Below are positions 1 to 64,000 of a stretch of 64,000 nt of DNA, in pieces. The DNA comes from Paracoccus spongiarum. GTDB taxonomy: Bacteria; Pseudomonadota; Alphaproteobacteria; Rhodobacterales; Rhodobacteraceae. The DNA lies in contig NZ_JAVAMQ010000005.1 in the NCBI RefSeq assembly GCF_030732095.1, positions 62,001 through 126,000 of the forward strand, in the 5' to 3' direction. Made by a program: the position numbers and the translations under genes. The notes under the pieces are model-generated. The model ran no database searches and was not told the DNA's origin. It worked only from the letters and a program-made list of their open reading frames with translations. The first letter of the stretch is position 1. The number at the start of each line of letters is the position of its first letter.

Positions 1-2
1 AG

Positions 3-506
3 AACCTGCGCCTCGACGGCGAGACGCGGCGGCTGTCGGTGACGCGGTTCGAGGAACTCAGCTATGACATCGGCGCGATGCTGGGCAGCGTCGGGCGGCA
101 GGGGCGCGACCTGCGCGATTATGGCACGCTGCGGCTGCTGCTGCCCGACGCGGCGCTGCTGCAGGCCACCGGCGCCACCCCCGCCGAGGCGCGGCGCGAG
201 GCGCATGAGCGCATTGCCCAGCCGCTGCTGTCGCCGATCGCGGCGCTGATCGGCTTTGCCACGCTGCTGATCGGCGGCTATTCGCGGTTTGGCGTCTGGC
301 GGCAGGTGGTCTGGGCGATCCTGGCGCTGATCGTGGTGCAGTTCCTGACCAATGCCGCAGCCGACCGGGCCGGGCGCGATGCGGCGCTGTGGCCGGTGCT
401 GTATCTGCCGGCGCTGGTCGGGGCGGGGCTCTGCGCGATGCTGCTGTGGCTGGCGGCACGGCCGCGGCGGCTGCGCGGGCAGGCGGCGGCGGGGGGCGGG
501 TCATGA
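3..506 (+). CDS. lptF: LPS export permease LptF, C-terminal part (5' end outside window)
   Basis: Inner-membrane subunit of the LptB2FG ABC transporter that extracts lipopolysaccharide and pushes it to LptC and the Lpt bridge. Only the C-terminal about 167 residues are present, open from the left edge: the end of the periplasmic jellyroll region, then three hydrophobic stretches (around 'IAALIGFATLLIGG', 'VVWAILALIVVQFL', 'ALVGAGLCAMLLWLAA') and a basic tail. The stop TGA overlaps the lptG ATG (ATGA), the usual coupling of lptF and lptG. Family assignment rests on this topology plus position directly before lptG and lptD. Nothing can be said about its start or promoter. Confidence 0.9.
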   Translation, partial: NLRLDGETRRLSVTRFEELSYDIGAMLGSVGRQGRDLRDYGTLRLLLPDAALLQATGATPAEARREAHERIAQPLLSPIAALIGFATLLIGGYSRFGVWRQVVWAILALIVVQFLTNAAADRAGRDAALWPVLYLPALVGAGLCAMLLWLAARPRRLRGQAAAGGGS

Positions 507-1612
507 TCCTGGCACGCTATGTCGCGCGCCGCTTCCTGCGCAGCCTGCTGGTGATCGCCGGGGTGTTCCTGCTGATCCTGCTGCTGATCGACATGATCGA
601 GATGATCCGCCGCTTTGCCAGCCGCGACATCGGCGTGGCGGGGGCGGCGCGGCTGGCCGGGCTGAACATCGCCGGCAGCTTCTACGCGATCCTGCCGCTG
701 ATCACCGTGCTGGCCGGGATCGCGCTGTTCCTGGGGCTGGCGCGCAGTTCCGAGATGGTGGCGATCCGCGCCTCGGGACGCTCGGCGCTGAAGGTGGTGA
801 CGGCGCCGGCGCTGACGGCGGCGCTGGTCGGCGCGCTGGCGGTGGGGCTGATGAACCCGCTGGTCGCGGTCACCGGCCAGCGTTTCGACGATGCCGTGGC
901 CGCGATCGAGCGCAGCAGCCGCCAGACCGTCTCGGTCGGCGAGGAAGCCGTCTGGCTGCGGCAGGCGGTGACCGAGGGCGGCGAGGAGGCCGGGCAGGTG
1001 GTGATCCGCGCCCGCCGCGCCAGCCCGGATGCCACCACGCTGTATGATGCAAGCTTCCTGATCTTCGGGCCCGACAGCGGTCCGACCCGGCGGCTGGAGG
1101 CGCGCGAGGCGCGGCTGCAGCCCGGCGAATGGCACCTGACAGAGGTGCGCGACTATCCGCTGGACCAGCCCAACCCCGAGGCGGCGGCGCAAAGCCATGA
1201 CCGCCTGACGCTGGCCTCGGACCTGACCGCGCAGCGCATCCGCGACGGCTTCGGTCGGCCCGAGGCGGTGCCGGTCTGGCAGCTGCCGGGCTTCATCGCG
1301 GGGCTGGAACGGGCGGGCTTCTCGGCCGCGCGGCACCGGGTCTGGCTGCAGATGGAACTGGCGCGGCCGTTCCTGATGGCGGCGATGATCCTGATTGCCG
1401 CGGCCTTCACCATGCGCCATGTCCGCGGCGGCAATACCGGCGCCGCCGTGCTGATGGCCTTTGCCGCCGGGATCGGGCTGTTCTTTCTGCGCAATCTGGC
1501 GCAGGTTCTCGGCGATAACGGGCAGGTCACGCCCTCGATGGCCGCATGGACGCCGCCGCTGGTCGGCGCGCTGCTGGCGCTGGGCCTGATCCTGCAGCGG
1601 GAGGACGGATGA
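503..1612 (+). CDS. lptG: LPS export permease LptG
   Basis: Partner permease of LptF in the LptB2FG lipopolysaccharide exporter. 369 residues beginning MILARYVARRFLR, the typical opening of the family: an amphipathic start followed by a transmembrane segment ('SLLVIAGVFLLILLLIDMIEMIRRF'-type region, split here for brevity), then a second one near 'YAILPLITVLAGIALFLG', a periplasmic domain, and C-terminal helices including 'FLMAAMILIAAAFTMRH'. The start is fixed by the ATGA overlap with lptF; an in-frame ATG further upstream lies inside lptF and is not needed. The stop again overlaps the next start (lptD) by ATGA, so lptF, lptG and lptD are translationally coupled. Confidence 0.95.
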   Translation: MILARYVARRFLRSLLVIAGVFLLILLLIDMIEMIRRFASRDIGVAGAARLAGLNIAGSFYAILPLITVLAGIALFLGLARSSEMVAIRASGRSALKVVTAPALTAALVGALAVGLMNPLVAVTGQRFDDAVAAIERSSRQTVSVGEEAVWLRQAVTEGGEEAGQVVIRARRASPDATTLYDASFLIFGPDSGPTRRLEAREARLQPGEWHLTEVRDYPLDQPNPEAAAQSHDRLTLASDLTAQRIRDGFGRPEAVPVWQLPGFIAGLERAGFSAARHRVWLQMELARPFLMAAMILIAAAFTMRHVRGGNTGAAVLMAFAAGIGLFFLRNLAQVLGDNGQVTPSMAAWTPPLVGALLALGLILQREDG

Positions 1613-4005
1613 GCGGGCAGGACCGGCAGACGATCACGGGGCGGGGGCAGGCGGGGCTGCTGGCCGGGCTGGCCTGCTGGGCGGTGCTGGCCCAGCCGCT
1701 GGCCGGGCAGCAGCTGTTCGACCAGACCGGCCGGCCGACATCTTCGGCGATGACCGGGGCGCCCCTGGCCACATCCTCGGGCGAGGCGGCGCTGGCGCCT
1801 GCCGCGCCGGCCCTGCAGGACACGATCCTCGGCGACCGCACGCCGGGCAGCGCGCCGCTGGAAACCGTGGCGCCGGATGCAGACATCACCCTGCCCGCCC
1901 GCCCCGCCGAGGGCGCGGCCGAGGACGCGGCGACGGTGCTGGCCGACAGCATGGAACTGCAGGGCGACCGGACCCTGATCGCCGCCGGCGGCGTGGTGGT
2001 GTGGTATCAGGGCGCGCGGCTGGTCGCCTCGCGGCTGGTCGTGGACGGCGAAAGCGGCGCGCTGACCATCGAGGGGCCGGTGCATCTGTCGCGCCCCGGC
2101 GCCGCCGATCCCGAGGCCGAGGCGGTGCTGATCGCCGATTCGGCGCAGCTGGACCGGCAGTTGCAGGACGGCATCATCCGCGGCGCGCGGCTGGTGATCG
2201 CCCGCGAATTGCAGCTGGCCGCCGAGGAACTGACCCGCAGCGGGGAGGGCCGGTTCACCCGGCTGACCCGCGTCGTCGCATCAAGCTGCCAGGTCTGCGC
2301 CAGCGACCCCACCCCGCTATGGGAGATCCGCGCCCGCAGCATCACCCATGACGCAGAGACCCGGCTGCTGACCCTCGAACGTCCGCAGCTGCGCGCCTTC
2401 GGCCTGCCGATCGCGTCCGCGCCCTTCACCATCACCGCCCCCGATCCCACGGTCGAGCGGCGCACCGGCTTCCTGCGGCCCGAGATCCGCACCACCTCGG
2501 GGCTGGGCTTCGGGATCAAGGCGCCCTATTTCGTCACCCTGGGCGATCAGGCCGACCTGACGCTGACACCCTACCTGTCTGCCAGCCGCACCAGCACGCT
2601 GGAACTGCGCTATCGCCGCGCCTGGCGCAGCGGCGTGACCGAATGGAACGGCGCGGTCAGCCGCGACGACATCCGCCCCGGCGAGACCCGCGGCTACCTG
2701 TTCGGCAATGCCCTGGTCGATCTGCCGCGCGACTATCGGCTGGGGGTGCAGCTGCAACTGGCCTCGGATCGCGGCTACCTGCTGGATTACGACATCACCG
2801 AGGCCGACCGGCTGTGGAGCGGGCTGACCCTGGAACGCATCACCCGCGACCGGCTGGTCTTCGGCCGGGTCGGCAACTACCACTCGCTGCGCGACGACGA
2901 GGACAACGCGACCTCGCCCGCCCAGGTCGCCGACGTGCTGTGGCAGCGGCGCTTCTCGCCCCGGCTGATCGGCGGCGAGGGGGTGATGGAATGGTCGGTG
3001 CATGCCCATCGCCGCCCCTCGGACGAGGACGAGGTCGGCCGCGACGTGGCCCGCGGCTCGGTCGGGCTGGACTGGCGGCGCAGCGAGATCCTGCCAGGCG
3101 GGCTGGTCGGCGCGGCCATCGCGGGGCTGGACGCCGACCTCTACCGCATCGCGCAGGACGACCGCTATGACGATGTGGTGTCGCGGGTCGACCCGCTTGT
3201 CGGCGTCGAGCTGCGCTGGCCACTGGCCGGCAGCGCGGGCGGCGCCACCCATCTGGTCGAGCCGGTCGCCCAGCTTTTGTGGTCGCCGCGCGGCGAGGAC
3301 GACGACATCCCCAACGAGGACGGCCGGCTGATCGAATTCGACGAGGGAAACCTGTTCTCGGACAACCGCTTTCCGGGCTGGGACGCGCGCGAGACCGGGC
3401 TGCGCGCCAATGTCGGCGTCAGCTGGACCCGCATCGACCCGGCGGGCTGGTCGCTGGGCCTGACCGGCGGGCGGGTGCTGCGGGCGCGCGAGGATCGCGT
3501 CTTCGCGGCCGGATCGCCGCTGGCGGGACGGCGCTCCGACTGGCTGCTTGCGGCGCATTACGACAGCGGCACCGGGCTGGCCGTCGCCAACCGCGCGCTG
3601 TTCGACGATTCCTTCCGGGTCTCGCGCAACGAGCTGCGCCTGGGCTGGCTGCGCCCCGACCTGCAGCTGTCGGCGGGTCATCTGTGGATCGACAGCGATG
3701 CCGACGAGGGCCGGCCGCAGGACACCAGCGAACTGACCGCCACGCTGGGCTGGCAGATCGCCGAGGGCTGGTGGGGCAATGCCGAGACCCGCTATGACTT
3801 TGCCGCCGACCGCGCGCAGCGCGCCTCGCTGGACGTGACCTATCGCAATGAATGCGTGACGGTCGAGATGGGCGTCTCGCGCCGGTTCACCCGCGCCGAC
3901 GAGGTGCGCCCGGAAACCAGCCTCGACCTGTCGGTGCGGCTGGGCGGGTTCGGCAGCCAGAAAGACGGGCCGGGCACGGTGGCGCGGCGCAGTTGCTTGC
4001 GCTAG
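1609..4005 (+). CDS. lptD: LPS-assembly outer membrane protein LptD
   Basis: Outer-membrane beta-barrel that inserts lipopolysaccharide into the outer leaflet together with LptE. 798 residues; a Sec signal is visible (hydrophobic 'AGLLAGLACWAVLA', cleavage probably near LAG-QQ, about residue 36), followed by an OstA-like jellyroll (about 100-240) and a long barrel rich in alternating hydrophobic strands up to the C-terminus. Four cysteines remain in the mature protein: a CxxC pair at 227/230, one at 749 and one three residues from the end (796), the arrangement expected for the inter-domain disulfides known in this family. Coupled to lptG by ATGA; followed after 33 bases by the surA-like gene. 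Confidence 0.94.
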   Translation: MSGQDRQTITGRGQAGLLAGLACWAVLAQPLAGQQLFDQTGRPTSSAMTGAPLATSSGEAALAPAAPALQDTILGDRTPGSAPLETVAPDADITLPARPAEGAAEDAATVLADSMELQGDRTLIAAGGVVVWYQGARLVASRLVVDGESGALTIEGPVHLSRPGAADPEAEAVLIADSAQLDRQLQDGIIRGARLVIARELQLAAEELTRSGEGRFTRLTRVVASSCQVCASDPTPLWEIRARSITHDAETRLLTLERPQLRAFGLPIASAPFTITAPDPTVERRTGFLRPEIRTTSGLGFGIKAPYFVTLGDQADLTLTPYLSASRTSTLELRYRRAWRSGVTEWNGAVSRDDIRPGETRGYLFGNALVDLPRDYRLGVQLQLASDRGYLLDYDITEADRLWSGLTLERITRDRLVFGRVGNYHSLRDDEDNATSPAQVADVLWQRRFSPRLIGGEGVMEWSVHAHRRPSDEDEVGRDVARGSVGLDWRRSEILPGGLVGAAIAGLDADLYRIAQDDRYDDVVSRVDPLVGVELRWPLAGSAGGATHLVEPVAQLLWSPRGEDDDIPNEDGRLIEFDEGNLFSDNRFPGWDARETGLRANVGVSWTRIDPAGWSLGLTGGRVLRAREDRVFAAGSPLAGRRSDWLLAAHYDSGTGLAVANRALFDDSFRVSRNELRLGWLRPDLQLSAGHLWIDSDADEGRPQDTSELTATLGWQIAEGWWGNAETRYDFAADRAQRASLDVTYRNECVTVEMGVSRRFTRADEVRPETSLDLSVRLGGFGSQKDGPGTVARRSCLR

Positions 4006-4038
4006 TCTCGCGCAACGAATGATTTTGGGGGCAGCGTG

Positions 4039-5307
4039 ATGCGGCACATCCTTTCCGGTATCGCCCTGGCGGCGGGCCTGCTTCTGGGCGCGGGCGCGCC
4101 GGCGGTGGCGCAGAACCCGTTCGAGCCGGTCGTCTATGTCAACGACGCCGCAGTGACCCGCTACGAGGTGCAGCAGCGGATGCGCTTCATGCAGGTGCTG
4201 GGTGCGGCGGGCACCGATGCGGCGGGCGCCGAGCAGGCGCTGATAGACGACCGGCTGCGCGATTTCGCGGCCCGGCAGGCGGGCATCGAGGTGACCGACG
4301 AGGGCTTGCAGACCGGCCTTGAGGAATTCGCCAGCCGCGCCGGGCTGGGCGCCGCCGAGTTCACCGCCGTCCTGGAACGGGCCGGCATCGAGCAGCAGGC
4401 GTTTCGCGATTTCGTGGCCTCGGGCGTGGCCTGGCGCGCGGTGGTGCGCCAGCGGATCGTGCCGGGGATCAGCGTCTCGGACGCCGAGATCCAGCAGGAG
4501 CTGACGCGCCGGATCGAGACCCCGGTGGTGACGCGGGTGCTGCTGTCGGAACTGATCATCCCCGCACCGCCGGGCCAGGAGGACGCCGCGATGGCCCGCG
4601 CCCGCGAGGTCGCCGGCAGCGGCCCGACCGAGGCGCAGTTCGCCGAGGCGGCGCGGCGGCTGTCGGCCTCGGGCTCGGCGGCGGCGGGCGGACGGCTTGC
4701 CTGGATCGATCTCGAGAACCTGCCGCCGAGCCTGCGGCCGGTGATCCTGTCGCTGAGCCCCGGCCAGACCAGCCAGCCGCTGACCGTGCCGGGCGCGGTG
4801 GTGCTGTTCCATCTGCGCGACACGCAGGGCACGCTGCGGCCCGGCGCGCGCGAACAGGTGCTGGACTACATGACGCTGCGGCTGGCCTCGGCCGCCGAGG
4901 CGGCGGCGCTGGCGGCCCGCGCGCGCAGTTGCGACACGCTTTATGCCGAGGCCGGCGGCGCGGCCGCCGCGATCCAGCGCCAGACCGTCTCGCAGAACGC
5001 CATTCCCGGGCTGATCGCCACGCAGCTGGCCTCGCTGGACGATGACGAGGCGGCGGTGGTGAATTACGGCGGCAGCGCCGATCTGGTCATGCTGTGCTCG
5101 CGCCAGCCGGCGCTGCTGGCCGAGGCCGAGGCGGGCGTGGCGACGACCGCGCTGGCCGATGACGGGGTCGAGGCCGCGGTGCCGGACGAGGGCGCGCTGC
5201 CCAGCCGCGATGCGGTGCGCGAGGAGATCTTCAACCGCAAGGCCACCGCCGCGGCAGACGCCTATCTGGCCGAGCTGCGCGCCGATGCGGTGATCCGGCG
5301 GCCCTGA
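4039..5307 (+). CDS. surA: SurA-like periplasmic peptidyl-prolyl isomerase / chaperone
   Basis: Periplasmic chaperone helping outer-membrane protein folding. About 422 residues with a clear signal peptide ending AVAQ-NP, an N-terminal SurA domain (PVVYVNDAAVTRYEVQQR, the usual 'N-x-x-x-I/V-T-x-x-E/D' opening) and one parvulin rotamase domain around residues 160-270 (TRVLLSELII ... GGRLAWIDLENL ... LTVPGAVVLFHL). There is a GTG directly before the ATG; the ATG at 4039 is preferred because the purine run GGGGGCAG lies at good distance. Between lptD and pdxA, the same neighbourhood as in enterobacteria. Only one parvulin domain is recognisable, fewer than in E. coli SurA, as is common in alphaproteobacteria. 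Confidence 0.88.
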   Translation: MRHILSGIALAAGLLLGAGAPAVAQNPFEPVVYVNDAAVTRYEVQQRMRFMQVLGAAGTDAAGAEQALIDDRLRDFAARQAGIEVTDEGLQTGLEEFASRAGLGAAEFTAVLERAGIEQQAFRDFVASGVAWRAVVRQRIVPGISVSDAEIQQELTRRIETPVVTRVLLSELIIPAPPGQEDAAMARAREVAGSGPTEAQFAEAARRLSASGSAAAGGRLAWIDLENLPPSLRPVILSLSPGQTSQPLTVPGAVVLFHLRDTQGTLRPGAREQVLDYMTLRLASAAEAAALAARARSCDTLYAEAGGAAAAIQRQTVSQNAIPGLIATQLASLDDDEAAVVNYGGSADLVMLCSRQPALLAEAEAGVATTALADDGVEAAVPDEGALPSRDAVREEIFNRKATAAADAYLAELRADAVIRRP

Positions 5308-5311
5308 TCCG

Positions 5312-6277
5312 ATGACGCCGCGCATCCTGCTGACCTGTGGCGAGCCGGCCGGGATCGGCCCGGAACTGGCGCCGCTGGCGCTGGCCTCGGGGGTCGAGTT
5401 CGTCTGGATCGGCGATCCCCGGCACCTGCCGCCCGGAACCGCCTTCCACGAGGTCAGCGCGCCGTCGGACCCGGTGCCGGCGGGGCATCTGCCGGTGCTG
5501 CGCCATGATTTCGCCGGCCCGGCGATCCCCGGCCGACCGGACCCGGCCCATGCCGCGGGGGTGATCGCGGTGATCGCCCGCGCGGTCGATCTGGTCCGGC
5601 GCGGCGAGGGGCTGGCCATCACCACGCTGCCGATCAGCAAGCAGGCGCTGAAGGCGGGGGCGGGCTTCGCCTTTCCCGGCCATACCGAATATCTTGCCGA
5701 TCTGGCGGGCGGCGTGCCGGTGGCGATGATGCTGGCCACGACCGGCGCCACCCCGCCCTGCCGTGTGGTGCCGGCGACGATCCACATTCCGCTGGCCGAG
5801 GTGCCCGCGGCGCTGAGCGATGGGGTGCTGGAACAGGCGATCCGGCTGACCCATGCCGCGCTGATCCGCGATTTCGGCATCGCCGCGCCGCGGATCGCGG
5901 TGGCCGGGCTGAACCCCCATGCCGGCGAGGGCGGCACGATGGGCCGCGAGGAGCGCGACCGGATCGCCCCGCTGCTGGACCGGTTGCGCGCCGAGGGACT
6001 GGCGCTGGCCGGACCGCTGCCCGCCGACACGATGTTCCATGCGCCGGCCCGGGCCGGCTATGACGCCGCGGTCTGCGCCTATCACGACCAGGCGCTGATC
6101 CCGGTGAAGACGCTGGATTTCGCGGGCGGCGTGAACGTGACGCTGGGGCTGCCCTTCATCCGCACCTCGCCCGACCACGGCACGGCCTTCGACATCGCCG
6201 GCAAGGGTCGCGCCGATCCGGCCTCGACCATTGCGGCGCTGCGGATGGCGCGCGACATGGCGGCCAGCCGCGCATGA
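5312..6277 (+). CDS. pdxA: 4-hydroxythreonine-4-phosphate dehydrogenase PdxA
   Basis: Oxidises 4-phosphohydroxy-L-threonine in the DXP-dependent pyridoxal phosphate pathway. 321 residues, normal length. Hallmarks are the opening '[11 protein letters not shown]', the three metal-histidine sites FPGHTEYLA (about 130), [11 protein letters not shown] (about 200) and [11 protein letters not shown] (about 255), and the C-terminal '[16 protein letters not shown]'. It starts four bases after the surA stop, so it belongs to the same transcript. Immediately behind its stop lies the first copy of the intergenic palindromic repeat described under 6292-6354. Confidence 0.96.
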
Positions 6278-6291
6278 GGGCGCGCCGGATT

Positions 6292-6354
6292 GCGTCCCGC
6301 GACGGGCGGGGGGCCAGCCCCCCGCACCCCCCGGGATATTTGCACCAGGGCAAG
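6292..6354. repeat. Intergenic palindromic repeat, copy 1
   Basis: Starts 14 bases after the pdxA stop with GCGTCCCGCGAC, continues with a GC-only palindrome (GGGGGGCCAGCCCCCC type) and ends with CCCGGGATATTTGCACC-AGGGCAAG. The same module recurs at 10204, 17877 and 31852. The order seen from the upstream gene (CGTCCCGCGAC, stem-loop, GATATTT) is identical at pdxA, agmatinase and ilvC. It could act as a 3'-end stem-loop/terminator or be a REP-like mobile repeat. Confidence 0.75.
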
Positions 6355-6368
6355 AGGGGCGGCGGTCG

Positions 6369-7223
6369 ATGAGCACGTTCGACGATCTGCCGCCTCTGCG
6401 CGCGGTGATCGCGCGGCATGACCTGCAGGCAAAGAAGCAGCTGGGCCAGAACTTCCTTCTGGACCTGAACCTGACCGCGAAGATTGCCCGGCAGGCGGGC
6501 GACCTGTCGGGCTGCGACGTGCTGGAGATCGGTCCCGGCCCCGGCGGGCTGACCCGCGGCCTGCTGGTCGAGGGGGCCCGGCATGTGCTGGCGATCGAGA
6601 AGGATCCGCGCGCCCTGCCCGCCCTGGCCGAGATTGCCGCGGCCTATCCCGGACGGCTGACCGTGCTGCAGGGCGATGCGTTGCAGATCGATCCGCTGGC
6701 GCATCTGACGCCGCCGATCCGCATCGCCGCGAACCTGCCCTACAATATCGGCACGGAGTTGCTGGTGCGCTGGCTGACACCGCCCGCCTGGCCACCCTTC
6801 TGGCAGTCGCTGACGCTGATGTTCCAGAAGGAGGTGGCCGAGCGGATCATCGCGCGACCGGGCGGCAAGGCCTATGGCCGGCTGGCGCTGCTGGTGCAAT
6901 GGCGCTGTGACGCGCGGATCGTGATGACGCTGCCGCCCGAGGCCTTCGTGCCGCCGCCGAAGGTGCATTCCTCGGTGGTGCATCTGACCGCGCTGCCCGC
7001 GCCGCGCTTTCCGGCCGATCCGACGATCCTGTCGCAGGTCACGGCGGCGGCCTTCAACCAGCGCCGCAAGATGCTGCGCGCCAGCCTTCGCGGTCTGCAT
7101 CCGCAGATCGAGACTCTGCTGGACGGCTGCGGCATCGCCCCGACCGCCCGCGCCGAGGAGATCGACCTCGAACGCTTTTGCGCGCTGGCCCGCGCCCTGG
7201 GCGTGGCGCGCAACGCCGGCTGA
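6369..7223 (+). CDS. rsmA: 16S rRNA (adenine1518-N6/adenine1519-N6)-dimethyltransferase RsmA (KsgA)
   Basis: Dimethylates two adjacent adenines in helix 45 of 16S rRNA during 30S maturation, using S-adenosylmethionine. 284 residues. Visible motifs: KKQLGQNFL at 22-30, the SAM-binding motif [11 protein letters not shown] at 53-62, acidic motif II 'AIEKD' near 75-79 and the catalytic NLPYNIG at 122-128; the C-terminal RNA-binding part contains FNQRRKMLR. Start ATG at 6369 lies after the repeat and a GAGGGGCGGCGG purine stretch. It ends the lpt-surA-pdxA run; this order is widely conserved. Confidence 0.96.
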
Positions 7224-7253
7224 CTGCCCTGCCCGAACCAGGCGTGGCGGCGA

Positions 7254-8003
7254 TCAGCCCTCGCCCGAGACGCTATCGGCGCCCTGCGACCCGTCCGCGC
7301 CGCCCTCGGCCTCGGCGGGAGGCTTGCGGCGGCTGCGCGGCGCGGCACGGCCGGGTTCGGCACTGCGCGGCGCCTTGCTGCGCGGGCTGCGGCTGCGGGC
7401 GGGCTTGGCCTCGCTTTCGGGGGTGGCGACGAGATCGGCCGCGTCCTCGGCCGCATCGCCCACGGCATCGGGCAGGCCGGCCGGACGATCGTCGCCCGCG
7501 GCCGCTTGCGACGCATCCTGTGCGGGGCGGGCCTCGCGCGTCTCTGCGGGCTGCGGCTCGGCCTCGGCGGGGCCGCCGCGCGCGGCTTGCGGTTCATCCT
7601 CGCCGCGCCGGTCGGCGTCGCGGCCGCGCGGGTGCTGGCCGTTCTGGCCGCTGTGGCCACCCTGGTGGTTCTGGTCGCGGCGCGGCCCGGCCTCGTCCTC
7701 GCCCGGCTGGCGCTGGCTGTTCTGCGGATGCTGGCCGTGCTGCTGCCGCTCGGCCATCTCGCGCTGCGCCTCGCCCAGCATCCGGGTGTAATGCTCGGCA
7801 TGCTGCAGGAAGCTCTGCTCGGCCACGCGGTCGTTCGACAGCTGCGCATCGCGGGCCAGCGTCAGGTATTTCTCGATGATCTGCTGCGGAGTGCCGCGGA
7901 CCTTGCCCTCGGGACCCGAGCTGTCAAAAACGCGGTTGACGATGTTGCCCAGCGTGCGCTGGCGGTTCGACTTGTTGCGCGAACGGGATTTGGATGATCT
8001 CAT
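7254..8003 (-). CDS. DUF4167 domain protein
   Basis: 249 residues. The N-terminal about 80 residues (RSRSRNKSNRQRTLGNIVNR, then 'FDSSGPEGKVRGTPQQI' and 'NYLTLARDA'-like 'KYLTLARDAQLS') are the conserved DUF4167 core found across alphaproteobacteria; function unknown, RNA association has been suggested only from its basic start. The rest is low-complexity: His/Gln/Arg-rich 'QHGQHPQNSQ' and then Ala/Pro/Glu/Arg-rich to the end, probably disordered. Converges on rsmA with 30 bases between stops. A possible promoter lies at 8203-8231. Confidence 0.85.
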   Translation of the reverse strand: MRSSKSRSRNKSNRQRTLGNIVNRVFDSSGPEGKVRGTPQQIIEKYLTLARDAQLSNDRVAEQSFLQHAEHYTRMLGEAQREMAERQQHGQHPQNSQRQPGEDEAGPRRDQNHQGGHSGQNGQHPRGRDADRRGEDEPQAARGGPAEAEPQPAETREARPAQDASQAAAGDDRPAGLPDAVGDAAEDAADLVATPESEAKPARSRSPRSKAPRSAEPGRAAPRSRRKPPAEAEGGADGSQGADSVSGEG

Positions 8004-8202
8004 CGGTCTGTCTGTCGTGATTCCAGGGGTGTCTGGGGCTCCAGGTGAACTGGACGGCGTTTCGGGCGGCTTCGGGCGGCGTGCTGCCGGACCTTGCCGT
8101 TCAACCCCCGCCTTGCACCGCTGGGGGCGTCACAGGCGCCCGGTCGGTTTCGGCATTGTCAGGCTGACCCGTGCGGCGACCCTGCGGCCCCGGCACGCCG
8201 CT

Positions 8203-8231
8203 GACTAACCACGCACCCGCCGTGGTGACAA
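8203..8231 (-). promoter_or_regulatory. Possible sigma-70 promoter of the DUF4167 gene
   Basis: On the minus strand TTGTCA (8226-8231), 17-base spacer, then TTAGTC (8203-8208), about 200 bases before the DUF4167 start. The -35 is good, the -10 weak. The remaining part of the 241-base gap between prmC and this gene shows nothing else recognisable. Confidence 0.35.
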
Positions 8232-8244
8232 GCGAAAAGTTGCG

Positions 8245-9102
8245 CTAACGGGGGCTTTTCGGCACGGCGCCGGCCGGAAATGGCGGAAAACGCGCGGAAA
8301 CGACGCGATCCCGCCCATCCAGATCGGCGATCAGGCGGGTTTCCGCGCCGGCGCCGGCGAACAGGGTCTGCACCGCACGGCCCTGGCTGGGCCCGATCTC
8401 GACCAGCACATGGCCGCCGGGGCGCAGCCGGTCACGCGCGCCGGCCGCGATGACCCGATAGGCGCCCAGCCCGTCGCCGCCATCGGTCAGCGCGCCATGC
8501 GGCTCCCACTCGCGGACATCGGGGGACAGGCCGGCCATCTCGGCCAGCGCGATGTAGGGCGGGTTCGACACGATCAGATCGAACCGGCCGTCGAGCCCCG
8601 CATACCAGTCGGCACGCCGGAAATCGGCGCGCACGCCGATCCGGGCGGCGTTGCGCCGCGCCACCTCGAGGGCGGGTTCCGAGATGTCGGTGCCCAGCCC
8701 GGCCGCCCCCGGGCGCGCGGCCAGAACCGAGATCAGGATCGCGCCGGTGCCGGTGCCCAGGTCCAGCACGGACTGCCAGGGCAGGTCCAGCGCCGCCTCG
8801 ACCAGGGTCTCGGTCTCGGGGCGGGGGTCCAGCGTGTCGCGCGTCACCTCGAAACGATGGGCGTGGAAATCGCGGTATCCGACGATCTGGGCGACCGGCT
8901 GTCGGCGCGCCCGCGCGGCGATCGCGGCGTCCAGCCGCCGCGCCGGGTCCTCGCCGAGGTCGCGGTCGCCGATGATCCGCAGGCGACCCGGCTCGCAGCC
9001 GAGGATCGCGGCAAGGATGCGGTCGGCATCGCGCGCCGCGCCCTCGATCCCGGCCGCGCGCAGGCGCGCCGAGGCGGTCGCACGGGCCTCTGCGACGGTC
9101 AT
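8245..9102 (-). CDS. prmC: Release factor glutamine methyltransferase PrmC
   Basis: Methylates the glutamine of the GGQ motif in peptide-chain release factors, the product of its direct upstream neighbour prfA. 285 residues: N-terminal helical substrate-binding domain (about 1-85), PRPETE at 93-98, SAM-binding [10 protein letters not shown] at 113-122, and the catalytic NPPY at 180-183. The start overlaps the prfA stop by ATGA, giving a fixed 1:1 coupling of enzyme and substrate genes that is widespread in bacteria. Confidence 0.96.
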
Positions 9103-10154
9103 TGCTGAGCGGCCAGCCGCGCCGCCTGGTCATGCGCGGTCAGCGCGTCGATCACCTCGGCCAGATCGCCGGCCATCACCCGGTCCAGCGCGTACAGCGT
9201 CAGGTTGATGCGATGGTCGGTCAGCCGGCCCTGCGGGAAATTGTAGGTGCGGATCCGCTCGGACCGGTCGCCGCTGCCGACCTGGCTCTTGCGGTCGGCG
9301 GCGCGCTCGGCATCGGCCTGGCTGCGCTGCATGTCGTAAAGCCGCGCCCGCAGCACGGCCATCGCGTTGGCGCGGTTCTGGTGCTGCGACTTCTCGGAAC
9401 TCGTCACGACGATGCCGGTGGGCAGATGGGTGATGCGCACCGCGGAATCGGTGGTGTTCACATGCTGACCGCCGGCACCCGAGGCCCGCATGGTGTCGAT
9501 GCGGATGTCGGCCGCGGGAATGTCGATATCGGCATCCTCGGCCGCCTCGGGCAGCACCGCGACGGTGGCCGCACTCGTATGGATGCGCCCGCCCGATTCG
9601 GTCTCGGGGACGCGCTGGACGCGATGCACGCCCGATTCGTATTTCAGCCGGGCAAAGACCCCCTCGCCCGCGATCCGCGCCACCGCCTCGCGCACTCCGC
9701 CCAGCTCGGTCTCGGCCAGTTCCAGCAGCTGGAAATCCCAGCCCTGCGCCTCGGCATGACGCCGGTACATCGCCAGCAGATCGCCCGCGAACAGCGCCGC
9801 CTCGTCGCCGCCGGTGCCGGGACGGATCTCGATGATCGCGGGCCGCGCATCGGCGGCGTCCTTCGGCAGCAGTGCGATCCGCAACCCCTGCTCCAGCTCC
9901 GGCAGGACACCGCGCAGCCGCGCCAGCTCGTCCTCGGCCAGTTCGCGCATCTCGGGATCGGCCAGCATCACCTGCGCCTCGGCGACGGCATCACGGGCCG
10001 CCCGCCATGCTGCGATCTCCTCGACGACCGGCTTCAGCTCGGCATATTCCCGGCTGATTCCGGCGATCCTGTCGGGGGCCGGGCCGGCATTCAGCTGCGC
10101 CTCGAGATAATCGAAGCGCCGGGTGATCTGGTCAAGGCGGTCCTCGGGCAGCAT
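9099..10154 (-). CDS. prfA: Peptide chain release factor 1 (RF1)
   Basis: Recognises UAA and UAG and triggers peptide release on the ribosome. 351 residues. GGQ catalytic motif at 228-230 (within [14 protein letters not shown]), the codon-recognition region carries PET (183-185) in the PxT position typical of RF1, and the anchoring '[16 protein letters not shown]' is present near 290-305. The UAG reading role matters here, since several neighbouring genes end in TAG. Followed by prmC with ATGA overlap; preceded by the repeat copy at 10204. Confidence 0.97.
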
Positions 10155-10203
10155 CCGGCCCGATTAGCGCCGCCGCGCCGCGGTCGCAAGCGCCATCGCC
10201 CCT

Positions 10204-10273
10204 TTGCCTTGGGGCAAATATCCCGCGGGGGGCCCGGGGGGCGCGAAGCCCCCCGGCGGTCGCGGGACGCAAA
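10204..10273. repeat. Intergenic palindromic repeat, copy 2
   Basis: Reads TTTGCCTTGGGGCAAATATCCC, then GGGG-rich palindrome (GGGGGGC...GCCCCCC) and GGTCGCGGGACGCAAA directly against the agmatinase stop codon at 10274. Seen along the minus strand it follows the agmatinase stop in the same order as copy 1 follows pdxA. Confidence 0.75.
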
Positions 10274-11233
10274 TCAGCGACGGCGCCAGCCACGGATCGC
10301 GATCAGTTCCGTCGCGACATGCGCCCCTGCGATTGCGGTGGCCCCGGTCGTGTCATAGGGCGGCGACACCTCGACCACGTCGCCACCGATCAGATCCACC
10401 CCGGCCAGCCCGCGCAGCAGCGCCGCCGCCTGCCACGAGGCCAGCCCGCCCCAGACCGGCGTTCCGGTGCCGGGCGCGAAGGCCGGGTCCAGCGCGTCGA
10501 TGTCGAAGGTCACATAGACCGGCCGGTCGCCGGTCACCCGGCCGATCCGTGCCAGCGCCGCCTCGACGCCGTCGCGATGCACCGAGGCCGCGTCGAGGAT
10601 GCTCACCCCCAGCGTGTCGGGGTTCTCGGTGCGGATCCCGACCGAGACGCTGGCAGCGGCATCGACCAGCCCCTCACGGATCGCCTTGTAGAGAAAGGTG
10701 CCGTGATCGATGCGGTCGGGGTCGTCATCGGCCCAGCTGTCGGAATGGGCGTCGAACTGGATCAGCGCCACCGGCCCGCGCCGGGCAGCCACCGCGCGCA
10801 GGATCGGCAGGGTGATCGAATGATCGCCGCCCAGCGTCACCGGCGCCGCGCCGGCGTCCAGGATCGCGCCCAGATGCGCCTCGATCCGGGCGGGCACGTC
10901 GCGGGTCATCGCATAGTCGAAGGCCATGTCGCCGTAATCGACCACGTTCAGCACCGCCAGCGGATCATAGCCCCAGCCATAGGGCGGGTCATAGGGCTGC
11001 AGGGTCGACGCCTCGCGGATCGCCCGCGGCCCGAATCGGGTGCCCGGCCGGTTGGTCACCGCCTGGTCGAAGGGGATGCCGGTCACCGCCACATCGACGC
11101 CGGCCAGATCCTTGGAATAGCGGCGGCGCAGAAAGCTGGTCGCGCCGCCAAAGGCGTTTTCGAACGAGGGGCCGCGCGGATCGGCCCGGGTGAAGGCCTG
11201 ATCGACCTGATGCTTCGCGTCCTCCAGCGCCAT
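10274..11233 (-). CDS. speB: Agmatinase / ureohydrolase family enzyme
   Basis: Arginase-agmatinase family hydrolase with a binuclear Mn site; agmatinase yields putrescine and urea. 319 residues. Metal ligands appear in GGDHS (135-139), FDAHSD (160-165) and FDIDALDP (243-250); the N-terminal region with 'TGIPFDQAVTNRPGTRFGP' is typical of SpeB rather than RocF. The ATG at 11233 is preferred over one 33 bases upstream because GGGGGAGGGG lies just before it. Substrate is inferred: guanidinobutyrase or proclavaminate-type relatives share the motifs. Putrescine from it would feed the carboxyspermidine genes at 22114-24478. Confidence 0.88.
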   Translation of the reverse strand: MALEDAKHQVDQAFTRADPRGPSFENAFGGATSFLRRRYSKDLAGVDVAVTGIPFDQAVTNRPGTRFGPRAIREASTLQPYDPPYGWGYDPLAVLNVVDYGDMAFDYAMTRDVPARIEAHLGAILDAGAAPVTLGGDHSITLPILRAVAARRGPVALIQFDAHSDSWADDDPDRIDHGTFLYKAIREGLVDAAASVSVGIRTENPDTLGVSILDAASVHRDGVEAALARIGRVTGDRPVYVTFDIDALDPAFAPGTGTPVWGGLASWQAAALLRGLAGVDLIGGDVVEVSPPYDTTGATAIAGAHVATELIAIRGWRRR

Positions 11234-11314
11234 GCGCCCCTCCCCCGCTGCGGTTGCCTTCCGCAACTGTCGGGCAGCGGCCGCGGAACTGCAATCGCAA
11301 GTCGCGGCCGCCGC

Positions 11315-12223
11315 TCAGCGGGCCCCGCCGCCGAAGCGGTTGGCGGGGATCCTGAAATAGCTGTGCCCGTCCGCCTCGGGATCGGGCAGACGCCCGGCCC
11401 GCAGATTGACCTGCAGCGCATGCAGCATCCGGTCGGGCAGCGGCAGGGTCGCGTCGCGGTCGTCGCGCAGCCGCATGAACGCCGCGCGGTCCACCCCGCC
11501 GCCAACATGCGCGTTATGCGCCCGCTGCTCGGCCACGGTCGATTCCCAGGCGGGCGCCGCGCGCCCTTCGGTGCCGTAGTCATGGCCGACGAACAGCCGG
11601 GTGCGGTCGGGCAGCGCCAGGATCGACATCAGGCTGTCGTAAAGCGCGCCCGACGACCCGCCCGGAAAATCGGCGCGCGACGTGCCGACATCGGGCTGCA
11701 TGAAGGTGTCATGCACGAAGGCCGCATCACCGATCACATAGCTGACCGAACCCAGCGTATGGCCCGGATGCAGCATCACCCGAACCGGTATCCCGCCCAG
11801 ACGGAAGGTCTCTCCATCCGCGAAGAGATGGTCGAAATCCGCGGCAGGATGGAAGCCGCCGGGCAGGTTGTAGATCCCCTCCCACAGCCGCGCGATCTCG
11901 ACCACCTTCGCGCCGATGCCGTTCGGGGCGCCCGTGCGCTGGCGCAGCCAGTGCGAATCCGTCAGGTGATCGGCATGGGGGTGGGTGTCGAGGATCCATC
12001 GCAGGCGCAGCCCGCGCCCGGCGATCTGGCCCAGCACCCATTCGGCATTGTCATGCCCGGTCGCGGCGCTGCGCGGGTCGAAATCCTGCACGACGTCGAT
12101 CACCGCCGCGTCCAGGCTTGCCGGGTCCCAGACCAGATACTGCGCGCTGCCGGTCGGCGCATCGTGAAAGCCCAGCACCTCGGGCGATCCCGGCCCGCGC
12201 GAGGGGGAATGCCGGTGGAACAT
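11315..12223 (-). CDS. Metallo-beta-lactamase-fold hydrolase, ETHE1/Blh persulfide dioxygenase-like
   Basis: 302 residues with the MBL core HPHADH (81-86), HPGHT (152-156), an acidic/metal region 'VHDTFMQPDVGTSRADFPGG' shortened here to VHDTF...RADF (170-187), and GHDY (213-216). The RADF element and 'STQ-like' context resemble ETHE1-type persulfide dioxygenases, which oxidise glutathione persulfide; the 300-residue length with an extended C-terminus resembles the Blh proteins of BigR/SqrR-controlled operons. It stands alone; a TATAT/ATATA dyad sits in its promoter region (12240-12261). RBS GGAGGA is placed well before the ATG. Glyoxalase II is a less likely alternative. Confidence 0.8.
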   Translation of the reverse strand: MFHRHSPSRGPGSPEVLGFHDAPTGSAQYLVWDPASLDAAVIDVVQDFDPRSAATGHDNAEWVLGQIAGRGLRLRWILDTHPHADHLTDSHWLRQRTGAPNGIGAKVVEIARLWEGIYNLPGGFHPAADFDHLFADGETFRLGGIPVRVMLHPGHTLGSVSYVIGDAAFVHDTFMQPDVGTSRADFPGGSSGALYDSLMSILALPDRTRLFVGHDYGTEGRAAPAWESTVAEQRAHNAHVGGGVDRAAFMRLRDDRDATLPLPDRMLHALQVNLRAGRLPDPEADGHSYFRIPANRFGGGAR

Positions 12224-12239
12224 CTGTCCTCCTTCGGGA

Positions 12240-12261
12240 TATATCTCGATTGCCGAATATA
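12240..12261. promoter_or_regulatory. AT-rich dyad, possible ArsR-family operator
   Basis: TATAT-N12-ATATA, an AT-rich dyad isolated in GC-rich DNA, 17 bases before the MBL-fold hydrolase start. Sulfide-responsive ArsR-type repressors (BigR, SqrR) use AT-rich dyads in front of persulfide-dioxygenase genes. No such regulator gene is in the window; the arms are only 5 bases and could simply be a -10 region. Confidence 0.35.
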
Positions 12262-12345
12262 GGCCCCGCCGCCCGGATGGGAAGGCCCGCCCCGACCGGC
12301 CGCCGGCCCCCGACCGGCCCCGGGTGGCCTCCGGGGCGTTTCACC

Positions 12346-12373
12346 TTGCATCCGCAGCGATCCCCGCTATAAG
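12346..12373 (+). promoter_or_regulatory. Sigma-70-type promoter of rpsF-rpsR-rplI
   Basis: TTGCAT (12346-12351), 16-base spacer, TATAAG (12368-12373). Both hexamers are near consensus and stand in a GC-rich surrounding. It places the transcript start around 12380, giving an approximately 97-base leader before rpsF. Confidence 0.65.
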
Positions 12374-12380
12374 GCCGCAT

Positions 12381-12432
12381 CCTTCCGCCGAGACCGTGCA
12401 ACCGCGCAACCTCTCGTGGCGGGTGCGGAAGG
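12381..12432 (+). ncRNA. Structured leader of the rpsF operon (possible S6:S18 autoregulatory element)
   Basis: Inverted repeat CCTTCCGC (12381-12388) with GCGGAAGG (12425-12432); inside it CCGC (12402-12405) can pair with GCGG (12419-12422). The leader therefore folds into a long stem with an internal loop and apical loop. Bacterial rpsF leaders are known to carry a binding site for the S6:S18 complex; whether the conserved CCG bulge of that motif is present here was not established. Confidence 0.45.
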
Positions 12433-12476
12433 TCTGATCCCGCCTATGAAGTGCGCCCGATGATGAAAGGGATGCC

Positions 12477-12923
12477 ATGCCTCTGTACGAGCATGTGCTG
12501 ATCGCCCGCCAGGACCTGTCGAACACGCAGGCCGAAGGGCTGATCGAACATTTCTCGACCGTGCTGGCCGACAATGGCGGCAAGGTCGTGGAAAACGAAT
12601 ATTGGGGTGTGCGCACCCTCGCCTACAAGATCAACAAGAACCGCAAGGGCCATTACGCCTTCCTGCGCAGCGACGCCCCCTCGGCCGCCGTGCACGAGAT
12701 GGAGCGTCTGGCCCGCCTGCATGACGACGTGATGCGCGTGATGACGATCCGCGTGGACGAGCATCAGGAAGGCCCCTCGGTGCAGATGCAGAAGCGCGAA
12801 GAGCGCGGCGACCGTGGCGACCGTCCGCGTGGCGACCGTGGGGATCGGGGCGATCGCGGGGACCGTGGCGATCGCGGCGACCGTGACCGTGGCGACCGCG
12901 GCGACCGCCGCGAGCGGAACTGA
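12477..12923 (+). CDS. rpsF: 30S ribosomal protein S6 with extended RGD-repeat tail
   Basis: S6 binds the central domain of 16S rRNA together with S18. Residues 1 to about 100 are a normal S6 domain ([15 protein letters not shown], '[13 protein letters not shown]'). From about 105 the protein continues with a tail of repeated R-G-D triplets ending DRGDRRERN, encoded by degenerate GAC-CGT-GGC units. Total 148 residues, longer than E. coli S6. Arg/Asp/Gly tails on S6 are known from alphaproteobacteria; role unknown, but the charge pattern suggests RNA contact or disorder. First gene of rpsF-rpsR-rplI; ATG preceded by GATGAAAGGGATGCC with AAAGGG as RBS. Confidence 0.97.
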
Positions 12924-12936
12924 GAGGATCTGAGAC

Positions 12937-13164
12937 ATGGCGAACAAACCGTTCTTCCGCCGCCGCAAGGTCTGCCCGTTCTCGGGCGACAACGCCCCGG
13001 CCATCGACTACAAGGACACCCGCCTGCTGCAACGCTATATCAGCGAACGCGGCAAGATCGTGCCCTCGCGCATCACCGCCGTCTCGGCCAAGAAGCAGCG
13101 TGAGCTGGCCCGCGCCATCAAGCGCGCCCGCTTTCTCGCCCTGCTGCCCTATGTCGTGAAGTAA
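12937..13164 (+). CDS. rpsR: 30S ribosomal protein S18
   Basis: 75 residues, beginning [18 protein letters not shown] and ending in the typical helical '[19 protein letters not shown]'. Partner of S6 in the small subunit platform. It begins 13 bases after rpsF with AGAGGATC as RBS. Only one cysteine remains of the zinc-type N-terminus, so this is a zinc-free variant. Confidence 0.98.
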
Positions 13165-13176
13165 GGAGGACCGAAC

Positions 13177-13761
13177 ATGCAAGTCATCCTGCTGGAACGC
13201 GTGGCCAAGCTGGGCCAGATGGGCGAAATGGTGAAGGTCAAGGAGGGCTATGCCCGCAACTTCCTGCTGCCCCAGGGCAAGGCGCTGCGCGCCTCGGACG
13301 CCAACATCGCTGCCTTCGAGACCCGCAAGGTCCAACTGGAGGCCCGCAACGCCGAATCGAAGGCCGACGCCCAGAAGGTCGCCGACAAGCTGGACGGCCA
13401 GACCTTCGTGGTCATCCGCTCGGCCTCGGATGCGGGTGCGCTTTACGGATCGGTGACGACCCGTGACGCGGCCGAAGCGGCGACCGAAGCCGGCTTCACC
13501 CTTGATCGCAAGCAGGTCGTGCTGCGCGCGCCGATCAAGGATCTGGGCCTGCATGACGTCAGCGTCGTGCTGCACCCCGAGGTTGAGGCGACGATCACGC
13601 TGAACGTCGCCCGCTCGGCCGAAGAAGCCGAGTTGCAGGCGCAGGGCAAGTCGATTCAGGACCTGGCCGCCGAAGCCGACGCCGAGGCCGAATTCGAGAT
13701 CGCCGAACTGTTCGACGACATCGGCGGCGCCTCGGACGACGAGGGCGACGACCGCAACTGA
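13177..13761 (+). CDS. rplI: 50S ribosomal protein L9
   Basis: 194 residues. N-terminal rRNA-binding domain '[28 protein letters not shown]' type (shown here in part: [23 protein letters not shown]), long connecting helix, and C-terminal domain. The last about 45 residues (after '[15 protein letters not shown]') form an acidic extension, EAELQAQGK...DDEGDDRN, common in Rhodobacteraceae L9 and absent from E. coli. RBS AAGGAGGA. Last gene of the operon; followed by a terminator. Confidence 0.97.
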
Positions 13762-13785
13762 TCCTTGCGATCCGACGTTATCCGA

Positions 13786-13813
13786 CCGCGCCGGCGATCC
13801 CGGCGCGGTTTTT
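13786..13813 (+). terminator. Intrinsic terminator of the rpsF-rpsR-rplI operon
   Basis: Perfect 9-base stem CCGCGCCGG (13786-13794) / CCGGCGCGG (13800-13808), 5-base loop, then TTTTT (13809-13813). Lies 25 bases behind the rplI stop. Confidence 0.9.
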
Positions 13814-13922
13814 CGTTTGCCGCGCAAGAAATTGTTTCGCGCGCCACGCCCGTTTACCATCGTCCCGGCATGCGACAGCCTGCGCGTCGCGCCCGCCGAT
13901 CCGCCTCACCAGGGAAGCCGCC

Positions 13923-14933
13923 ATGTCCGACCCGCTGACCCGCCTCCTCGCCGACCGCGACTGGTTGCTGGCCGATGGCGCGACTGGCACCAACCTGTTC
14001 AACATGGGGCTGGAGGCCGGCGAGCCGCCGGAGTTCTGGAATGCCGATCATCCCGACCGCATCCGGGCGCTGTATCGCGGCGCGGTCGAGGCCGGCTCGG
14101 ACCTGTTCCTGACCAACAGCTTTGGCGGCAACGCCAGCCGGCTGCGGCTGCACAACGCCCAGCACCGGGTGGCCGAGGTGAACCGCCTCGCTGCCGAACT
14201 GGGTCGCGAGGTCGCCGATGCCGCCGGCCGGACGGTGATCGTCGCGGGCAGCATCGGCCCGACCGGCGACATCATGGCCCCGATGGGAAGCCTGACCCAC
14301 GCGCTGGCGGTCGAGATGTTTCACGAACAGGCCGAGGCGCTGAAGGCCGGCGGCGCGGATGTGCTGTGGGTCGAGACGATCAGCGCCGCCGAGGAATACA
14401 AGGCCGCCGCCGAGGCCGCGCGGCTGGCCGACATGCCCTGGTGCGGCACCATGAGCTTTGACACCGCCGGTCGCACGATGATGGGCGTCACCTCGGCGCA
14501 GCTGTCGGCGCTGGTCGAGAAACTGCCCAACCCGCCGGTCGCCTATGGGGCCAATTGCGGCGTCGGCGCCTCGGACCTGCTGCGCACGGCGATGGGCTTT
14601 GCCGCCTCGGGCAGCGAACGGCCGATCATCGCCAAGGGCAATGCCGGCATCCCGCGATTCGAGGCGGGCCACATCCATTACGACGGCACGCCCGATCTGA
14701 TGGCCGATTACGCCTGCCTCGCCCGCGATCTGGGTGTGCGGATCATCGGCGGCTGCTGCGGCACCATGCCCGCGCATCTGCGCGCCATGCGCGCGGCGCT
14801 GGAGACCCGCCCGCGCGGACCCCGCCCGACGCTGGAGACGATCACCGACCGGCTTGGCGGCTTCAGCTCGACCAGCGACGGCACCGATGACGGCGGACCC
14901 AGCCGCGAACGGCGCGGCAGGCGGCGCGGCTAG
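13923..14933 (+). CDS. bmt: Homocysteine S-methyltransferase module (BHMT-like) of a split methionine synthase
   Basis: Pfam-type S-methyltransferase (TIM barrel) with the three zinc cysteines: C212 in ANCGVG and C278/C279 in GGCCGT. 336 residues; 'LLADGATGTNLF' at the N-terminus is the family opening. Often named betaine-homocysteine methyltransferase, but in Rhodobacterales genetic work has shown that MetH is split into separate homocysteine-binding, corrinoid-binding and pterin-binding proteins. The corrinoid module at 16152 and the lack of a full metH here support that reading. The stop shares the palindrome CTAG with the convergent radical SAM gene. The C-terminal 30 residues are Ser/Arg/Gly-rich and probably disordered. 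Confidence 0.85.
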   Translation: MSDPLTRLLADRDWLLADGATGTNLFNMGLEAGEPPEFWNADHPDRIRALYRGAVEAGSDLFLTNSFGGNASRLRLHNAQHRVAEVNRLAAELGREVADAAGRTVIVAGSIGPTGDIMAPMGSLTHALAVEMFHEQAEALKAGGADVLWVETISAAEEYKAAAEAARLADMPWCGTMSFDTAGRTMMGVTSAQLSALVEKLPNPPVAYGANCGVGASDLLRTAMGFAASGSERPIIAKGNAGIPRFEAGHIHYDGTPDLMADYACLARDLGVRIIGGCCGTMPAHLRAMRAALETRPRGPRPTLETITDRLGGFSSTSDGTDDGGPSRERRGRRRG

Positions 14934-16027
14934 AACAGCGACAGCTGATCGCCCGCGCGCGGCGGCGGACCGAAGCGGCTGCAATCCAGCGGCGGGCCGC
15001 CCTCGCGATAGCCAAGCCGCCTGCGCGCCAGCCGGAACCGCTGCAAGGCCAGCTGCGCCTCGACGCCCTCGCCCCTGAATCGGTGGCCGAATCGCGGATC
15101 GTTGTCGCGCCCGCCGCGCATCGCCTGCACCCTGTTCATCACATGCGCGGCCATGCCGGGGCGGTGCCGGTCCAGCCAGTCGCGAAACAGCGGCGCCACC
15201 TCATGCGGCAGGCGCAGCGGGATCATGCTGGCGGTGGTGGCACCCGCCTCGCGCGCGGCGGCCAGGATCGCCTCGATCTCAGGCTCGGTGAGGACCGGGA
15301 TCACCGGCGCCACCATCACCCGCACCAGAACGCCGGCCCGCGACAGGTCGCGAATCATCCGCAGCCGGGTGGCGGGCGCCGGCGCGCGGGGTTCCAGCGC
15401 GCGGGCCAGCCCGGCATCCAGCGTGGTCACGCTGACGCCCACCGCCGCCTGATCCTTCGCCGCCATCTCGGCCCACAGGTCCAGATCGCGCAGCACCGTC
15501 TGGCCACGCGTCACCAGCGTCGCCGGATGGTTCCAGTCGCGCAGCACCCGCAGGATGCCCGGCATGATCGCCAGCCGCGATTCGACCGGCTGGTAGGGGT
15601 CGGTATTGGTCCCCAGCGCGATCGGCGCGGGCCGATAGGAGGGCCGCGCCAGTTCCCGTTCCAGCAGCCGCGCGGCGTCGGGCTTGGCGGTGATCCGCGT
15701 TTCGAAATCCAGCCCCGGCGACAGCCCCAGATAGGCGTGGCTGGGCCGGGCATAGCAATAGACGCAGCCATGTTCGCAGCCGCGATAGGGGTTGATGGAC
15801 CGGTCGAAGGCAATATCGGGCGAGCTGTTGCGGGTGATGATGCTGCGCGGCTGTTCGGTCACCACCTCGGTGCGCAGCAGATGCGCTTCTTCGGGAATGT
15901 CCCAGCCATCGCTTTCCCGTTCACGCCGATGCATCTCGAACCGCCCCTCGGGCCGGGTGTCGGCGCCCCGCGCCTTCAGGATCTGGTCAGGATTTCGCGG
16001 CGGCAGCATGCGCCGATCATAGAACAT
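14930..16027 (-). CDS. PA0069-family radical SAM protein
   Basis: 365 residues with a 4Fe-4S radical SAM motif CEHGCVYC (C84, C88, C91), followed by ARPSHAY and 'ALGTNTDPYQPVE', typical of the spore-photoproduct-lyase-like PA0069 family. Its reaction is unknown. Start chosen at 16027 (MFYDRRMLPP); MLPP at 16009 is an equally possible start, neither has a strong RBS. It lies on the opposite strand between the two methionine synthase modules, and its stop overlaps the bmt stop by four bases. A direct role in methionine synthesis is not supported. Confidence 0.82.
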   Translation of the reverse strand: MFYDRRMLPPRNPDQILKARGADTRPEGRFEMHRRERESDGWDIPEEAHLLRTEVVTEQPRSIITRNSSPDIAFDRSINPYRGCEHGCVYCYARPSHAYLGLSPGLDFETRITAKPDAARLLERELARPSYRPAPIALGTNTDPYQPVESRLAIMPGILRVLRDWNHPATLVTRGQTVLRDLDLWAEMAAKDQAAVGVSVTTLDAGLARALEPRAPAPATRLRMIRDLSRAGVLVRVMVAPVIPVLTEPEIEAILAAAREAGATTASMIPLRLPHEVAPLFRDWLDRHRPGMAAHVMNRVQAMRGGRDNDPRFGHRFRGEGVEAQLALQRFRLARRRLGYREGGPPLDCSRFGPPPRAGDQLSLF

Positions 16028-16151
16028 AGCCGGAACATCCGCCAGAGATTCGTGACGCAGGTCGCCGCCGATCTGCGCGATGTCGCATTGCGGCCCTCGT
16101 TTGCGCGGATTCGGGGCCATTCGGCAAGATACCGCATCACGGAGGCGCGCC

Positions 16152-16853
16152 ATGGCCGAGGAAGAGATCATCCTGTCCGAGCTGAGCGACGAGGATCTGG
16201 TCCAGCAGATGATGGACGACCTCTATGACGGGCTGAAGGACGAGATCGAAGAGGGCGTGCACATCCTGCTGGATCGCGGCTGGGCGCCCTATGACGTGCT
16301 GACCAGGGCGCTCGTCGCGGGCATGACCATCGTCGGCCACGACTTCCGCGACGGCATCCTGTTCGTGCCCGAGGTACTGATGGCCGCCGGCGCAATGAAG
16401 GGCGGCATGGCGATCCTGAAACCGCTGCTGGCCGAGACCGGCGCCCCGCGCATGGGCAAGATGGTGATCGGCACCGTCAAGGGCGACATCCACGACATCG
16501 GCAAGAACCTCGTCTCGATGATGATGGAGGGCGCCGGCTTCGAGGTGGTCGATCTGGGCATCAACAACCCGGTCGAGAACTACATCGACGCCGCCCGGCG
16601 CGAACAGGCCGACATCATCGGCATGTCGGCCCTGCTGACCACCACGATGCCCTACATGAAGGTGGTCATCGACACGATGAAGGCGCAGGGCATCCGCGAC
16701 GACTATATCGTGCTGGTCGGCGGCGCGCCGCTGAACGAGGAATTCGGCCGCGCCATCGGCGCCGACGCCTATTGCCGCGATGCCGCGGTGGCGGTGGAAA
16801 CCGCCAAGGACTTCCTGCGCCGCAAGCACAACCTGCTGTCCGCCCAGGGATAG
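16152..16853 (+). CDS. Corrinoid (B12)-binding module, methionine synthase/MtbC-like
   Basis: 233 residues: N-terminal helical cap domain (about 15-95, B12-binding 2 type) and a cobalamin-binding Rossmann domain with the base-off/His-on signature GDIHDIGKN (D112, H114, G117), 'MSALLTTTMP' around 165-180 and 'VGGAPLNEEF' near 200. Such proteins carry the methyl-cobamide between methyltransferases. Next to a zinc homocysteine methyltransferase it most likely shuttles methyl groups in the split methionine synthase; the methyltetrahydrofolate-binding module is not in this window. RBS GGAGG lies six bases before the ATG and fixes the start. Confidence 0.88.
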   Translation: MAEEEIILSELSDEDLVQQMMDDLYDGLKDEIEEGVHILLDRGWAPYDVLTRALVAGMTIVGHDFRDGILFVPEVLMAAGAMKGGMAILKPLLAETGAPRMGKMVIGTVKGDIHDIGKNLVSMMMEGAGFEVVDLGINNPVENYIDAARREQADIIGMSALLTTTMPYMKVVIDTMKAQGIRDDYIVLVGGAPLNEEFGRAIGADAYCRDAAVAVETAKDFLRRKHNLLSAQG

Positions 16854-16938
16854 GCGCATCGGCGCACAGGCCCTGCGCGGGCCCCGCACGTTGAATCCCG
16901 GCGATCCCCGGCACATGTTGGCGGGGACAGAGGACAAC

Positions 16939-17817
16939 ATGACAGGACATGCGATGAACGACGACTATACGCCGCCGAAGGTCTGGACCTGGAACAAGGA
17001 GAATGGCGGAGAGTTCGCCAGCATCAACCGCCCCATCGCCGGACCGACGCATGACAAGCCCCTGCCGGTCGGCACCCATCCGCTGCAACTGTATTCGCTG
17101 GCCACCCCGAACGGCCAGAAGGTCACGATCATGCTGGAGGAACTGCTCGAGGCCGGCCATGATGCCGAATACGACGCATGGCTGATCCGAATCGGCGATG
17201 GCGACCAGTTCGGCAGCGGCTTTGTCGAGGCCAACCCTAACAGCAAGATCCCGGCGATGATGGACCATTCGGTCGACCCGCCGCGCCGGATCTTCGAATC
17301 GGGATCGATCCTGCTGTATCTGGCCGAACGATTCGACGCCTTCCTGCCGCGCGACCCGGGCGCCCGCACCGAGGCGCTGAACTGGCTGTTCTGGCAGATG
17401 GGCTCGGCGCCCTTCGTCGGCGGCGGCTTCGGGCATTTCTACGCCTATGCGCCGGTCAAGATCGAATACGCCATCGACCGCTATGCGATGGAAACCAAGC
17501 GGCAGCTGGACGTGCTGAACCGGCATCTCGCCGATCGCCGCTTCATGGCGGGGGATGAGTATTCCATCGCCGACATGGCGATCTGGCCCTGGTATGGCCG
17601 GCTGACGACGGGCGGGGTCTATGGCGACGCGGACGTGTTCCTTGACGGCGCCAGCTACCAGCATGTCCTGCGCTGGAGCCAGGAAATCGGCACCCGCCCG
17701 GCGGTGCGGCGCGGGGTGATGGTCAACAAGACTTCGGGCGAGCCGTCCGAACAGCTGTGGGAACGCCACGACGCCTCGGATTTCGACCTTCGGACACAGG
17801 ACAAGCTGGACGGCTGA
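16939..17817 (+). CDS. yghU: Glutathione S-transferase, YghU type
   Basis: 292 residues, matching the long nu-class GSTs (YghU/YfcG group), which act on disulfides and organic peroxides with two glutathione molecules. Recognisable: N-terminal extension 'YTPPKVWTWN', thioredoxin fold beginning 'HPLQLYSLATPNGQKV', 'NPNSKIPAM' (glutathione-binding cis-Pro), 'FESGSILLYLAERF', and C-terminal helical domain with 'YSIADMAIWPW'. ATG at 16939 has AGAGGA before it; another ATG follows 15 bases later. Single gene; the strand-reversed terminator at 17826 lies just behind. Confidence 0.9.
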   Translation: MTGHAMNDDYTPPKVWTWNKENGGEFASINRPIAGPTHDKPLPVGTHPLQLYSLATPNGQKVTIMLEELLEAGHDAEYDAWLIRIGDGDQFGSGFVEANPNSKIPAMMDHSVDPPRRIFESGSILLYLAERFDAFLPRDPGARTEALNWLFWQMGSAPFVGGGFGHFYAYAPVKIEYAIDRYAMETKRQLDVLNRHLADRRFMAGDEYSIADMAIWPWYGRLTTGGVYGDADVFLDGASYQHVLRWSQEIGTRPAVRRGVMVNKTSGEPSEQLWERHDASDFDLRTQDKLDG

Positions 17818-17821
17818 CCTG

Positions 17822-17847
17822 AAAAGAGGGGCGCCGAGGCGCCCCTC
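17822..17847 (-). terminator. Intrinsic terminator behind ilvC
   Basis: Ten-base perfect stem GAGGGGCGCC (17826-17835) / GGCGCCCCTC (17838-17847). The AAAA at 17822-17825 becomes UUUU on the minus strand, so the element terminates leftward (ilvC) transcription; rightward yghU transcription would meet the same hairpin without a U run. Confidence 0.75.
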
Positions 17848-17876
17848 CGACATCCGCGGCCATCCGTGACAGCCGC

Positions 17877-17943
17877 CTTGCCTTGGTCGAAATATCCTCG
17901 GGGGTCCGGGGGCAGACAGCCCCCGGCGGTCGCGGGACGCAGA
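17877..17943. repeat. Intergenic palindromic repeat, copy 3
   Basis: CTTGCCTTGGTCGAAATATCC, then CCGGGGGC-AGACA-GCCCCCGG palindrome and GGTCGCGGGACGCA, abutting the ilvC stop at 17944. Same order relative to the upstream gene as copies 1 and 2. Confidence 0.78.
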
Positions 17944-19092
<1,149 letters not shown>

Positions 19093-19094
19093 TC

Positions 19095-19550
19095 ATGCCC
19101 GACGCGACCGATCGCCGTATCCTCCGGCAATTGCTGGCCGATCCCGATGCCGCGACGGCGGCCCTCGCGGCGCGGGCGGGGGTGACGCCGGCCAGCCTGT
19201 GGCGGCGGCTGGACAAGCTGCGCGAGACCGGCGTGATCGCGGCGATCCAGTTGCGGATCGACTGGCGCGCTTTGGGCTGGGAGGTCGAGGTCAGCCTGCG
19301 CTTCACGCTGGACAAGACCGACCCGCGCGCCTTCGACGAGTTCATCGCCGCCGCCCGCGAGGTCCCCGAAGTGACCGAGATCCAGACCTTCCTGGGCAGC
19401 GTCGACCTGCGCCTGTCGGTGATCGCCCGCGACATGGCGCATTGGCAGCAGGTCTATCGCGACCGCATCCTGACCCTGCCGCATGTCTCGGACAGCGAGG
19501 CGCTGATGCTGGTCTCGACCATCAAGGACAGCGCCGAGCTTGCGCTGTGA
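19095..19550 (+). CDS. Lrp/AsnC family transcriptional regulator (first of a pair)
   Basis: 151 residues: winged helix-turn-helix (about 1-60, 'LAARAGVTPASLWRRLDKL') and RAM effector-binding domain (about 65-150, 'FLGSVDLRLSVIARD'). Divergent from ilvC; neighbours of this family commonly sense amino acids. The stop overlaps the start of a second Lrp gene (GTGA), so the two are co-translated. ATG preceded by GACGGAAAAATC, a modest RBS. Confidence 0.92.
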   Translation: MPDATDRRILRQLLADPDAATAALAARAGVTPASLWRRLDKLRETGVIAAIQLRIDWRALGWEVEVSLRFTLDKTDPRAFDEFIAAAREVPEVTEIQTFLGSVDLRLSVIARDMAHWQQVYRDRILTLPHVSDSEALMLVSTIKDSAELAL

Positions 19551-20014
19551 GCGGGCTGGACGCGACCGATCTGGCGATCCTGCGCATCCTCGCGGCAGAC
19601 GCCACGAAAAGCGCCGCCGAGGTCGGCCGCGCGGTCGGCATCGGCCAGCCCGCGGCCTGGCGTCGCATCCGCAGGCTGGGCGATCAGGGCATCCTCGCCG
19701 GGCGCCGGGTGGTGGTGAACAGCGCCGCCCTGGGCTTCGGCGTCACGGTGTTCCTCGGCGTCCGGCTGGCCGCCAAGGGTCGCACCAGCCTCGAGGATTT
19801 CGAACGCGCCGTCACCGCCATCCCCGAGGTGCAGACGGTCCAGCATGTTCTGGGCCAGTTCGACTATCGGCTGCGCATCACCGCCCGGGACATCAGCGAT
19901 TTCGAACGCATCCTGCGCCGCCGCATCATGACCCTGCCCGGCGTCGGACAGGTCGAGGCCAATGTCATGCTGTCCGAGGAGCGCCGCCCCGGCCCGCTGG
20001 GCACGCTGGCCTGA
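19547..20014 (+). CDS. Lrp/AsnC family transcriptional regulator (second of a pair)
   Basis: 155 residues starting with GTG inside the previous stop (GTGA). HTH at about 10-55 ('SAAEVGRAVGIGQPAAWRRIRRL') and RAM domain with 'HVLGQFDYRLRITARD'. It shares organisation with its neighbour but is clearly divergent in sequence, so it is either a heteromer partner or an independent paralogue. No gene follows on the same strand for 200 bases. Confidence 0.92.
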   Translation: MSGLDATDLAILRILAADATKSAAEVGRAVGIGQPAAWRRIRRLGDQGILAGRRVVVNSAALGFGVTVFLGVRLAAKGRTSLEDFERAVTAIPEVQTVQHVLGQFDYRLRITARDISDFERILRRRIMTLPGVGQVEANVMLSEERRPGPLGTLA

Positions 20015-20218
20015 CGCGGCATCTGTCGCAGACGTGACCGGGCCGGCGGGCATGGGCTTGATCCCGCCGTGCCGCGGGGACGGAATCTGCGGGTTTTCGG
20101 CGGCGATCCGCGCCGATTGCCGGGTCCTTCCTGTCCGGCGATCCATCCCCGCCGCTGCGTGTTAGGGCGATGCGAGCGCCGGGAAACGGCGCCGCCTGAC
20201 GACACAAAGGAGACGATC

Positions 20219-20632
20219 ATGCATCGCCCAATCGCACTGGCCCTCGGTCTTGGCCTTGGCCTGACCGCAACCGCAGCCCTTGCCCAGCAGGAGGCCGCAC
20301 CGGCGCCGCAACAGCCCGCCACGATGGATGCCGCCACCACCTACGAGGCCGCCCGCAACCAGCTTGGCATCCTGAAATTCTGCGAGGGTCAGGGCCATAC
20401 CGGCGCCGAGGCCACCGCGAACCAGCAGCGCCTGGTCGCGATGCTGCCGCAGGGCGACGACGATGCCGGCGCCTCGGCCGAGGAGAAGGGCGCCGGGGGG
20501 ATGGTCTCGATCGCCGGCACCGAGCTGAGCCTCGCCGATGCCGCGTCGAGCCGGGGCAGCAGCGTCGAGGCCCAGTGCAAGCAGATCGAGGCGGCCGTGA
20601 ACGACGTGGCAAAGCGCCTGCCCGCCGGCTGA
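20219..20632 (+). CDS. Small periplasmic protein of Rhodobacteraceae type
   Basis: 137 residues with a clear Sec signal (MHRPIALALGLGLGLTATAALA-QQ). The mature part is small, Ala-rich and helical, with conserved-looking 'YEAARNQLGILKFC', 'LSLADAASSRGSSVEAQCKQ' and two cysteines that could pair. Similar secreted proteins in this family carry the automatic label pore-forming ESAT-6 family; that name is unsupported by anything seen here. AAAGGAGA precedes the ATG. It is monocistronic and ends at a strong hairpin (20677). Confidence 0.7.
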   Translation: MHRPIALALGLGLGLTATAALAQQEAAPAPQQPATMDAATTYEAARNQLGILKFCEGQGHTGAEATANQQRLVAMLPQGDDDAGASAEEKGAGGMVSIAGTELSLADAASSRGSSVEAQCKQIEAAVNDVAKRLPAG

Positions 20633-20676
20633 TCGCCGCCAGCGCACGACCGCTCCCGCGGGGGGCATGGCAGGAT

Positions 20677-20707
20677 GGCAAGGGCGGGCTTCGGGTCCGC
20701 CCTTGCC
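20677..20707. terminator. Strong hairpin between convergent genes
   Basis: Eleven-base perfect stem GGCAAGGGCGG (20677-20687) / CCGCCCTTGCC (20697-20707), 9-base loop, between convergent stops at 20632 and 20749. No T run on either side; probably a factor-assisted or bidirectional transcript end. Confidence 0.6.
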
Positions 20708-20748
20708 CGATGGCGGGGCGCGCCTTCGGTCCCGGGCCGGTCCCGCTG

Positions 20749-22011
20749 TCAGGCGCGCGTCGCCCCGTCCGCGGGTTCCGCCGCGGCCTCGGATGCAACA
20801 AGCGGGCGGGTGGCGGCGCGGGCCGCGTCCTCGTCCTCGGCGGGGGCGCCGGCCTCGACGATGTCGCGGGCCTCCCCCTCGTCCTCGTCCTCCAGCGCGG
20901 GCGGATGCTCTCCGGCGAGGAAATTGCCGAATTTCTCCCACCCCGGCAGATGTTCGGCCAGCACCCGCAGCACCACCAGCACCGGCACCGCGATCACCAT
21001 GCCGATCACCGACCACAGCCACGCCCACAGCGCCACGGCCAGGAACACGACCACGGCATTCATCTGCAACCGGCGCGACACGAAATATGGCGTGATGAGC
21101 TGCCCCTCCAGCGAGGTCAGCGCCAGATAGGTGCCTGCCACCATCGCCGGCCAGAACAGCCCCGGCATCACCACCAGCGCCACCACCCCCGAGATCGCGA
21201 CGCCGGTGATGGCGCCCAGATAGGGGATGAAGTTCAGAAGGAACGCACCGACCCCGAACAGCAGCGGGCCGGGCATCCCCCAGGCCCACATCGCCATGCC
21301 CACCGCAAGGCCCAGGCAGGCGTTGATGACGGTGATCGCGCCGAGATAGCTGCCCAGCGAATCCTCGATCTCGCGCAGGGCGAGATAGGCGGTGCGCTTG
21401 TCGCGCATCGTGTCAAAGCTTTGCACGATCTTCAGATACAGAAGGTCGCCCGAGGAGATCATGAAGAACATCAGGATCAGCGTGAACAGCACCTGTCCGA
21501 CCAGCTGCGGGGTCAGCTTGATCGCGGTCTCGATGGGGCTTTCGCTGTCGCGCTCGACCTTGATGGTCGGCGCGGCTTCCTCGTCCTCGACGACCTGCGC
21601 CTTCTCGATCTCCTCGGCGGCCTTGCGGAAATCGCTGATCGATTCGCGCACCGCCTGGAACTTCCGGTCCAGCTGGCTGCTGATGCCGGGAATGTTGGCG
21701 GCGGCGCGGTTGATCGGGCCGCTGGCCGCATAGGCGATGATGGCCACCAGCGCAAAGATGCCCAGCGTGACAACCGTGGCGGTCACCACATCGGGCACGC
21801 CGCGGCGTTCCGCAAAGCGGCGCAGCGGCGTGAACACGAAGAACAGCAGCAGCGCCATCGTCACCGGCATCAGGAAGTCCCGGCCGGCCGCGACCGCGGC
21901 GAAGGCGAGGATCAGGAAGATGCCGATGACGGCCCAGTTGGCCACGCGGGCAGAGGTGCGTCCCTCGGATTGCGAAAGACGCGGAAAATTGCGCCCCACC
22001 GGACCTGACAT
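20749..22011 (-). CDS. AI-2E family transporter (PerM/YdiK-like permease)
   Basis: 420 residues, polytopic inner membrane protein. Two hydrophobic segments at the start ('WAVIGIFLILAFAAVAAG', 'MPVTMALLLFFVFTPL'), one near 'VVTLGIFALVAIIAYA', a soluble central region and four to five helices at the C-terminal half with the family motif 'FIPYLGAITG' and 'LTSLEGQLITPYFVSRRL' (PxxxGR-like region). Substrate unknown; despite the family name few members move AI-2, some are Na+/H+ antiporters. The last about 60 residues are an acidic tail (LEDEDEGEARD...). Start at 22011 follows CGAGGGGG. Confidence 0.85.
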   Translation of the reverse strand: MSGPVGRNFPRLSQSEGRTSARVANWAVIGIFLILAFAAVAAGRDFLMPVTMALLLFFVFTPLRRFAERRGVPDVVTATVVTLGIFALVAIIAYAASGPINRAAANIPGISSQLDRKFQAVRESISDFRKAAEEIEKAQVVEDEEAAPTIKVERDSESPIETAIKLTPQLVGQVLFTLILMFFMISSGDLLYLKIVQSFDTMRDKRTAYLALREIEDSLGSYLGAITVINACLGLAVGMAMWAWGMPGPLLFGVGAFLLNFIPYLGAITGVAISGVVALVVMPGLFWPAMVAGTYLALTSLEGQLITPYFVSRRLQMNAVVVFLAVALWAWLWSVIGMVIAVPVLVVLRVLAEHLPGWEKFGNFLAGEHPPALEDEDEGEARDIVEAGAPAEDEDAARAATRPLVASEAAAEPADGATRA

Positions 22012-22113
22012 GCTGGCTTCCCCCTCGCGGCCGTCCTGATCGATGGACGGCCAGAGCGGGAAACGCCGGGGGCGTGCCGATTGTTCCGGCCCCACCCGGT
22101 CGATGACGCAAGG

Positions 22114-23340
22114 TCAGATCGGGTTGTCGCCCCGCGCGTCGATCACGCGGCTGGGCAGGCCCATCCGGCCCAGCAGTTCGAGGAAGGGCCGGGGCGGCAG
22201 GTCCTCGACATTGGCCATCACCTTCACGTCCCAGATGCCGCGCGCGATCAGGATCGCCGCCGCGACCGGCGGCACGCCGGCGGTATAGCTGATGCCCTGG
22301 CTGCCGACCTCGGTGAAGGCGTCCTTGTGGTCGGCGACGTTGTAGATGAACACCTCGCCCGGCTGGCCATTCAGGCTGCCCTTGACCAGATCGCCGATGC
22401 AGGTCTTCCCCTCGTAATCCGGCGCCAGGCTGGCCGGGTCGGGCAGCACGGCCTTGACGACCTTCAGCGGCACGACCTCGACGCCCTCGGCGGTGGTGAC
22501 CGGCTGTTCCGACAGCAGCCCGAGATTCTGCAGCACGGTAAACACGTTGATGTAGTGGTCGCCGAAGCCCATCCAGAAGCGCACATCGGCGTCCTTGTAG
22601 CGGGCCGAGAGGCTGTGCACCTCGTCATGGCCCGACAGGTAGGCGGTGCGCTTGCCGACCACCGGCAGGTCCCATTCGCGACCGACCTCGAACATCCGGT
22701 TCTCGCGCCATGCGCCGTCCTGCCAGCTGTAGACGGTGCCGGTGAACTCGCGGAAATTGATCTCGGGGTCGAAATTCGTGGCGAACCAGCGGCCGTGACT
22801 GCCGGCGTTGATGTCGACGATGTCGATGCTGTCGATCCTGTCGAAATATTCGTCCTCGGCAAGCCGGGCATAGGCATTCACCACGCCAGGGTCGAAACCC
22901 GCGCCGAGGATCGCGGTGATCCCGGCCCTTGCCACATCGTCGCGGCGCTTCCATTCGTAATTGCCATACCAGGGCGGCGTCTCGCAGACCTTGGCGGGAT
23001 CCTCGTGGATGGCGGTGTCGATATAGGCGGCGCCGGCGCGGATGCAGCCTTCCAGAACGCTCATGTTGATGAAGGCGGTGCCGACATTGATGACGATGCC
23101 GGCGCCGGTCTGCCGGATCAGCGCCTCGACCGCGGCCGGGTCCATCGCGTCCAGCGCGTGGCTGGCGAAGGGCATCTGGTGGCCCTTCTCGCGCAGCCCC
23201 TCGATGATCGCATCGGCCCGGGCCTTCGTGCGGTTGGCGATATGCAGGTCGCCGAATTCCGCCGCCCATTGCGCCAGCTTGTGCGCCGTGACCTGCGCGA
23301 CGCCGCCCGCGCCGATGATGAGAACGTTCCGTTTGGCCAA
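22114..23340 (-). CDS. Carboxyspermidine/carboxynorspermidine dehydrogenase (saccharopine dehydrogenase family)
   Basis: Reductive condensation of a diamine (putrescine or diaminopropane) with aspartate semialdehyde to the carboxylated polyamine. 408 residues; Rossmann motif NVLIIGAGGVAQ at the N-terminus, 'INVGTAFINMSVLEGC', 'CANSDH-like' GFDPGVVNAYA and the C-terminal 'SYTAGVPPVAAA'. A TTG start at 23340 is proposed: AAAGGAG lies six bases upstream and no ATG or GTG gives the right N-terminus. The next upstream gene is the matching decarboxylase, so the two form an operon. Confidence 0.88.
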   Translation of the reverse strand: MAKRNVLIIGAGGVAQVTAHKLAQWAAEFGDLHIANRTKARADAIIEGLREKGHQMPFASHALDAMDPAAVEALIRQTGAGIVINVGTAFINMSVLEGCIRAGAAYIDTAIHEDPAKVCETPPWYGNYEWKRRDDVARAGITAILGAGFDPGVVNAYARLAEDEYFDRIDSIDIVDINAGSHGRWFATNFDPEINFREFTGTVYSWQDGAWRENRMFEVGREWDLPVVGKRTAYLSGHDEVHSLSARYKDADVRFWMGFGDHYINVFTVLQNLGLLSEQPVTTAEGVEVVPLKVVKAVLPDPASLAPDYEGKTCIGDLVKGSLNGQPGEVFIYNVADHKDAFTEVGSQGISYTAGVPPVAAAILIARGIWDVKVMANVEDLPPRPFLELLGRMGLPSRVIDARGDNPI

Positions 23341-23377
23341 TGCGGTCTCCTTTCCCGGTGGCAGAGACGGGGGCGCC

Positions 23378-24478
23378 CTACGAGAGGCTGCCTTTGTAGT
23401 CGTCATAGCTGAAGCTGCGGACGGTCCTGATGCTGCCATCCTCGGCGCGGATCGCGATGGCGGGCATCGCCACGCCGTTGAACCAGTTCTTCTTGACCAT
23501 CGTGTAGCCCGCCGCGTCGGCGATGCTGATCCGGTCGCCGATCCGCAGCGGCCGATCGAACCGCGCCTCGCCGAAGATGTCGCCGGCAAGGCAGGTCTTG
23601 CCGGCGATCTGGTAGGCGTGGTCGCCCGCCTGCGGCAGCCTGGCGGTCTCGCGATAGATCAGCAGGTCCAGCATGTGCGCCTCGATGCTGCTGTCGACGA
23701 TGGCGACGTCCTTGCCGTTGTTGATGAGGTCGAGGACCGAGACCTCCAGCGTGGTCGTGCCGGTGATGCTGGCCTCGCCGGGTTCCAGATAGACCTGCAC
23801 GCCGAACTTCTGGCTGAACCCCGCCAGCCGGTCGGCAAGCCGGTCCAGCGGATAGCCCTCGCCGGTGAAATGGATGCCGCCGCCAAGGCTGACCCAGTCC
23901 AGCCGCTGCAGCAGGTCGCCGAACTCGGCCTCGATCCGGGTCAACTGGTGGTCGAACAGCTCGAAATCGCGGTTCTCGCAATTGTAGTGGATCATCACGC
24001 CGCTGATCCGGTCCATCGCCGCATCCAGCCGCGCCATGTCCCATTCGCCAAGCCGGCTGAACGGGCGGGCCGGGTCCGCCAGGTCGAAGCCCGAGGTCGA
24101 GAAGCGCGGATTCAGCCGCAGCCCGGTGGTGACGCCCGAGGCCCGATCGCCAAAGCGGTCCAGCTGGCCAAGGCTGTTGAAGATGATCTTGTCGGCATAG
24201 GACAGCGCCTCGTCGATCTCGTGATCGGCCCAGGCGACGGAATAGGCATGGGTCTCCTTGCCGAATTCCTCATGGCCAAGGCGCAACTCGTACAGCGAGG
24301 ACGAGGTGGTGCCGTCCAGATGTTCCCGCATCAGGTCGAAGACCGACCATGTGGCAAAGCATTTCAGCGCCAGCAGCGCCTTGGCGCCCGAGCGGGCGCG
24401 CAGCCGGGCGATCCTTTCCATGTTGCCGCGCAGCAGCGCCTCGTCGATCAGGTAATAGGGCGTCTGCGGTAGGGTCAT
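23378..24478 (-). CDS. nspC: Carboxynorspermidine/carboxyspermidine decarboxylase NspC
   Basis: PLP-dependent alanine-racemase-fold decarboxylase giving spermidine or norspermidine. 366 residues; PLP lysine K39 in LALKCFA, 'SSLYELRLG', 'HYNCENRDFE', 'LGGGIHFTGEGYP' (phosphate/substrate loop) and 'LEPGEA', with catalytic-type 'KTCLAGDIFGE'. This enzyme pair is the alternative polyamine route common in alphaproteobacteria lacking SpeD/SpeE. A near-consensus promoter (24525-24553) precedes it. The exact product (spermidine versus norspermidine) cannot be told from sequence. Confidence 0.93.
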   Translation of the reverse strand: MTLPQTPYYLIDEALLRGNMERIARLRARSGAKALLALKCFATWSVFDLMREHLDGTTSSSLYELRLGHEEFGKETHAYSVAWADHEIDEALSYADKIIFNSLGQLDRFGDRASGVTTGLRLNPRFSTSGFDLADPARPFSRLGEWDMARLDAAMDRISGVMIHYNCENRDFELFDHQLTRIEAEFGDLLQRLDWVSLGGGIHFTGEGYPLDRLADRLAGFSQKFGVQVYLEPGEASITGTTTLEVSVLDLINNGKDVAIVDSSIEAHMLDLLIYRETARLPQAGDHAYQIAGKTCLAGDIFGEARFDRPLRIGDRISIADAAGYTMVKKNWFNGVAMPAIAIRAEDGSIRTVRSFSYDDYKGSLS

Positions 24479-24524
24479 GCGGCATCCCGGGGGCGAAGGC
24501 TTTGACGACAAAAGCGAAAGGGCC

Positions 24525-24553
24525 GATATAGCGAGGCCGGCCGCTTTTCGCAA
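24525..24553 (-). promoter_or_regulatory. Sigma-70-type promoter of the nspC operon
   Basis: On the minus strand TTGCGA (24548-24553), 17-base spacer, TATATC (24525-24530). Places the transcript start about 40 bases before the nspC ATG. Confidence 0.6.
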
Positions 24554-24636
24554 GGAATGGTAACGGACACATGACGGCCCGGAACGCCGGCCCGTTCGGC
24601 GCCGTCAGCCCCGGCGGGCCTGCCACCAGCCCCGCG

Positions 24637-25023
24637 TCAGCCCGCCGTCGCGAGGCGGCGGAATTCGCGCTTCAGCAGGTCAAGCTCGGCCCGGATCTGC
24701 GCCACTTCGGCGGCCAGATCCTCGTCAAGGACGCGCCCCGCCGCCAGGGTCAGCCGCGCCAGCCGCTGTGCGTCCGGTCCGACCGGCGCATCGGGGTCGG
24801 CAGCGTCGTCGGCGATCAGCGTCAGGCTGGTCACGCCCTCCGAGATCAGGGCCGCAGGCAGATCGACCCGCAGGGTCCAGCCGCCCCCGGCGCCGTCCGT
24901 CAGGACCGCCCCGGCCACCGGCTCGCCGCGCGCCACGAGGCAGACCCTGCCGGGTCGCGCGGGCGCGTCCAGCCAGCCGGTCCAGACCCCGCCGCGCACA
25001 CCGTGGCTTTCGAAACTGGGCAT
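24637..25023 (-). CDS. Conserved hypothetical protein
   Basis: 128 residues, not recognised. The first 85 residues look like a small beta domain (WTGWLDAPARPGRVCLVARGEPVAGAV alternation, quoted in part: WTGWLDAP, VCLVARGEPVAG), followed by a heptad-like helix ending AEVAQIRAELDLLKREFRRLA that suggests a coiled coil. No signal peptide. It follows the DUF6478-like gene by nine bases, so the two are probably co-transcribed and may act together. RBS AGGAGGC is present. Confidence 0.65.
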   Translation of the reverse strand: MPSFESHGVRGGVWTGWLDAPARPGRVCLVARGEPVAGAVLTDGAGGGWTLRVDLPAALISEGVTSLTLIADDAADPDAPVGPDAQRLARLTLAAGRVLDEDLAAEVAQIRAELDLLKREFRRLATAG

Positions 25024-25032
25024 CGCGCCTCC

Positions 25033-25818
25033 TTACATGTCGGCGCGCGGATGGCGTGACAGCACCGCGTCGCCGAGCCTGATCGCGTTCATGTAGGGCG
25101 CCTCGAAGATCAGGTCCAGCCAGACCTTGTCCACCGGGCGCGACGACATTTCGGCATAGCCGAGGTCGAACTCGGTGCTGCGCCGGCAGTCCGGGCCGTC
25201 CACCGGATCGCCCAGTTGCCGCAGCATGGTTTCCGTGTTCGGCCCCTGGGCGACGTTCAGGCGGCCATAGACGACGATCGGCCGTTCGGCATGCAGCGTC
25301 ACGTCGAGGCGCAGGATATGGTTGCGCGACAGCCCGGCATTGACCCCGTCCGGCAGGTCCAGCGACAGCGCCAGATAGCCGCCCGCAAATCCCATCACCT
25401 CCAGCGTCAGGCCGTAGGGCGTCTGGTCGGTGGCCCGGCGGTTGCGATCCTGCTTCAGGATCAGGGCGCGGTTCGGGCAGTCATGGAACAGCACCAGTTC
25501 CTCGCCCAGCCGCTGGCCGCTGTCGGGCTCGGCCAGGGTAGACGGGGCGATGCGCCCGCACAGCAGCAGCGGCCTCCAGTGCCAGTCGGTGCCGGGCGGC
25601 AGGTCTGTCAGCTCGACCGGCGCGGCATGGCGCGGCAGGCGCGCATCCGACAGTTGCAGGAACCGGGTAACGCTGCGCTGCAAAGCGGCCGCCTCGTCGC
25701 ACAGTTCGGGCGCGGCCATGCGCCTGCCGCGGGCCAGCGCCTCGGCCTCGGCATCCCATTGGCTGGCCGCAGCCTCGCGCACGAGGCGCGCCAACCAGCC
25801 ATTCCTGCGCAGCGCCAT
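25033..25818 (-). CDS. DUF6478-like Rhodobacteraceae protein
   Basis: 261 residues, soluble, no signal. Blocks such as 'LPPGTDWHWRPLLLCGRI', 'LVLFHDCPNRALILKQDRNRRA', 'LSLDLPDGVNAGLSRNHILRLD' and 'RPVDKVWLDLIFEAPYMN' look like a lineage-specific conserved family; the DUF6478 label is from memory and unverified. Function unknown. ATG at 25818 begins five bases before the ilvD stop side, so it appears to be read through from ilvD; together with the 128-residue protein it forms a small gene pair behind ilvD. Confidence 0.65.
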   Translation of the reverse strand: MALRRNGWLARLVREAAASQWDAEAEALARGRRMAAPELCDEAAALQRSVTRFLQLSDARLPRHAAPVELTDLPPGTDWHWRPLLLCGRIAPSTLAEPDSGQRLGEELVLFHDCPNRALILKQDRNRRATDQTPYGLTLEVMGFAGGYLALSLDLPDGVNAGLSRNHILRLDVTLHAERPIVVYGRLNVAQGPNTETMLRQLGDPVDGPDCRRSTEFDLGYAEMSSRPVDKVWLDLIFEAPYMNAIRLGDAVLSRHPRADM

Positions 25819-25823
25819 CGCGG

Positions 25824-27557
25824 CTATTGATCCATGTAGATGTGGGTTTCGGCGGTGGCGCCGGGATGGGTGACCGCGCCCCATCGCGCGCCGCCCACCA
25901 GCCGCGCATATTTCCACAGCGCACCGGCGGCGTAATCGGTGGGTCGCGGCCCGGCCCAAGCCGCCTTGCGGGCCGCAAGCTCGGCTTCGTCCAGATCGAC
26001 GCTCAGCACGCCCTGCACCGCGTCGATGGTGATGCGGTCGCCATTCCGCAGCAGCGCGATGGGCCCCCCATGCGCCGCCTCGGGCCCGACATGGCCCACG
26101 CAGAAGCCCCGCGTGGCGCCCGAGAAGCGGCCATCGGTGATCAGCGCGACCTTCTTGCCCATGCCCTGCCCCGACAGTGCGGCGGTGGTGGCCAGCATCT
26201 CGCGCATGCCGGGGCCGCCCGCCGGCCCCTCGTTGCGGATGACGATCACGTCGCCCTCGGCATAGTCGCGGCTCTGGACTGCGGCGAAGGCCTCTTCCTC
26301 GGATTCGAAGACCCGCGCCGGGCCGGTGAACAGCTGATCGGCGGCCGGCATCCCGGCCACCTTCACGATGGCCCCGTCCGGCGCGAGGTTGCCCTTCAGC
26401 CCGACGACCCCGCCGGTCTGCGACAGCGGCGTGGCAACCGGATGGATCACCTTGCCGTCGGCCTCGCGGGTCACGCGGTCGATCTCGTCGCCGATGGTCC
26501 GGCCGGTGGCGGTCATGCAGTCCTCGTGAATCAGGCCCGCCTTGCGCAATTCGCGCATCACCACCGGAACGCCGCCGGCCTCGTACAGATCCTTGGCGAC
26601 GTAATCGCCACCAGGCCGCAGGTTCACGAAATAGGGCGTGTCGCGGAAGATGTCGCAGACATCGAACAGGTCGAAATCGATCCCGGCCTCATGCGCGATG
26701 GCGGGAAGGTGCAGCCCGCCATTGGTCGAGCCGCCGGTGCAGGCGACCACGCGCGCGGCGTTTTCCAGCGATTTGCGGGTGACGATGTCGCGGGCGCGGA
26801 TGTTCTTCTCGATCAGCCGCATCACCGCCTCGCCCGAGGCCAACCCGTACTGGTCGCGCGACTCGTAGGGCGCCGGCATCCCCGAGGAATTGGGCAGCGC
26901 CAGCCCGATCGCCTCGCTGACGCAAGCCATGGTGTTCGCGGTGTATTGCCCGCCGCAGGCCCCGGCCGAGGGGCAGGCCACCCGTTCGAGGATGTCCAGT
27001 TCCGCATCGCTCATCTTGCCGGCCTGATGCCGGCCCACGGCCTCGAACACGTCCTGCACCACCACATCCCGGCCGTTCAGCTTGCCCGGCAGGATCGAGC
27101 CGCCATAGATGAACACCGAGGGCACGTTCAGCCGCACCATGGCCATCATCATCCCCGGCAGCGACTTGTCGCAGCCGGCAAGGCCCACCAGCGCGTCATA
27201 GCAGTGCCCGCGCATCGTCAGTTCGACCGTGTCGGCGATGGCATCGCGCGAGGCGAGGCTGGAGCGCATTCCCTCATGCCCCATGGCGATGCCGTCGGTG
27301 ACGGTGATGGTGGTGAATTCGCGCGGGCAGCCGCCGCCCTTCTTGACCCCCTGCTTGACCGATTGCGCCTGCCGGTTCAGTGCGATGTTGCAGGGCGCGG
27401 CCTCGTTCCAGCAGGTCGCGACGCCGACCCACGGGCTATGGATCTCGTCCTCGGAAATGCCCATCGCGTAGAAATAGCTGCGATGCGGCGCGCGGGCCGG
27501 ACCTTCGGTGACATGGCGGCTGGGAAGCCGCGACTTGTCGAAACGCGCATTGCTCAT
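25824..27557 (-). CDS. ilvD: Dihydroxy-acid dehydratase IlvD
   Basis: Dehydrates dihydroxy-isovalerate and -methylvalerate to the 2-keto acids in branched-chain amino acid synthesis. 577 residues. Iron-sulfur cysteines C55 ([11 protein letters not shown]), C129 (GCDKSLPG) and C201 ([16 protein letters not shown]) are in place, as is the C-terminal '[20 protein letters not shown]'. The start at 27557 (MSNARFDK) gives the usual N-terminus; RBS GGGGGATGAG. Not adjacent to ilvC (about 7 kb away), so the pathway genes are dispersed. Confidence 0.97.
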
Positions 27558-27617
27558 CTCATCCCCCCGGTTGCAGGCTTCCCTTGGGATAGACCGGCGC
27601 AACCGGAGGAACAAGCG

Positions 27618-27956
27618 TCAGGCGACCAGCGCGTCCAGGCGGGCGGCGCAGATGAAGTCGTTTTCGGTGAGCCCGCCGGCCTCATGCGTGGTGAAGACCA
27701 CCTCGCAATAGCCCCAGCCGAAGGTGATGTCGGGGTGGTGGCCCTGCTTGTTGCCCAGCCAGGCGGCAAGGTTGGCCATCTCGACCGCCTTGGCAAAGCC
27801 CTTGAAGGCGAACCGGCGGCGCAGCGTGGTGCCATCGTCCGACAACGCCCAGCCGTCCAGTTGCGCCATCATCGCCCGCGCCTGGTCCGCGGTGTAGGGC
27901 GCGATGCCACCCTTGCAGGGCTCGCAGGTCTTGTCGGCCAGATTGCATGTGGTCAT
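27618..27956 (-). CDS. phhB: 4a-hydroxytetrahydrobiopterin (pterin carbinolamine) dehydratase
   Basis: Recycles the 4a-carbinolamine formed by phenylalanine hydroxylase, its upstream neighbour. 112 residues; the active-site motif GHHPDI (H73, H74, P75) and 'WGYCEVVFTTHEAGGLTENDF' (in part: FTTHEAGGLT) are typical. An N-terminal cysteine cluster (C4, C11, C14) precedes the domain and is unusual. Starts ten bases after the phhA stop with AAGGAGGACA as RBS. Confidence 0.95.
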   Translation of the reverse strand: MTTCNLADKTCEPCKGGIAPYTADQARAMMAQLDGWALSDDGTTLRRRFAFKGFAKAVEMANLAAWLGNKQGHHPDITFGWGYCEVVFTTHEAGGLTENDFICAARLDALVA

Positions 27957-27966
27957 CTTGTCCTCC

Positions 27967-28758
27967 TTACGCGGCTTGCTTGGGCGGGTATTTCGGCGCA
28001 TGCAGCCCCAGCCGCCGCGCCTCGGCGACATCGGCCAGCAGATCGCGTCTCGCCGCGGCGAACAGATCGTCCAGATCGTCGATCACGAAATAGACCGGCT
28101 GGTGGATGTCGATGCGATAGGGCGTGCGCAGGATGTCGATGACATCGAAGGGCCGGTGTTCCGGCCCGGCCGAGATCGACCAGGGCAGTTCCGTCACCGA
28201 ACTTGCCAGCCCCGATCCCAGCGCCTTCAAGGCGCCATTCTCGCGGATCAGCCCGAACTCGATCGAGAACCAGTAAAGCCGGATCAGCCAGCTGTAATCG
28301 GCCTTGTCGCAGCGCGTGCCGGCCTCTCCGATGGCCTGGCTGAACCGCGCGAAGGCCGGATCGGTCAGCAGCGGCGTGTGTCCGAAGATCTCGTGGAAGA
28401 TGTCCGGTTCCTCGATATAGTCGAAATGCTTGCGCTTGCGGATGAAGCTGGCGGCCGGGAAGGTGCGGTCGGCCAGCATCCCGAAGAAGCGGCCAAAGCC
28501 GATCAGCGCCGGCACCGGTTCCACCCGCCAGCCGGTCAGGTCGCCCAGCCGGGCGGAAATGTCGGGGCATTGCGGCACCCGGTCGGTCGGCATGTCCAGA
28601 AGGTGCAGCCCGTGCAGATACTGCCGCGCCATATGCTGCCGGACGGCCGGCAACTGGCGGGTGATGAGGTCGTGCCAGACCCCGTCTTCCTCGGCGTCAT
28701 AGGCGATGAAGCCCTGCGCATCGGCGATCTTGGCTTCGTATTCGGTCGATTTGGGCAT
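27967..28758 (-). CDS. phhA: Phenylalanine 4-monooxygenase
   Basis: Pterin-dependent, non-heme iron hydroxylase converting phenylalanine to tyrosine. 263 residues, the normal bacterial length (catalytic domain only). Iron ligands H122, H127 (FHEIFGH) and E167 (FSIEFGL) are visible. Start at 28758 has AAGGAGGATC before it. Operon with phhB; divergent from an Lrp/AsnC gene at 28877, the arrangement expected for an aromatic-amino-acid-responsive activator. Confidence 0.96.
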   Translation of the reverse strand: MPKSTEYEAKIADAQGFIAYDAEEDGVWHDLITRQLPAVRQHMARQYLHGLHLLDMPTDRVPQCPDISARLGDLTGWRVEPVPALIGFGRFFGMLADRTFPAASFIRKRKHFDYIEEPDIFHEIFGHTPLLTDPAFARFSQAIGEAGTRCDKADYSWLIRLYWFSIEFGLIRENGALKALGSGLASSVTELPWSISAGPEHRPFDVIDILRTPYRIDIHQPVYFVIDDLDDLFAAARRDLLADVAEARRLGLHAPKYPPKQAA

Positions 28759-28802
28759 GAGATGATCCTCCTTGCCCATATTCTACCCTCTTGCGAGAGG
28801 AT

Positions 28803-28833
28803 TTCTTGCCTCTGGGGCGGCAATGCGCAAGAA
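28803..28833. promoter_or_regulatory. Dyad in the phhA / lrp divergent region
   Basis: TTCTTGC (28803-28809) and GCAAGAA (28827-28833), 17-base spacer. Just to the left a second small dyad CCTCT-TGCG-AGAGG (28787-28800) precedes a TAGAAT -10-like hexamer for phhA on the minus strand. These fit operators for the divergent Lrp regulator. Confidence 0.45.
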
Positions 28834-28876
28834 TTCAGGTAAGCTATTCTACGCCTCAGGCTTATCGAGAAACCAC

Positions 28877-29338
28877 ATGCCCGACCTTGACGAAACGGAC
28901 AGGCGCCTTCTGCGCTGGCTGCAGCGCGATTCCACCATGTCCACGCAGGCACTGGCCGAAAAGGCCGGGCTGTCGGCCTCGCCGGCATGGCGGCGGGTCA
29001 AGCGGCTGACCGAGGACGGCGTGATCCGGCGCCAGGTCGCGCTGGTCGATCCGGCGCGGGCGGGGCTGCACGCGATGGCCTATCTGCAGGTCTCGCTGCT
29101 GGAACACACGGAAGACTCGCTGGCCCGGTTCGATCGCTTCGTGCAGACCGAGGACCAGATCGTCGAATGCGCGGCGATCACCGGCACCTCGGATTATCAC
29201 CTCAAGGTCGTCGCGCCCGACCCCGAGGGGCTCGAGCATTTCATCATGCGTCGGATGCTGGCCCTGGGGCTGGTGCGCGGCACGGTCACGAATTTCGTGC
29301 TGCGGCAGACCAAATACACCACCGCGCTGCCGCTATAG
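28877..29338 (+). CDS. Lrp/AsnC family regulator, likely controlling phhAB
   Basis: 153 residues: HTH at about 10-60 ('MSTQALAEKAGLSASPAWRRVKRL'-type, shown in part as AEKAGLSASPAWRR) and RAM domain (about 65-150, 'AITGTSDYHLKVVAPD'). Divergent from phhA, so a regulator of phenylalanine catabolism is the simplest reading. The alternative upstream in-frame ATGs lie within the promoter region and lack family similarity. Its TAG stop and that of the convergent PLD gene share CTATAG. Confidence 0.9.
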   Translation: MPDLDETDRRLLRWLQRDSTMSTQALAEKAGLSASPAWRRVKRLTEDGVIRRQVALVDPARAGLHAMAYLQVSLLEHTEDSLARFDRFVQTEDQIVECAAITGTSDYHLKVVAPDPEGLEHFIMRRMLALGLVRGTVTNFVLRQTKYTTALPL

Positions 29339-30772
29339 CAGCGGCGCGGCCAGCGCCATCAGGTTGTTGCGCATCCGGCGCAGTGCGCTCCAGCCGCGCA
29401 CCTCGTCAAGGCTGATCTGGCGCGCCCGCGCCAGATAGCTGTCCTGCCGCGCGTCGATGGCGGCGACCGTCTGCGGGTCGAAGACCGCCATGTTGACCTC
29501 GTAGTTCAGCTCGAAGCTGCGGCGGTCCAGATTGGCGCTGCCGATCATCGCCATCCGCCCGTCCACGGTGAGGATCTTGGCATGCAGCAGGCCGGGCTGG
29601 AACAGCATCAGCCGCACCCCGGCCGCCAGAAGCCCGTAATAGAAGCCCTGGCTGGTTGAGCCCACGACCAGCGAATCGTTGCGCGCGGGCAGGATCATCG
29701 TCACCGCCACCCCGCGCCGGGCGGCGGCGCGGATGGCCGCGTCCAGCGCCGCGTCGGGAACGTAATAGGGCGTGGTGATCGTCACCCGGTCGCGCGCCGC
29801 ATGCAGCATCCCCGACAGGCAGTCCGAGATGCTGCCCGCCCTGAGGTCCGGCCCGGTCGCCACCACCTGCGCATTGACGCCGGGCAGAGCCGCCGCCGGG
29901 ACGGGCTGCTGCATCTCGCCCAGGTCGCGGCCGGTATAACTCATCCAGTCGGCCAGGAAGACCGCTTGCAGCTGCCGCACCACCGGACCCTCGACCTGCA
30001 CCAGAATGTCGACCCAGGGTGCGAAGCGCGGCTTGATCGCGAAGGCCATGTCGGCGCAGTTCCGGCTGCCGGTCATCGCCAGACGGTTGTCGACGACGAC
30101 CACCTTGCGGTGGTTGCGCAGGTCCAGGCGGCGGAACAGGATGCTGATGAAGGGCAGCCCCCAGGGAAAGGCGGTCACGCACTCCACCCCCGCCTGCTGC
30201 ATCTGCGGCCACAGCGCCGACCGGACCAGCGCGCGCGAGCCAAGCGCATCCACGATCACCCGGCAGGCCACGCCGCGCTGCGCCGCCCGCGCCACCGCAT
30301 CGGCCACGCGGCTGCCGCTGTGATCGGGCAGCCAGATGTAGAACAGCACATGCACATGGTCGCGCGCGCCATCGACCGCCTGGACCAGCCGCTCGATCGC
30401 CTGATCGCTCTCCTCCAGCAGTTCCAGCCGGTTGCCCGCCAGCGCATCCATCCCGCCCACCGCGGCATTGGCGGCGACCACCGGCAGGTCGACGGCAGCC
30501 GGCTCGGCGACGACATGAGGGCTGGGCAGGCGCAGACCGGTCAGCCGGTCGCGGACATCGGCCATGCGCTGCACCTCGGCCTGGTTCATCCGCACCTCGC
30601 CGAACAGCAGGTAGGCGATGATCCCCAGGACCGGCACCGCCTCGATCACCATGATCCAGACCAGCCGCGCCGACGGCTCCATCCGCGGCCGCAGCAGCAC
30701 GCGGGCGGTGAAGGCCAGCGCGGCGGACCAGTGCAGAAGGACGAAGACCGAGGCCCACATGCCGCGCATCAT
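29333..30772 (-). CDS. cls: Cardiolipin synthase-like phospholipase D protein
   Basis: Transphosphatidylation of two phosphatidylglycerol molecules to cardiolipin at the inner membrane. 479 residues: two N-terminal transmembrane segments ('[20 protein letters not shown]' and '[22 protein letters not shown]'-type, in part), then two PLD domains with HxKxxxxD motifs, HRKVVVVD at 221-228 (…GSRN) and HAKILTVD near 392-399 (…GSANLD). Start at 30772 chosen from three close ATGs. Product assignment rests on topology and both HKD motifs. Confidence 0.9.
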
Positions 30773-30847
30773 CCGCGCCCGCCGCGACAATTGCAATTCC
30801 CCCCCGTCCGGCCTATCTGGGGCGGGAAACGGACAGGGATGCCCGCG

Positions 30848-31798
30848 ATGAACTGGATCACCAACTACGTCCGCCCGCGCATCAATTCGCTGTTCTCGCG
30901 CCGCGAGGTGCCCGAGAACCTGTGGACCAAATGCCCCGAATGCGGAACCATGCTGTTCCACCGCGAGCTGACCGACAATCTCAACGTCTGCACCAACTGC
31001 GATCACCACATGGCGATCAGCCCGCGCGAACGCTTTGCCGCGCTCTTCGACGGCGGCGCCTTCGTCGAGGTGAGGGTGCCGGAACCGGTCGCGGATCCGC
31101 TGCAGTTCCGCGACCAGAAGAAATATCCCGAACGCATGAAGGCCGCCCAGAAGTCCAGCGGCGAGAAAGAGGCGATGCTGGTGGCTGAGGGCGAGATCGG
31201 CCGCACGCCGATCGTCGCCGCGGCCCAGGATTTCGGCTTCATGGGCGGCTCGATGGGCATGTATGTCGGCAATGCGATCATCGCCGCGGCCGAACGCGCG
31301 GTGAACACCCGCCGGCCGCTGGTGCTGTTCTCGGCCGCGGGCGGCGCGCGCATGCAGGAAGGCATCCTGTCGCTGATGCAGATGCCGCGCACCACCGTCG
31401 CGGTCGAGATGCTGCGCGAGGCGGGCCTGCCCTATCTCGTGGTCCTCACCCACCCGACCACCGGGGGCGTCACCGCCAGCTACGCGATGCTGGGCGACAT
31501 CCAGATCGCCGAACCCGGCGCGCTGATCTGCTTTGCGGGGCCCCGCGTGATCGAACAGACCATCCGCGAAAAACTGCCCGAAGGCTTCCAGCGCGCGGAA
31601 TACCTGCTCGAACATGGCATGCTGGACCGGGTGACCCATCGCGGCAAGCTGCGCGACGAGCTGATCTCGATCCTGCGGATGCTGGGCCGGATGCCCGCCC
31701 CCACGCGCGGCGACCTGCCGGCCCCGCAGGCCGATCCCGCCCGCACCCTGACCCCGCCGCGCCCGAACGGCGCCGACCTTCCCGGCCCGGCCCGCTGA
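30848..31798 (+). CDS. accD: Acetyl-CoA carboxylase carboxyltransferase subunit beta
   Basis: Beta subunit of the carboxyltransferase that makes malonyl-CoA for fatty acid synthesis. 316 residues; N-terminal zinc ribbon C29/C32 ... C48/C51 and crotonase-fold domain with '[14 protein letters not shown]', '[11 protein letters not shown]', '[16 protein letters not shown]'. ATG at 30848 (MNWITNYV) is preferred; one codon group earlier ATG at 30839 has no room for an RBS. A Pro-rich tail of about 25 residues follows the domain. accD next to folC is the classic neighbourhood. Confidence 0.96.
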
Positions 31799-31851
31799 CC
31801 CGCCGCCCCATCCGGCAACCCGACCCTGCCATCCGCCGTCCCGCATCTTCT

Positions 31852-31896
31852 GTGCGCAAATATCCTCGGGGGACCGGGGGCAGACAGCCCCCGGCG
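31852..31896. repeat. Intergenic palindromic repeat, copy 4 (shorter)
   Basis: GTGCGCAAATATCCTCGGGGG, then CCGGGGGC-AGACA-GCCCCCGG and CG, ending nine bases before the folC ATG. It lacks the GGTCGCGGGACGCA end and is inverted relative to the upstream gene compared with copies 1-3. Confidence 0.72.
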
Positions 31897-31905
31897 TGAT
31901 CTGAC

Positions 31906-33177
31906 ATGAGCCAGTCCGACGCCATTCTCGACCGCCTGATGGCCCTGCATCCGAAGGTCATCGACCTGTCGCTGGACCGGATGCACCGGATCCTTGCCGC
32001 GCTCGATCATCCCGAACGCCGCCTGCCGCCGGTGATCCACATCGCCGGCACGAACGGCAAGGGCTCGACGCAGGCGATGATCCGCGCCGGGCTCGAGGCG
32101 GGCGGCCACCGCGTCCACGCCTATACCTCGCCGCATCTGGCGCGCTTCCACGAACGCATCCGCCTTGCCGGCGCCCTGATCGACGAACCCGCGCTGGCCG
32201 CGGCGCTGGCCGAATGCGAGGCCGCCAATGCCGGCCGGCCGATCACCTTCTTCGAGATCACCACCGCCGCCGCGCTCCTCTGCTTCTCGCGCGTGGCGGC
32301 GGATTTCACCCTGCTCGAGGTCGGGCTGGGCGGCAGGCTGGACGCCACCAACGTCATCGACACGCCCGCGCTGACGGTCATCACCCCGGTCAGCATCGAC
32401 CACACGCAATATCTGGGCGAGACGCTGGCCCTGATCGCCGGCGAGAAGGCCGGCATCATCAAGCCGCGCGTGCCCTGCATCGTCGGCCCCCAGCAGGACG
32501 AGGCGCTGCGGGTGATCGAGGCCCGCGCCTCGGGGCTGACCGCGCCGCTTTTCGTGCACGGCCAGCACTGGATGGGCGCGCCCGACCGCGACGGGATGAT
32601 CTACCAGGACGATCACGGGCTTTGGGACCTGCCGCTGCCGAACCTGCCCGGCCCGCACCAGATCCAGAACGCCGGCACCGCGCTGGCCGCGCTGCGCCAT
32701 CTGGGTGCCGGCGACGCGATGGCCCGCGCCGCCGTCACCCGCGCCGAATGGCCCGCCCGGATGCAGCGCCTGTCGCGCGGTCCGCTGGTCGAGGCGGCGG
32801 GGGGGCAGGCCGAATTGTGGCTGGATGGCGGCCACAACCCCGCGGGCGGCGCGGCCGTCGCCGCGACCCTCGCCGCGATGCCGCCCCGGCCCACCCATCT
32901 GGTCTGCGGGATGCTGAACACCAAGGATGTGGCCGGCTACCTCGCGGCGCTGGCGCCACAGGTGGCCAGCCTGACCGCCATCGACATCCCGGGCGAGCCC
33001 AACACCCTTCCCGCCGCCGCCACCGCCGCTGCCGCGGCCTCGGTGGGCATGCCGGCGACGACCGCCGCCGATGCCGCCGACGCGATCCGCGCCATCGTCG
33101 CGGCCGAGCCGCGCGCCCGCATCCTGATCGCCGGCTCGCTGTATCTCGCCGGCCGCGTGCTGCGGGAGAATGCCTGA
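31906..33177 (+). CDS. folC: Bifunctional folylpolyglutamate synthase / dihydrofolate synthase
   Basis: Adds glutamate to dihydropteroate and to reduced folates. 423 residues; P-loop GTNGKGST at 48-55, 'TSPHLARFHERIR', 'EVGLGGRLDATNV', and C-terminal 'WLDGGHNPAGG'. The ATG at 31906 has only a weak RBS because repeat copy 4 fills the upstream spacer. An Ala-rich stretch near residues 365-385 lies in the C-terminal domain. Confidence 0.96.
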   Translation: MSQSDAILDRLMALHPKVIDLSLDRMHRILAALDHPERRLPPVIHIAGTNGKGSTQAMIRAGLEAGGHRVHAYTSPHLARFHERIRLAGALIDEPALAAALAECEAANAGRPITFFEITTAAALLCFSRVAADFTLLEVGLGGRLDATNVIDTPALTVITPVSIDHTQYLGETLALIAGEKAGIIKPRVPCIVGPQQDEALRVIEARASGLTAPLFVHGQHWMGAPDRDGMIYQDDHGLWDLPLPNLPGPHQIQNAGTALAALRHLGAGDAMARAAVTRAEWPARMQRLSRGPLVEAAGGQAELWLDGGHNPAGGAAVAATLAAMPPRPTHLVCGMLNTKDVAGYLAALAPQVASLTAIDIPGEPNTLPAAATAAAAASVGMPATTAADAADAIRAIVAAEPRARILIAGSLYLAGRVLRENA

Positions 33178-33189
33178 AACGACCCGAGC

Positions 33190-33209
33190 ACCTGTCCTTT
33201 TGGACAGGT
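33190..33209. promoter_or_regulatory. Perfect 20-base lux-box-like palindrome
   Basis: ACCTGTCC-TTTT-GGACAGGT, a perfect dyad exactly 20 bases long whose outer six bases on each side (ACCTGT...ACAGGT) equal those of the classical lux box. It lies 12 bases behind folC and 100 bases before the Hint-domain gene. As RNA it is an 8-base-pair stem with a 4-base loop but no T run, so a weak folC terminator is the competing explanation. Confidence 0.55.
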
Positions 33210-33272
33210 TCGGCGGCGCCGTGCGAAAAGCGGCTGAATGCGCCGGCGCTGCCCGCTAACAGAGGGCAGACC

Positions 33273-33289
33273 GTTCGTATCGGACGAAC
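33273..33289. promoter_or_regulatory. Short dyad before the Hint-domain gene
   Basis: GTTCGT-ATCGG-ACGAAC, perfect 6-base arms, 20 bases before the start codon at 33310. Possible operator or a 5'-UTR hairpin close to the RBS. Confidence 0.35.
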
Positions 33290-33309
33290 CTGCCAACGGA
33301 GCCACCGCC

Positions 33310-34230
33310 ATGCCCGTCGTCACCATCTCGATCTACATGACCCCCGTGACCCGCGGCACGGTGACGGCGAACTCGACGCTGGTCCGGATCGCCATCGACG
33401 ACCAGGACGGGGACGGCGCGATCAGCCGGGACGAGTGGCAGGCCTTCACCGGCAATCAGAGGGGCCAGATCGCGGGCGACACCACCCCGCCGGGCCTGTG
33501 GAACGGGTCCACCGGCGCGCTCGGCAACAATTCGACCGGAACGCTCTACACGCCGACACCCTTCAGCCGCGGCGCCGATGTCGGCAGCCTGCTGAACGCC
33601 TATTCGAAATCCGGCTTCCGGCCCACCATCGCATCGCTCAACGTCTGCTTCCTCGCCGGCACGATGATCGCCACGCCCGGCGGCGAGGTGGCGGTCGAAT
33701 CACTGCGGCCCGGCGATCTGGTGCTGACGCGCGATCACGGCCCGCAGCCACTGGTCTGGACCCATGCGACCCATGTCACGCCCGCCGATCTGGACCTCGC
33801 CCCCAACAAGAGGCCGATCCGCATCCGTGCGGGCGCACTTGGCCGGGGACTGCCGCGCCGCGATACCGATGTCTCGCCGCAACATCGCGTTCTGGTGGCC
33901 GATGCCGAGGGGGGCGAATACCTGATCTCGGCCCGCCACCTGATGAAAAGCGGCGCGCCCGGCATCGGGCTGCGTCCGGGGGCGGGCGCCTTCGACCTGG
34001 TCCATATCGCCTTCGCCGCTCACCAGGTGGTGATCGCCGAGGGCGCGCCGATGGAATCCTTCTATACCGGCAGGATGGCGGTGCGCGCCCTGTCGGTGGC
34101 GCAGCGTCTCGGCCTGATCGCCTGCTTCCCGGCCATCGCCACCGGCGAGAACCCGATGACCCCGGCGCGGCCCTTCATCGGCCATCGCGACCTCGCGCGC
34201 ATCCGGGCCGCGCCGGCAGCGGCGGGCTGA
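33310..34230 (+). CDS. Hint-domain protein with an N-terminal EF-hand loop
   Basis: 306 residues. Residues 31-42 form a textbook EF-hand calcium loop (D31, D33, D35, G36, I38, E42 in DQDGDGAISRDE). Residue C113 opens a Hint (hedgehog/intein, Hint_2) domain: CFLAGTMIATPGGEVAVESL (113-132), PGDLVLTRD, and the block-B-like SPQHRVLV with H192. There is no terminal His-Asn, so splicing is unlikely; self-cleavage before C113 is conceivable. No Sec signal; related Rhodobacteraceae proteins are thought to be exported or bound to RTX-type exoproteins. ATG at 33310 follows AACGGAG. A lux-box-like palindrome upstream suggests quorum-sensing control. Confidence 0.85.
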   Translation: MPVVTISIYMTPVTRGTVTANSTLVRIAIDDQDGDGAISRDEWQAFTGNQRGQIAGDTTPPGLWNGSTGALGNNSTGTLYTPTPFSRGADVGSLLNAYSKSGFRPTIASLNVCFLAGTMIATPGGEVAVESLRPGDLVLTRDHGPQPLVWTHATHVTPADLDLAPNKRPIRIRAGALGRGLPRRDTDVSPQHRVLVADAEGGEYLISARHLMKSGAPGIGLRPGAGAFDLVHIAFAAHQVVIAEGAPMESFYTGRMAVRALSVAQRLGLIACFPAIATGENPMTPARPFIGHRDLARIRAAPAAAG

Positions 34231-34252
34231 GCCCGCGCACGCGCAGGCGCCC

Positions 34253-35377
34253 TCAGTCCCGGGCCGGCGCCGCGCCCCAGCCCGCGCCCTGCATCTCGCG
34301 CAGCCGGCTGGCCGTGCGCTCGAATTCGAAACTGCCCTCGCCTTCGTTGTACAGCTGTTCGGGCTCGTCGGCGGCGCTGGCGATCAGCCGCACCCGCGCC
34401 TCGTACAGCGCGTCGATCAGCGTCACGAAGCGCTTGGCCTCGTTGTAGTTCGAGGCCGACAGGCGCGGGATGCCGTCGATCATCAGCACCCGTACCGCGT
34501 CGGCAAGCGCGAGGTAGTCGGCCGGCCCCAGCGGCTTGCCGCACAGCTCCCAGAAGCCCGACCGGGCGACACCGTCGGCAAAGGCCGGGATGCCGACCGC
34601 CCGGCCCTTGACGGTGATCTCGTGCGGAGCGGGGGTGCTGCCTTCGGTCAGGTCGGCCCAGATCTCGTCCATCCGCGCCCGCGCCGCGTCATTGGCCGGG
34701 TTGAACCAGACCTGCCCGCCGATGTCGCGCCCCTGCCGGTGATCGGTCTCGCTGTCGAGGCAGACGATTTCCATCCGCTCGCGGATCAGCGCGATGAAGG
34801 GCAGGAACAGCTGCCGGTTCAGACCGTGCTTGTACAGATCCTCGGGCGCGCGGTTCGAGGTGGTCACCACGACGACGCCCTGATCGAACAGTACCTGGAA
34901 CAGCCGACCCACGATCATCGCGTCGGCGATGTCGGTGATCTGCATCTCGTCAAAGCACAGCAGCCGGACCTGCCGCGCGACATCCATCGCGACCGGCCGC
35001 ACCGCGTCCTGGTCGCCGCGCTTGCGCGCCGCCTCCAGCCCGGCCTGGATCTCCTGCATGAAGGCATGGAAATGCACCCGGCGGCAGGCCACCGGCGCGG
35101 CCTCGGCCATCAGGTCCATCAGCATCGACTTGCCGCGCCCGACGCCACCCCAGAGATACAGCCCGCGCACCGCCGCGCCACCGGGGGCCGAGGCCGGGTT
35201 GCCCACCCCCAGGAACGCCCGCCAGGCCGAGCGTGGCCGCGCCTCGACGGCGGCCGGGGCGCGTTCCAGATCGTCCAGCACCCGGTCCATCTGCGGCAGG
35301 ATGGATTGCTGGGCCGGATCGGGGCGCAGGTCTCCCTGTGCCACGCGCTGACGGTAAACTTCGCTGAGCTTGCCCAT
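34253..35377 (-). CDS. zapE: Cell division protein ZapE (AFG1-like ATPase)
   Basis: P-loop ATPase associated with the FtsZ ring and with membrane protein quality control. 374 residues; Walker A GGVGRGKS at 77-84, Walker B LLCFDEMQ with D143/E144, sensor-like 'VVTTSNRAPEDLYK', and the family end 'FEFERTASRLREMQ'. Start at 35377 (MGKLSEVYRQ) from family similarity; an ATG 36 bases upstream is in frame. Confidence 0.93.
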   Translation of the reverse strand: MGKLSEVYRQRVAQGDLRPDPAQQSILPQMDRVLDDLERAPAAVEARPRSAWRAFLGVGNPASAPGGAAVRGLYLWGGVGRGKSMLMDLMAEAAPVACRRVHFHAFMQEIQAGLEAARKRGDQDAVRPVAMDVARQVRLLCFDEMQITDIADAMIVGRLFQVLFDQGVVVVTTSNRAPEDLYKHGLNRQLFLPFIALIRERMEIVCLDSETDHRQGRDIGGQVWFNPANDAARARMDEIWADLTEGSTPAPHEITVKGRAVGIPAFADGVARSGFWELCGKPLGPADYLALADAVRVLMIDGIPRLSASNYNEAKRFVTLIDALYEARVRLIASAADEPEQLYNEGEGSFEFERTASRLREMQGAGWGAAPARD

Positions 35378-35508
35378 CAGCAGCACCTGCCACAGCGGCA
35401 AAGCCCGCCGCAAGTGGCGAAATGGCGCCCTTGACCGGTGCGGCGGCCGCGTGGCACCCCTGCGCCACGCTGCGCCGCGCGCGCCCCACGACGCCGACAG
35501 GACCGCCC

Positions 35509-36144
35509 ATGACCCCGCCCTTTCGCCCAGACATGATCGCCGGCCGACAGGTTCTGTTCGTGATGGCGGCAGAGCCTGAATACGGCGCCGACCTCCGCGC
35601 CCGCATCGCCCCGCTGATCACCGGGATCGGTCCGGTCGAGGGCGCGGTGCAGCTGAGCGCCGCGCTGTCGCGGATGCCGCAGCCGCCCGATTTCGTCGTC
35701 TCCCTCGGCTCGGCCGGGTCGAACCGGCTGACGCAGGGCGAGGTCTACCAGGTCAGCGCGGTGGCCTATCGCGACATGGACGCCTCGGCCCTGGGGTTCG
35801 AGCGCGGGCGCACCCCGCTTCTGGACCTGCCGGCGCGGATCGCGCTGCCGCACCGGATCCCCGACCTGCCGACCGCGACGCTGTCGACCGGCGCCAATGT
35901 CGTCAGCGGCGCGGGGTATGGCGGCATCGACGAGGACATGGTGGACATGGAAACCTTTGCCCACCTGCGCGCGGCGCAACATGCCGGGGTGCCGCTGATC
36001 GGGCTGCGCGGCATCTCGGACGGGGCCGGGGAATTGCGTGGCATGGCCGACTGGACCGAATATCTGCACCTGATCGACACGCGGCTGGCGCGGGCTGTCG
36101 ACCTGCTGGCAGAGGCGCTGGCGCAGGGCAGGCTGGCGGGCTGA
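35509..36144 (+). CDS. mtnN: 5'-methylthioadenosine/S-adenosylhomocysteine nucleosidase
   Basis: Cleaves MTA and SAH to adenine and the thioribose or ribosylhomocysteine. 211 residues, slightly short for the family. Recognisable: N-terminal 'VLFVMAAEPEYG', 'SLGSAGSNRL' (substrate loop), 'DMEDM-like' VDMETFAHL and 'GISDGAG' near the C-terminus. MTA is a by-product of polyamine synthesis only by the SpeE route, so here SAH recycling may be the main use. RBS ACAGGA. Divergent from zapE. Confidence 0.85.
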   Translation: MTPPFRPDMIAGRQVLFVMAAEPEYGADLRARIAPLITGIGPVEGAVQLSAALSRMPQPPDFVVSLGSAGSNRLTQGEVYQVSAVAYRDMDASALGFERGRTPLLDLPARIALPHRIPDLPTATLSTGANVVSGAGYGGIDEDMVDMETFAHLRAAQHAGVPLIGLRGISDGAGELRGMADWTEYLHLIDTRLARAVDLLAEALAQGRLAG

Positions 36145-36216
36145 GGCCCCGCGCTTGTCCTTGGCAGGCCAAGCGCCTACACCCGTTTCCCGGACCACAA
36201 GCAAGAACAGGCAGCC

Positions 36217-38064
<1,848 letters not shown>

Positions 38065-38094
38065 GCGACGCCCCGACGCCCCTTGCGGCGCGAC

Positions 38095-38634
38095 CTATTT
38101 CGGTGCGGCGTAGACGGCGGCCCAGAACCGCGTGCGGCCATCGGCACCGACCGCCTGGCCGATGCCGTAGTCGCGGACCTGCGGGATCATGATGTTGTCC
38201 AGATGCCCCTGCGACCGGTTCCATTCGCTCAGCACGCGCGGCAGGTCGAAGGGGCCTGCCGCGATGTTCTCGGCCGTCAGGCGCGGTGCGTAGCCGCGCG
38301 CCTTGACGCGCGGCCCCGGCCCGCTGCTGCGGCTGCCGCGATGGGTCATCACACCGCGGCTGGCCATGTCGCAGGCATGGCGTGCCGCGACCTCGGCCAG
38401 CAGCATGTTGGACCGCACCGGCGGCAGGCCTGCGCGCCGTCGCGCCGCGTTCGTGGCCTGCGCGCCGCGGGCGTTCTGGTCGGCGGTTGTCGGCACGCAG
38501 CCGGCCTTGCCCGGCGGGCTGGCCTGCACCTCACGCGGATCGCCCGCGGCAGGTCCGGGCCCGCCCGAGGGCGCGCAGCCGGCCAGGACGGCGCAGGCCA
38601 GAACCAGTGCAGCGGCAGTCGCAAGCTGGGACAT
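38095..38634 (-). CDS. CAP/SCP-domain lipoprotein (YkwD-like)
   Basis: 179 residues with a lipoprotein signal (ATAAALVLACAVLAGC, lipobox LAGC) and a CAP domain: 'NAARRRAGLPPVRSNMLLAEVAARHACDMASRG', quoted in part as RRRAGLPPV, AARHACDMA; then 'MTHRGS', 'AENIAAGP', 'WNRSQGHLDNIM' and 'FWAAVYAAP', which contain the two histidines and glutamate of the CAP cavity. Likely anchored in the outer membrane. Three in-frame starts exist (TTG 38652, ATG 38643, ATG 38634); the last gives the best signal peptide. Function unknown. Confidence 0.85.
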   Translation of the reverse strand: MSQLATAAALVLACAVLAGCAPSGGPGPAAGDPREVQASPPGKAGCVPTTADQNARGAQATNAARRRAGLPPVRSNMLLAEVAARHACDMASRGVMTHRGSRSSGPGPRVKARGYAPRLTAENIAAGPFDLPRVLSEWNRSQGHLDNIMIPQVRDYGIGQAVGADGRTRFWAAVYAAPK

Positions 38635-38807
38635 CGGGGGCATCCATCGCAAGTCAGGTCGCCGCGAACCTAGGGTTGCCGGGCGGCGTTCTCAATCAAA
38701 GGTTGTCGGGCAATTTAGCGATCGGCGGCGGGGTGCCCACGGGGCCTTGACCGGCAGGCAAGGTTCTGCGCCCCTGTTGTCAGACCAGACCGCAACAGGA
38801 GCTTCAC

Positions 38808-39311
38808 ATGGCCATCTGGGATTTCGTCAAGAACGCCGGCAAGTCCATCTTCGGCTCGGCCGAGGCGGCCACGCCCGCGACCCCGGCGCCTGCTGCCGCC
38901 GCCACGCCGCCGGCTGCACCCGCCGCGACCGATGACAGCCATCGCAAGGTCGAGGCGCTGAAGGCCGAGCTGAAGGCGCTGGACCTCGACGGCAACGACG
39001 TGCACCTGACGCTGAAGGGCGACACCTGCAAGATCGAATCGCGTGGCGCCGACCGCGAGACGATGGAAAAGCTGGTTCTGGCGGTCGGCAACATCGAGGG
39101 CATCGCCAAGGTCGAGGCCGACCTGCCCGAAGCCGAGACCGCGCCGGTCTTCCACACCGTCCAGAAGGGCGAGACCCTGTCGGCCATCGCCAAGCACTAC
39201 CTCGGCAGCGCCGACAAGTATCACGCCATCTTCGAGGCCAACCGGCCGATGCTCAGCGATCCGGACAAGATCTATCCGGGCCAGACCCTGCGGATCCCGC
39301 AGGACGCCTGA
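38808..39311 (+). CDS. BON-LysM protein, Kbp (YgaU)-like
   Basis: 167 residues: short N-terminus, Ala/Pro-rich linker (about 20-42), BON domain (about 44-105, 'LDGNDVHLTLKGDTCKIES', in part), and LysM domain (about 114-164, 'HTVQKGETLSAIAKHYLG' and 'IYPGQTLRIP'). Same architecture as E. coli Kbp, a cytoplasmic potassium-binding protein; no signal peptide is seen here either. RBS AGGAGC. Monocistronic, followed by a hairpin at 39343. Confidence 0.9.
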   Translation: MAIWDFVKNAGKSIFGSAEAATPATPAPAAAATPPAAPAATDDSHRKVEALKAELKALDLDGNDVHLTLKGDTCKIESRGADRETMEKLVLAVGNIEGIAKVEADLPEAETAPVFHTVQKGETLSAIAKHYLGSADKYHAIFEANRPMLSDPDKIYPGQTLRIPQDA

Positions 39312-39342
39312 ACGGGCGATCTGACGCCGCGTTCCGGGGCAC

Positions 39343-39364
39343 GGGCAAGGTTGCACCCTTGCCC
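39343..39364. terminator. Hairpin behind the BON-LysM gene
   Basis: GGGCAAGG (39343-39350) / CCTTGCCC (39357-39364), loop TTGCAC, 31 bases after the stop. No T run, so a weak or factor-assisted terminator. Confidence 0.5.
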
Positions 39365-39435
39365 CGTCGCCCGGCTTTGCCCCACTCTTGCGCAAACGGA
39401 GGAGGGCGCCGGAGATGCGGCGCCAGGAGGAATTC

Positions 39436-41325
39436 ATGGGCCGATTCAGCAGCATCCACGACCGCGACAGGGTCGAGGCCGAGGAACCGTATGACCAGCG
39501 CGACCTGCCGCAGACGCTCTACGGGTTCCTTGCACGCACCGCCGAACGCTTTCCCGACCGCCCGGCGGTCAGTTTCCAGCTGCTGTCCGGCCCCTCGGAC
39601 CACGCCACGACGCTGACCTGGCGCGACCTCCTGCAACGCGTGACCGAGACGGCCAACCTGTTCCGCAGCCTCGGCGTCGGCCCGACCGACAGCGTGGCCT
39701 ATCTGTTGCCCAACAGCATCGAGACACCGGTGGTGCTTCTGGCCGGGGCGACGGCGGGCATCGTCAACCCGATCAACCCGCTTCTGGACGCCACCCAGAT
39801 CGCGGGCATCCTGCGCGAGACGAAAGCCAGGGTGCTGGTGACACTGAAGGCGTTCCCCAAGACCGACGTGGCGCAGAAGGCCGCCGAGGCCGTCGCCGCG
39901 GCGCCCGGCGTGACCCATGTGATCGAGATCGACCTGAATCGCCACCTGCGCGGCGCCAAGCGCCTGATCGTGCCGATGATCCGCCCGAAGGTGAAGATCC
40001 GACACAAGGCGAAGGTGCTGGATTTCGAGGCCGCAAGCAGCGCCCGCAACCACAACCGGCTGGATTTCGACGACCCGCAGGCCGACCGGGTGGCCGCCTA
40101 TTTCCACACCGGCGGCACTACCGGCACGCCCAAGGTCGCGCAGCACAAGTATTCGGGGATGATCTACAATGGCTGGCTGGGCGGCAGGCTGCTGTTCGAC
40201 GAGACCGACGTGCTGATGTGCCCGCTGCCCATGTTCCACGTCTTTGCCGCCTATCCGGTTCTGATGTCCTGCATCGCCTCGGGCGCGCATGTGATCATGC
40301 CGACGCCCGCCGGGTATCGCGGCGAGGGCGTGTTCGACAATTTCTGGAAGCTGATCGAACGCTGGCAGGCAACCTTCCTGATCACCGTGCCGACCGCCAT
40401 CGCCGCGCTGATGCAGCGCCCGGTGAATGCCGATGTCAGCAGCCTCAAGACTGCGATCTCGGGCTCGGCGCCGCTGCCGATCGAGCTTTACAACCGCTTC
40501 AAGGCCGCCACCGGGGTCGAGATCGCCGAGGGCTATGGCCTGACCGAGGCCACCTGCCTTGTCAGCTGCAACCCGGTCGACGGCCTCAAGAAGGTCGGCT
40601 CGGTGGGCCTTCCGCTGCCCTACACGCATGTCCGCATCCTGCGCCATGACGAGGCGGGTGCGATCCATGACTGCGCGGTGGACGAGGTCGGCGAGATCTG
40701 CGTCTCGAACCCCGGCGTCTTTCCCGGGGCCACCTATACCGAGGCGGCCAAGAACCGCGATCTCTTCGCCGACGAGTTCTACCTGCGGACGGGCGATCTG
40801 GGCCGGATCGACGGCGACGGCTACCTGTGGATCACCGGCCGGGCCAAGGATCTGATCATCCGCGGCGGCCACAACATCGACCCCGCCGAGATCGAAGAGG
40901 CGCTGCTGTCGCACCCCGCCGTCGCCTTCGCCGGCGCCATCGGCCAGCCCGACAGCTTTGCCGGGGAACTGCCCTGCGCCTATGTCGAACTGGTCGCGGA
41001 CGCCTCGGTCACGGTCGAGGAACTGATGGCCCATGCCCGCGAGCATGTCCACGAACGCGCCGCCGTGCCGCGCCATGTCGAGATCCTGCCGGAACTGCCC
41101 AAGACCGCCGTGGGCAAGATCTTCAAGCCCGACCTGCGCAAGCGCGCGATCACGCGCATCTACGACGCCGCGCTGTCCGGCACCGGCTGCCATGTGCAGG
41201 AGGTCGTCGAGGACCGCAGCCGCGGCCTCGTCGCGAAGCTGGCCCGCGAGGGCAGCGTGGACGACGCCGCGATCCGGGAAAAGCTGGGCGCCTACACGGT
41301 GCCCTGGGACTGGGCTGACCGTTAG
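39436..41325 (+). CDS. Acyl-CoA synthetase (AMP-forming ligase)
   Basis: ANL-superfamily ligase activating a carboxylic acid to its CoA ester. 629 residues; ATP-binding 'HTGGTTGTPKVA' near 223-234, 'EGYGLTEAT' near 360, 'RTGDLGRID' and the C-terminal lysine motif 'PKTAVGKIFK'. An AGGAGG RBS six bases before the ATG makes 39436 the start over the upstream in-frame ATG. Length and motifs suit medium- or long-chain fatty acids or aryl acids; the substrate cannot be inferred from neighbours. Confidence 0.9.
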   Translation: MGRFSSIHDRDRVEAEEPYDQRDLPQTLYGFLARTAERFPDRPAVSFQLLSGPSDHATTLTWRDLLQRVTETANLFRSLGVGPTDSVAYLLPNSIETPVVLLAGATAGIVNPINPLLDATQIAGILRETKARVLVTLKAFPKTDVAQKAAEAVAAAPGVTHVIEIDLNRHLRGAKRLIVPMIRPKVKIRHKAKVLDFEAASSARNHNRLDFDDPQADRVAAYFHTGGTTGTPKVAQHKYSGMIYNGWLGGRLLFDETDVLMCPLPMFHVFAAYPVLMSCIASGAHVIMPTPAGYRGEGVFDNFWKLIERWQATFLITVPTAIAALMQRPVNADVSSLKTAISGSAPLPIELYNRFKAATGVEIAEGYGLTEATCLVSCNPVDGLKKVGSVGLPLPYTHVRILRHDEAGAIHDCAVDEVGEICVSNPGVFPGATYTEAAKNRDLFADEFYLRTGDLGRIDGDGYLWITGRAKDLIIRGGHNIDPAEIEEALLSHPAVAFAGAIGQPDSFAGELPCAYVELVADASVTVEELMAHAREHVHERAAVPRHVEILPELPKTAVGKIFKPDLRKRAITRIYDAALSGTGCHVQEVVEDRSRGLVAKLAREGSVDDAAIREKLGAYTVPWDWADR

Positions 41326-41411
41326 GGCCATCCCGCGCCGCGCGCGGCGATTGCATCCGGCGGCCCGCCGATGCAGTCTGCGCGCGGGCAGACAAAAGGA
41401 ACGCATCCCGG

Positions 41412-42419
41412 ATGAATGACGACGGCGAGGCGGAGCGGGACGACGGCGAACGCGAGGATTTCGAGCTACGCGAGGACAAGGCCGCCGGGGTGGTCGCCCC
41501 GCAATGGCTGCATGATCTGCGCCGCTCGTCGCACAGGCAGGGCTTCTACCGCGCGCTTGGCAACCATGCCCTGGTGTTTGCGGACCGGGGCGGCGACACA
41601 CTGGTGGTCAGCTTCGACAACCTGTCCTCGGCGCGCGACGACGTGGTGGACCGCGACCCCTGGGGCTATGGGTTCGTCGCAAAGCACGGCTGGTCGCAAC
41701 TGGGCGTGATGGCGTTCACACCGGACTGGTTCCGCGACCCGACCCTGTTCGAGGCGATGCAGCAGCTTGCGCAGCAAGGGTTTTTCCAGCGCTTCAGGAA
41801 CGTTACCCTGACCGGCACATCGATGGGCGGCTATGGCGCCTGTGCCTTCGCGTCGCTGGTGCCGGGTTGCCGGGTTCTGGCGCTGTCGCCGCAATCGACC
41901 CTGCGCAAGGATCTGGTGCCTTGGGAAAAGCGGTTCTCGTCGGGCCGGAAGGCGGACTGGTCGGGGCCATTCGCGGACGCGGCCGCAGAGATTTCCGGCG
42001 CGGCGCAGGTCTGGCTGGTTCACGATCCGCTGGTGGAAAACGATCACCTGCATGTCCGCCGCTTTGCCGGACCGAATGTGCATCTGCTCAGAATGCGCCA
42101 TGCGGGTCACAAGACGGCGCTGGTCTTGCGCCGCGCCGGGCAGTTGAGCCAGGTGTCCCGCGACGTGATCGAGGGAACCATGTCCGAGGCGCGGTTCTAC
42201 GCGACATATCGCGAAAACCGCCGCAGCCGCTGGTTCGCCGGGGCGGTCGCGGAACGCGCCGCATGGCGCGGCAGGCTGGATCTGGTGGGACGGACGGTGC
42301 GGTTCCTGCGCGACGGAGGGCAGGGCTTTGCGGCCCACGAAATCCGCAAGCAGTATCTGGGTGGAAGCGGGCATGATCCATTGCGCGGGGCGGATGGTCC
42401 GGATAATCCAGCGCCGTAA
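41412..42419 (+). CDS. Alpha/beta-hydrolase-like protein
   Basis: 335 residues. A nucleophile elbow GTSMGG with S137 and a late 'MRHAGHKT' histidine suggest an alpha/beta hydrolase fold; the N-terminal 25 residues are strongly acidic (MNDDGEAERDDGERED). The region between ('AFTPDWFRDPTLFEAMQQLAQQG', in part) and the C-terminal 'FYATYRENRRSRW' resemble proteins found beside surface-polysaccharide genes, though no function is known. It is followed after 21 bases by a GT61 gene, so both may act on a glycan. Family not recognised with certainty. Confidence 0.6.
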   Translation: MNDDGEAERDDGEREDFELREDKAAGVVAPQWLHDLRRSSHRQGFYRALGNHALVFADRGGDTLVVSFDNLSSARDDVVDRDPWGYGFVAKHGWSQLGVMAFTPDWFRDPTLFEAMQQLAQQGFFQRFRNVTLTGTSMGGYGACAFASLVPGCRVLALSPQSTLRKDLVPWEKRFSSGRKADWSGPFADAAAEISGAAQVWLVHDPLVENDHLHVRRFAGPNVHLLRMRHAGHKTALVLRRAGQLSQVSRDVIEGTMSEARFYATYRENRRSRWFAGAVAERAAWRGRLDLVGRTVRFLRDGGQGFAAHEIRKQYLGGSGHDPLRGADGPDNPAP

Positions 42420-42440
42420 CGTCTTCCAAGGATCATCGCC

Positions 42441-43544
42441 GTGCCACTTTTGCTCGAGTCCGCTTCAGACAATCTGGTGCATGTGCCCGGCGGCCTTGTT
42501 GTCCCGCCGATGACGCCCTCCTCCACCCGGATGCAGCCGTCGGGCGTGCTGGACGCGGCGGGACGGTTCGTCGAGCAATCGATCAGCTGGAACAACTCGA
42601 CCTCGCCGGTCAACGAGCCGCCGACCGTGCCGCCGGAGGCCGAGATCAGCGACCTTGATGGCCGCTATCTGTTCGGTGGCATCTTCTATGGGCATTTCGG
42701 CCATTTCATCGTTGAATCCCTGTCGCGTATCTGGGCGCTCGACTCGCTGGACGCAAAAGCGGACGGGCTGATCTTCACGCCCAAGACGCCGCGGATTACC
42801 GAGCACCATGTTGGCCACTACAGCGCCCTGCTGGCCGCCTTCGGGGTCGATCTGCCGATCAGGATTGCCCATGGCCCCACCCGCGTCAGCGATCTTCATG
42901 TGCCGCTTCAGGGCTTCGGCATGTATGACCTGATCGACGGCAGCCCGGCGTTTCGTGATTTCATCAACCGCCATGCCGGCAAGACGATCGCGCCGGAGGG
43001 GCCAGAGCGGCTTTATGTGTCGCGCTCTCAGCTGCCGCCACAGCGGGGCAGCATCCTGGGGGAACACCGGATCGAGGAATATCTCGCGGCCGAGGGTTAT
43101 GAGGTGTTCCACCCGCAGCGGGCCAGCCATGCCGAACAGATCGCCCGCTATCGCGCCGCCCGATTCGTGATCGGCACCGATTGCTCGCCGCTGCACCTGC
43201 TGGGCTATGTGGGCGACAGTGGGCAGCGCGTGGGCGTGCTGACACGGCGCAGCATGGAGATCGGCAGCTATCTGGTGCGGCAGTTGCAGGTCTTCAAGCA
43301 GATGCAGGCGGTCGAGATCAACTGTCTCGTCAATGACTGGATGCCCCAGCCCGGCACGCGCCCAAGCAGGTCATCCTGGGGCGAGGCGGATTTTCCGCGC
43401 ATGCACGCGGCCCTGCTGGAGGCCGGGCTGATCTCGAACGCGACACCTTGGCCCGCCCTGTCGCGAGCCGACCGCGACGCCGAGATCCAGCGTCTCGAAG
43501 AATCGCACGCGACCAGCTTCAAGCCTTTCAACCCCGAGGCATGA
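42441..43544 (+). CDS. Glycosyltransferase family 61 (DUF563) protein
   Basis: 367 residues, soluble. Pattern of GT61/DUF563: 'YGHFGHFIVESLSRIWAL' near 83-100 (HF...E...R), 'HVPLQGFGMYD', 'RLYVSRSQLPPQRG', 'EVFHPQRASHAEQIARYRAARFVIG' in part, and 'IGTDCSPLHLL', which together mark the sugar-nucleotide-binding C-terminal half. Likely transfers a sugar onto an exopolysaccharide or other glycan. Close spacing to the hydrolase before and the HNH gene behind suggests one transcript. Start ATG at 42441 with CGTAACGTC... before it, no strong RBS. Confidence 0.75.
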   Translation: MPLLLESASDNLVHVPGGLVVPPMTPSSTRMQPSGVLDAAGRFVEQSISWNNSTSPVNEPPTVPPEAEISDLDGRYLFGGIFYGHFGHFIVESLSRIWALDSLDAKADGLIFTPKTPRITEHHVGHYSALLAAFGVDLPIRIAHGPTRVSDLHVPLQGFGMYDLIDGSPAFRDFINRHAGKTIAPEGPERLYVSRSQLPPQRGSILGEHRIEEYLAAEGYEVFHPQRASHAEQIARYRAARFVIGTDCSPLHLLGYVGDSGQRVGVLTRRSMEIGSYLVRQLQVFKQMQAVEINCLVNDWMPQPGTRPSRSSWGEADFPRMHAALLEAGLISNATPWPALSRADRDAEIQRLEESHATSFKPFNPEA

Positions 43545-43557
43545 CCGGCACGGCGCG

Positions 43558-43851
43558 ATGAGTGAGGGGCAGCGCGATACCGATCCGGTCTGCCCGCTCT
43601 GCCTTCGGCCCATCCCGCCGGGCGTGCCGCAGAGCCGGCATCATCTGGTGCCGCGGCTGCGGGGCGGCAAGGGTGGACCGGTGATCCTCGTCCATCAGGT
43701 CTGCCACTCGACCATCCACCGGACGCTTGGCGAGACGGAACTGGCGCGGCGCTACAACAGCGTCGAGGCGTTGCGGGCGCATCCCGGCCTCGCCCGCTTC
43801 TTCGCCTGGGTGGCGCGGCGCCCGCCCGGCTGGAAGGGCAAGGTGCGCTAG
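43558..43851 (+). CDS. HNH-type nuclease-like small protein
   Basis: 97 residues: a zinc-ribbon start C12/C15 (VCPLC), HHLVPRL (H28, H29), CHSTIH (C49, H50, H54), the cysteine-histidine pattern of HNH proteins of the HNHc type. Such short stand-alone proteins are found in many alphaproteobacteria; restriction, repair or a non-nuclease role are all possible. 13 bases after the GT61 gene; its stop shares CTAG with the convergent dsbA-like gene. Confidence 0.75.
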   Translation: MSEGQRDTDPVCPLCLRPIPPGVPQSRHHLVPRLRGGKGGPVILVHQVCHSTIHRTLGETELARRYNSVEALRAHPGLARFFAWVARRPPGWKGKVR

Positions 43852-44477
43852 CCCAGCGTCTCGCGGGCGCGGGCCACAAGCCCGCGCATCTCGGCCAGGC
43901 TCAATGCGCCGAACACGCCCTCGTCGCCGGCGATGAAGCTGGGCGTGCCGACCAGGCCCATGTGCTCGGCCAGTTCGAAGGATCGCTGGATGTGCCGGTC
44001 GACGCGTGCCGACTGCATGTCCCTGCGCAGCCGCGCCTCGTCCAGGCCGACCTCGCGCACGGCGCGCATCACCGTCGGCTCGGCCGCGCGTCCGCGCATG
44101 GTCATCATCGCGGCGTGAAGCGGCCAGTACCTGCCCTGGTCCAGCGACGCCAGCGAGGCGCGGGCGGCAAATTCGCTGTCCTCGCCGAAGACCGGCCATT
44201 CGCGATACACCACGCGCAGTCGGGGATCGGTCGCGATCAGCTGCTGGATGGTGCCCATCATCTTCTTGCAGAAGGGGCAGTTGTAGTCGAAGAACTCGGT
44301 CAGGGTAATGTCGCCGTCGGGATTGCCCAGCACCGGCGCATTCCCGTCACGCTCCAGCGCCTTGCGCAATTCCTCGGGCATCGGATTGGGGCGAGCCGCG
44401 GACTGGCCATGCGCCGGCAGGGCCGCGGCGGCGCCGAGGACGGCGCTGCTGATGAGAAGGCGGCGGCGGCTGGGCAT
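43848..44477 (-). CDS. DsbA-family thiol-disulfide oxidoreductase
   Basis: 209 residues with an N-terminal signal containing SRRRLLIS, a twin-arginine-like motif, and cleavage near AHGQ. The thioredoxin fold carries the active site CPFC (C67, C70, 'FFDYNCPFCKKM') and cis-Pro 'GTPSFIAGD'. Resembles the BdbD/Com1-like DsbA branch of alphaproteobacteria. Periplasmic disulfide formation is likely. Divergent from the small secreted protein at 44688; overlaps the HNH gene by four bases. Confidence 0.88.
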   Translation of the reverse strand: MPSRRRLLISSAVLGAAAALPAHGQSAARPNPMPEELRKALERDGNAPVLGNPDGDITLTEFFDYNCPFCKKMMGTIQQLIATDPRLRVVYREWPVFGEDSEFAARASLASLDQGRYWPLHAAMMTMRGRAAEPTVMRAVREVGLDEARLRRDMQSARVDRHIQRSFELAEHMGLVGTPSFIAGDEGVFGALSLAEMRGLVARARETLG

Positions 44478-44687
44478 CGACGGTCCTTTCGGTCGGGCAG
44501 AGGCGGGATCGGCCCAGCCCTATCGCGGATTGCGCAGCGGCGACAGTCACGTTCGGGTGCGCGACCGCCGCCCGGCCGGGCCGATGACGCGGTTGTGACC
44601 CGCTTTTCTTTGGCGTGCGGGCGATTCGGCGGCATCATTCCGGGATCCGTCCACGTCCCCCTTCGCCTTTCGCCACAAGGAGCCGCC

Positions 44688-44891
44688 ATGCCCCGTCGCA
44701 TTCTCGCAGCCCTCGCGCTGGTCCCCCTTCTGTCGATGCCCGCCCTGTCGCAACAGACGCCCGCGCCGGCGCCGGCGCCCGCCCCGCAGGTGACGCCCGA
44801 GGCCACCGACAGCAACCTGCAGACCAAGCCGAAGCTGATCACCCCGGCCCGCAAGTCGAATTGCGGCGGGGCGCGGCAGGTCATGTCCTGA
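44688..44891 (+). CDS. Tiny secreted Pro/Ala-rich protein
   Basis: 67 residues: Sec signal (MPRRILAALALVPLLSMPALS-QQ) and a mature part of about 45 residues with APAPAPAPAPQ and a single cysteine (KSNCGGA). RBS AAGGAGCC before the ATG is convincing. No family recognised. It ends 27 bases before the nasA stop (convergent), and need not be functionally linked to it. Confidence 0.6.
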   Translation: MPRRILAALALVPLLSMPALSQQTPAPAPAPAPQVTPEATDSNLQTKPKLITPARKSNCGGARQVMS

Positions 44892-44918
44892 CCCGCGTCG
44901 ATCGTCCGCAAGGGGCGC

Positions 44919-47495
44919 CTAGACGGCCGCGGTGATCCGCGGCGTCGTGCCGGGTTCGGCCCGCACCCGATCGATCAGCGCCTGCAGTTCCGGCCGGCAC
45001 GATCCGCAATTGCTGCCCGCGCCCAGGGCCTCGCCCAGCTGGCCGGTCGTGCACAACCCCTGCTGGCGGATCGCGCCGAGGATGGTGTTGACGCCGACAT
45101 TCAGGCAGGCGCAGACCGTCGCGCCCGGATCGGGACGGTCAAGCGCGGCCCGGCCGCTGAGGATCTGCGGCGCGCGGCTGCCCATCATCGCCACCACCGC
45201 CTCGCGCGACAGCGCCACCGGCGAGGGCGCGCAGAACAGCGCTGCCTGCACGATCCCCCCGAGGCTGAGCGCCAGCCGCACCGTGCCGCGCGACGGGTCC
45301 GACAACAGCGACAGGTCGGCATCCGGCAGGCCGAACAGCGCCCGGGCATGGGCAGGCCAGTCGGCGACCATCGCGGTGCCGGCCAGTTCGGCGCGCATCC
45401 CGGTGTCGCTGGTCGCGCAGGCCCAGTAGTCGCAATCCGGGCGGAACGGCGCGACCGATGCCGCGAAGCCGTACCAGACGGCGGCGTAGGGGCGGATGAC
45501 GACGCCGGCCTCTTTCAGCGCCGGCTGTCCCGACACCGGATCGACGCGCGCGGCGATCAGCGCGCCGACCCGCCCGGCGGCCGAATTGCGATCGGTCCAG
45601 TGGATCGGCGCGAAGGGCTGGCCCGGCGCCACCCGCTGCGTCACCAGGACCCGCAGCACCGCCCGCCCGCCCGGCGAGGTCACCTCGGCCAGCATGGCGG
45701 GCTGCAGGCCGATGCGGGCGGCGTCCTCGGGATGGATCTCGAGGAAGGGCTCGGCAATATGGGCCGACAGGCGGGCGGCGCGCCCGGTGCGGGTCATGGT
45801 GTGCCAGTGATCGCGCACCCGGCCGGTGTTCAGGCGCATCCCGACCTCCTGCCGCTGAGGGATGACCGCGATCATCCGGCCGCGCCCGTCGGGGGTGTGG
45901 AACACCCCGTCGCCGAAAAACCGCCCGCCCCGCCGCAGCGGCGATTGCGGCCACAGCGCGGGTGCCTCGTCCGTCAGCGCCGAGATGTCGAAATCGCCCC
46001 CCTGCGCGCCGGCGATGCCGCTGAGCGTCTTGTATTCGGCAAAGACCGCGTCCGCGTCGGGCCAGTCGAAGCCCGCAAACCCCATCCGCTGCGCCACGCC
46101 CGCGATGATCTTCCAGTCGGGCATCGCCGCGCCATGCGGCGCCAGAAAGCCCTGCTGCCGGCTGATCCGGCGTTCGGAATTGGTCACATGCCCGCTGCGT
46201 TCGCCCCAGCCGGCCGCCGGCAGCACCACATCGGCGCGGCGCGTCACGCCGGTCTCGACGATGTCGCTTGCGATCACCAGATCGCAGGTCGCGATGGCGC
46301 GGGCCACGCGGTCGGCGTCGGGCATCGACACGGTCGGGTTGGTGCCGATCACCCACAGCGCCTTGACGCGGCCCGCCTCGACGGCGCGGAACAGGTCGAC
46401 GGCCTTCAGGCCGGGCGCGGCGGCGATGGCCGGGCTGTTCCAGAAGCTCTGCACGGCGGCGCGGTGGCGCGGGTTGGCGATGTCGAGATGGCAGGCCAGC
46501 ATGTTGGCCATGCCGCCGACCTCGCGCCCGCCCATGGCGTTTGGCTGGCCGGTGATCGAGAAGGGGCCCATGCCCGGCCGGCCGATCCGGCCGGTGGCCA
46601 GATGGCAGTTGGTGATGGCGTTGACCTTGTCGGTGCCGCTGTCGGACTGGTTGATGCCCTGGCTGTAGACCGTCACGACCCGCTCGGCGCCGCACCACAG
46701 GTCGATGAAGCCGGACAGATCGACCCCCGCCGCCGCCGGGTCGCTGGCCCGCGCGGCCTCGACCGCCTCGGCATAACCGGACAGCCGGTCACGCCAGTGG
46801 GCCAGCCCGCGCGCGTCGATCGCGGCCAGCACGGCATTCCACACCGCCGCATCGCTGCCCGGCGCGATCGGCAGGTGCAGGTCGGCCAGATCGCAGGTCG
46901 CCGTGCGGCGCGGGTCGATCACCACCACCCGCATCCCGGGCCGCGCCGCCCGGGCGGCGGCCAGCCGCTGATGGATCACCGGGTGGCACCAGGCGAGGTT
47001 GCTGCCGACCAGCACCACCAGATTGGCCAGTTCCAGATCCTCATAGAGCCCCGGCACCGTGTCCGATCCGAAGGCGCGCACATGCCCGGCGACCGAGGAC
47101 GCCATGCACAGCCGCGAATTGGTGTCGATATTGGCGCTGCCGACAAAGCCCTTCATGAACTTGTTGGCGGCGTAGTAATCCTCGGTCAGCATCTGTCCCG
47201 AGCCGTAGATGGCGACCGAATCCGGGCCATGCGCGGCGATGGTGTCGGACAGGCGGCGGGCCACCAGCGACAGCGCCTCGTCCCAGCCGGCGCGGCGCCC
47301 GGCGATCAGCGGTTCGGACAGCCGGCCCTCGCTGCCCAGCGTCTCGGCCAGCGCCGCGCCTTTGGAACAGAGCCTGCCGAAATTGGCCGGGTGATCGGGA
47401 TCGCCGCTGACGGCAACCCCGGTGTCGGTCTTGCGGACCAGAACCCCGCAGCCCACGCCGCAATAGGGACAGGTCGAGCGGATGGGGCCGGTCAT
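44919..47495 (-). CDS. nasA: Assimilatory nitrate reductase catalytic subunit NasA
   Basis: Cytoplasmic molybdopterin enzyme reducing nitrate to nitrite. 858 residues. N-terminal 4Fe-4S cluster C9, C12, C16, C43 (TCPYCGVGC...LC), molybdenum cysteine C130 in SRLCMAS, Mo-bis-MGD domain, molydopterin dinucleotide-binding domain ('LNTGRVRDHWHTMTRTGR', in part), and a C-terminal BFD-like 2Fe-2S domain (about 795-858) with CAC...NCGSC. That domain passes electrons in. No separate NADH-dependent reductase subunit is seen in this unit, so the electron donor is open (ferredoxin or NirB-type flavoprotein). Last gene of the nas operon. Confidence 0.95.
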   Translation of the reverse strand: MTGPIRSTCPYCGVGCGVLVRKTDTGVAVSGDPDHPANFGRLCSKGAALAETLGSEGRLSEPLIAGRRAGWDEALSLVARRLSDTIAAHGPDSVAIYGSGQMLTEDYYAANKFMKGFVGSANIDTNSRLCMASSVAGHVRAFGSDTVPGLYEDLELANLVVLVGSNLAWCHPVIHQRLAAARAARPGMRVVVIDPRRTATCDLADLHLPIAPGSDAAVWNAVLAAIDARGLAHWRDRLSGYAEAVEAARASDPAAAGVDLSGFIDLWCGAERVVTVYSQGINQSDSGTDKVNAITNCHLATGRIGRPGMGPFSITGQPNAMGGREVGGMANMLACHLDIANPRHRAAVQSFWNSPAIAAAPGLKAVDLFRAVEAGRVKALWVIGTNPTVSMPDADRVARAIATCDLVIASDIVETGVTRRADVVLPAAGWGERSGHVTNSERRISRQQGFLAPHGAAMPDWKIIAGVAQRMGFAGFDWPDADAVFAEYKTLSGIAGAQGGDFDISALTDEAPALWPQSPLRRGGRFFGDGVFHTPDGRGRMIAVIPQRQEVGMRLNTGRVRDHWHTMTRTGRAARLSAHIAEPFLEIHPEDAARIGLQPAMLAEVTSPGGRAVLRVLVTQRVAPGQPFAPIHWTDRNSAAGRVGALIAARVDPVSGQPALKEAGVVIRPYAAVWYGFAASVAPFRPDCDYWACATSDTGMRAELAGTAMVADWPAHARALFGLPDADLSLLSDPSRGTVRLALSLGGIVQAALFCAPSPVALSREAVVAMMGSRAPQILSGRAALDRPDPGATVCACLNVGVNTILGAIRQQGLCTTGQLGEALGAGSNCGSCRPELQALIDRVRAEPGTTPRITAAV

Positions 47496-47501
47496 GCCGG
47501 G

Positions 47502-48353
47502 CTACTCGGCCGGCACGGCGATGGCGGCGCGGTCGCCGGCCTCCTGCGGTTCGCGCGCCGGCGAGGTCTTGTAGTGGGTGGCGTAGATCATCGCGCCGAC
47601 GAAGGTCAGCCCGCCGACCAGATTGCCGATGACGGTCGGGATCTCGTTCCAGACCAGATAGTCCATGATGGTGAAGTTGCCGCCCAGCAGCAGACCCGAG
47701 GGGAACAGGAACATGTTCACGATGGAATGTTCGAAGCCCATGTAGAAGAAGATCAGGATCGGCATCCACATCGCCATGATCTTGCCCGAGACGCTGGTCG
47801 ACATCATCGCCGCGACCACCCCGGTCGAGACCATCCAGTTGCACATCACCGCGCGGATGAAGAGGGTCAGCATCCCGCCCGCGCCATGCGCGGCATAGCC
47901 CACCGTTCGTCCCTCGCCGATATGGCCGATCTGCTGGCCGACGGCGTTGGGTTCGGTGGAAAAGCCGAAGGTGACGATGATCGCCATGAAGATCGCGACG
48001 GTGAAGGCGCCGGCGAAATTGCCCGCGAAGACCAGCCCCCAGTTGCGCCACAACCCGGTCATGGTGACGCCCTTGCGCCGGTCCAGCAGCGCCAGCGGCA
48101 CCAGCGTGAACACGCCCGTCAACAGATCGAAGCCCAGCAGATACAGCATGCAGAACCCGACCGGGAACAGCAGCGCCCCGATCAGCGGATTGCCGGTGTT
48201 GACGGTCACGGTGACCGCAAAGGCCGCCGCCAGCGCCAGGATCGCGCCGGCCATATAGGCGCGGATCAGCGTGTCCTTGGTGGACATGAAGACCTTGGCC
48301 TCGCCGGCGTCGATCATCTTTTTCGCGAAATCGGTCGGATTGACATAGGACAT
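47502..48353 (-). CDS. nirC: Formate/nitrite transporter family protein, nitrite channel
   Basis: 283 residues, FNT-family pentameric channel. Six hydrophobic segments; conserved 'LRNWGLVFAGNFAGA'-like (NWGLVFAGNFAGA), 'FIRAVMCNWMVSTGV' and 'GFEHSIVNMFLFPSGLLLG' regions. The gene lies between nirD and nasA, so nitrite is the expected substrate. Start ATG at 48353 is 13 bases after the nirD stop side. Confidence 0.92.
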   Translation of the reverse strand: MSYVNPTDFAKKMIDAGEAKVFMSTKDTLIRAYMAGAILALAAAFAVTVTVNTGNPLIGALLFPVGFCMLYLLGFDLLTGVFTLVPLALLDRRKGVTMTGLWRNWGLVFAGNFAGAFTVAIFMAIIVTFGFSTEPNAVGQQIGHIGEGRTVGYAAHGAGGMLTLFIRAVMCNWMVSTGVVAAMMSTSVSGKIMAMWMPILIFFYMGFEHSIVNMFLFPSGLLLGGNFTIMDYLVWNEIPTVIGNLVGGLTFVGAMIYATHYKTSPAREPQEAGDRAAIAVPAE

Positions 48354-48366
48354 TGGCCGGTTCCTT

Positions 48367-48726
48367 TCAGGCGGCGTTGCGGGCGGTGGCGGGGCGGGCG
48401 ACCACCTCGGCTGCGACATGGACGCGGCCGGCCTCGACCCGCACCGGATGGGTGCGCACCGCGCCCTCGTCGGCGCCCTGCGCCAGTCCGGTGTTCAGGT
48501 CGAACACCCAGTTGTGCAGCGGGCAGGTGATGGTGTGGCCGGCGACGATGCCTTCGGACAGCGGCCCGCCCTTGTGCGGGCAGCGGTCGTCCAGCGCGAA
48601 CACCCGGTCGTCATGGGTGCGAAACAGCGCCACGCAGCCCTCGGCGGTACGGATCAGCCGCGCGCCCTGCGGCGGGATGTCGTCCAGCGCGGCGATGTCG
48701 AGCCATTCGGTCGTCTCGGCGGTCAT
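48367..48726 (-). CDS. nirD: Nitrite reductase small subunit NirD
   Basis: 119 residues, Rieske-type fold with cluster ligands C49/H51 (CPHKGG) and C68/H71 (CPLHNW). In many NirD proteins these ligands are missing; here they are complete, so a 2Fe-2S cluster is likely. Partner of NirB; starts four bases inside the nirB stop (ATGA overlap). Confidence 0.95.
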   Translation of the reverse strand: MTAETTEWLDIAALDDIPPQGARLIRTAEGCVALFRTHDDRVFALDDRCPHKGGPLSEGIVAGHTITCPLHNWVFDLNTGLAQGADEGAVRTHPVRVEAGRVHVAAEVVARPATARNAA

Positions 48727-51149
48727 TCGGCAGCCTCCAGTCGCAGGTCGATGAGCGGTGCGAATTCGTCGCGCGCGCCGGGTTTGGCATGTTCGGCCCA
48801 GGGATCCTTGCGATAGACCGACTGGCTGATCTCGAAGCGTTCCACCAGCGCGGCCCGCTGTTCCAGGTCGTCAACGACCTGCGCCTTGACCCAGTCGAGG
48901 CCAACCCGCGCGGTCCATTTCCACGCCCGGTCCAGATAGCGGGCATTTTCGCGGTACAGCTGGACAAAGGCGGTGATGACCGCGACGGCCTCGTCCTCGG
49001 TGGGGACCGAGACCAGCAATTCGGTCTCCTTGACCTCCATCCCCGCCGCGCCCGAGACGCTGACCTGATAGCCGCTGTCGACGCAGACCACGCCGACATC
49101 CTTGCAGGTCGCCTCGGCGCAGTTGCGCGGGCAGCCCGAGACGCCCAGCTTGACCTTGTGCGGCGTCCAGGACCCCCACAGCAGCTTTTCCAGCCGGATC
49201 CCGAGGCCGGTCGAATCCTGCGTGCCAAAGCGGCAGAACTCGCTGCCCACGCAGGTCTTCACGGTGCGCAGGCCCTTGGAATAGGCATGGCCGCTGACCA
49301 TGCCGGCGTCGTTCAGGTCCGCCCACATGGCGGGCAGGTCCTCCTTGCGCACGCCCAGCAGGTCGATGCGCTGGCCGCCCGTCACCTTGACCATCGGCAC
49401 GTTGTACTTGTCGGCGGCATCGGCGATGGCGCGCAGTTCCGCCGGCGTGGTGACGCCGCCCCACATCCGCGGCACCACCGAATAGGTGCCGTCCTTCTGG
49501 ATGTTGGCGTGGTTGCGTTCGTTGACAAAGCGCGACTGGCGGTCGTCTCGATAGTCCAGCGGCCAGTCGGCCAGCAGGTAATAGTTCAGCGCGGGTCGGC
49601 ATTTCGCGCAGCCATCGGGCGTGCTCCAGCCGCATTCCTGCATCACGGCGGGCATGGATTTCAGCCCCTTGGCCTTGATCAGCCGGCGCACGTCCTCATG
49701 CGCCAGATCGGTGCAGCCGCAGATGCAGTCGGCGGTCTGGACCTCGCCGCCCAGGGTCAGCGCCATCACCTGGCTGACCAGCCCGGTGCAGGTGCCGCAG
49801 GAGGCGCTGGCCTTGGTCGTCGCGCGCAGCTTGTCCAGCGTGTCGGCACCCGCCAGAACGGCATCCATGATCGCGCCCTTGCAGACGCCGTTGCAGCCGC
49901 AGATTTCTGCGTCAGGCGGCAATGCTGCAACGGCCGCCATAGGGTCCACGCTGCCCCCGCCCTGGAAGGCCGGGCCGAAGATCAGCGTGTCGCGCATCTC
50001 GCTGATGTCGGTGCCGTCCTTGATGAGCCCGAAGAACCAGTTGCCATCGGCGGTGTCGCCATACATGACCGCGCCCACCAGCCGGTCGGCCTCGATCACC
50101 AGCCGCTTGTAGATGCCGCGTCCCGGATCGCGGAACACGATGTCCTCGCGGCCCGGCCCGTCGGCGAAGTCGCCGGCGCTGAACAGGTCGCAGCCGGTGA
50201 CCTTCAGCTTGGTCGCGGTCTGCACCGGGCGGAAATCGGCGGGCTGGCCCATCAGCGCCGCGGCCAGCACCCTGGCCTGGTCGTAAAGCGGCGCGACAAG
50301 GCCGAACAACTGCTTGTCATGTTCCACGCATTCGCCGATCGCGTAGATCGACGGATCGCTGGTCTGCAACTGGTCGTTGACGGTGATGCCGCGCTCGACC
50401 TCGATGCCGGCGTCATTGGCCAGCCGGGTCTCGGGGCGGATGCCCACGGCCATCACCACGAGGTCGGCGCCATAGACGGTGCCATCCTCCAGCAGCACGG
50501 CCTCGGCCCGGTCCTCGCCCAGGATCGCCTTGGTGGCACCCTTGCAATGGACGGTGATGCCCCGCGCCTCCAGCGCCTTTTGCAGCAGATAGCCGGCCGA
50601 GGGGTCCAGCTGGCGTTCCATCAGATGGCCCATGATGTGGATGACCACCACCTCCATGCCGCGCATCTGCAAGCCGGCGGCGGCTTCGAGTCCCAAGAGC
50701 CCGCCACCGATCACCACCGCCTTCGCGCCGGGCCTGGCCGCCGCGATCATGGTGTTGGTGTCGTCGAGGTCGCGATAGGCGATGACGCCGGGCAGGTCGC
50801 GGCCGACGACCGGGATCATGAAGGGCGCGCTGCCGGTGGCGATCACCAGCCGGTCATAGGGCACCTCGCCGTTCTGGCCCGTCACCACCTTGCGGGCGCG
50901 GTCGATGCCCACGACATGCTCGCCAAAGCGGGTGGCGATGCCGCGTTCGGCATACCACTGGTCGTCGTGGGTGACGATCTCTTCATAGGTCTTGTCGCCC
51001 GACAGCACCGGCGACAGCATGATGCGGTTGTAGTTGCCGCGCGGCTCGGCATTGAACAGGGTGATCTGGTAGGGCGCGGCGGCGTCGGTCAGATGTTCCA
51101 GCATCCGGCCCGAGGCCATGCCCGCGCCGATGACGACAAGCTTTTCCAT
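48723..51149 (-). CDS. nirB: NADH-dependent nitrite reductase large subunit NirB
   Basis: Reduces nitrite to ammonium with NADH, in the cytoplasm. 808 residues: FAD/NAD(P)-dependent oxidoreductase (about 1-390; 'VVIGAGMASGRMLEHL'), two BFD-type 2Fe-2S elements (about 415-530), and a sulfite/nitrite-reductase domain with the siroheme/4Fe-4S cysteines C633, C639 (CVGSEFC) and C673, C677 (GCPRNC). Start at 51149 overlaps the nrtC/D stop by one base (TGATG); a TTG codon immediately before it is ignored. Confidence 0.96.
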   Translation of the reverse strand: MEKLVVIGAGMASGRMLEHLTDAAAPYQITLFNAEPRGNYNRIMLSPVLSGDKTYEEIVTHDDQWYAERGIATRFGEHVVGIDRARKVVTGQNGEVPYDRLVIATGSAPFMIPVVGRDLPGVIAYRDLDDTNTMIAAARPGAKAVVIGGGLLGLEAAAGLQMRGMEVVVIHIMGHLMERQLDPSAGYLLQKALEARGITVHCKGATKAILGEDRAEAVLLEDGTVYGADLVVMAVGIRPETRLANDAGIEVERGITVNDQLQTSDPSIYAIGECVEHDKQLFGLVAPLYDQARVLAAALMGQPADFRPVQTATKLKVTGCDLFSAGDFADGPGREDIVFRDPGRGIYKRLVIEADRLVGAVMYGDTADGNWFFGLIKDGTDISEMRDTLIFGPAFQGGGSVDPMAAVAALPPDAEICGCNGVCKGAIMDAVLAGADTLDKLRATTKASASCGTCTGLVSQVMALTLGGEVQTADCICGCTDLAHEDVRRLIKAKGLKSMPAVMQECGWSTPDGCAKCRPALNYYLLADWPLDYRDDRQSRFVNERNHANIQKDGTYSVVPRMWGGVTTPAELRAIADAADKYNVPMVKVTGGQRIDLLGVRKEDLPAMWADLNDAGMVSGHAYSKGLRTVKTCVGSEFCRFGTQDSTGLGIRLEKLLWGSWTPHKVKLGVSGCPRNCAEATCKDVGVVCVDSGYQVSVSGAAGMEVKETELLVSVPTEDEAVAVITAFVQLYRENARYLDRAWKWTARVGLDWVKAQVVDDLEQRAALVERFEISQSVYRKDPWAEHAKPGARDEFAPLIDLRLEAAE

Positions 51150-52792
51150 CAAGCGGCATCCTTCTTGTGGCCATGTTCGTATTCTTCCAGGAAACCGATG
51201 ATTTCCTCGCGATAGGCGTAGTAGTCGGGATGGGCCAGCAGTGCCTTGCGACTGCGCGGGCGCGGCAGTTTGACCTCGGTGATCCTGCCGATGGTGGCCT
51301 GCGGGCCGTTGGTCATCATCACCACCCGGTCGGCCATCAGGATCGCCTCGTCGACATCATGGGTGACGCAGACGGCGGTGACCTTGGTGCGGTCCCAGAC
51401 CTCCATCAGCACCTCCTGCAACTCCCAGCGGGTGAGGCTGTCCAGCATCCCGAACGGCTCGTCCAGCAGCAGCAGCTTGGGCGACAGCGCGAAGGCGCGG
51501 GCGATGCCGACGCGCTGGCGCATCCCGTTCGACATTTCCGAGGCCTGCCGGTGCATCGCGTCGCCCAGGCCGACCCGTTCAAGATAGTATTCGACCACCT
51601 CCTGCCGTTCGGCGCGGCTGGCGGCGGGATAGACCCGGTCGACGCCGATGGCGACATTCTCGCGCGCGGTCAGCCAGGGAAACAGGCTGGGCGACTGGAA
51701 CACCACGGCGCGTTCGGGATCGGCGCCCTGGACATGGCTGCCATCCAGCACGATGGCGCCCTTGCTGATCGGGTTCAGCCCGGCGGCCATGGTCAGCACG
51801 GTGGACTTGCCGCAACCCGAATGGCCGATCAGCGACACGAACTCGCCCTTCTTCAGGGTCAGGTTCACATCCTCGACCACGGTCAGCGGGCCTTTCGGGG
51901 TGGGATAGATCTTGTGCAGCTGCGAGAATTGCAGATAGCGCTCGTCATTGCGGGCGGCGGCCGCGCGGGCATAGGCGCGCGGCATGGCGTGCAGCGGCGT
52001 CACGGCGGGCAGGCTGCGGCGCTGTTCGGCGCTGGCCTGCGCGCCGGCAGCGATCAGGTGGCCGGTGACGCGGGCGCGCAGGTCCTTGAAGGCGGGATCG
52101 TGGTTCATCTCGGTGCGGTCGCGTGGACGCGGCAGGGCGACGCGGAACTCGGCGCCGATGCTGCCATCGGGATCGAGGCACAGGATCCGGTCGGCCAGCA
52201 CGATCGCCTCGTCCACATCGTTGGTGATCAGCACCACGGTCTTGCGGTCGGCCTGCCAGATCGCCTCGATCTCGTCGGCCAGATTGGCACGGGTCAGCGC
52301 GTCCAGCGCCGACAACGGCTCGTCCAGCAGCAGGATTTCGGGGTCCATCGCCAGGGCGCGGGCGATGCCGACCCGCTGGCGCATCCCGCCCGACAATTCC
52401 GCCGGGCGGCGCGTGGCGGCGTGGGACAGCCCGACCATGGCGATGTATTTTGCCACCCGCGCCCGGACCTCGGCCCCAGGCAGCTTCGGCATGGCCGAGC
52501 GGACGGCCAGCGCGATGTTGCCGGCGACGGTCAGCCAGGGCATCAGCGAATAGGACTGGAACACCACGCCGCGTTCCGGCCCCGGCCCGGTGACGGGCTT
52601 GCCGCGAAAGCGGACCTCGCCGGCGCTGGGCATCTGAAGCCCCGCCATCAGGCTGATCAGCGTCGTCTTGCCGGTGCCCGAGAAGCCGAGGATGGCGACG
52701 AATTCGCCCTCTTCCACCGCAAGGTCGATGCCCTTAAGGATGGTCTGGCTGCCGAAATCCTTGCGGACGTGGTTCAGGTGCAGGATCGCCAT
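51149..52792 (-). CDS. Nitrate ABC transporter, two fused ATPase domains (NrtC/NrtD-like)
   Basis: 547 residues with two ABC domains in one chain. Domain 1 (about 1-245): Walker A GFSGTGKT at 36-43, signature LSGGMRQR, Walker B LLLDEPLSALD. Linker about 245-285 is basic and Ala-rich. Domain 2 (about 290-530): Walker A GHSGCGKS at 323-330, degenerate signature MSNGMRQR typical of NrtC-type proteins. In cyanobacteria NrtC and NrtD are separate; here they are one protein, so the complex would be NrtA, NrtB dimer and one ATPase chain. Follows nrtB by four bases. Confidence 0.88.
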   Translation of the reverse strand: MAILHLNHVRKDFGSQTILKGIDLAVEEGEFVAILGFSGTGKTTLISLMAGLQMPSAGEVRFRGKPVTGPGPERGVVFQSYSLMPWLTVAGNIALAVRSAMPKLPGAEVRARVAKYIAMVGLSHAATRRPAELSGGMRQRVGIARALAMDPEILLLDEPLSALDALTRANLADEIEAIWQADRKTVVLITNDVDEAIVLADRILCLDPDGSIGAEFRVALPRPRDRTEMNHDPAFKDLRARVTGHLIAAGAQASAEQRRSLPAVTPLHAMPRAYARAAAARNDERYLQFSQLHKIYPTPKGPLTVVEDVNLTLKKGEFVSLIGHSGCGKSTVLTMAAGLNPISKGAIVLDGSHVQGADPERAVVFQSPSLFPWLTARENVAIGVDRVYPAASRAERQEVVEYYLERVGLGDAMHRQASEMSNGMRQRVGIARAFALSPKLLLLDEPFGMLDSLTRWELQEVLMEVWDRTKVTAVCVTHDVDEAILMADRVVMMTNGPQATIGRITEVKLPRPRSRKALLAHPDYYAYREEIIGFLEEYEHGHKKDAA

Positions 52793-52796
52793 TGGC

Positions 52797-53867
52797 TTAC
52801 CTCTTGTCCGAGAAGGTGATCAGCGACTGGATCGCGAACATCATCCGGTCCAGAAGGAAGCCGATGATGCCGATGGTCAGCACCGCGACCATGATCCGGG
52901 CAAGGCTGTCGGACGACCCGTTCTGGAACTCGTCCCAGACGAATTTGCCAAGGCCGGGGTTCTGGGCAAGCATCTCGGCCGCGATCAGCACCATCCAGCC
53001 CACGCCAAGCGACAGCCGGAGGCCGGTGAAGATCAGCGGCAGCGCCGAGGGCAGCACCAGCCGCGTGACCCGCGCCCAGGGGCTGAGCTTCAGCACCCGC
53101 CCGACATTCACCAGATCGCGGTCGATCGAGGCGACCCCCAGCGAGGTGTTGATCAGCGTCGGCCACAGCGAACACAGGGTCACGGTGATGGCCGAGACGA
53201 TGAAGCTGCGCGGCAGCCCGCCCTCGCCCGTGGCCAGCGCCGAGACGACCATCGTCACGATCGGAAGCCAGGCCAGCGGGCTGACCGGCTTGAAGATCTG
53301 CACCAGCGGGTTGATCGCGGCGTTGACGGTGGGCGACAGCCCCGCGGCGATGCCCAGCGGCACGGCGATCACGGTGCCGATCAGGAAGCCCGCGAAGACC
53401 GTCTGGATCGAGGTCCAGATCTGCATGTAGAAGGTCGGCCGGCCCGTATAGTCGCGGTTCTGCACCTTGTCGGGCTGGCCATCCGCGATCAGCCGTGCGT
53501 TGCGTTCGTCCTGCCGGACGTAGAATTCGTCGCGCTTCTCGCCTTCGCGGACGGCATCCTGATGCAGCGCGACCGCCTGGGACCAGACCTGCGCCGGGCC
53601 TGGCACCGACCCCAGCGATGTCTGGACCTGTGGCGCCAGCATGGCCCACAGCCCCAGAAAGGCCAGGATCGCCAGCACCGGCGCGAACAGGGTCTGCCAC
53701 AGCACCTTCAGCTGCCCGCGCGGATCGTCGCCGGCGGCGGCGCGCAGCAGCGGCGCCATGAACGGCAGGCCCAGCACGCGGAACCAGCCCTCGGCGCGGG
53801 TGATCCGCATGAGACGCCGGGCCTTGCGATCCGGGGCGGAAAGCTGGGTAGGGTCGATGGCTGCCAT
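52797..53867 (-). CDS. nrtB: Nitrate ABC transporter permease NrtB
   Basis: 356 residues: one N-terminal helix ('FAPVLAILAFLGLWAML'), a periplasmic-facing insert of about 90 residues, then the binding-protein-dependent transport domain with helices 'TVFAGFLIGTVIAVPLGIA' and the EAA-like loop around 'PLAWLPIVTMVVSALATG'. NrtA and the ATPase genes flank it. Start at 53867 with GGAGGACATC as RBS; in the same operon ten bases behind nrtA. Confidence 0.93.
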   Translation of the reverse strand: MAAIDPTQLSAPDRKARRLMRITRAEGWFRVLGLPFMAPLLRAAAGDDPRGQLKVLWQTLFAPVLAILAFLGLWAMLAPQVQTSLGSVPGPAQVWSQAVALHQDAVREGEKRDEFYVRQDERNARLIADGQPDKVQNRDYTGRPTFYMQIWTSIQTVFAGFLIGTVIAVPLGIAAGLSPTVNAAINPLVQIFKPVSPLAWLPIVTMVVSALATGEGGLPRSFIVSAITVTLCSLWPTLINTSLGVASIDRDLVNVGRVLKLSPWARVTRLVLPSALPLIFTGLRLSLGVGWMVLIAAEMLAQNPGLGKFVWDEFQNGSSDSLARIMVAVLTIGIIGFLLDRMMFAIQSLITFSDKR

Positions 53868-53877
53868 GATGTCCTCC

Positions 53878-55239
53878 TCAGCCCTGCACGCCATTGCCCG
53901 CGACGGTCTGGTCGCCCTTCAGGCCGATCGGCAGGCTGTCCAGGTAGGCGTTGGGCGAGCGGCCGTCATAGGGGATCGCGTCGATGAAGTCGGCGGTGGC
54001 GGGCTTGAAGCCGTCGCTGTCCCAGGGGAAGTCGGCCTCGACGGCCAGCCCTTCGTCCACCAGCATCCGCGCGGCTTCCAGATAGATCTCGGGCTTGTAG
54101 ACCGATTTCGCGGTATCCAGATACCAGTCGTCGGGTTTGGCCTCGGCAATCTGGCCCCAGCGGCGCATCTGGGTCAGGGTCCAGATCGCGTCGGAATAGA
54201 ACGGGTAGGTCGCGTTCTGCCGGAAGAAGATGTTGAAATCCGGCGCCGGGCGGGTGTCGCCCTTCTCGTATTCGAAGCTGCCGGTCATCGAATTGGCGAT
54301 CACCTGCGCGTCGGCGCCGACATATTCGGGGCGCGCGAGGATCTCGACCGCCTCGGCGCGGTTGGCGCCGCCATCGGCATCCAGCCACTCGGCCGCGCGG
54401 ATCAGCGCCTTGGTCAGGGCCAGCACGGTCTGCGGGTTCTGTTCGACGAATTCGGCGGTCAGGCCGAACACCTTCTCGGGGTTGTTCTTCCAGATCTGGT
54501 CGTCGGTGACGACCGGCACGCCGATGCCCTTGAACACCGCCTGCTGGTTCCACGGTTCGCCCACCGAATAGCCGTCGATGGTGCCGGCCTCCATGGTCGA
54601 GGGCATCTGCGGCGGCGGCGTGACCGAGATCAGCACATCGGCGCCGACCTGCCCCGTGGCGTCGCCATCCGCATAGAAGCCCGGATGCACGCCGCCCGCC
54701 GCCAGCCAGTAGCGCAGTTCGTAATTATGGGTCGAGACCGGGAACACCATGCCCAGGTTGAAGGGCTTGCCGGCCTCGCGATAACCCTCGATCACCGGCT
54801 GCAGCGCGCTGGCGCTGATCGGATGCCGGGGCTTGCCGTCGGGCCCGGCCGGGATGCCCGGCTTCATCGCGTCCCAGACGGCGTTGCTGACGGTGATCGC
54901 ATTGCCGTTCAGGTCCATCGAGAAGGGTGTGACGATATGCGCCTGGGTGCCGTAGCCGATGGTCGCGGCCAGCGGCTGCCCCGCCAGCATGTGCGCCCCG
55001 TCAAGCTGCCCCGAGATGACGCCGTCCAGCAGCACCTTCCAGTTGGCCTGCGGCTCCAGCGTGACATAGAGGCCCTCGTCCTCGAAGAAGTGCTTTTCAT
55101 AGGCGATGGCCAGCGGGGCCATGTCGGTCAGCTTGATGAAGCCAAGCGTCAGGTCGGGCTTCTCGACATCCAGCATGTCGGCGAGGGCCGGGCCGGTCAG
55201 GGCGGTGCTGGCGATCAGGGCGAGGGCGAGGCGGGTCAT
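53878..55239 (-). CDS. nrtA: Nitrate-binding protein NrtA
   Basis: 453 residues; Sec signal [20 protein letters not shown] and the CmpA/NrtA-type solute-binding domain ('[22 protein letters not shown]', in part; '[22 protein letters not shown]', in part; '[16 protein letters not shown]'). Captures nitrate or nitrite in the periplasm. RBS CAGGAG eight bases before the ATG. Immediately upstream is the ANTAR-type attenuator (55265-55377), so expression depends on antitermination. Confidence 0.95.
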
Positions 55240-55264
55240 GTGCGCTCCTGTGGGCAAAATAGAA

Positions 55265-55320
55265 AAAGCCGCCGAAACACCTGCCGCAGGGAGGAGGGGG
55301 CGGCAGGGTTCGGCGGCTTT
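55265..55320 (-). terminator. Intrinsic terminator in the nrtA leader
   Basis: On the minus strand AAAGCCGCCGAA (55309-55320) pairs with TTCGGCGGCTTT (55265-55276), 12 perfect base pairs, with a 7-pair inner stem CCTGCCG/CGGCAGG, then a T-rich stretch (TTTTTCTATTTT) before the nrtA RBS. It would stop transcription before nrtA unless prevented. Functions as the off-state of the attenuator. Confidence 0.85.
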
Positions 55321-55327
55321 ACCGAGA

Positions 55328-55345
55328 TGCCCGGACGTTCGGGCA
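55328..55345 (-). ncRNA. ANTAR target hairpin P2
   Basis: Minus strand TGCCCG-AACGTC-CGGGCA: six-base stem with a hexaloop whose first base is A and fourth G, the conserved pattern for ANTAR-protein target RNA. It lies eight bases before the terminator stem. Confidence 0.7.
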
Positions 55346-55359
55346 GAGGGAGGAATTCG

Positions 55360-55377
55360 CGAAGCCTCGTTGCTTCG
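55360..55377 (-). ncRNA. ANTAR target hairpin P1
   Basis: Minus strand CGAAGC-AACGAG-GCTTCG: six-base stem, hexaloop with A at 1 and G at 4. Together with P2 it is the tandem target of NasT-type antiterminators; binding of NasT would favour P1/P2 over the terminator. Confidence 0.7.
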
Positions 55378-55465
55378 TCCCCTTCAGGTTGCGCGATGAT
55401 TCGCCGCCTGTCACGGCCTTGCCGCGTCGCCCATGCCGCAATGCAGCAATCTGCTGAAACTTTGA

Positions 55466-56623
55466 TCAGCCGCCGGGCAAAAGATCAAAAATCCGGCCGT
55501 CGAAGAACTGGTTCCGGCCCAGCAGCACGGTGCCGCGGTTGGCACCGGCCAGAATCGGCTGCGGGCACGCGCCCTCGACCTTGGCCGAGGCGGCGGGCAG
55601 CACCGCGACATCGCCCAGATGCTGGCGATAGAGGTCGGGACGCCAGACCGACTGGGCGATCCGCATCGCGGCATCGGCATCGAGGCGCAACCGCTGCGAC
55701 ATCTGCCGCCCGATCCAGGCCGCCTGCGAGCGCCAGGGAAAATTCGCCGCGCCGTCGTGGAAGGCGATGAAACCGGGGCTGTCCACGCCATCGCCCGTTG
55801 CCGACAGCAGCAGCCGCGACGACAGGGCGCGTTCGATGACCTCGGGCTCGATCGCCAGCGCATCGTCGCGGGCCAGCATCTCGGATGCGGTGGCGCGCGA
55901 TTCGGGCTGATCCAGCCAGCGGCAAGCCCGCCACACCGCCCGCATCAGCGCGCCGCCGCGGTCGGGATTGGCCTCGAACCAGCCGCGCCGTGTGGCCAGC
56001 ACCTTTTCGGGCGCCGCCGTCCAGATCGCGGTGCCGGGCAGCAGCAGTTCGGCCAGCCGCTGCGACACCGCCGAGGACCCCCAGGGTTCGCCGACGCAGA
56101 AGGCCTCGATCTCTCCGGCCAGCAGCGCCTCGGCGATCTGAGGCGGTGGCACGGTGACGGTGGACAGGCCGGGCATGTCGCCCAGCCACAGATGCAGCAG
56201 CTCGGCATGCATCGAAAAGGGAAAGGGCACGCCGAAGCGCAGGCCCGCGGGCCGGGCCCGCAACAGCGCGTCGCGCGCGGCCAGCGCATCGCGGAAATCG
56301 ATGCGCAGGCCCGCCCCGCGCAGGTCGTCGGCCAGCGCCGGACTGACCCCAATCACCTGCCCGCCCAGAGACAGCACCAGCGCGGTCTCGAAATCGACGG
56401 CGGCGCCGCCAAGCCCCAGCCGGCCCGCGATGGGCACCGCCGACAGCATCTGCGCCGCATCGACCTGCCCCAGCGCCAGCATGTCGCGCAGCATCGACCA
56501 GGTGCGCGCCCGGTGCAGCCGGATCGCCAGCCGTTCCTCTTCGGCGAAGCCCATGCGGTCGGCGACGATCAGCGGCGCCGCATCCAGGAGCGGGATGAAA
56601 CTCAGATCGACCGCGCGGCTCAT
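55466..56623 (-). CDS. nasS: Nitrate/nitrite sensor NasS (NrtA-like, cytoplasmic)
   Basis: 385 residues related to NrtA but without a signal peptide, so cytoplasmic. 'FIPLLDAAPLIVADRMGF', 'LHRARTWSMLRDML', 'FCVGEPWGSSAVSQRL' and 'GRNQFFDGRIFDLLPGG' (in part) mark the NasS/NrtA family. Known role: without nitrate or nitrite it holds NasT; ligand binding releases NasT. Its start overlaps the nasT stop (ATGA). Confidence 0.92.
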   Translation of the reverse strand: MSRAVDLSFIPLLDAAPLIVADRMGFAEEERLAIRLHRARTWSMLRDMLALGQVDAAQMLSAVPIAGRLGLGGAAVDFETALVLSLGGQVIGVSPALADDLRGAGLRIDFRDALAARDALLRARPAGLRFGVPFPFSMHAELLHLWLGDMPGLSTVTVPPPQIAEALLAGEIEAFCVGEPWGSSAVSQRLAELLLPGTAIWTAAPEKVLATRRGWFEANPDRGGALMRAVWRACRWLDQPESRATASEMLARDDALAIEPEVIERALSSRLLLSATGDGVDSPGFIAFHDGAANFPWRSQAAWIGRQMSQRLRLDADAAMRIAQSVWRPDLYRQHLGDVAVLPAASAKVEGACPQPILAGANRGTVLLGRNQFFDGRIFDLLPGG

Positions 56624-57201
56624 TTCAGCATCTCCGAGGCGGTGACGATGGCTTGCGCGATCTCGGCGATGCGGCGGTTCTTTTCCATCGCGGTCTTGCG
56701 CATCAACGCATAGGCCTCGTCCTCGGGCAGGTTGCGGGCGCGCATCAGGATGCCCTTGGCCCGGTCGATCAGCTTGCGTTCCTCCAGCGCGGCGCGGGTC
56801 TGGGCCAGTTCGGTGCGCATCCGGTGCAGCATCCCGAACCGCGCCACCGCCGCGTCCAGCACGGGCCGCAACCGCGCCGGCGTCAGCCCGTCCACGACAT
56901 AGGCGGCGACCCCCGCCTCGATCACGGCACGGGTCATCTGGCTGTCCGAGCGGTCCACGAAGATCGCCACCGGCCGTTCCAGCGGGCCGGAGGCCAGCGT
57001 CAGTTCCTCAAGCTCGTCGCGCGAGGGGTTGGCCGCGTCGATCAGCACCAGATCGGGTTGCAGCGCGGCGATGCGGCGGGCAAGGCCGGGGCCGGGCTCG
57101 ATCACGCGCAGGCTGACGCTATCGCCCGCCAGGGCGTCAAGGACGGTCGCGGCGCGGTCGGGCTCGCCCTCGACCACGACGATGAACAGGGTGTCGGGCA
57201 T
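56620..57201 (-). CDS. nasT: ANTAR-domain antiterminator NasT
   Basis: 193 residues: receiver-like pseudo-REC domain (about 1-120, 'DLVLIDAANPSRDEL') and C-terminal ANTAR domain (about 130-190, 'LIDRAKGILMRARNLPEDEAYALMRKTAM' in part). ANTAR proteins bind tandem hexaloop RNA and prevent termination. The target found at 55328-55377 supports this. First gene of the nas unit; promoter candidate at 57228-57256. Confidence 0.94.
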   Translation of the reverse strand: MPDTLFIVVVEGEPDRAATVLDALAGDSVSLRVIEPGPGLARRIAALQPDLVLIDAANPSRDELEELTLASGPLERPVAIFVDRSDSQMTRAVIEAGVAAYVVDGLTPARLRPVLDAAVARFGMLHRMRTELAQTRAALEERKLIDRAKGILMRARNLPEDEAYALMRKTAMEKNRRIAEIAQAIVTASEMLK

Positions 57202-57227
57202 GGTGTCCTGCGATGGATGCCCGACGG

Positions 57228-57256
57228 CAATGCCGCGCCGCGTCGCCCGCTGTCAA
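57228..57256 (-). promoter_or_regulatory. Possible sigma-70 promoter of nasTS
   Basis: Minus strand TTGACA (57251-57256), 17-base spacer, GCATTG (57228-57233). The -35 is perfect, the -10 poor; about 27 bases before nasT. No convincing sigma-54 or NtrC site was found. Confidence 0.4.
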
Positions 57257-57322
57257 CGCAACGCGGGCGGCGGCTGGCCGCACGGACGGCAATTGCCCGA
57301 ATTGCAGGCAGCCAGGGCCGGC

Positions 57323-58666
57323 TCAGCCAAGCGTCGCCAGATATTCGGCCGACCACCAGCCGACATCATGTTCGCTGACATCGCGCAGCAGCACCGCGTG
57401 CCGGCGGCGGCGTTCGTTGGCGGTCATCTGCATCGCCCGCGCCATCGCCTCGGCAAGCTCGGTCGGGTCGTGGGGGTTGATGATCAGCGCCTCGGTCATC
57501 GTCTCGGCCGCCCCGGCAAAGCGCGACAGGATCAGCACGCCGGGGTCCGACACGTCCTGCGCGGCCACATATTCCTTGGCGACCAGGTTCATGCCGTCGG
57601 CCAGCGGCGTGACCAGCCCGATCCGCGCCTGCCGATACAGCCCGGCCAGCACGTTGCGCGGGATCGGCCGGTGGATGAAGCGGATCGGCGTCCAGTTCAC
57701 GGTGGCGAACTGGCCGTTGATGCGGCCCGCCAGATGTTCGGTTTCCTCGCGGATGTCGCGATAGGCCTCGACCGATTCGCGGGTCGGCGGGGCGATCTGC
57801 AGGAACGAGATCTTCTCGTGCAGGTCGGGGTTCTGTTCCAGCAGCAGCTGGAAGGCGCGGAACCGCTGCGGGATGCCCTTGGAATAGTCCAGCCGGTCCA
57901 CGCCGATCATCATCTGCGCGCCGGTCAGGCTGCGCATCCGGTCCTCGTCGGGGGCCGAGCGGGCCTCGTCGATGAAGGCGGCGGTGTCAATGCCGATGGG
58001 AAACACCCCGGCCCGCAGGTCGCGGCCGCACAGGCGGATGCGGTCGCCCTCCAGCGGCTCGATCCGCGACAATTGCCGGGCGCTTTCGGTCAGGTTCGAC
58101 AGGTCCCGCCGGGCCTGGAAGCCCAGAAGGTCATACTGCGACAGCCAGTCGAACAGCTCGGCCGGGTTGGGCAGCGCCGCGCAATCGGCGGGGCCGGGAA
58201 AGGGGATGTGCAGGAAATGCCCGATCGGCGCGGTGACGCCGCGCCGGCGCAGCTCCGAGGCCAGCGGGAACAGCTGGTAGTCCTGCACCCAGATGCGGTC
58301 GTCGGGCTGCAGATGCGGCACCAGCAGCTCGGCGATTCGCGCATTCACGCGGCGGTAGCCGTCAAGGTGTTCGGGCTGGATGCGCATCAGATCGGCGCGG
58401 CCATGGCACAGCGGCCAGAGCACCGAATTCGAATAGCCGAGGTAATAGGCGTCGAAATCGGTGGCCGACAGATCGAAGCTGGCCCGTTCGAACCGCGCGC
58501 CGGGATGGAATTCCAGCGCATCGCCCGGCGTTTCGACCGGCTCGCCCGAAAATCCGACCCACAACCCGCCCGAGGCGCGCAGCGCATCCTCGAGCGCGAC
58601 CACCAGCCCGCCCGAGGGATTGTCCCCAAGGGGCAGCCGGTTCGAGACGACGACAAGCCTTGCCAT
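57323..58666 (-). CDS. otsA: Trehalose-6-phosphate synthase OtsA
   Basis: GT20 enzyme making trehalose 6-phosphate from UDP-glucose and glucose 6-phosphate. 447 residues; opening 'LVVVSNRLPLGDNPSGGLV' in part (VSNRLP, GGLV), 'VQDYQLFPLASELRR' , 'HIPFPGP', 'GVDRLDYSKGIPQR' and 'PLADGMNLVAKEYVAAQ' are in place. The otsB gene lies 11 bases upstream on the same strand; together they synthesise trehalose for osmoprotection. Unrelated to the nas genes behind it. Confidence 0.96.
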   Translation of the reverse strand: MARLVVVSNRLPLGDNPSGGLVVALEDALRASGGLWVGFSGEPVETPGDALEFHPGARFERASFDLSATDFDAYYLGYSNSVLWPLCHGRADLMRIQPEHLDGYRRVNARIAELLVPHLQPDDRIWVQDYQLFPLASELRRRGVTAPIGHFLHIPFPGPADCAALPNPAELFDWLSQYDLLGFQARRDLSNLTESARQLSRIEPLEGDRIRLCGRDLRAGVFPIGIDTAAFIDEARSAPDEDRMRSLTGAQMMIGVDRLDYSKGIPQRFRAFQLLLEQNPDLHEKISFLQIAPPTRESVEAYRDIREETEHLAGRINGQFATVNWTPIRFIHRPIPRNVLAGLYRQARIGLVTPLADGMNLVAKEYVAAQDVSDPGVLILSRFAGAAETMTEALIINPHDPTELAEAMARAMQMTANERRRRHAVLLRDVSEHDVGWWSAEYLATLG

Positions 58667-58677
58667 GCTCGCCTCCC

Positions 58678-59403
58678 TCAGCCTGCCAGCGCGCGGTCGA
58701 GCCAGCCCGCCAGCGCCTCGGTGCCCGGCAGCCGGTATCGCGCCACGGTCTCGCCCTCGCCGATCTTGATGCCGAAGCCGCCGCGGGCCTGCGCCTCGGC
58801 GATCGCGGCCTCGTCGGTCAGGTCGTCGCCGGCATAGACCGGCACGCGCCCTGCAAAGCCGTCCAGTCCCATCAGCCGGGCCAGCGCGCCATCCTTGCTG
58901 CTGCCCTCGGGGCGCAGTTCAACCGCCATCTTCGAGGGTTGCAGCGCCATCCCCGGATGCGCCTCGGCCAGCCGCGCCATCATGTCCTCGACAAACCCGC
59001 GCAGCGCGGGATCGGCGCGGTAGTGCAGCGACACCCCATGCGGCTTGACCTCGACCAGAACGGCGGGATGCGGGGCGGCCAGGTCGCGCGCGGCGCGATG
59101 CAGCGCGGCGACATCCAGGTCGACCCCGTGAACCGCCTCGATCCGCCGGCCGTCCAGCGACACCTCGGCCCCGTGGCTACCGGCGATGGCGCCGGGAAAA
59201 TCGGGCAGATAGCGGCGCAGATCGGCAATGTCGCGCCCCGAGATCAGCGCCACCGCCCCGTCCAGCCGCTGATGCAGCCGCGCCAGCCTTGCGGGCAGCG
59301 CCTCGGGGACGGTGATGCTGTCGGGACGGTCGGAGATCTCGACGAGGCAGCCGTCGAAATCCAAGAACAGCGCGGCATCGGCGGGCAGGTCGGGCGGCGT
59401 CAT
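58678..59403 (-). CDS. otsB: Trehalose-6-phosphate phosphatase OtsB
   Basis: HAD-family phosphatase removing phosphate from trehalose 6-phosphate. 241 residues: motif I DFDGCL with D15/D17, motif II 'ISGR', and motif IV 'GDDLTDE' near 190. Motif I normally reads DFDGTL; here Thr is replaced by Cys, a small departure. Followed by otsA. Confidence 0.95.
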   Translation of the reverse strand: MTPPDLPADAALFLDFDGCLVEISDRPDSITVPEALPARLARLHQRLDGAVALISGRDIADLRRYLPDFPGAIAGSHGAEVSLDGRRIEAVHGVDLDVAALHRAARDLAAPHPAVLVEVKPHGVSLHYRADPALRGFVEDMMARLAEAHPGMALQPSKMAVELRPEGSSKDGALARLMGLDGFAGRVPVYAGDDLTDEAAIAEAQARGGFGIKIGEGETVARYRLPGTEALAGWLDRALAG

Positions 59404-59518
59404 CGGGCGGGGAATCCTTGTCGGCTGGAGGGTGGCGAAGGGGCGGCGCGCGGCGGGCCACCGTCCCCAACGCCCGATCGGGCTTCGGGTTCACCCGGCG
59501 CGCGCGGGCGGGACCGGC

Positions 59519-60148
59519 TCAGAACTCGACCCCCGCCTGCGCCTTGACGCCGGCGCGGAAGGGATGCTTGACCATCGCCATCTCGGTGACGAGGTCGGCG
59601 GCCGCGACCAGCGCCTCGGGCGCGCCCCGGCCGGTCAGGACCACATGCGTCATCGGCGGCTTTTCGGTCGCCAGGAAGTCCAGCACCGCCTGCACGTCCA
59701 GATAGCCATAGCGCAGCGCGATGTTGATCTCGTCCAGCAGGACCATGCGGATCGACGGATCGCGGATCAGCGCCTGCGCGGTCTGCCAGCCGGCCTCGGC
59801 GGCGGCGATGTCGCGGCTGCGGTCCTGGGTTTCCCAGGTAAAGCCCTCGCCCATCGCGTGGAACTGGCACAGATCGGCGAAATGGGTGGTCAGCAACCGC
59901 CTTTCGCCCGTGTCCCAGGCGCCCTTGATGAACTGCACCACCGCGCAGGGCATTTGGTGGGCGATGCAGCGCATGATCATGCCAAAGCCGCTGCTGGACT
60001 TGCCCTTGCCCGGCCCGGTATGCACGATCACCAGCCCCTTTTCGGCGGTCTTCGTTTCCATCATCCGGTCGCGGGCGGCCTTCTTCCTGGCCATCCTCGC
60101 GGCATGGCGGGCCTGCTCCTCGGGCGGCACGTCGCGGGTTGCGGTCAT
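59519..60148 (-). CDS. cobO: Cob(I)yrinic acid a,c-diamide adenosyltransferase CobO
   Basis: Transfers the adenosyl group to the cobalt of cob(I)yrinic acid diamide or cobalamin. 209 residues; P-loop-like HTGPGKGKSS at 43-52, 'FIKGAWDTGER', 'EGFTWETQDR', 'VLLDEINIALRYGYL' and 'HVVLTGRGAP'. AGGAGGTC precedes the ATG. Divergent from the riboswitch-controlled cobW-cobN genes, so it probably has its own control; the riboswitch lies on the other strand. Confidence 0.95.
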   Translation of the reverse strand: MTATRDVPPEEQARHAARMARKKAARDRMMETKTAEKGLVIVHTGPGKGKSSSGFGMIMRCIAHQMPCAVVQFIKGAWDTGERRLLTTHFADLCQFHAMGEGFTWETQDRSRDIAAAEAGWQTAQALIRDPSIRMVLLDEINIALRYGYLDVQAVLDFLATEKPPMTHVVLTGRGAPEALVAAADLVTEMAMVKHPFRAGVKAQAGVEF

Positions 60149-60199
60149 CCGTGACCTCCTTCGGCTTGACAACGAGGGGGCGCATGGCTCAGGTGAGGC

Positions 60200-60385
60200 T
60201 GCGCTGGTTCCTGTCCTATGACAGGCGAAGAGGGAATGCGACAGGCAACTGCCTGGAAGCAGCCGCCCCCGCGACCGTGACCGGAAAGGTCGCCCGATGC
60301 CACTGGCCTTGTGCCGGGAAGGTGGGCCGACCGTTGGGGAAACCCTGGATCCGCAAGCCGGGAGACCTGCCAGCGGTGTTGAGTG
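60200..60385 (+). ncRNA. Cobalamin riboswitch
   Basis: On the + strand: GGTTC with a hairpin CCTGTC/GACAGG, GAGGGAATGCG (60230-60240), GCAGCCGCCCCCGCGACCGT (60259-60278), GCCACTGG (60299-60306), CGGGAAGGTG (60315-60324) and the B12 box AAGCCGGGAGACCTGCC (60355-60371). These are the conserved elements of adenosylcobalamin riboswitches in their normal order. The downstream gene set (DUF1636, cobW, cobN) fits. Ends are approximate. Confidence 0.93.
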
Positions 60386-60454
60386 ACGGGCGAACGGGGT
60401 GTTTCGCGACCGGCAGGCAGGATGCTGGCCGATGCCGCCCCTGCCCGTCTGGCC

Positions 60455-60483
60455 CCCCTTTTGCCGCAACCGGAAAAAAGGGG
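60455..60483 (+). promoter_or_regulatory. Expression-platform hairpin covering the RBS
   Basis: CCCCTTTT (60455-60462) pairs perfectly with AAAAGGGG (60476-60483), and AAAAGGGG includes the Shine-Dalgarno bases of the ATG at 60489. This fits translational control by the upstream riboswitch. Confidence 0.6.
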
Positions 60484-60488
60484 CCGCG

Positions 60489-60851
60489 ATGCGCGCCATT
60501 CTGCACGTCTGCACCACCTGCCGCATCGTCGCGGCCGATCCCGACGCGCCGCGTCCGGGCGCGCTGCTGCATGACGCGCTGTCCTCGGCCGCGCTGCCCG
60601 AGGGGGTGGAACTGCGGGGCGTCGAATGCCTGTCGGCCTGTTCGCAGGGCTGTTCGGTCGCGCTGAGCGCGCCGGGCAAGTGGTCCTATGTGTATGGCCG
60701 CCTCGGCCCCGGCGACGCCGCCGAGATCCTGACCGGCACCGCCGCCTATGCCGCCGCGCCCGACGGGCTGGTGCCCTGGCGCGAGCGTCCGGCCATCTTC
60801 CGCAAGCAGAGCCTTGCCCGCATCCCGCCCCTTGGCCCGACACAGGACTGA
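60489..60851 (+). CDS. DUF1636 metal-binding protein of the cobalamin cluster
   Basis: 120 residues, thioredoxin-like [2Fe-2S]-type small protein: CTTC near the start (C8, C11) and a later CLSACSQGC. DUF1636 members are often found beside cobW and cobN, their role is unknown; metal or cobalt handling is a guess. First gene under the riboswitch. ATG at 60489; ends four bases before cobW. Confidence 0.85.
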   Translation: MRAILHVCTTCRIVAADPDAPRPGALLHDALSSAALPEGVELRGVECLSACSQGCSVALSAPGKWSYVYGRLGPGDAAEILTGTAAYAAAPDGLVPWRERPAIFRKQSLARIPPLGPTQD

Positions 60852-60854
60852 TCC

Positions 60855-61901
60855 ATGACCGACCTGACCAAGATCCCCGTCACCGTCATCACCGGCTTTC
60901 TGGGCGCCGGCAAGACGACGCTGATCCGCCACCTGATGCAGAACCCGCAGGGCCGCCGGCTGGCGGTCCTGGTCAACGAATTCGGCACGATGGGCGTTGA
61001 TGGCGACATCCTGAAGGGCTGCGCCGACGCGAACTGCCCGGCCGAGAACATCCTGGAGCTGTCGAACGGCTGCATCTGCTGCACCGTCGCCGATGATTTC
61101 ATCCCCACGCTGGAACGGCTGATGGCGATGCCGGTCAGGCCCGACCACATCCTGATCGAGACCTCGGGTCTGGCGCTGCCCAAGCCGCTGCTGAAGGCCT
61201 TCGACTGGCCGGCGATCCGCTCGCGCATCACCGTCGACGGCGTGATCGCGCTGGCCGATGCCGAGGCAGTGGCGGCGGGCCGCTTTGCCCCCGACGCGGC
61301 GGCGGTCGCGGCGCAGCGCGAGGCCGATGACGGTCTCGACCACGACACGCCGCTGTCGGAGGTGTTCGAGGACCAGATCGCCTGCGCCGATCTGGTGCTG
61401 CTGACCAAGGCGGATCTGGCCGGGCCCGACGGCATCGCCGCCGCCCGCGCCGCGATCGAGGCCGAGGCGCCGCGCCCGCTGCCGATCCTGACCGTGACCG
61501 AGGGCGCCGTCGATCCCCGCCTGGTCCTGGGCCTCGGCGCGGCGGCCGAGGACGACCTGGCCGCCCGGCCCAGCCACCACGACGGCGCCGAGGATCACGA
61601 GCACGAGGATTTCGACAGCGTGGTGATCGACCTGCCGGAAATCGACGATCCCGAGATGCTGGCCAGCGCCATCGCGCGGCTGGCCCGTGACCAGGGCATC
61701 CTGCGGGTCAAGGGCCATGTCGCGGTGACGGGCAAGCCGATGCGGCTGCTGGTGCAGGCGGTCGGCGCGCGGGTGCGCCACCAGTATGACCGGCCCTGGG
61801 GGGCGGCGCCGCGCCTGTCGCGGCTGGTGGTGATCGCCGAACATGACGCGGTGGACGCGGCCGCGATCCGGTCCGTGCTGCACGGGGCCGTGCCCGCCTG
61901 A
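60855..61901 (+). CDS. cobW: CobW GTPase metallochaperone
   Basis: 348 residues, COG0523 G3E GTPase: Walker A GFLGAGKT at 14-21, metal motif GCICC with C73, C75, C76, 'ETSGLALP' and NKxD-like 'LTKADL'. A His/Asp-rich stretch (HHDGAEDHEHED, about 240-252) suggests extra metal binding. CobW proteins deliver cobalt to the CobNST chelatase, whose large subunit follows; stop overlaps the cobN ATG (TGATG). Confidence 0.95.
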   Translation: MTDLTKIPVTVITGFLGAGKTTLIRHLMQNPQGRRLAVLVNEFGTMGVDGDILKGCADANCPAENILELSNGCICCTVADDFIPTLERLMAMPVRPDHILIETSGLALPKPLLKAFDWPAIRSRITVDGVIALADAEAVAAGRFAPDAAAVAAQREADDGLDHDTPLSEVFEDQIACADLVLLTKADLAGPDGIAAARAAIEAEAPRPLPILTVTEGAVDPRLVLGLGAAAEDDLAARPSHHDGAEDHEHEDFDSVVIDLPEIDDPEMLASAIARLARDQGILRVKGHVAVTGKPMRLLVQAVGARVRHQYDRPWGAAPRLSRLVVIAEHDAVDAAAIRSVLHGAVPA

Positions 61902-64000
61902 TGCATGTGGTCTTTCGCGAAAGCCACGGCCTCGACCGGACCGACACCCCCCATGATCCCGGCCAGACGCCAGCGGATCTGGTGGCGCTGTCGTTTTCCG
62001 ACAGCGATCTGGGGGCTTTTGCGGCGGGCTGGAAACGGGCGGCGGGCGGCTTGCCGCCGCTGCGGCTGTGCAACCTTGTCGCGCTGCGCCACCCGGTGTC
62101 GGTCGATACCTATGCCGAGGCGACGCTGGCCGGCGCGAAGGCCATCCTGATCCGGCTGATCGGCGGCGAGGCCTACTGGCCCTATGGGCTGGCCTCGGTG
62201 CAGGATCTGGCGCGGCGGCGCGGAATCGCGCTGGCCGTGCTGCCGGGCGACGGGCGCGACGACCCCCGGCTGGACGAGGTCTCGACCCTGCCCGCCGCGA
62301 CGCTGCGGGCGCTGCGCCGGCTGTGCGACGCGGGCGGGCCGGCGGCCGCGCAGGCCGCGCTGGCGATGATGGCGCGGGCGGCGGGCCTGCCGGCAGGGCC
62401 GGTTTCGGGCCGCACGACCCTGCCCGAGACGGGTTTCTACGACCCGCGCGCGGGGGTGATCGGGGCGGTGCCGGGCGATGGTCCGCTGGCGCTGGTCAGC
62501 TTTTACCGCAGCTATCTGGCGGCTGCCGATACCGGGCCGGTCGATGCGCTGCTGGGCGCGCTGCGCCAAGCCGGCTTCGCGGCCTGCGGGGTCTTTGCGC
62601 CCTCGCTGAAGGCGCCCGGACTTGCCGGCTGGCTGGCGGCATCGCTGCCCCGCGCCCCTGCGGTCATCGTGAACGCCACCGGCTTCTCGGCGCGCGACGA
62701 GGTCGGGCGCACCCCCTTCGACGGCTTCGACTGCCCGGTGTTCCAGATCGCGCTGTCCACCAACCGCCGCCGCGACTGGCTGGCGGCCGAGCGCGGCCTG
62801 TCGCCCTCGGACCTTGCCATGCATGTCGTGCTGCCCGAGGTCGATGGACGCATCTTCGCCGGCGTCGTCAGCTTCAAGGCTCCCGCGCCGCGCGACCCCG
62901 ACCTGCAGTTCAGCCGCTTTGCGCACCGTGCCGATCCGGGGCGGATCGCCGCCGCAACGGCACGGATCGCGGGCTGGCACCGGCTGGCCACGACGCCGCC
63001 GGCCGACCGGCGACTGGCGCTGGTGCTGTCCAGCTATCCGGGCCGCGACTGGCAGATGGCCCATGCCGTAGGCCTCGACGCGCTCACCTCGGCCGAGGCG
63101 GTTGCACGGATGCTGGCCGAGGCGGGCTACCATGTGCCGCCCGGCGCCGGCGCCCCGGCGTTGCGCGACGCGCGGATCGTCTGGCCGCTTGCAGACTACC
63201 TCGCCGCGCTGGATGGCCTGCCGGCGGGGCTGCGCGACGACCTGGCGGCGGCCTGGGGCCCGCCCGACAACGATCCCGACCTGATCGATGGCGGCTTCCG
63301 CTTTGCCGCGATCCGGCGCGGCAACCTGCTGCTGGCGCTGCAACCCGAGCGCGGCCACCGCGCGACGCGGGCCGACGAGTATCACGACCTGACGCGGGTG
63401 CCGCGCCATGCCTATGTCGCCTTTCATCTTTGGCTGCAATCGCAGGGCCTGCACGCGATGATCCACATGGGCGCGCATGGCACGCTTGAATGGCTGCCGG
63501 GCAAGGCCGTGGCGCTGTCGCAGGGCTGCTGGCCCGAGGCGCTGACCGGGGCGCTGCCGGTCATCTATCCCTTCATCGTCAACGATCCCGGCGAGGCCGC
63601 GCAGGCCAGACGGCGGCTGGGGGCGGTGACGCTGGGGCATCTGCCGCCGCCGATGGTCGAGGCGCAGACGCCCCCCGCGCTGGCGCATCTGGAACGGCTG
63701 CTGGACGAATATTCGACCGCCGACGGGCTGGACCCGGCGCGCCGCGACCGGCTGGTGGGCGCGATCCGCGACGAGGCCCGCGCCGCCGGGGTCGAGGACG
63801 ATCTGGGCATCCCCGCCGCCGCCAGCGCCGCCGAGGCGATCACCCGCATCGACCGCTTTGTCTGCGACATCAAGGAAAGCCAGTTCGGCGAGGGGCTGCA
63901 TGTCTGGGGCAGCGGCGCCTGCGCGGCCGAGGAACGGGCCGGGCTGATGCGGGCGCTGGCCGGGCTGCATGTCGCACCGGGGCCGTCGGGCTCGCCCGCG
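61901..64000 (+). CDS. cobN: Cobaltochelatase subunit CobN (3' end outside window)
   Basis: ATP-dependent insertion of cobalt into hydrogenobyrinic acid a,c-diamide in the aerobic cobalamin route. The frame is open from the ATG at 61901 to the right edge (about 700 residues of an expected 1200 or more). 'FYRSYLAAADTGPVDALLGAL' is the family start of the core (in part), 'FDCPVFQIALS' follows, and the chelatase motif HMGAHGTLEWLPGK begins at residue 522. Coupled to cobW. Its presence shows an oxygen-dependent B12 pathway. Confidence 0.95.
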   Translation, partial: MHVVFRESHGLDRTDTPHDPGQTPADLVALSFSDSDLGAFAAGWKRAAGGLPPLRLCNLVALRHPVSVDTYAEATLAGAKAILIRLIGGEAYWPYGLASVQDLARRRGIALAVLPGDGRDDPRLDEVSTLPAATLRALRRLCDAGGPAAAQAALAMMARAAGLPAGPVSGRTTLPETGFYDPRAGVIGAVPGDGPLALVSFYRSYLAAADTGPVDALLGALRQAGFAACGVFAPSLKAPGLAGWLAASLPRAPAVIVNATGFSARDEVGRTPFDGFDCPVFQIALSTNRRRDWLAAERGLSPSDLAMHVVLPEVDGRIFAGVVSFKAPAPRDPDLQFSRFAHRADPGRIAAATARIAGWHRLATTPPADRRLALVLSSYPGRDWQMAHAVGLDALTSAEAVARMLAEAGYHVPPGAGAPALRDARIVWPLADYLAALDGLPAGLRDDLAAAWGPPDNDPDLIDGGFRFAAIRRGNLLLALQPERGHRATRADEYHDLTRVPRHAYVAFHLWLQSQGLHAMIHMGAHGTLEWLPGKAVALSQGCWPEALTGALPVIYPFIVNDPGEAAQARRRLGAVTLGHLPPPMVEAQTPPALAHLERLLDEYSTADGLDPARRDRLVGAIRDEARAAGVEDDLGIPAAASAAEAITRIDRFVCDIKESQFGEGLHVWGSGACAAEERAGLMRALAGLHVAPGPSGSPA

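Follow-up and report, generated by a model that had tools for sequence, protein, structure and literature searches.

In ANTAR-dependent control as published, the second of two hairpins overlaps the terminator (PMC3369931 and PMC3369936; here and below, PMC sources are cited for the parts available), and in the current model a regulator dimer first binds hairpin one and is then passed on to hairpin two, which has to lie within a narrow distance. Within the genus studied here, Paracoccus denitrificans harbors a leader between nasS and the structural genes; the nasA leader RNA, described there as a 'series of hairpins' (data not shown), is bound by its NasT, and work with the P. denitrificans proteins showed release of NasT from NasS by nitrate (PMC3795266); hairpin HI was needed for expression and growth on nitrate, and mutation of hairpin HII left induction nearly unchanged (PMC5424462). 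The EutV leaders of Enterococcus faecalis carry two hairpins, P1 and P2, with hexaloops having A at position 1 and G at position 4 (A1/G4), a P2 that overlaps an intrinsic terminator, and a receiver-ANTAR regulator (PMC3369931, PMC8934654); the 2022 structure paper proposes that the EutV dimer binds P1 first and is then transferred to P2, and a 20-nt extension of the linker abolished antitermination (PMC8934654).

Nitrate-related counterparts were (i) the nasF leader of Klebsiella oxytoca, where a nitrate-induced nas operon is antiterminated through P1 and P2, but by the one-component NIT-ANTAR sensor NasR and with two hairpins described (PMC3369936, PMC7496416); (ii) the Pseudomonas nirBD leader NalA, where NasS/NasT antitermination acts on a nitrite-reductase operon (PMC12830290, PMC8092218); and (iii) the nosR leader of Bradyrhizobium diazoefficiens, which displays NasST-dependent antitermination with targets away from nasTS but controls nos genes (PMC6759348).

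The window (the whole 64-kb stretch of DNA that was analyzed) contained nasT and nasS upstream of a run of nitrate assimilation genes, all on the minus strand:

56620..57201, minus strand: nasT, 193 aa, receiver-like domain plus C-terminal ANTAR domain (PF03861, 74.9 bits)
55466..56623, minus strand: nasS, 385 aa, NrtA-like presumed nitrate sensor, adjoining nasT (PF13379, 180.5 bits)
53878..55239, minus strand: nrtA, nitrate ABC transporter substrate-binding protein, predicted first regulated gene, named by context (PF13379, 308.9 bits)
52797..53894, minus strand: nrtB-like permease (TIGR01183, 153.6 bits, below the cut-off of 209)
51149..52792, minus strand: two-domain nitrate ABC ATPase (TIGR01184, 584.6 bits, two stretches)
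48723..51152, minus strand: nirB, siroheme nitrite reductase large subunit (TIGR02374, 873 bits)
48367..48726, minus strand: nirD (TIGR02378, 103.4 bits)
47502..48356, minus strand: formate/nitrite (FNT) channel, nirC-like (TIGR00790, 142.6 bits, below cut-off)
44919..47495, minus strand: nasA, assimilatory nitrate-reductase-like molybdoenzyme, named by context (highest-scoring models Fdh-alpha and NasC, none reaching its cut-off)

The sequence-only reading of this DNA had named the operon nrtAB–fused ATPase–nirB–nirD–nirC–nasA. Among these genes, only the ATPase, nirB, and nirD exceeded their NCBIfam cut-offs; nrtA, like nasT and nasS, exceeded its Pfam cut-off, and the matches of the nrtB-like, FNT-channel, and nasA genes fell below cut-off. 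Profile matches nevertheless back the order of the genes from nasT to nasA. Since one Pfam family (PF13379) covers both NasS and NrtA, these two names rest on context. NasT was indeed an ANTAR protein encoded upstream of the leader beside nasS, as had been proposed, and it was the sole ANTAR match in the draft genome. Aligned to EutV (6wsh; EutV numbering counted by hand), it kept K143, R147 (K147 in EutV), and Y164; in EutV, Tyr164 stacks on the flipped loop G4 (this and the roles of the RNA-contact residues are given in PMC8934654). With nasT beside nasS and both upstream of nitrate assimilation genes, the leader belongs to the NasST system by gene content. The nasS stop codon ended at 55466 and the nrtA ATG stood at 55239, confirming a leader of 226 nt. 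Two adjacent NasS-like genes on the same strand were seen in one relative (G121:C4:87800-90283, part of L094).

The leader contained three A1/G4 hexaloop hairpins followed by a terminator:

55360..55377, minus strand: P1, presumed ANTAR recruitment hairpin CGAAGC[AACGAG]GCTTCG, C:G closed
55328..55345, minus strand: M, middle hairpin TGCCCG[AACGTC]CGGGCA, G:C closed, 8-nt form
55310..55325, minus strand: P2, presumed antiterminator hairpin TCGGT[AAAGCC]GCCGA, U.G closed, overlapping the 5' arm of the terminator
55265..55320, minus strand: intrinsic terminator, 12-pair outer stem AAAGCCGCCGAA...TTCGGCGGCTTT plus apical stem (seen in sequence and folds)
55256..55267, minus strand: U tract of the terminator, TTTTTCTATTTT

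P1 and M were the two six-pair stems (loops AACGAG and AACGTC) reported earlier, and they were present together with the 12-pair terminator and its T tract. The minimum-free-energy fold of the full leader (-103.2 kcal/mol, z -3.75, with 0 of 200 shuffles as good) formed P1, M, and the terminator. P1, M, and P2 all formed when their stretch was folded alone; a shorter fragment beginning 3 nt before P1 refolded, with GGACG pairing to CGUCC in the M loop. P2, absent from the earlier description, started 2 nt after M; its 5' arm (55325-55321) lay outside the terminator, and its 3' arm was common to both structures (P2 at 55325-55310, terminator at 55320-55265), an overlap read directly from the anatomy of the leader. 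Because the published second hairpin overlaps the terminator, as P2 does, the canonical pair here is P1 plus P2, with M between them.

The leader is accordingly read, with a probability of roughly 0.78, as a NasST-controlled three-hairpin transcription attenuator in which NasT would antiterminate at P2 and M would act as a relay or a spacer. Gene context, the conservation of the leader (148 of 205 leaders; see below), and a match to the covariance model R2 (see below) give good support to NasTS attenuation; the claim of a complete NasTS attenuation switch is partly supported, with an error of detail in its choice of hairpins, the terminator being overlapped by P2 and not by M. By analogy with the studied relatives, from which both the NasS–NasT chemistry and the read-through are taken, NasS would hold NasT without nitrate, so that RNA polymerase would run into the terminator (55320-55265), leaving the nrtA operon off; with nitrate, freed NasT would dock on P1 first and then stabilize P2, whose shared 3' arm would block the terminator and let the operon be read through. 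Across the 34 nt between P1 and P2, M would, we infer, probably serve as a stepping stone or a folded spacer.

The window showed the ANTAR dual-hexaloop pattern in part: P1 and P2 (and also M) displayed A1/G4 hexaloops, but loop closure was C:G in P1, U.G in P2, and G:C in M, while the NasR SELEX consensus has a C:G pair closing the loop (PMC7496416), and the P1–P2 gap exceeded the short linkers of such RNAs (5-12 nt in eut leaders and 2-25 nt in an actinobacterial search). On account of the P2 closure and the long linker, the leader was not filed as a standard ANTAR dual-hexaloop RNA, although it is predicted to work like one. No Rfam family scored above threshold on the leader.

Conservation was surveyed in leaders downstream of nasS. 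At E<=1e-40, 117 of 295 genomes of the same family had a NasS match; within the genus, NasS matches occurred in 57 of 101 genomes, and each count includes the window's own genome. The 219 loci collected (110 family, 29 genus, and 80 named) gave 205 distinct leaders after duplicates and stretches below 150 nt were dropped, 66 of the named ones being kept. A parser demanding A1/G4 hexaloops in P1 and P2 plus a terminator overlapping P2 accepted 148 of the 205 (89/110 family, 6/29 genus, and 53/66 named), against 0/205 dinucleotide-shuffled leaders and 0/205 reverse complements; with any of the 15 remaining base choices at loop positions 1 and 4, it accepted at most 1 of the 205. Loop closure was C:G in 146 of the 148 for P1 and likewise for P2, a closure that the parser favors but does not require. 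The 57 rejected leaders, which speak against the three-hairpin reading, included 23 of the 29 genus loci; among the accepted genus loci, L139 looked like a false positive.

Sequence comparison of the accepted leaders was based on alignment A1, which was reduced from 148 leaders to 145 (linker of at least 19 nt), 130 (score and gap filters), 112 (redundancy), and finally 81 (by hand, 31 leaders with odd M or spacing being left out). Paired cells made up 87.1% in these 81 leaders, compared to 75.0% in shuffled ones and 20-45% when the columns were slid by 1-3 either way, figures inflated by the selection of rows by the parser (pairing beside loops) and by the M score; the covariation score was 0.389 vs 0.172. 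P1 covaried strongly, with double changes at 5 of its 6 pairs, one of them being C-G in 30 leaders and G-C in 30. The 5' arm of P2 covaried with its partner in a few leaders; P2 otherwise varied little, as expected from a sequence shared with the terminator. Alignment A2 consisted of 54 hand-picked leaders of the 81 (without L002, L112, and L113) and favored a regular 7-nt M, so the invariance of G4 in A2 was not counted as evidence, and the M G4 count below was taken from all 145 linkers.

The P1–P2 gap had a median of 32 nt in the 148 leaders (at least 19 nt in 145 of them), compared to the 5-12 nt of EutV linkers (PMC3369931, PMC8934654). In the window, the gap of 34 nt was split by M into steps of 14 nt (P1–M) and 2 nt (M–P2), each inside the 2-25 nt range. 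A hairpin scoring at least 11 was found in 117 of the 145 linkers, compared to 24.7% of shuffled linkers, and of these 117 hairpins 76 lay 4-6 nt before P2 and 98 lay 9-16 nt after P1. The commonest form, CCC-N7-GGG, occurred in 72 of the 145 linkers (about 3 expected from shuffles), followed by 31 N8, 9 N6, 3 N5, and 1 N9 forms, with 29 linkers having none. The N7 loop followed the consensus RANGAYN, with G at position 4 in 69 of 72 (19% in shuffled linkers) and in 49 of 52 distinct heptamers, and its N1 and N7 were able to pair in 43 of 72, in five combinations. The 117 delimited loops comprised 40 of 5 nt, 31 of 6 nt, 25 of 4 nt, 18 of 7 nt, and 3 others; A1/G4 hexaloops were a minority form of M (31 hexaloops, 14 of them A1/G4). 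The window and its congeners L112 and L113 displayed the 8-nt form with a G:C-closed A1/G4 hexaloop, GCCCG[AACGTC]CGGGC or GCCCG[AAAGAC]CGGGC. In full-leader folds, M was populated at 0.94-0.99 in the window, 0.01-0.20 in L112, and 0.01-0.99 in L113, so M was not uniformly supported by folding. RNAalifold on the 81 leaders of A1 did not predict M, perhaps because of the mixture of 7- and 8-nt apical classes.

L261, from another family, showed the same order of three A1/G4 hexaloops, all of them C:G closed and separated by 14 and 6 nt. The EutV leaders differ from the window in having no middle hairpin described, and in using phosphorylation instead of a NasS partner; more widely, the available parts of PMC3369931, PMC3369936, PMC3795266, PMC5424462, PMC6759348, PMC7496416, PMC8164766, PMC8934654, PMC8092218, PMC10620151, PMC10746234, PMC12830290, and PMC3927594 made no mention of a third hairpin in an ANTAR leader. 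Inspection by eye of L272, L273, and L278 (other families) showed, a few nt ahead of P2, a hexaloop hairpin resembling M, with no clear P1, a layout that could be a simpler form of the element.

Two roles of M were weighed. M may tentatively be taken as a third NasT-binding hairpin: a NasT dimer recruited at P1 would step to M and from there to P2 while RNA polymerase lengthens the transcript; since M splits the over-long P1–P2 distance, such a relay would keep each step short. The main rival to this relay, and a serious possibility, is that M is a structural spacer which brings P1 near P2 and whose loop is unread by NasT. The varied length of the M loop (mostly 4-7 nt in the 117 delimited loops) and the constraint on P1–P2 distance in EutV (PMC8934654) are what a spacer would give, but a spacer would not need the G4 found in 69 of the 72 heptaloops. 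If the relay is right, this would be a three-site antiterminator rather than a two-site ANTAR motif, with spacing rules applying to each step and not to P1–P2 as a whole. Either way, one bacterial family commonly has a natural arrangement that exceeds the distance of the current model and places, between the two hairpins, a conserved one whose loop is similar; the hand-over can be tested through one base of the M loop, and searches built on a short linker can miss or mispair such elements, as happened in the sequence-only reading.

The closing pair of P2 (55321, 55314) was U.G in the window but C:G in L112 and L113, which keep CGGC[AAAGCC]GCCG where the window has CGGU; the P2 population before the terminator forms was 0.00-0.08 in full-leader folds of the window, far less than in the congeners (up to 0.58 in L112 and 0.68 in L113), a point against the three-hairpin reading. 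That the C-to-U change has weakened the switch of this strain is rather doubtful: changed closing pairs, even with pairing kept, abolished induction in the P1 of eutP (PMC3369931), but U.G is still able to pair, and a single draft genome is concerned, in which one base could be an assembly error. The U.G pair may weaken the switch, NasT may make up for it, or it may be a one-base error of the draft.

It is improbable that P1 and M form the dual hexaloop bound by NasT, with P2 taking no part, which was the pairing of the sequence-only reading. Both are A1/G4 hexaloops 14 nt apart, within the 2-25 nt given in PMC8164766, and both fold stably in the window; however, neither shares bases with the terminator, the M loop of the window is G:C closed against the NasR SELEX consensus, only 14 of the 117 delimited M loops in relatives are A1/G4 hexaloops, and P2 is conserved in 148 of 205 leaders. 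A dual site of P1 and M as the whole switch was rejected as the main reading, since it does not touch the terminator.

The three-hairpin attenuator was further compared to the P. denitrificans leader (L221). In the mapping made here, the long P1 stem of L221 had its 3' end precisely where HI is placed, 137 nt ahead of the nasA ATG, and a hairpin with loop GACGAT ended near the 91 nt given for HII. The two leaders shared their place between nasS and the structural genes (PMC5424462, PMC3795266), and in this mapping HI stood at the P1 position, but the P. denitrificans operon, nasABGHC, begins with another transporter, and the later hairpins and terminator-like stem of L221 were arranged differently. 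Since the P. denitrificans nasA leader has already been tested experimentally, the switch described here is a variation of a known kind; the exact sites, earlier called undescribed, were not found in the literature searched, but an equivalent leader had already been mutated (PMC5424462). In many Paracoccus loci (L118-L124, L126-L133, L135-L138, and L221), the leader was of another build and contained several A1/G4 hexaloop hairpins, and the P. denitrificans-type leader displayed a GAAAGCG/CGCTTTC stem and a poor U tract. Over 300 nt, the leaders of two congeners showed no difference from those of Paracoccus sp. M683 and of another named Paracoccus, and that of a third was identical to that of P. 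denitrificans. With 23 of 29 genus leaders failing the parser, many of them of the P. denitrificans layout, the P1–M–P2 form is a feature of the family to which Paracoccus itself supplies numerous exceptions.

Covariance model R2 drew on 54 leaders, the window and the two congeners nearest to it being left out. The window leader was its best match in the 64 kb (24.2 bits, E 0.00026) and ranked first in the genome, though only at E 0.0157 (next, C67:37789 at E 0.102). R2 also matched L112-L116 among the congeners and, from other alphaproteobacterial families, L260, L261, and L262 (below 1e-4) and, more weakly, L267 and L263, and in the same search it gave no match to L221 of P. denitrificans, L265, L273, or L278. 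A stricter, class-wide R2 scan gave matches at E<=0.01 in 10 of 385 genomes, the window's own not among them, which marks the exact layout as mostly a feature of the family.

Model R1, built from family leaders with the window included, found one site in the window's own genome (E 3.8e-8; next 0.29) and matched 94 of 248 family genomes (E<=0.01). Nine other R1 loci of the own genome (L223-L231) were treated as chance, eight overlapping long open frames and L225 being a 17-nt partial match. Fourteen further R1 sites away from the nasS leader were inspected (sites such as those of G002, G062, G104, G108, G124, G195, and G245 being left out): 7 stood before CysG-like starts, 1 before cobA, 3 before nrtA-like genes, and 1 before a nirB-like gene (below cut-off), while 2 were chance-like (L239 and L243 looked like chance matches). 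The same P1–M–P2–terminator element preceded the seven cysG-like genes and the cobA (L232-L237, L241, and L242) and was matched by R2 as well; NCBIfam confirmed two of the seven cysG-like genes and the cobA. Siroheme is the cofactor of NirB, and the cysG and cobA sites therefore fit one nitrate regulon. In several relatives, siroheme synthesis is probably part of the NasT regulon; these sites suggest that nitrate also turns on the supply of the nitrite reductase cofactor in some of them. A link between NasT and a siroheme gene was already known in P. aeruginosa, where cobA lies in the nirBD operon (nirBD-PA1779-cobA; PMC8092218), and separate cysG leaders were not mentioned in the available parts of the NasT literature examined, including PMC12830290 and PMC8092218. 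In the window's own genome, a rough scan for C:G-closed A1/G4 hexaloops gave no P1/P2-like pair upstream of the sole above-cut-off cobA, and no CysG N-terminal domain was found there, although nirB needs siroheme; the dehydrogenase/chelatase step may be divergent or encoded elsewhere.

Two further motifs were located in the leader:

55289..55297, minus strand: CCTCCTCCC / CCUCCUCCC, an anti-Shine-Dalgarno motif of the alpha-r14/cuckoo type in the apical loop of the terminator (seen in sequence)
55435..55447, minus strand: conserved palindrome GCTGCATTGCGGC / GCNGCANNGCNGC shortly after the nasS stop, a possible promoter or operator element

CCTCCTCCC was the sole copy in the window (0.92 expected by chance), and the alpha-r14/cuckoo type was not recovered as such, RF02344 scoring below its gathering score and the leader holding one exact CCUCCUCCC copy rather than several hairpins. 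That the terminated leader is a trans-acting small RNA working through the CCUCCUCCC loop, like alpha-r14/NfeR1, is very improbable: CCTCCTCCC occurred in 21 of 148 terminator apical regions (0.2 expected from shuffles), alpha-r14 small RNAs carry the motif, NfeR1 forms a double-negative loop with NtrBC (PMC10746234), and the leader RNA of nirBD in Pseudomonas is known by a separate name, NalA (PMC12830290), but the Rfam ar14 match on the leader reached 18.5 bits against a threshold of 58.8 (E 8.5), the motif was absent from 127 of the 148 apical regions and is expected about once per 64 kb by chance, and CCTCCTCCC may be a common terminator loop in this bacterial family. The palindrome, as the pattern GC.GCA..GC.GC, was present in the first 90 nt of 51 of the 148 leaders, compared to 0.9 expected in shuffles.
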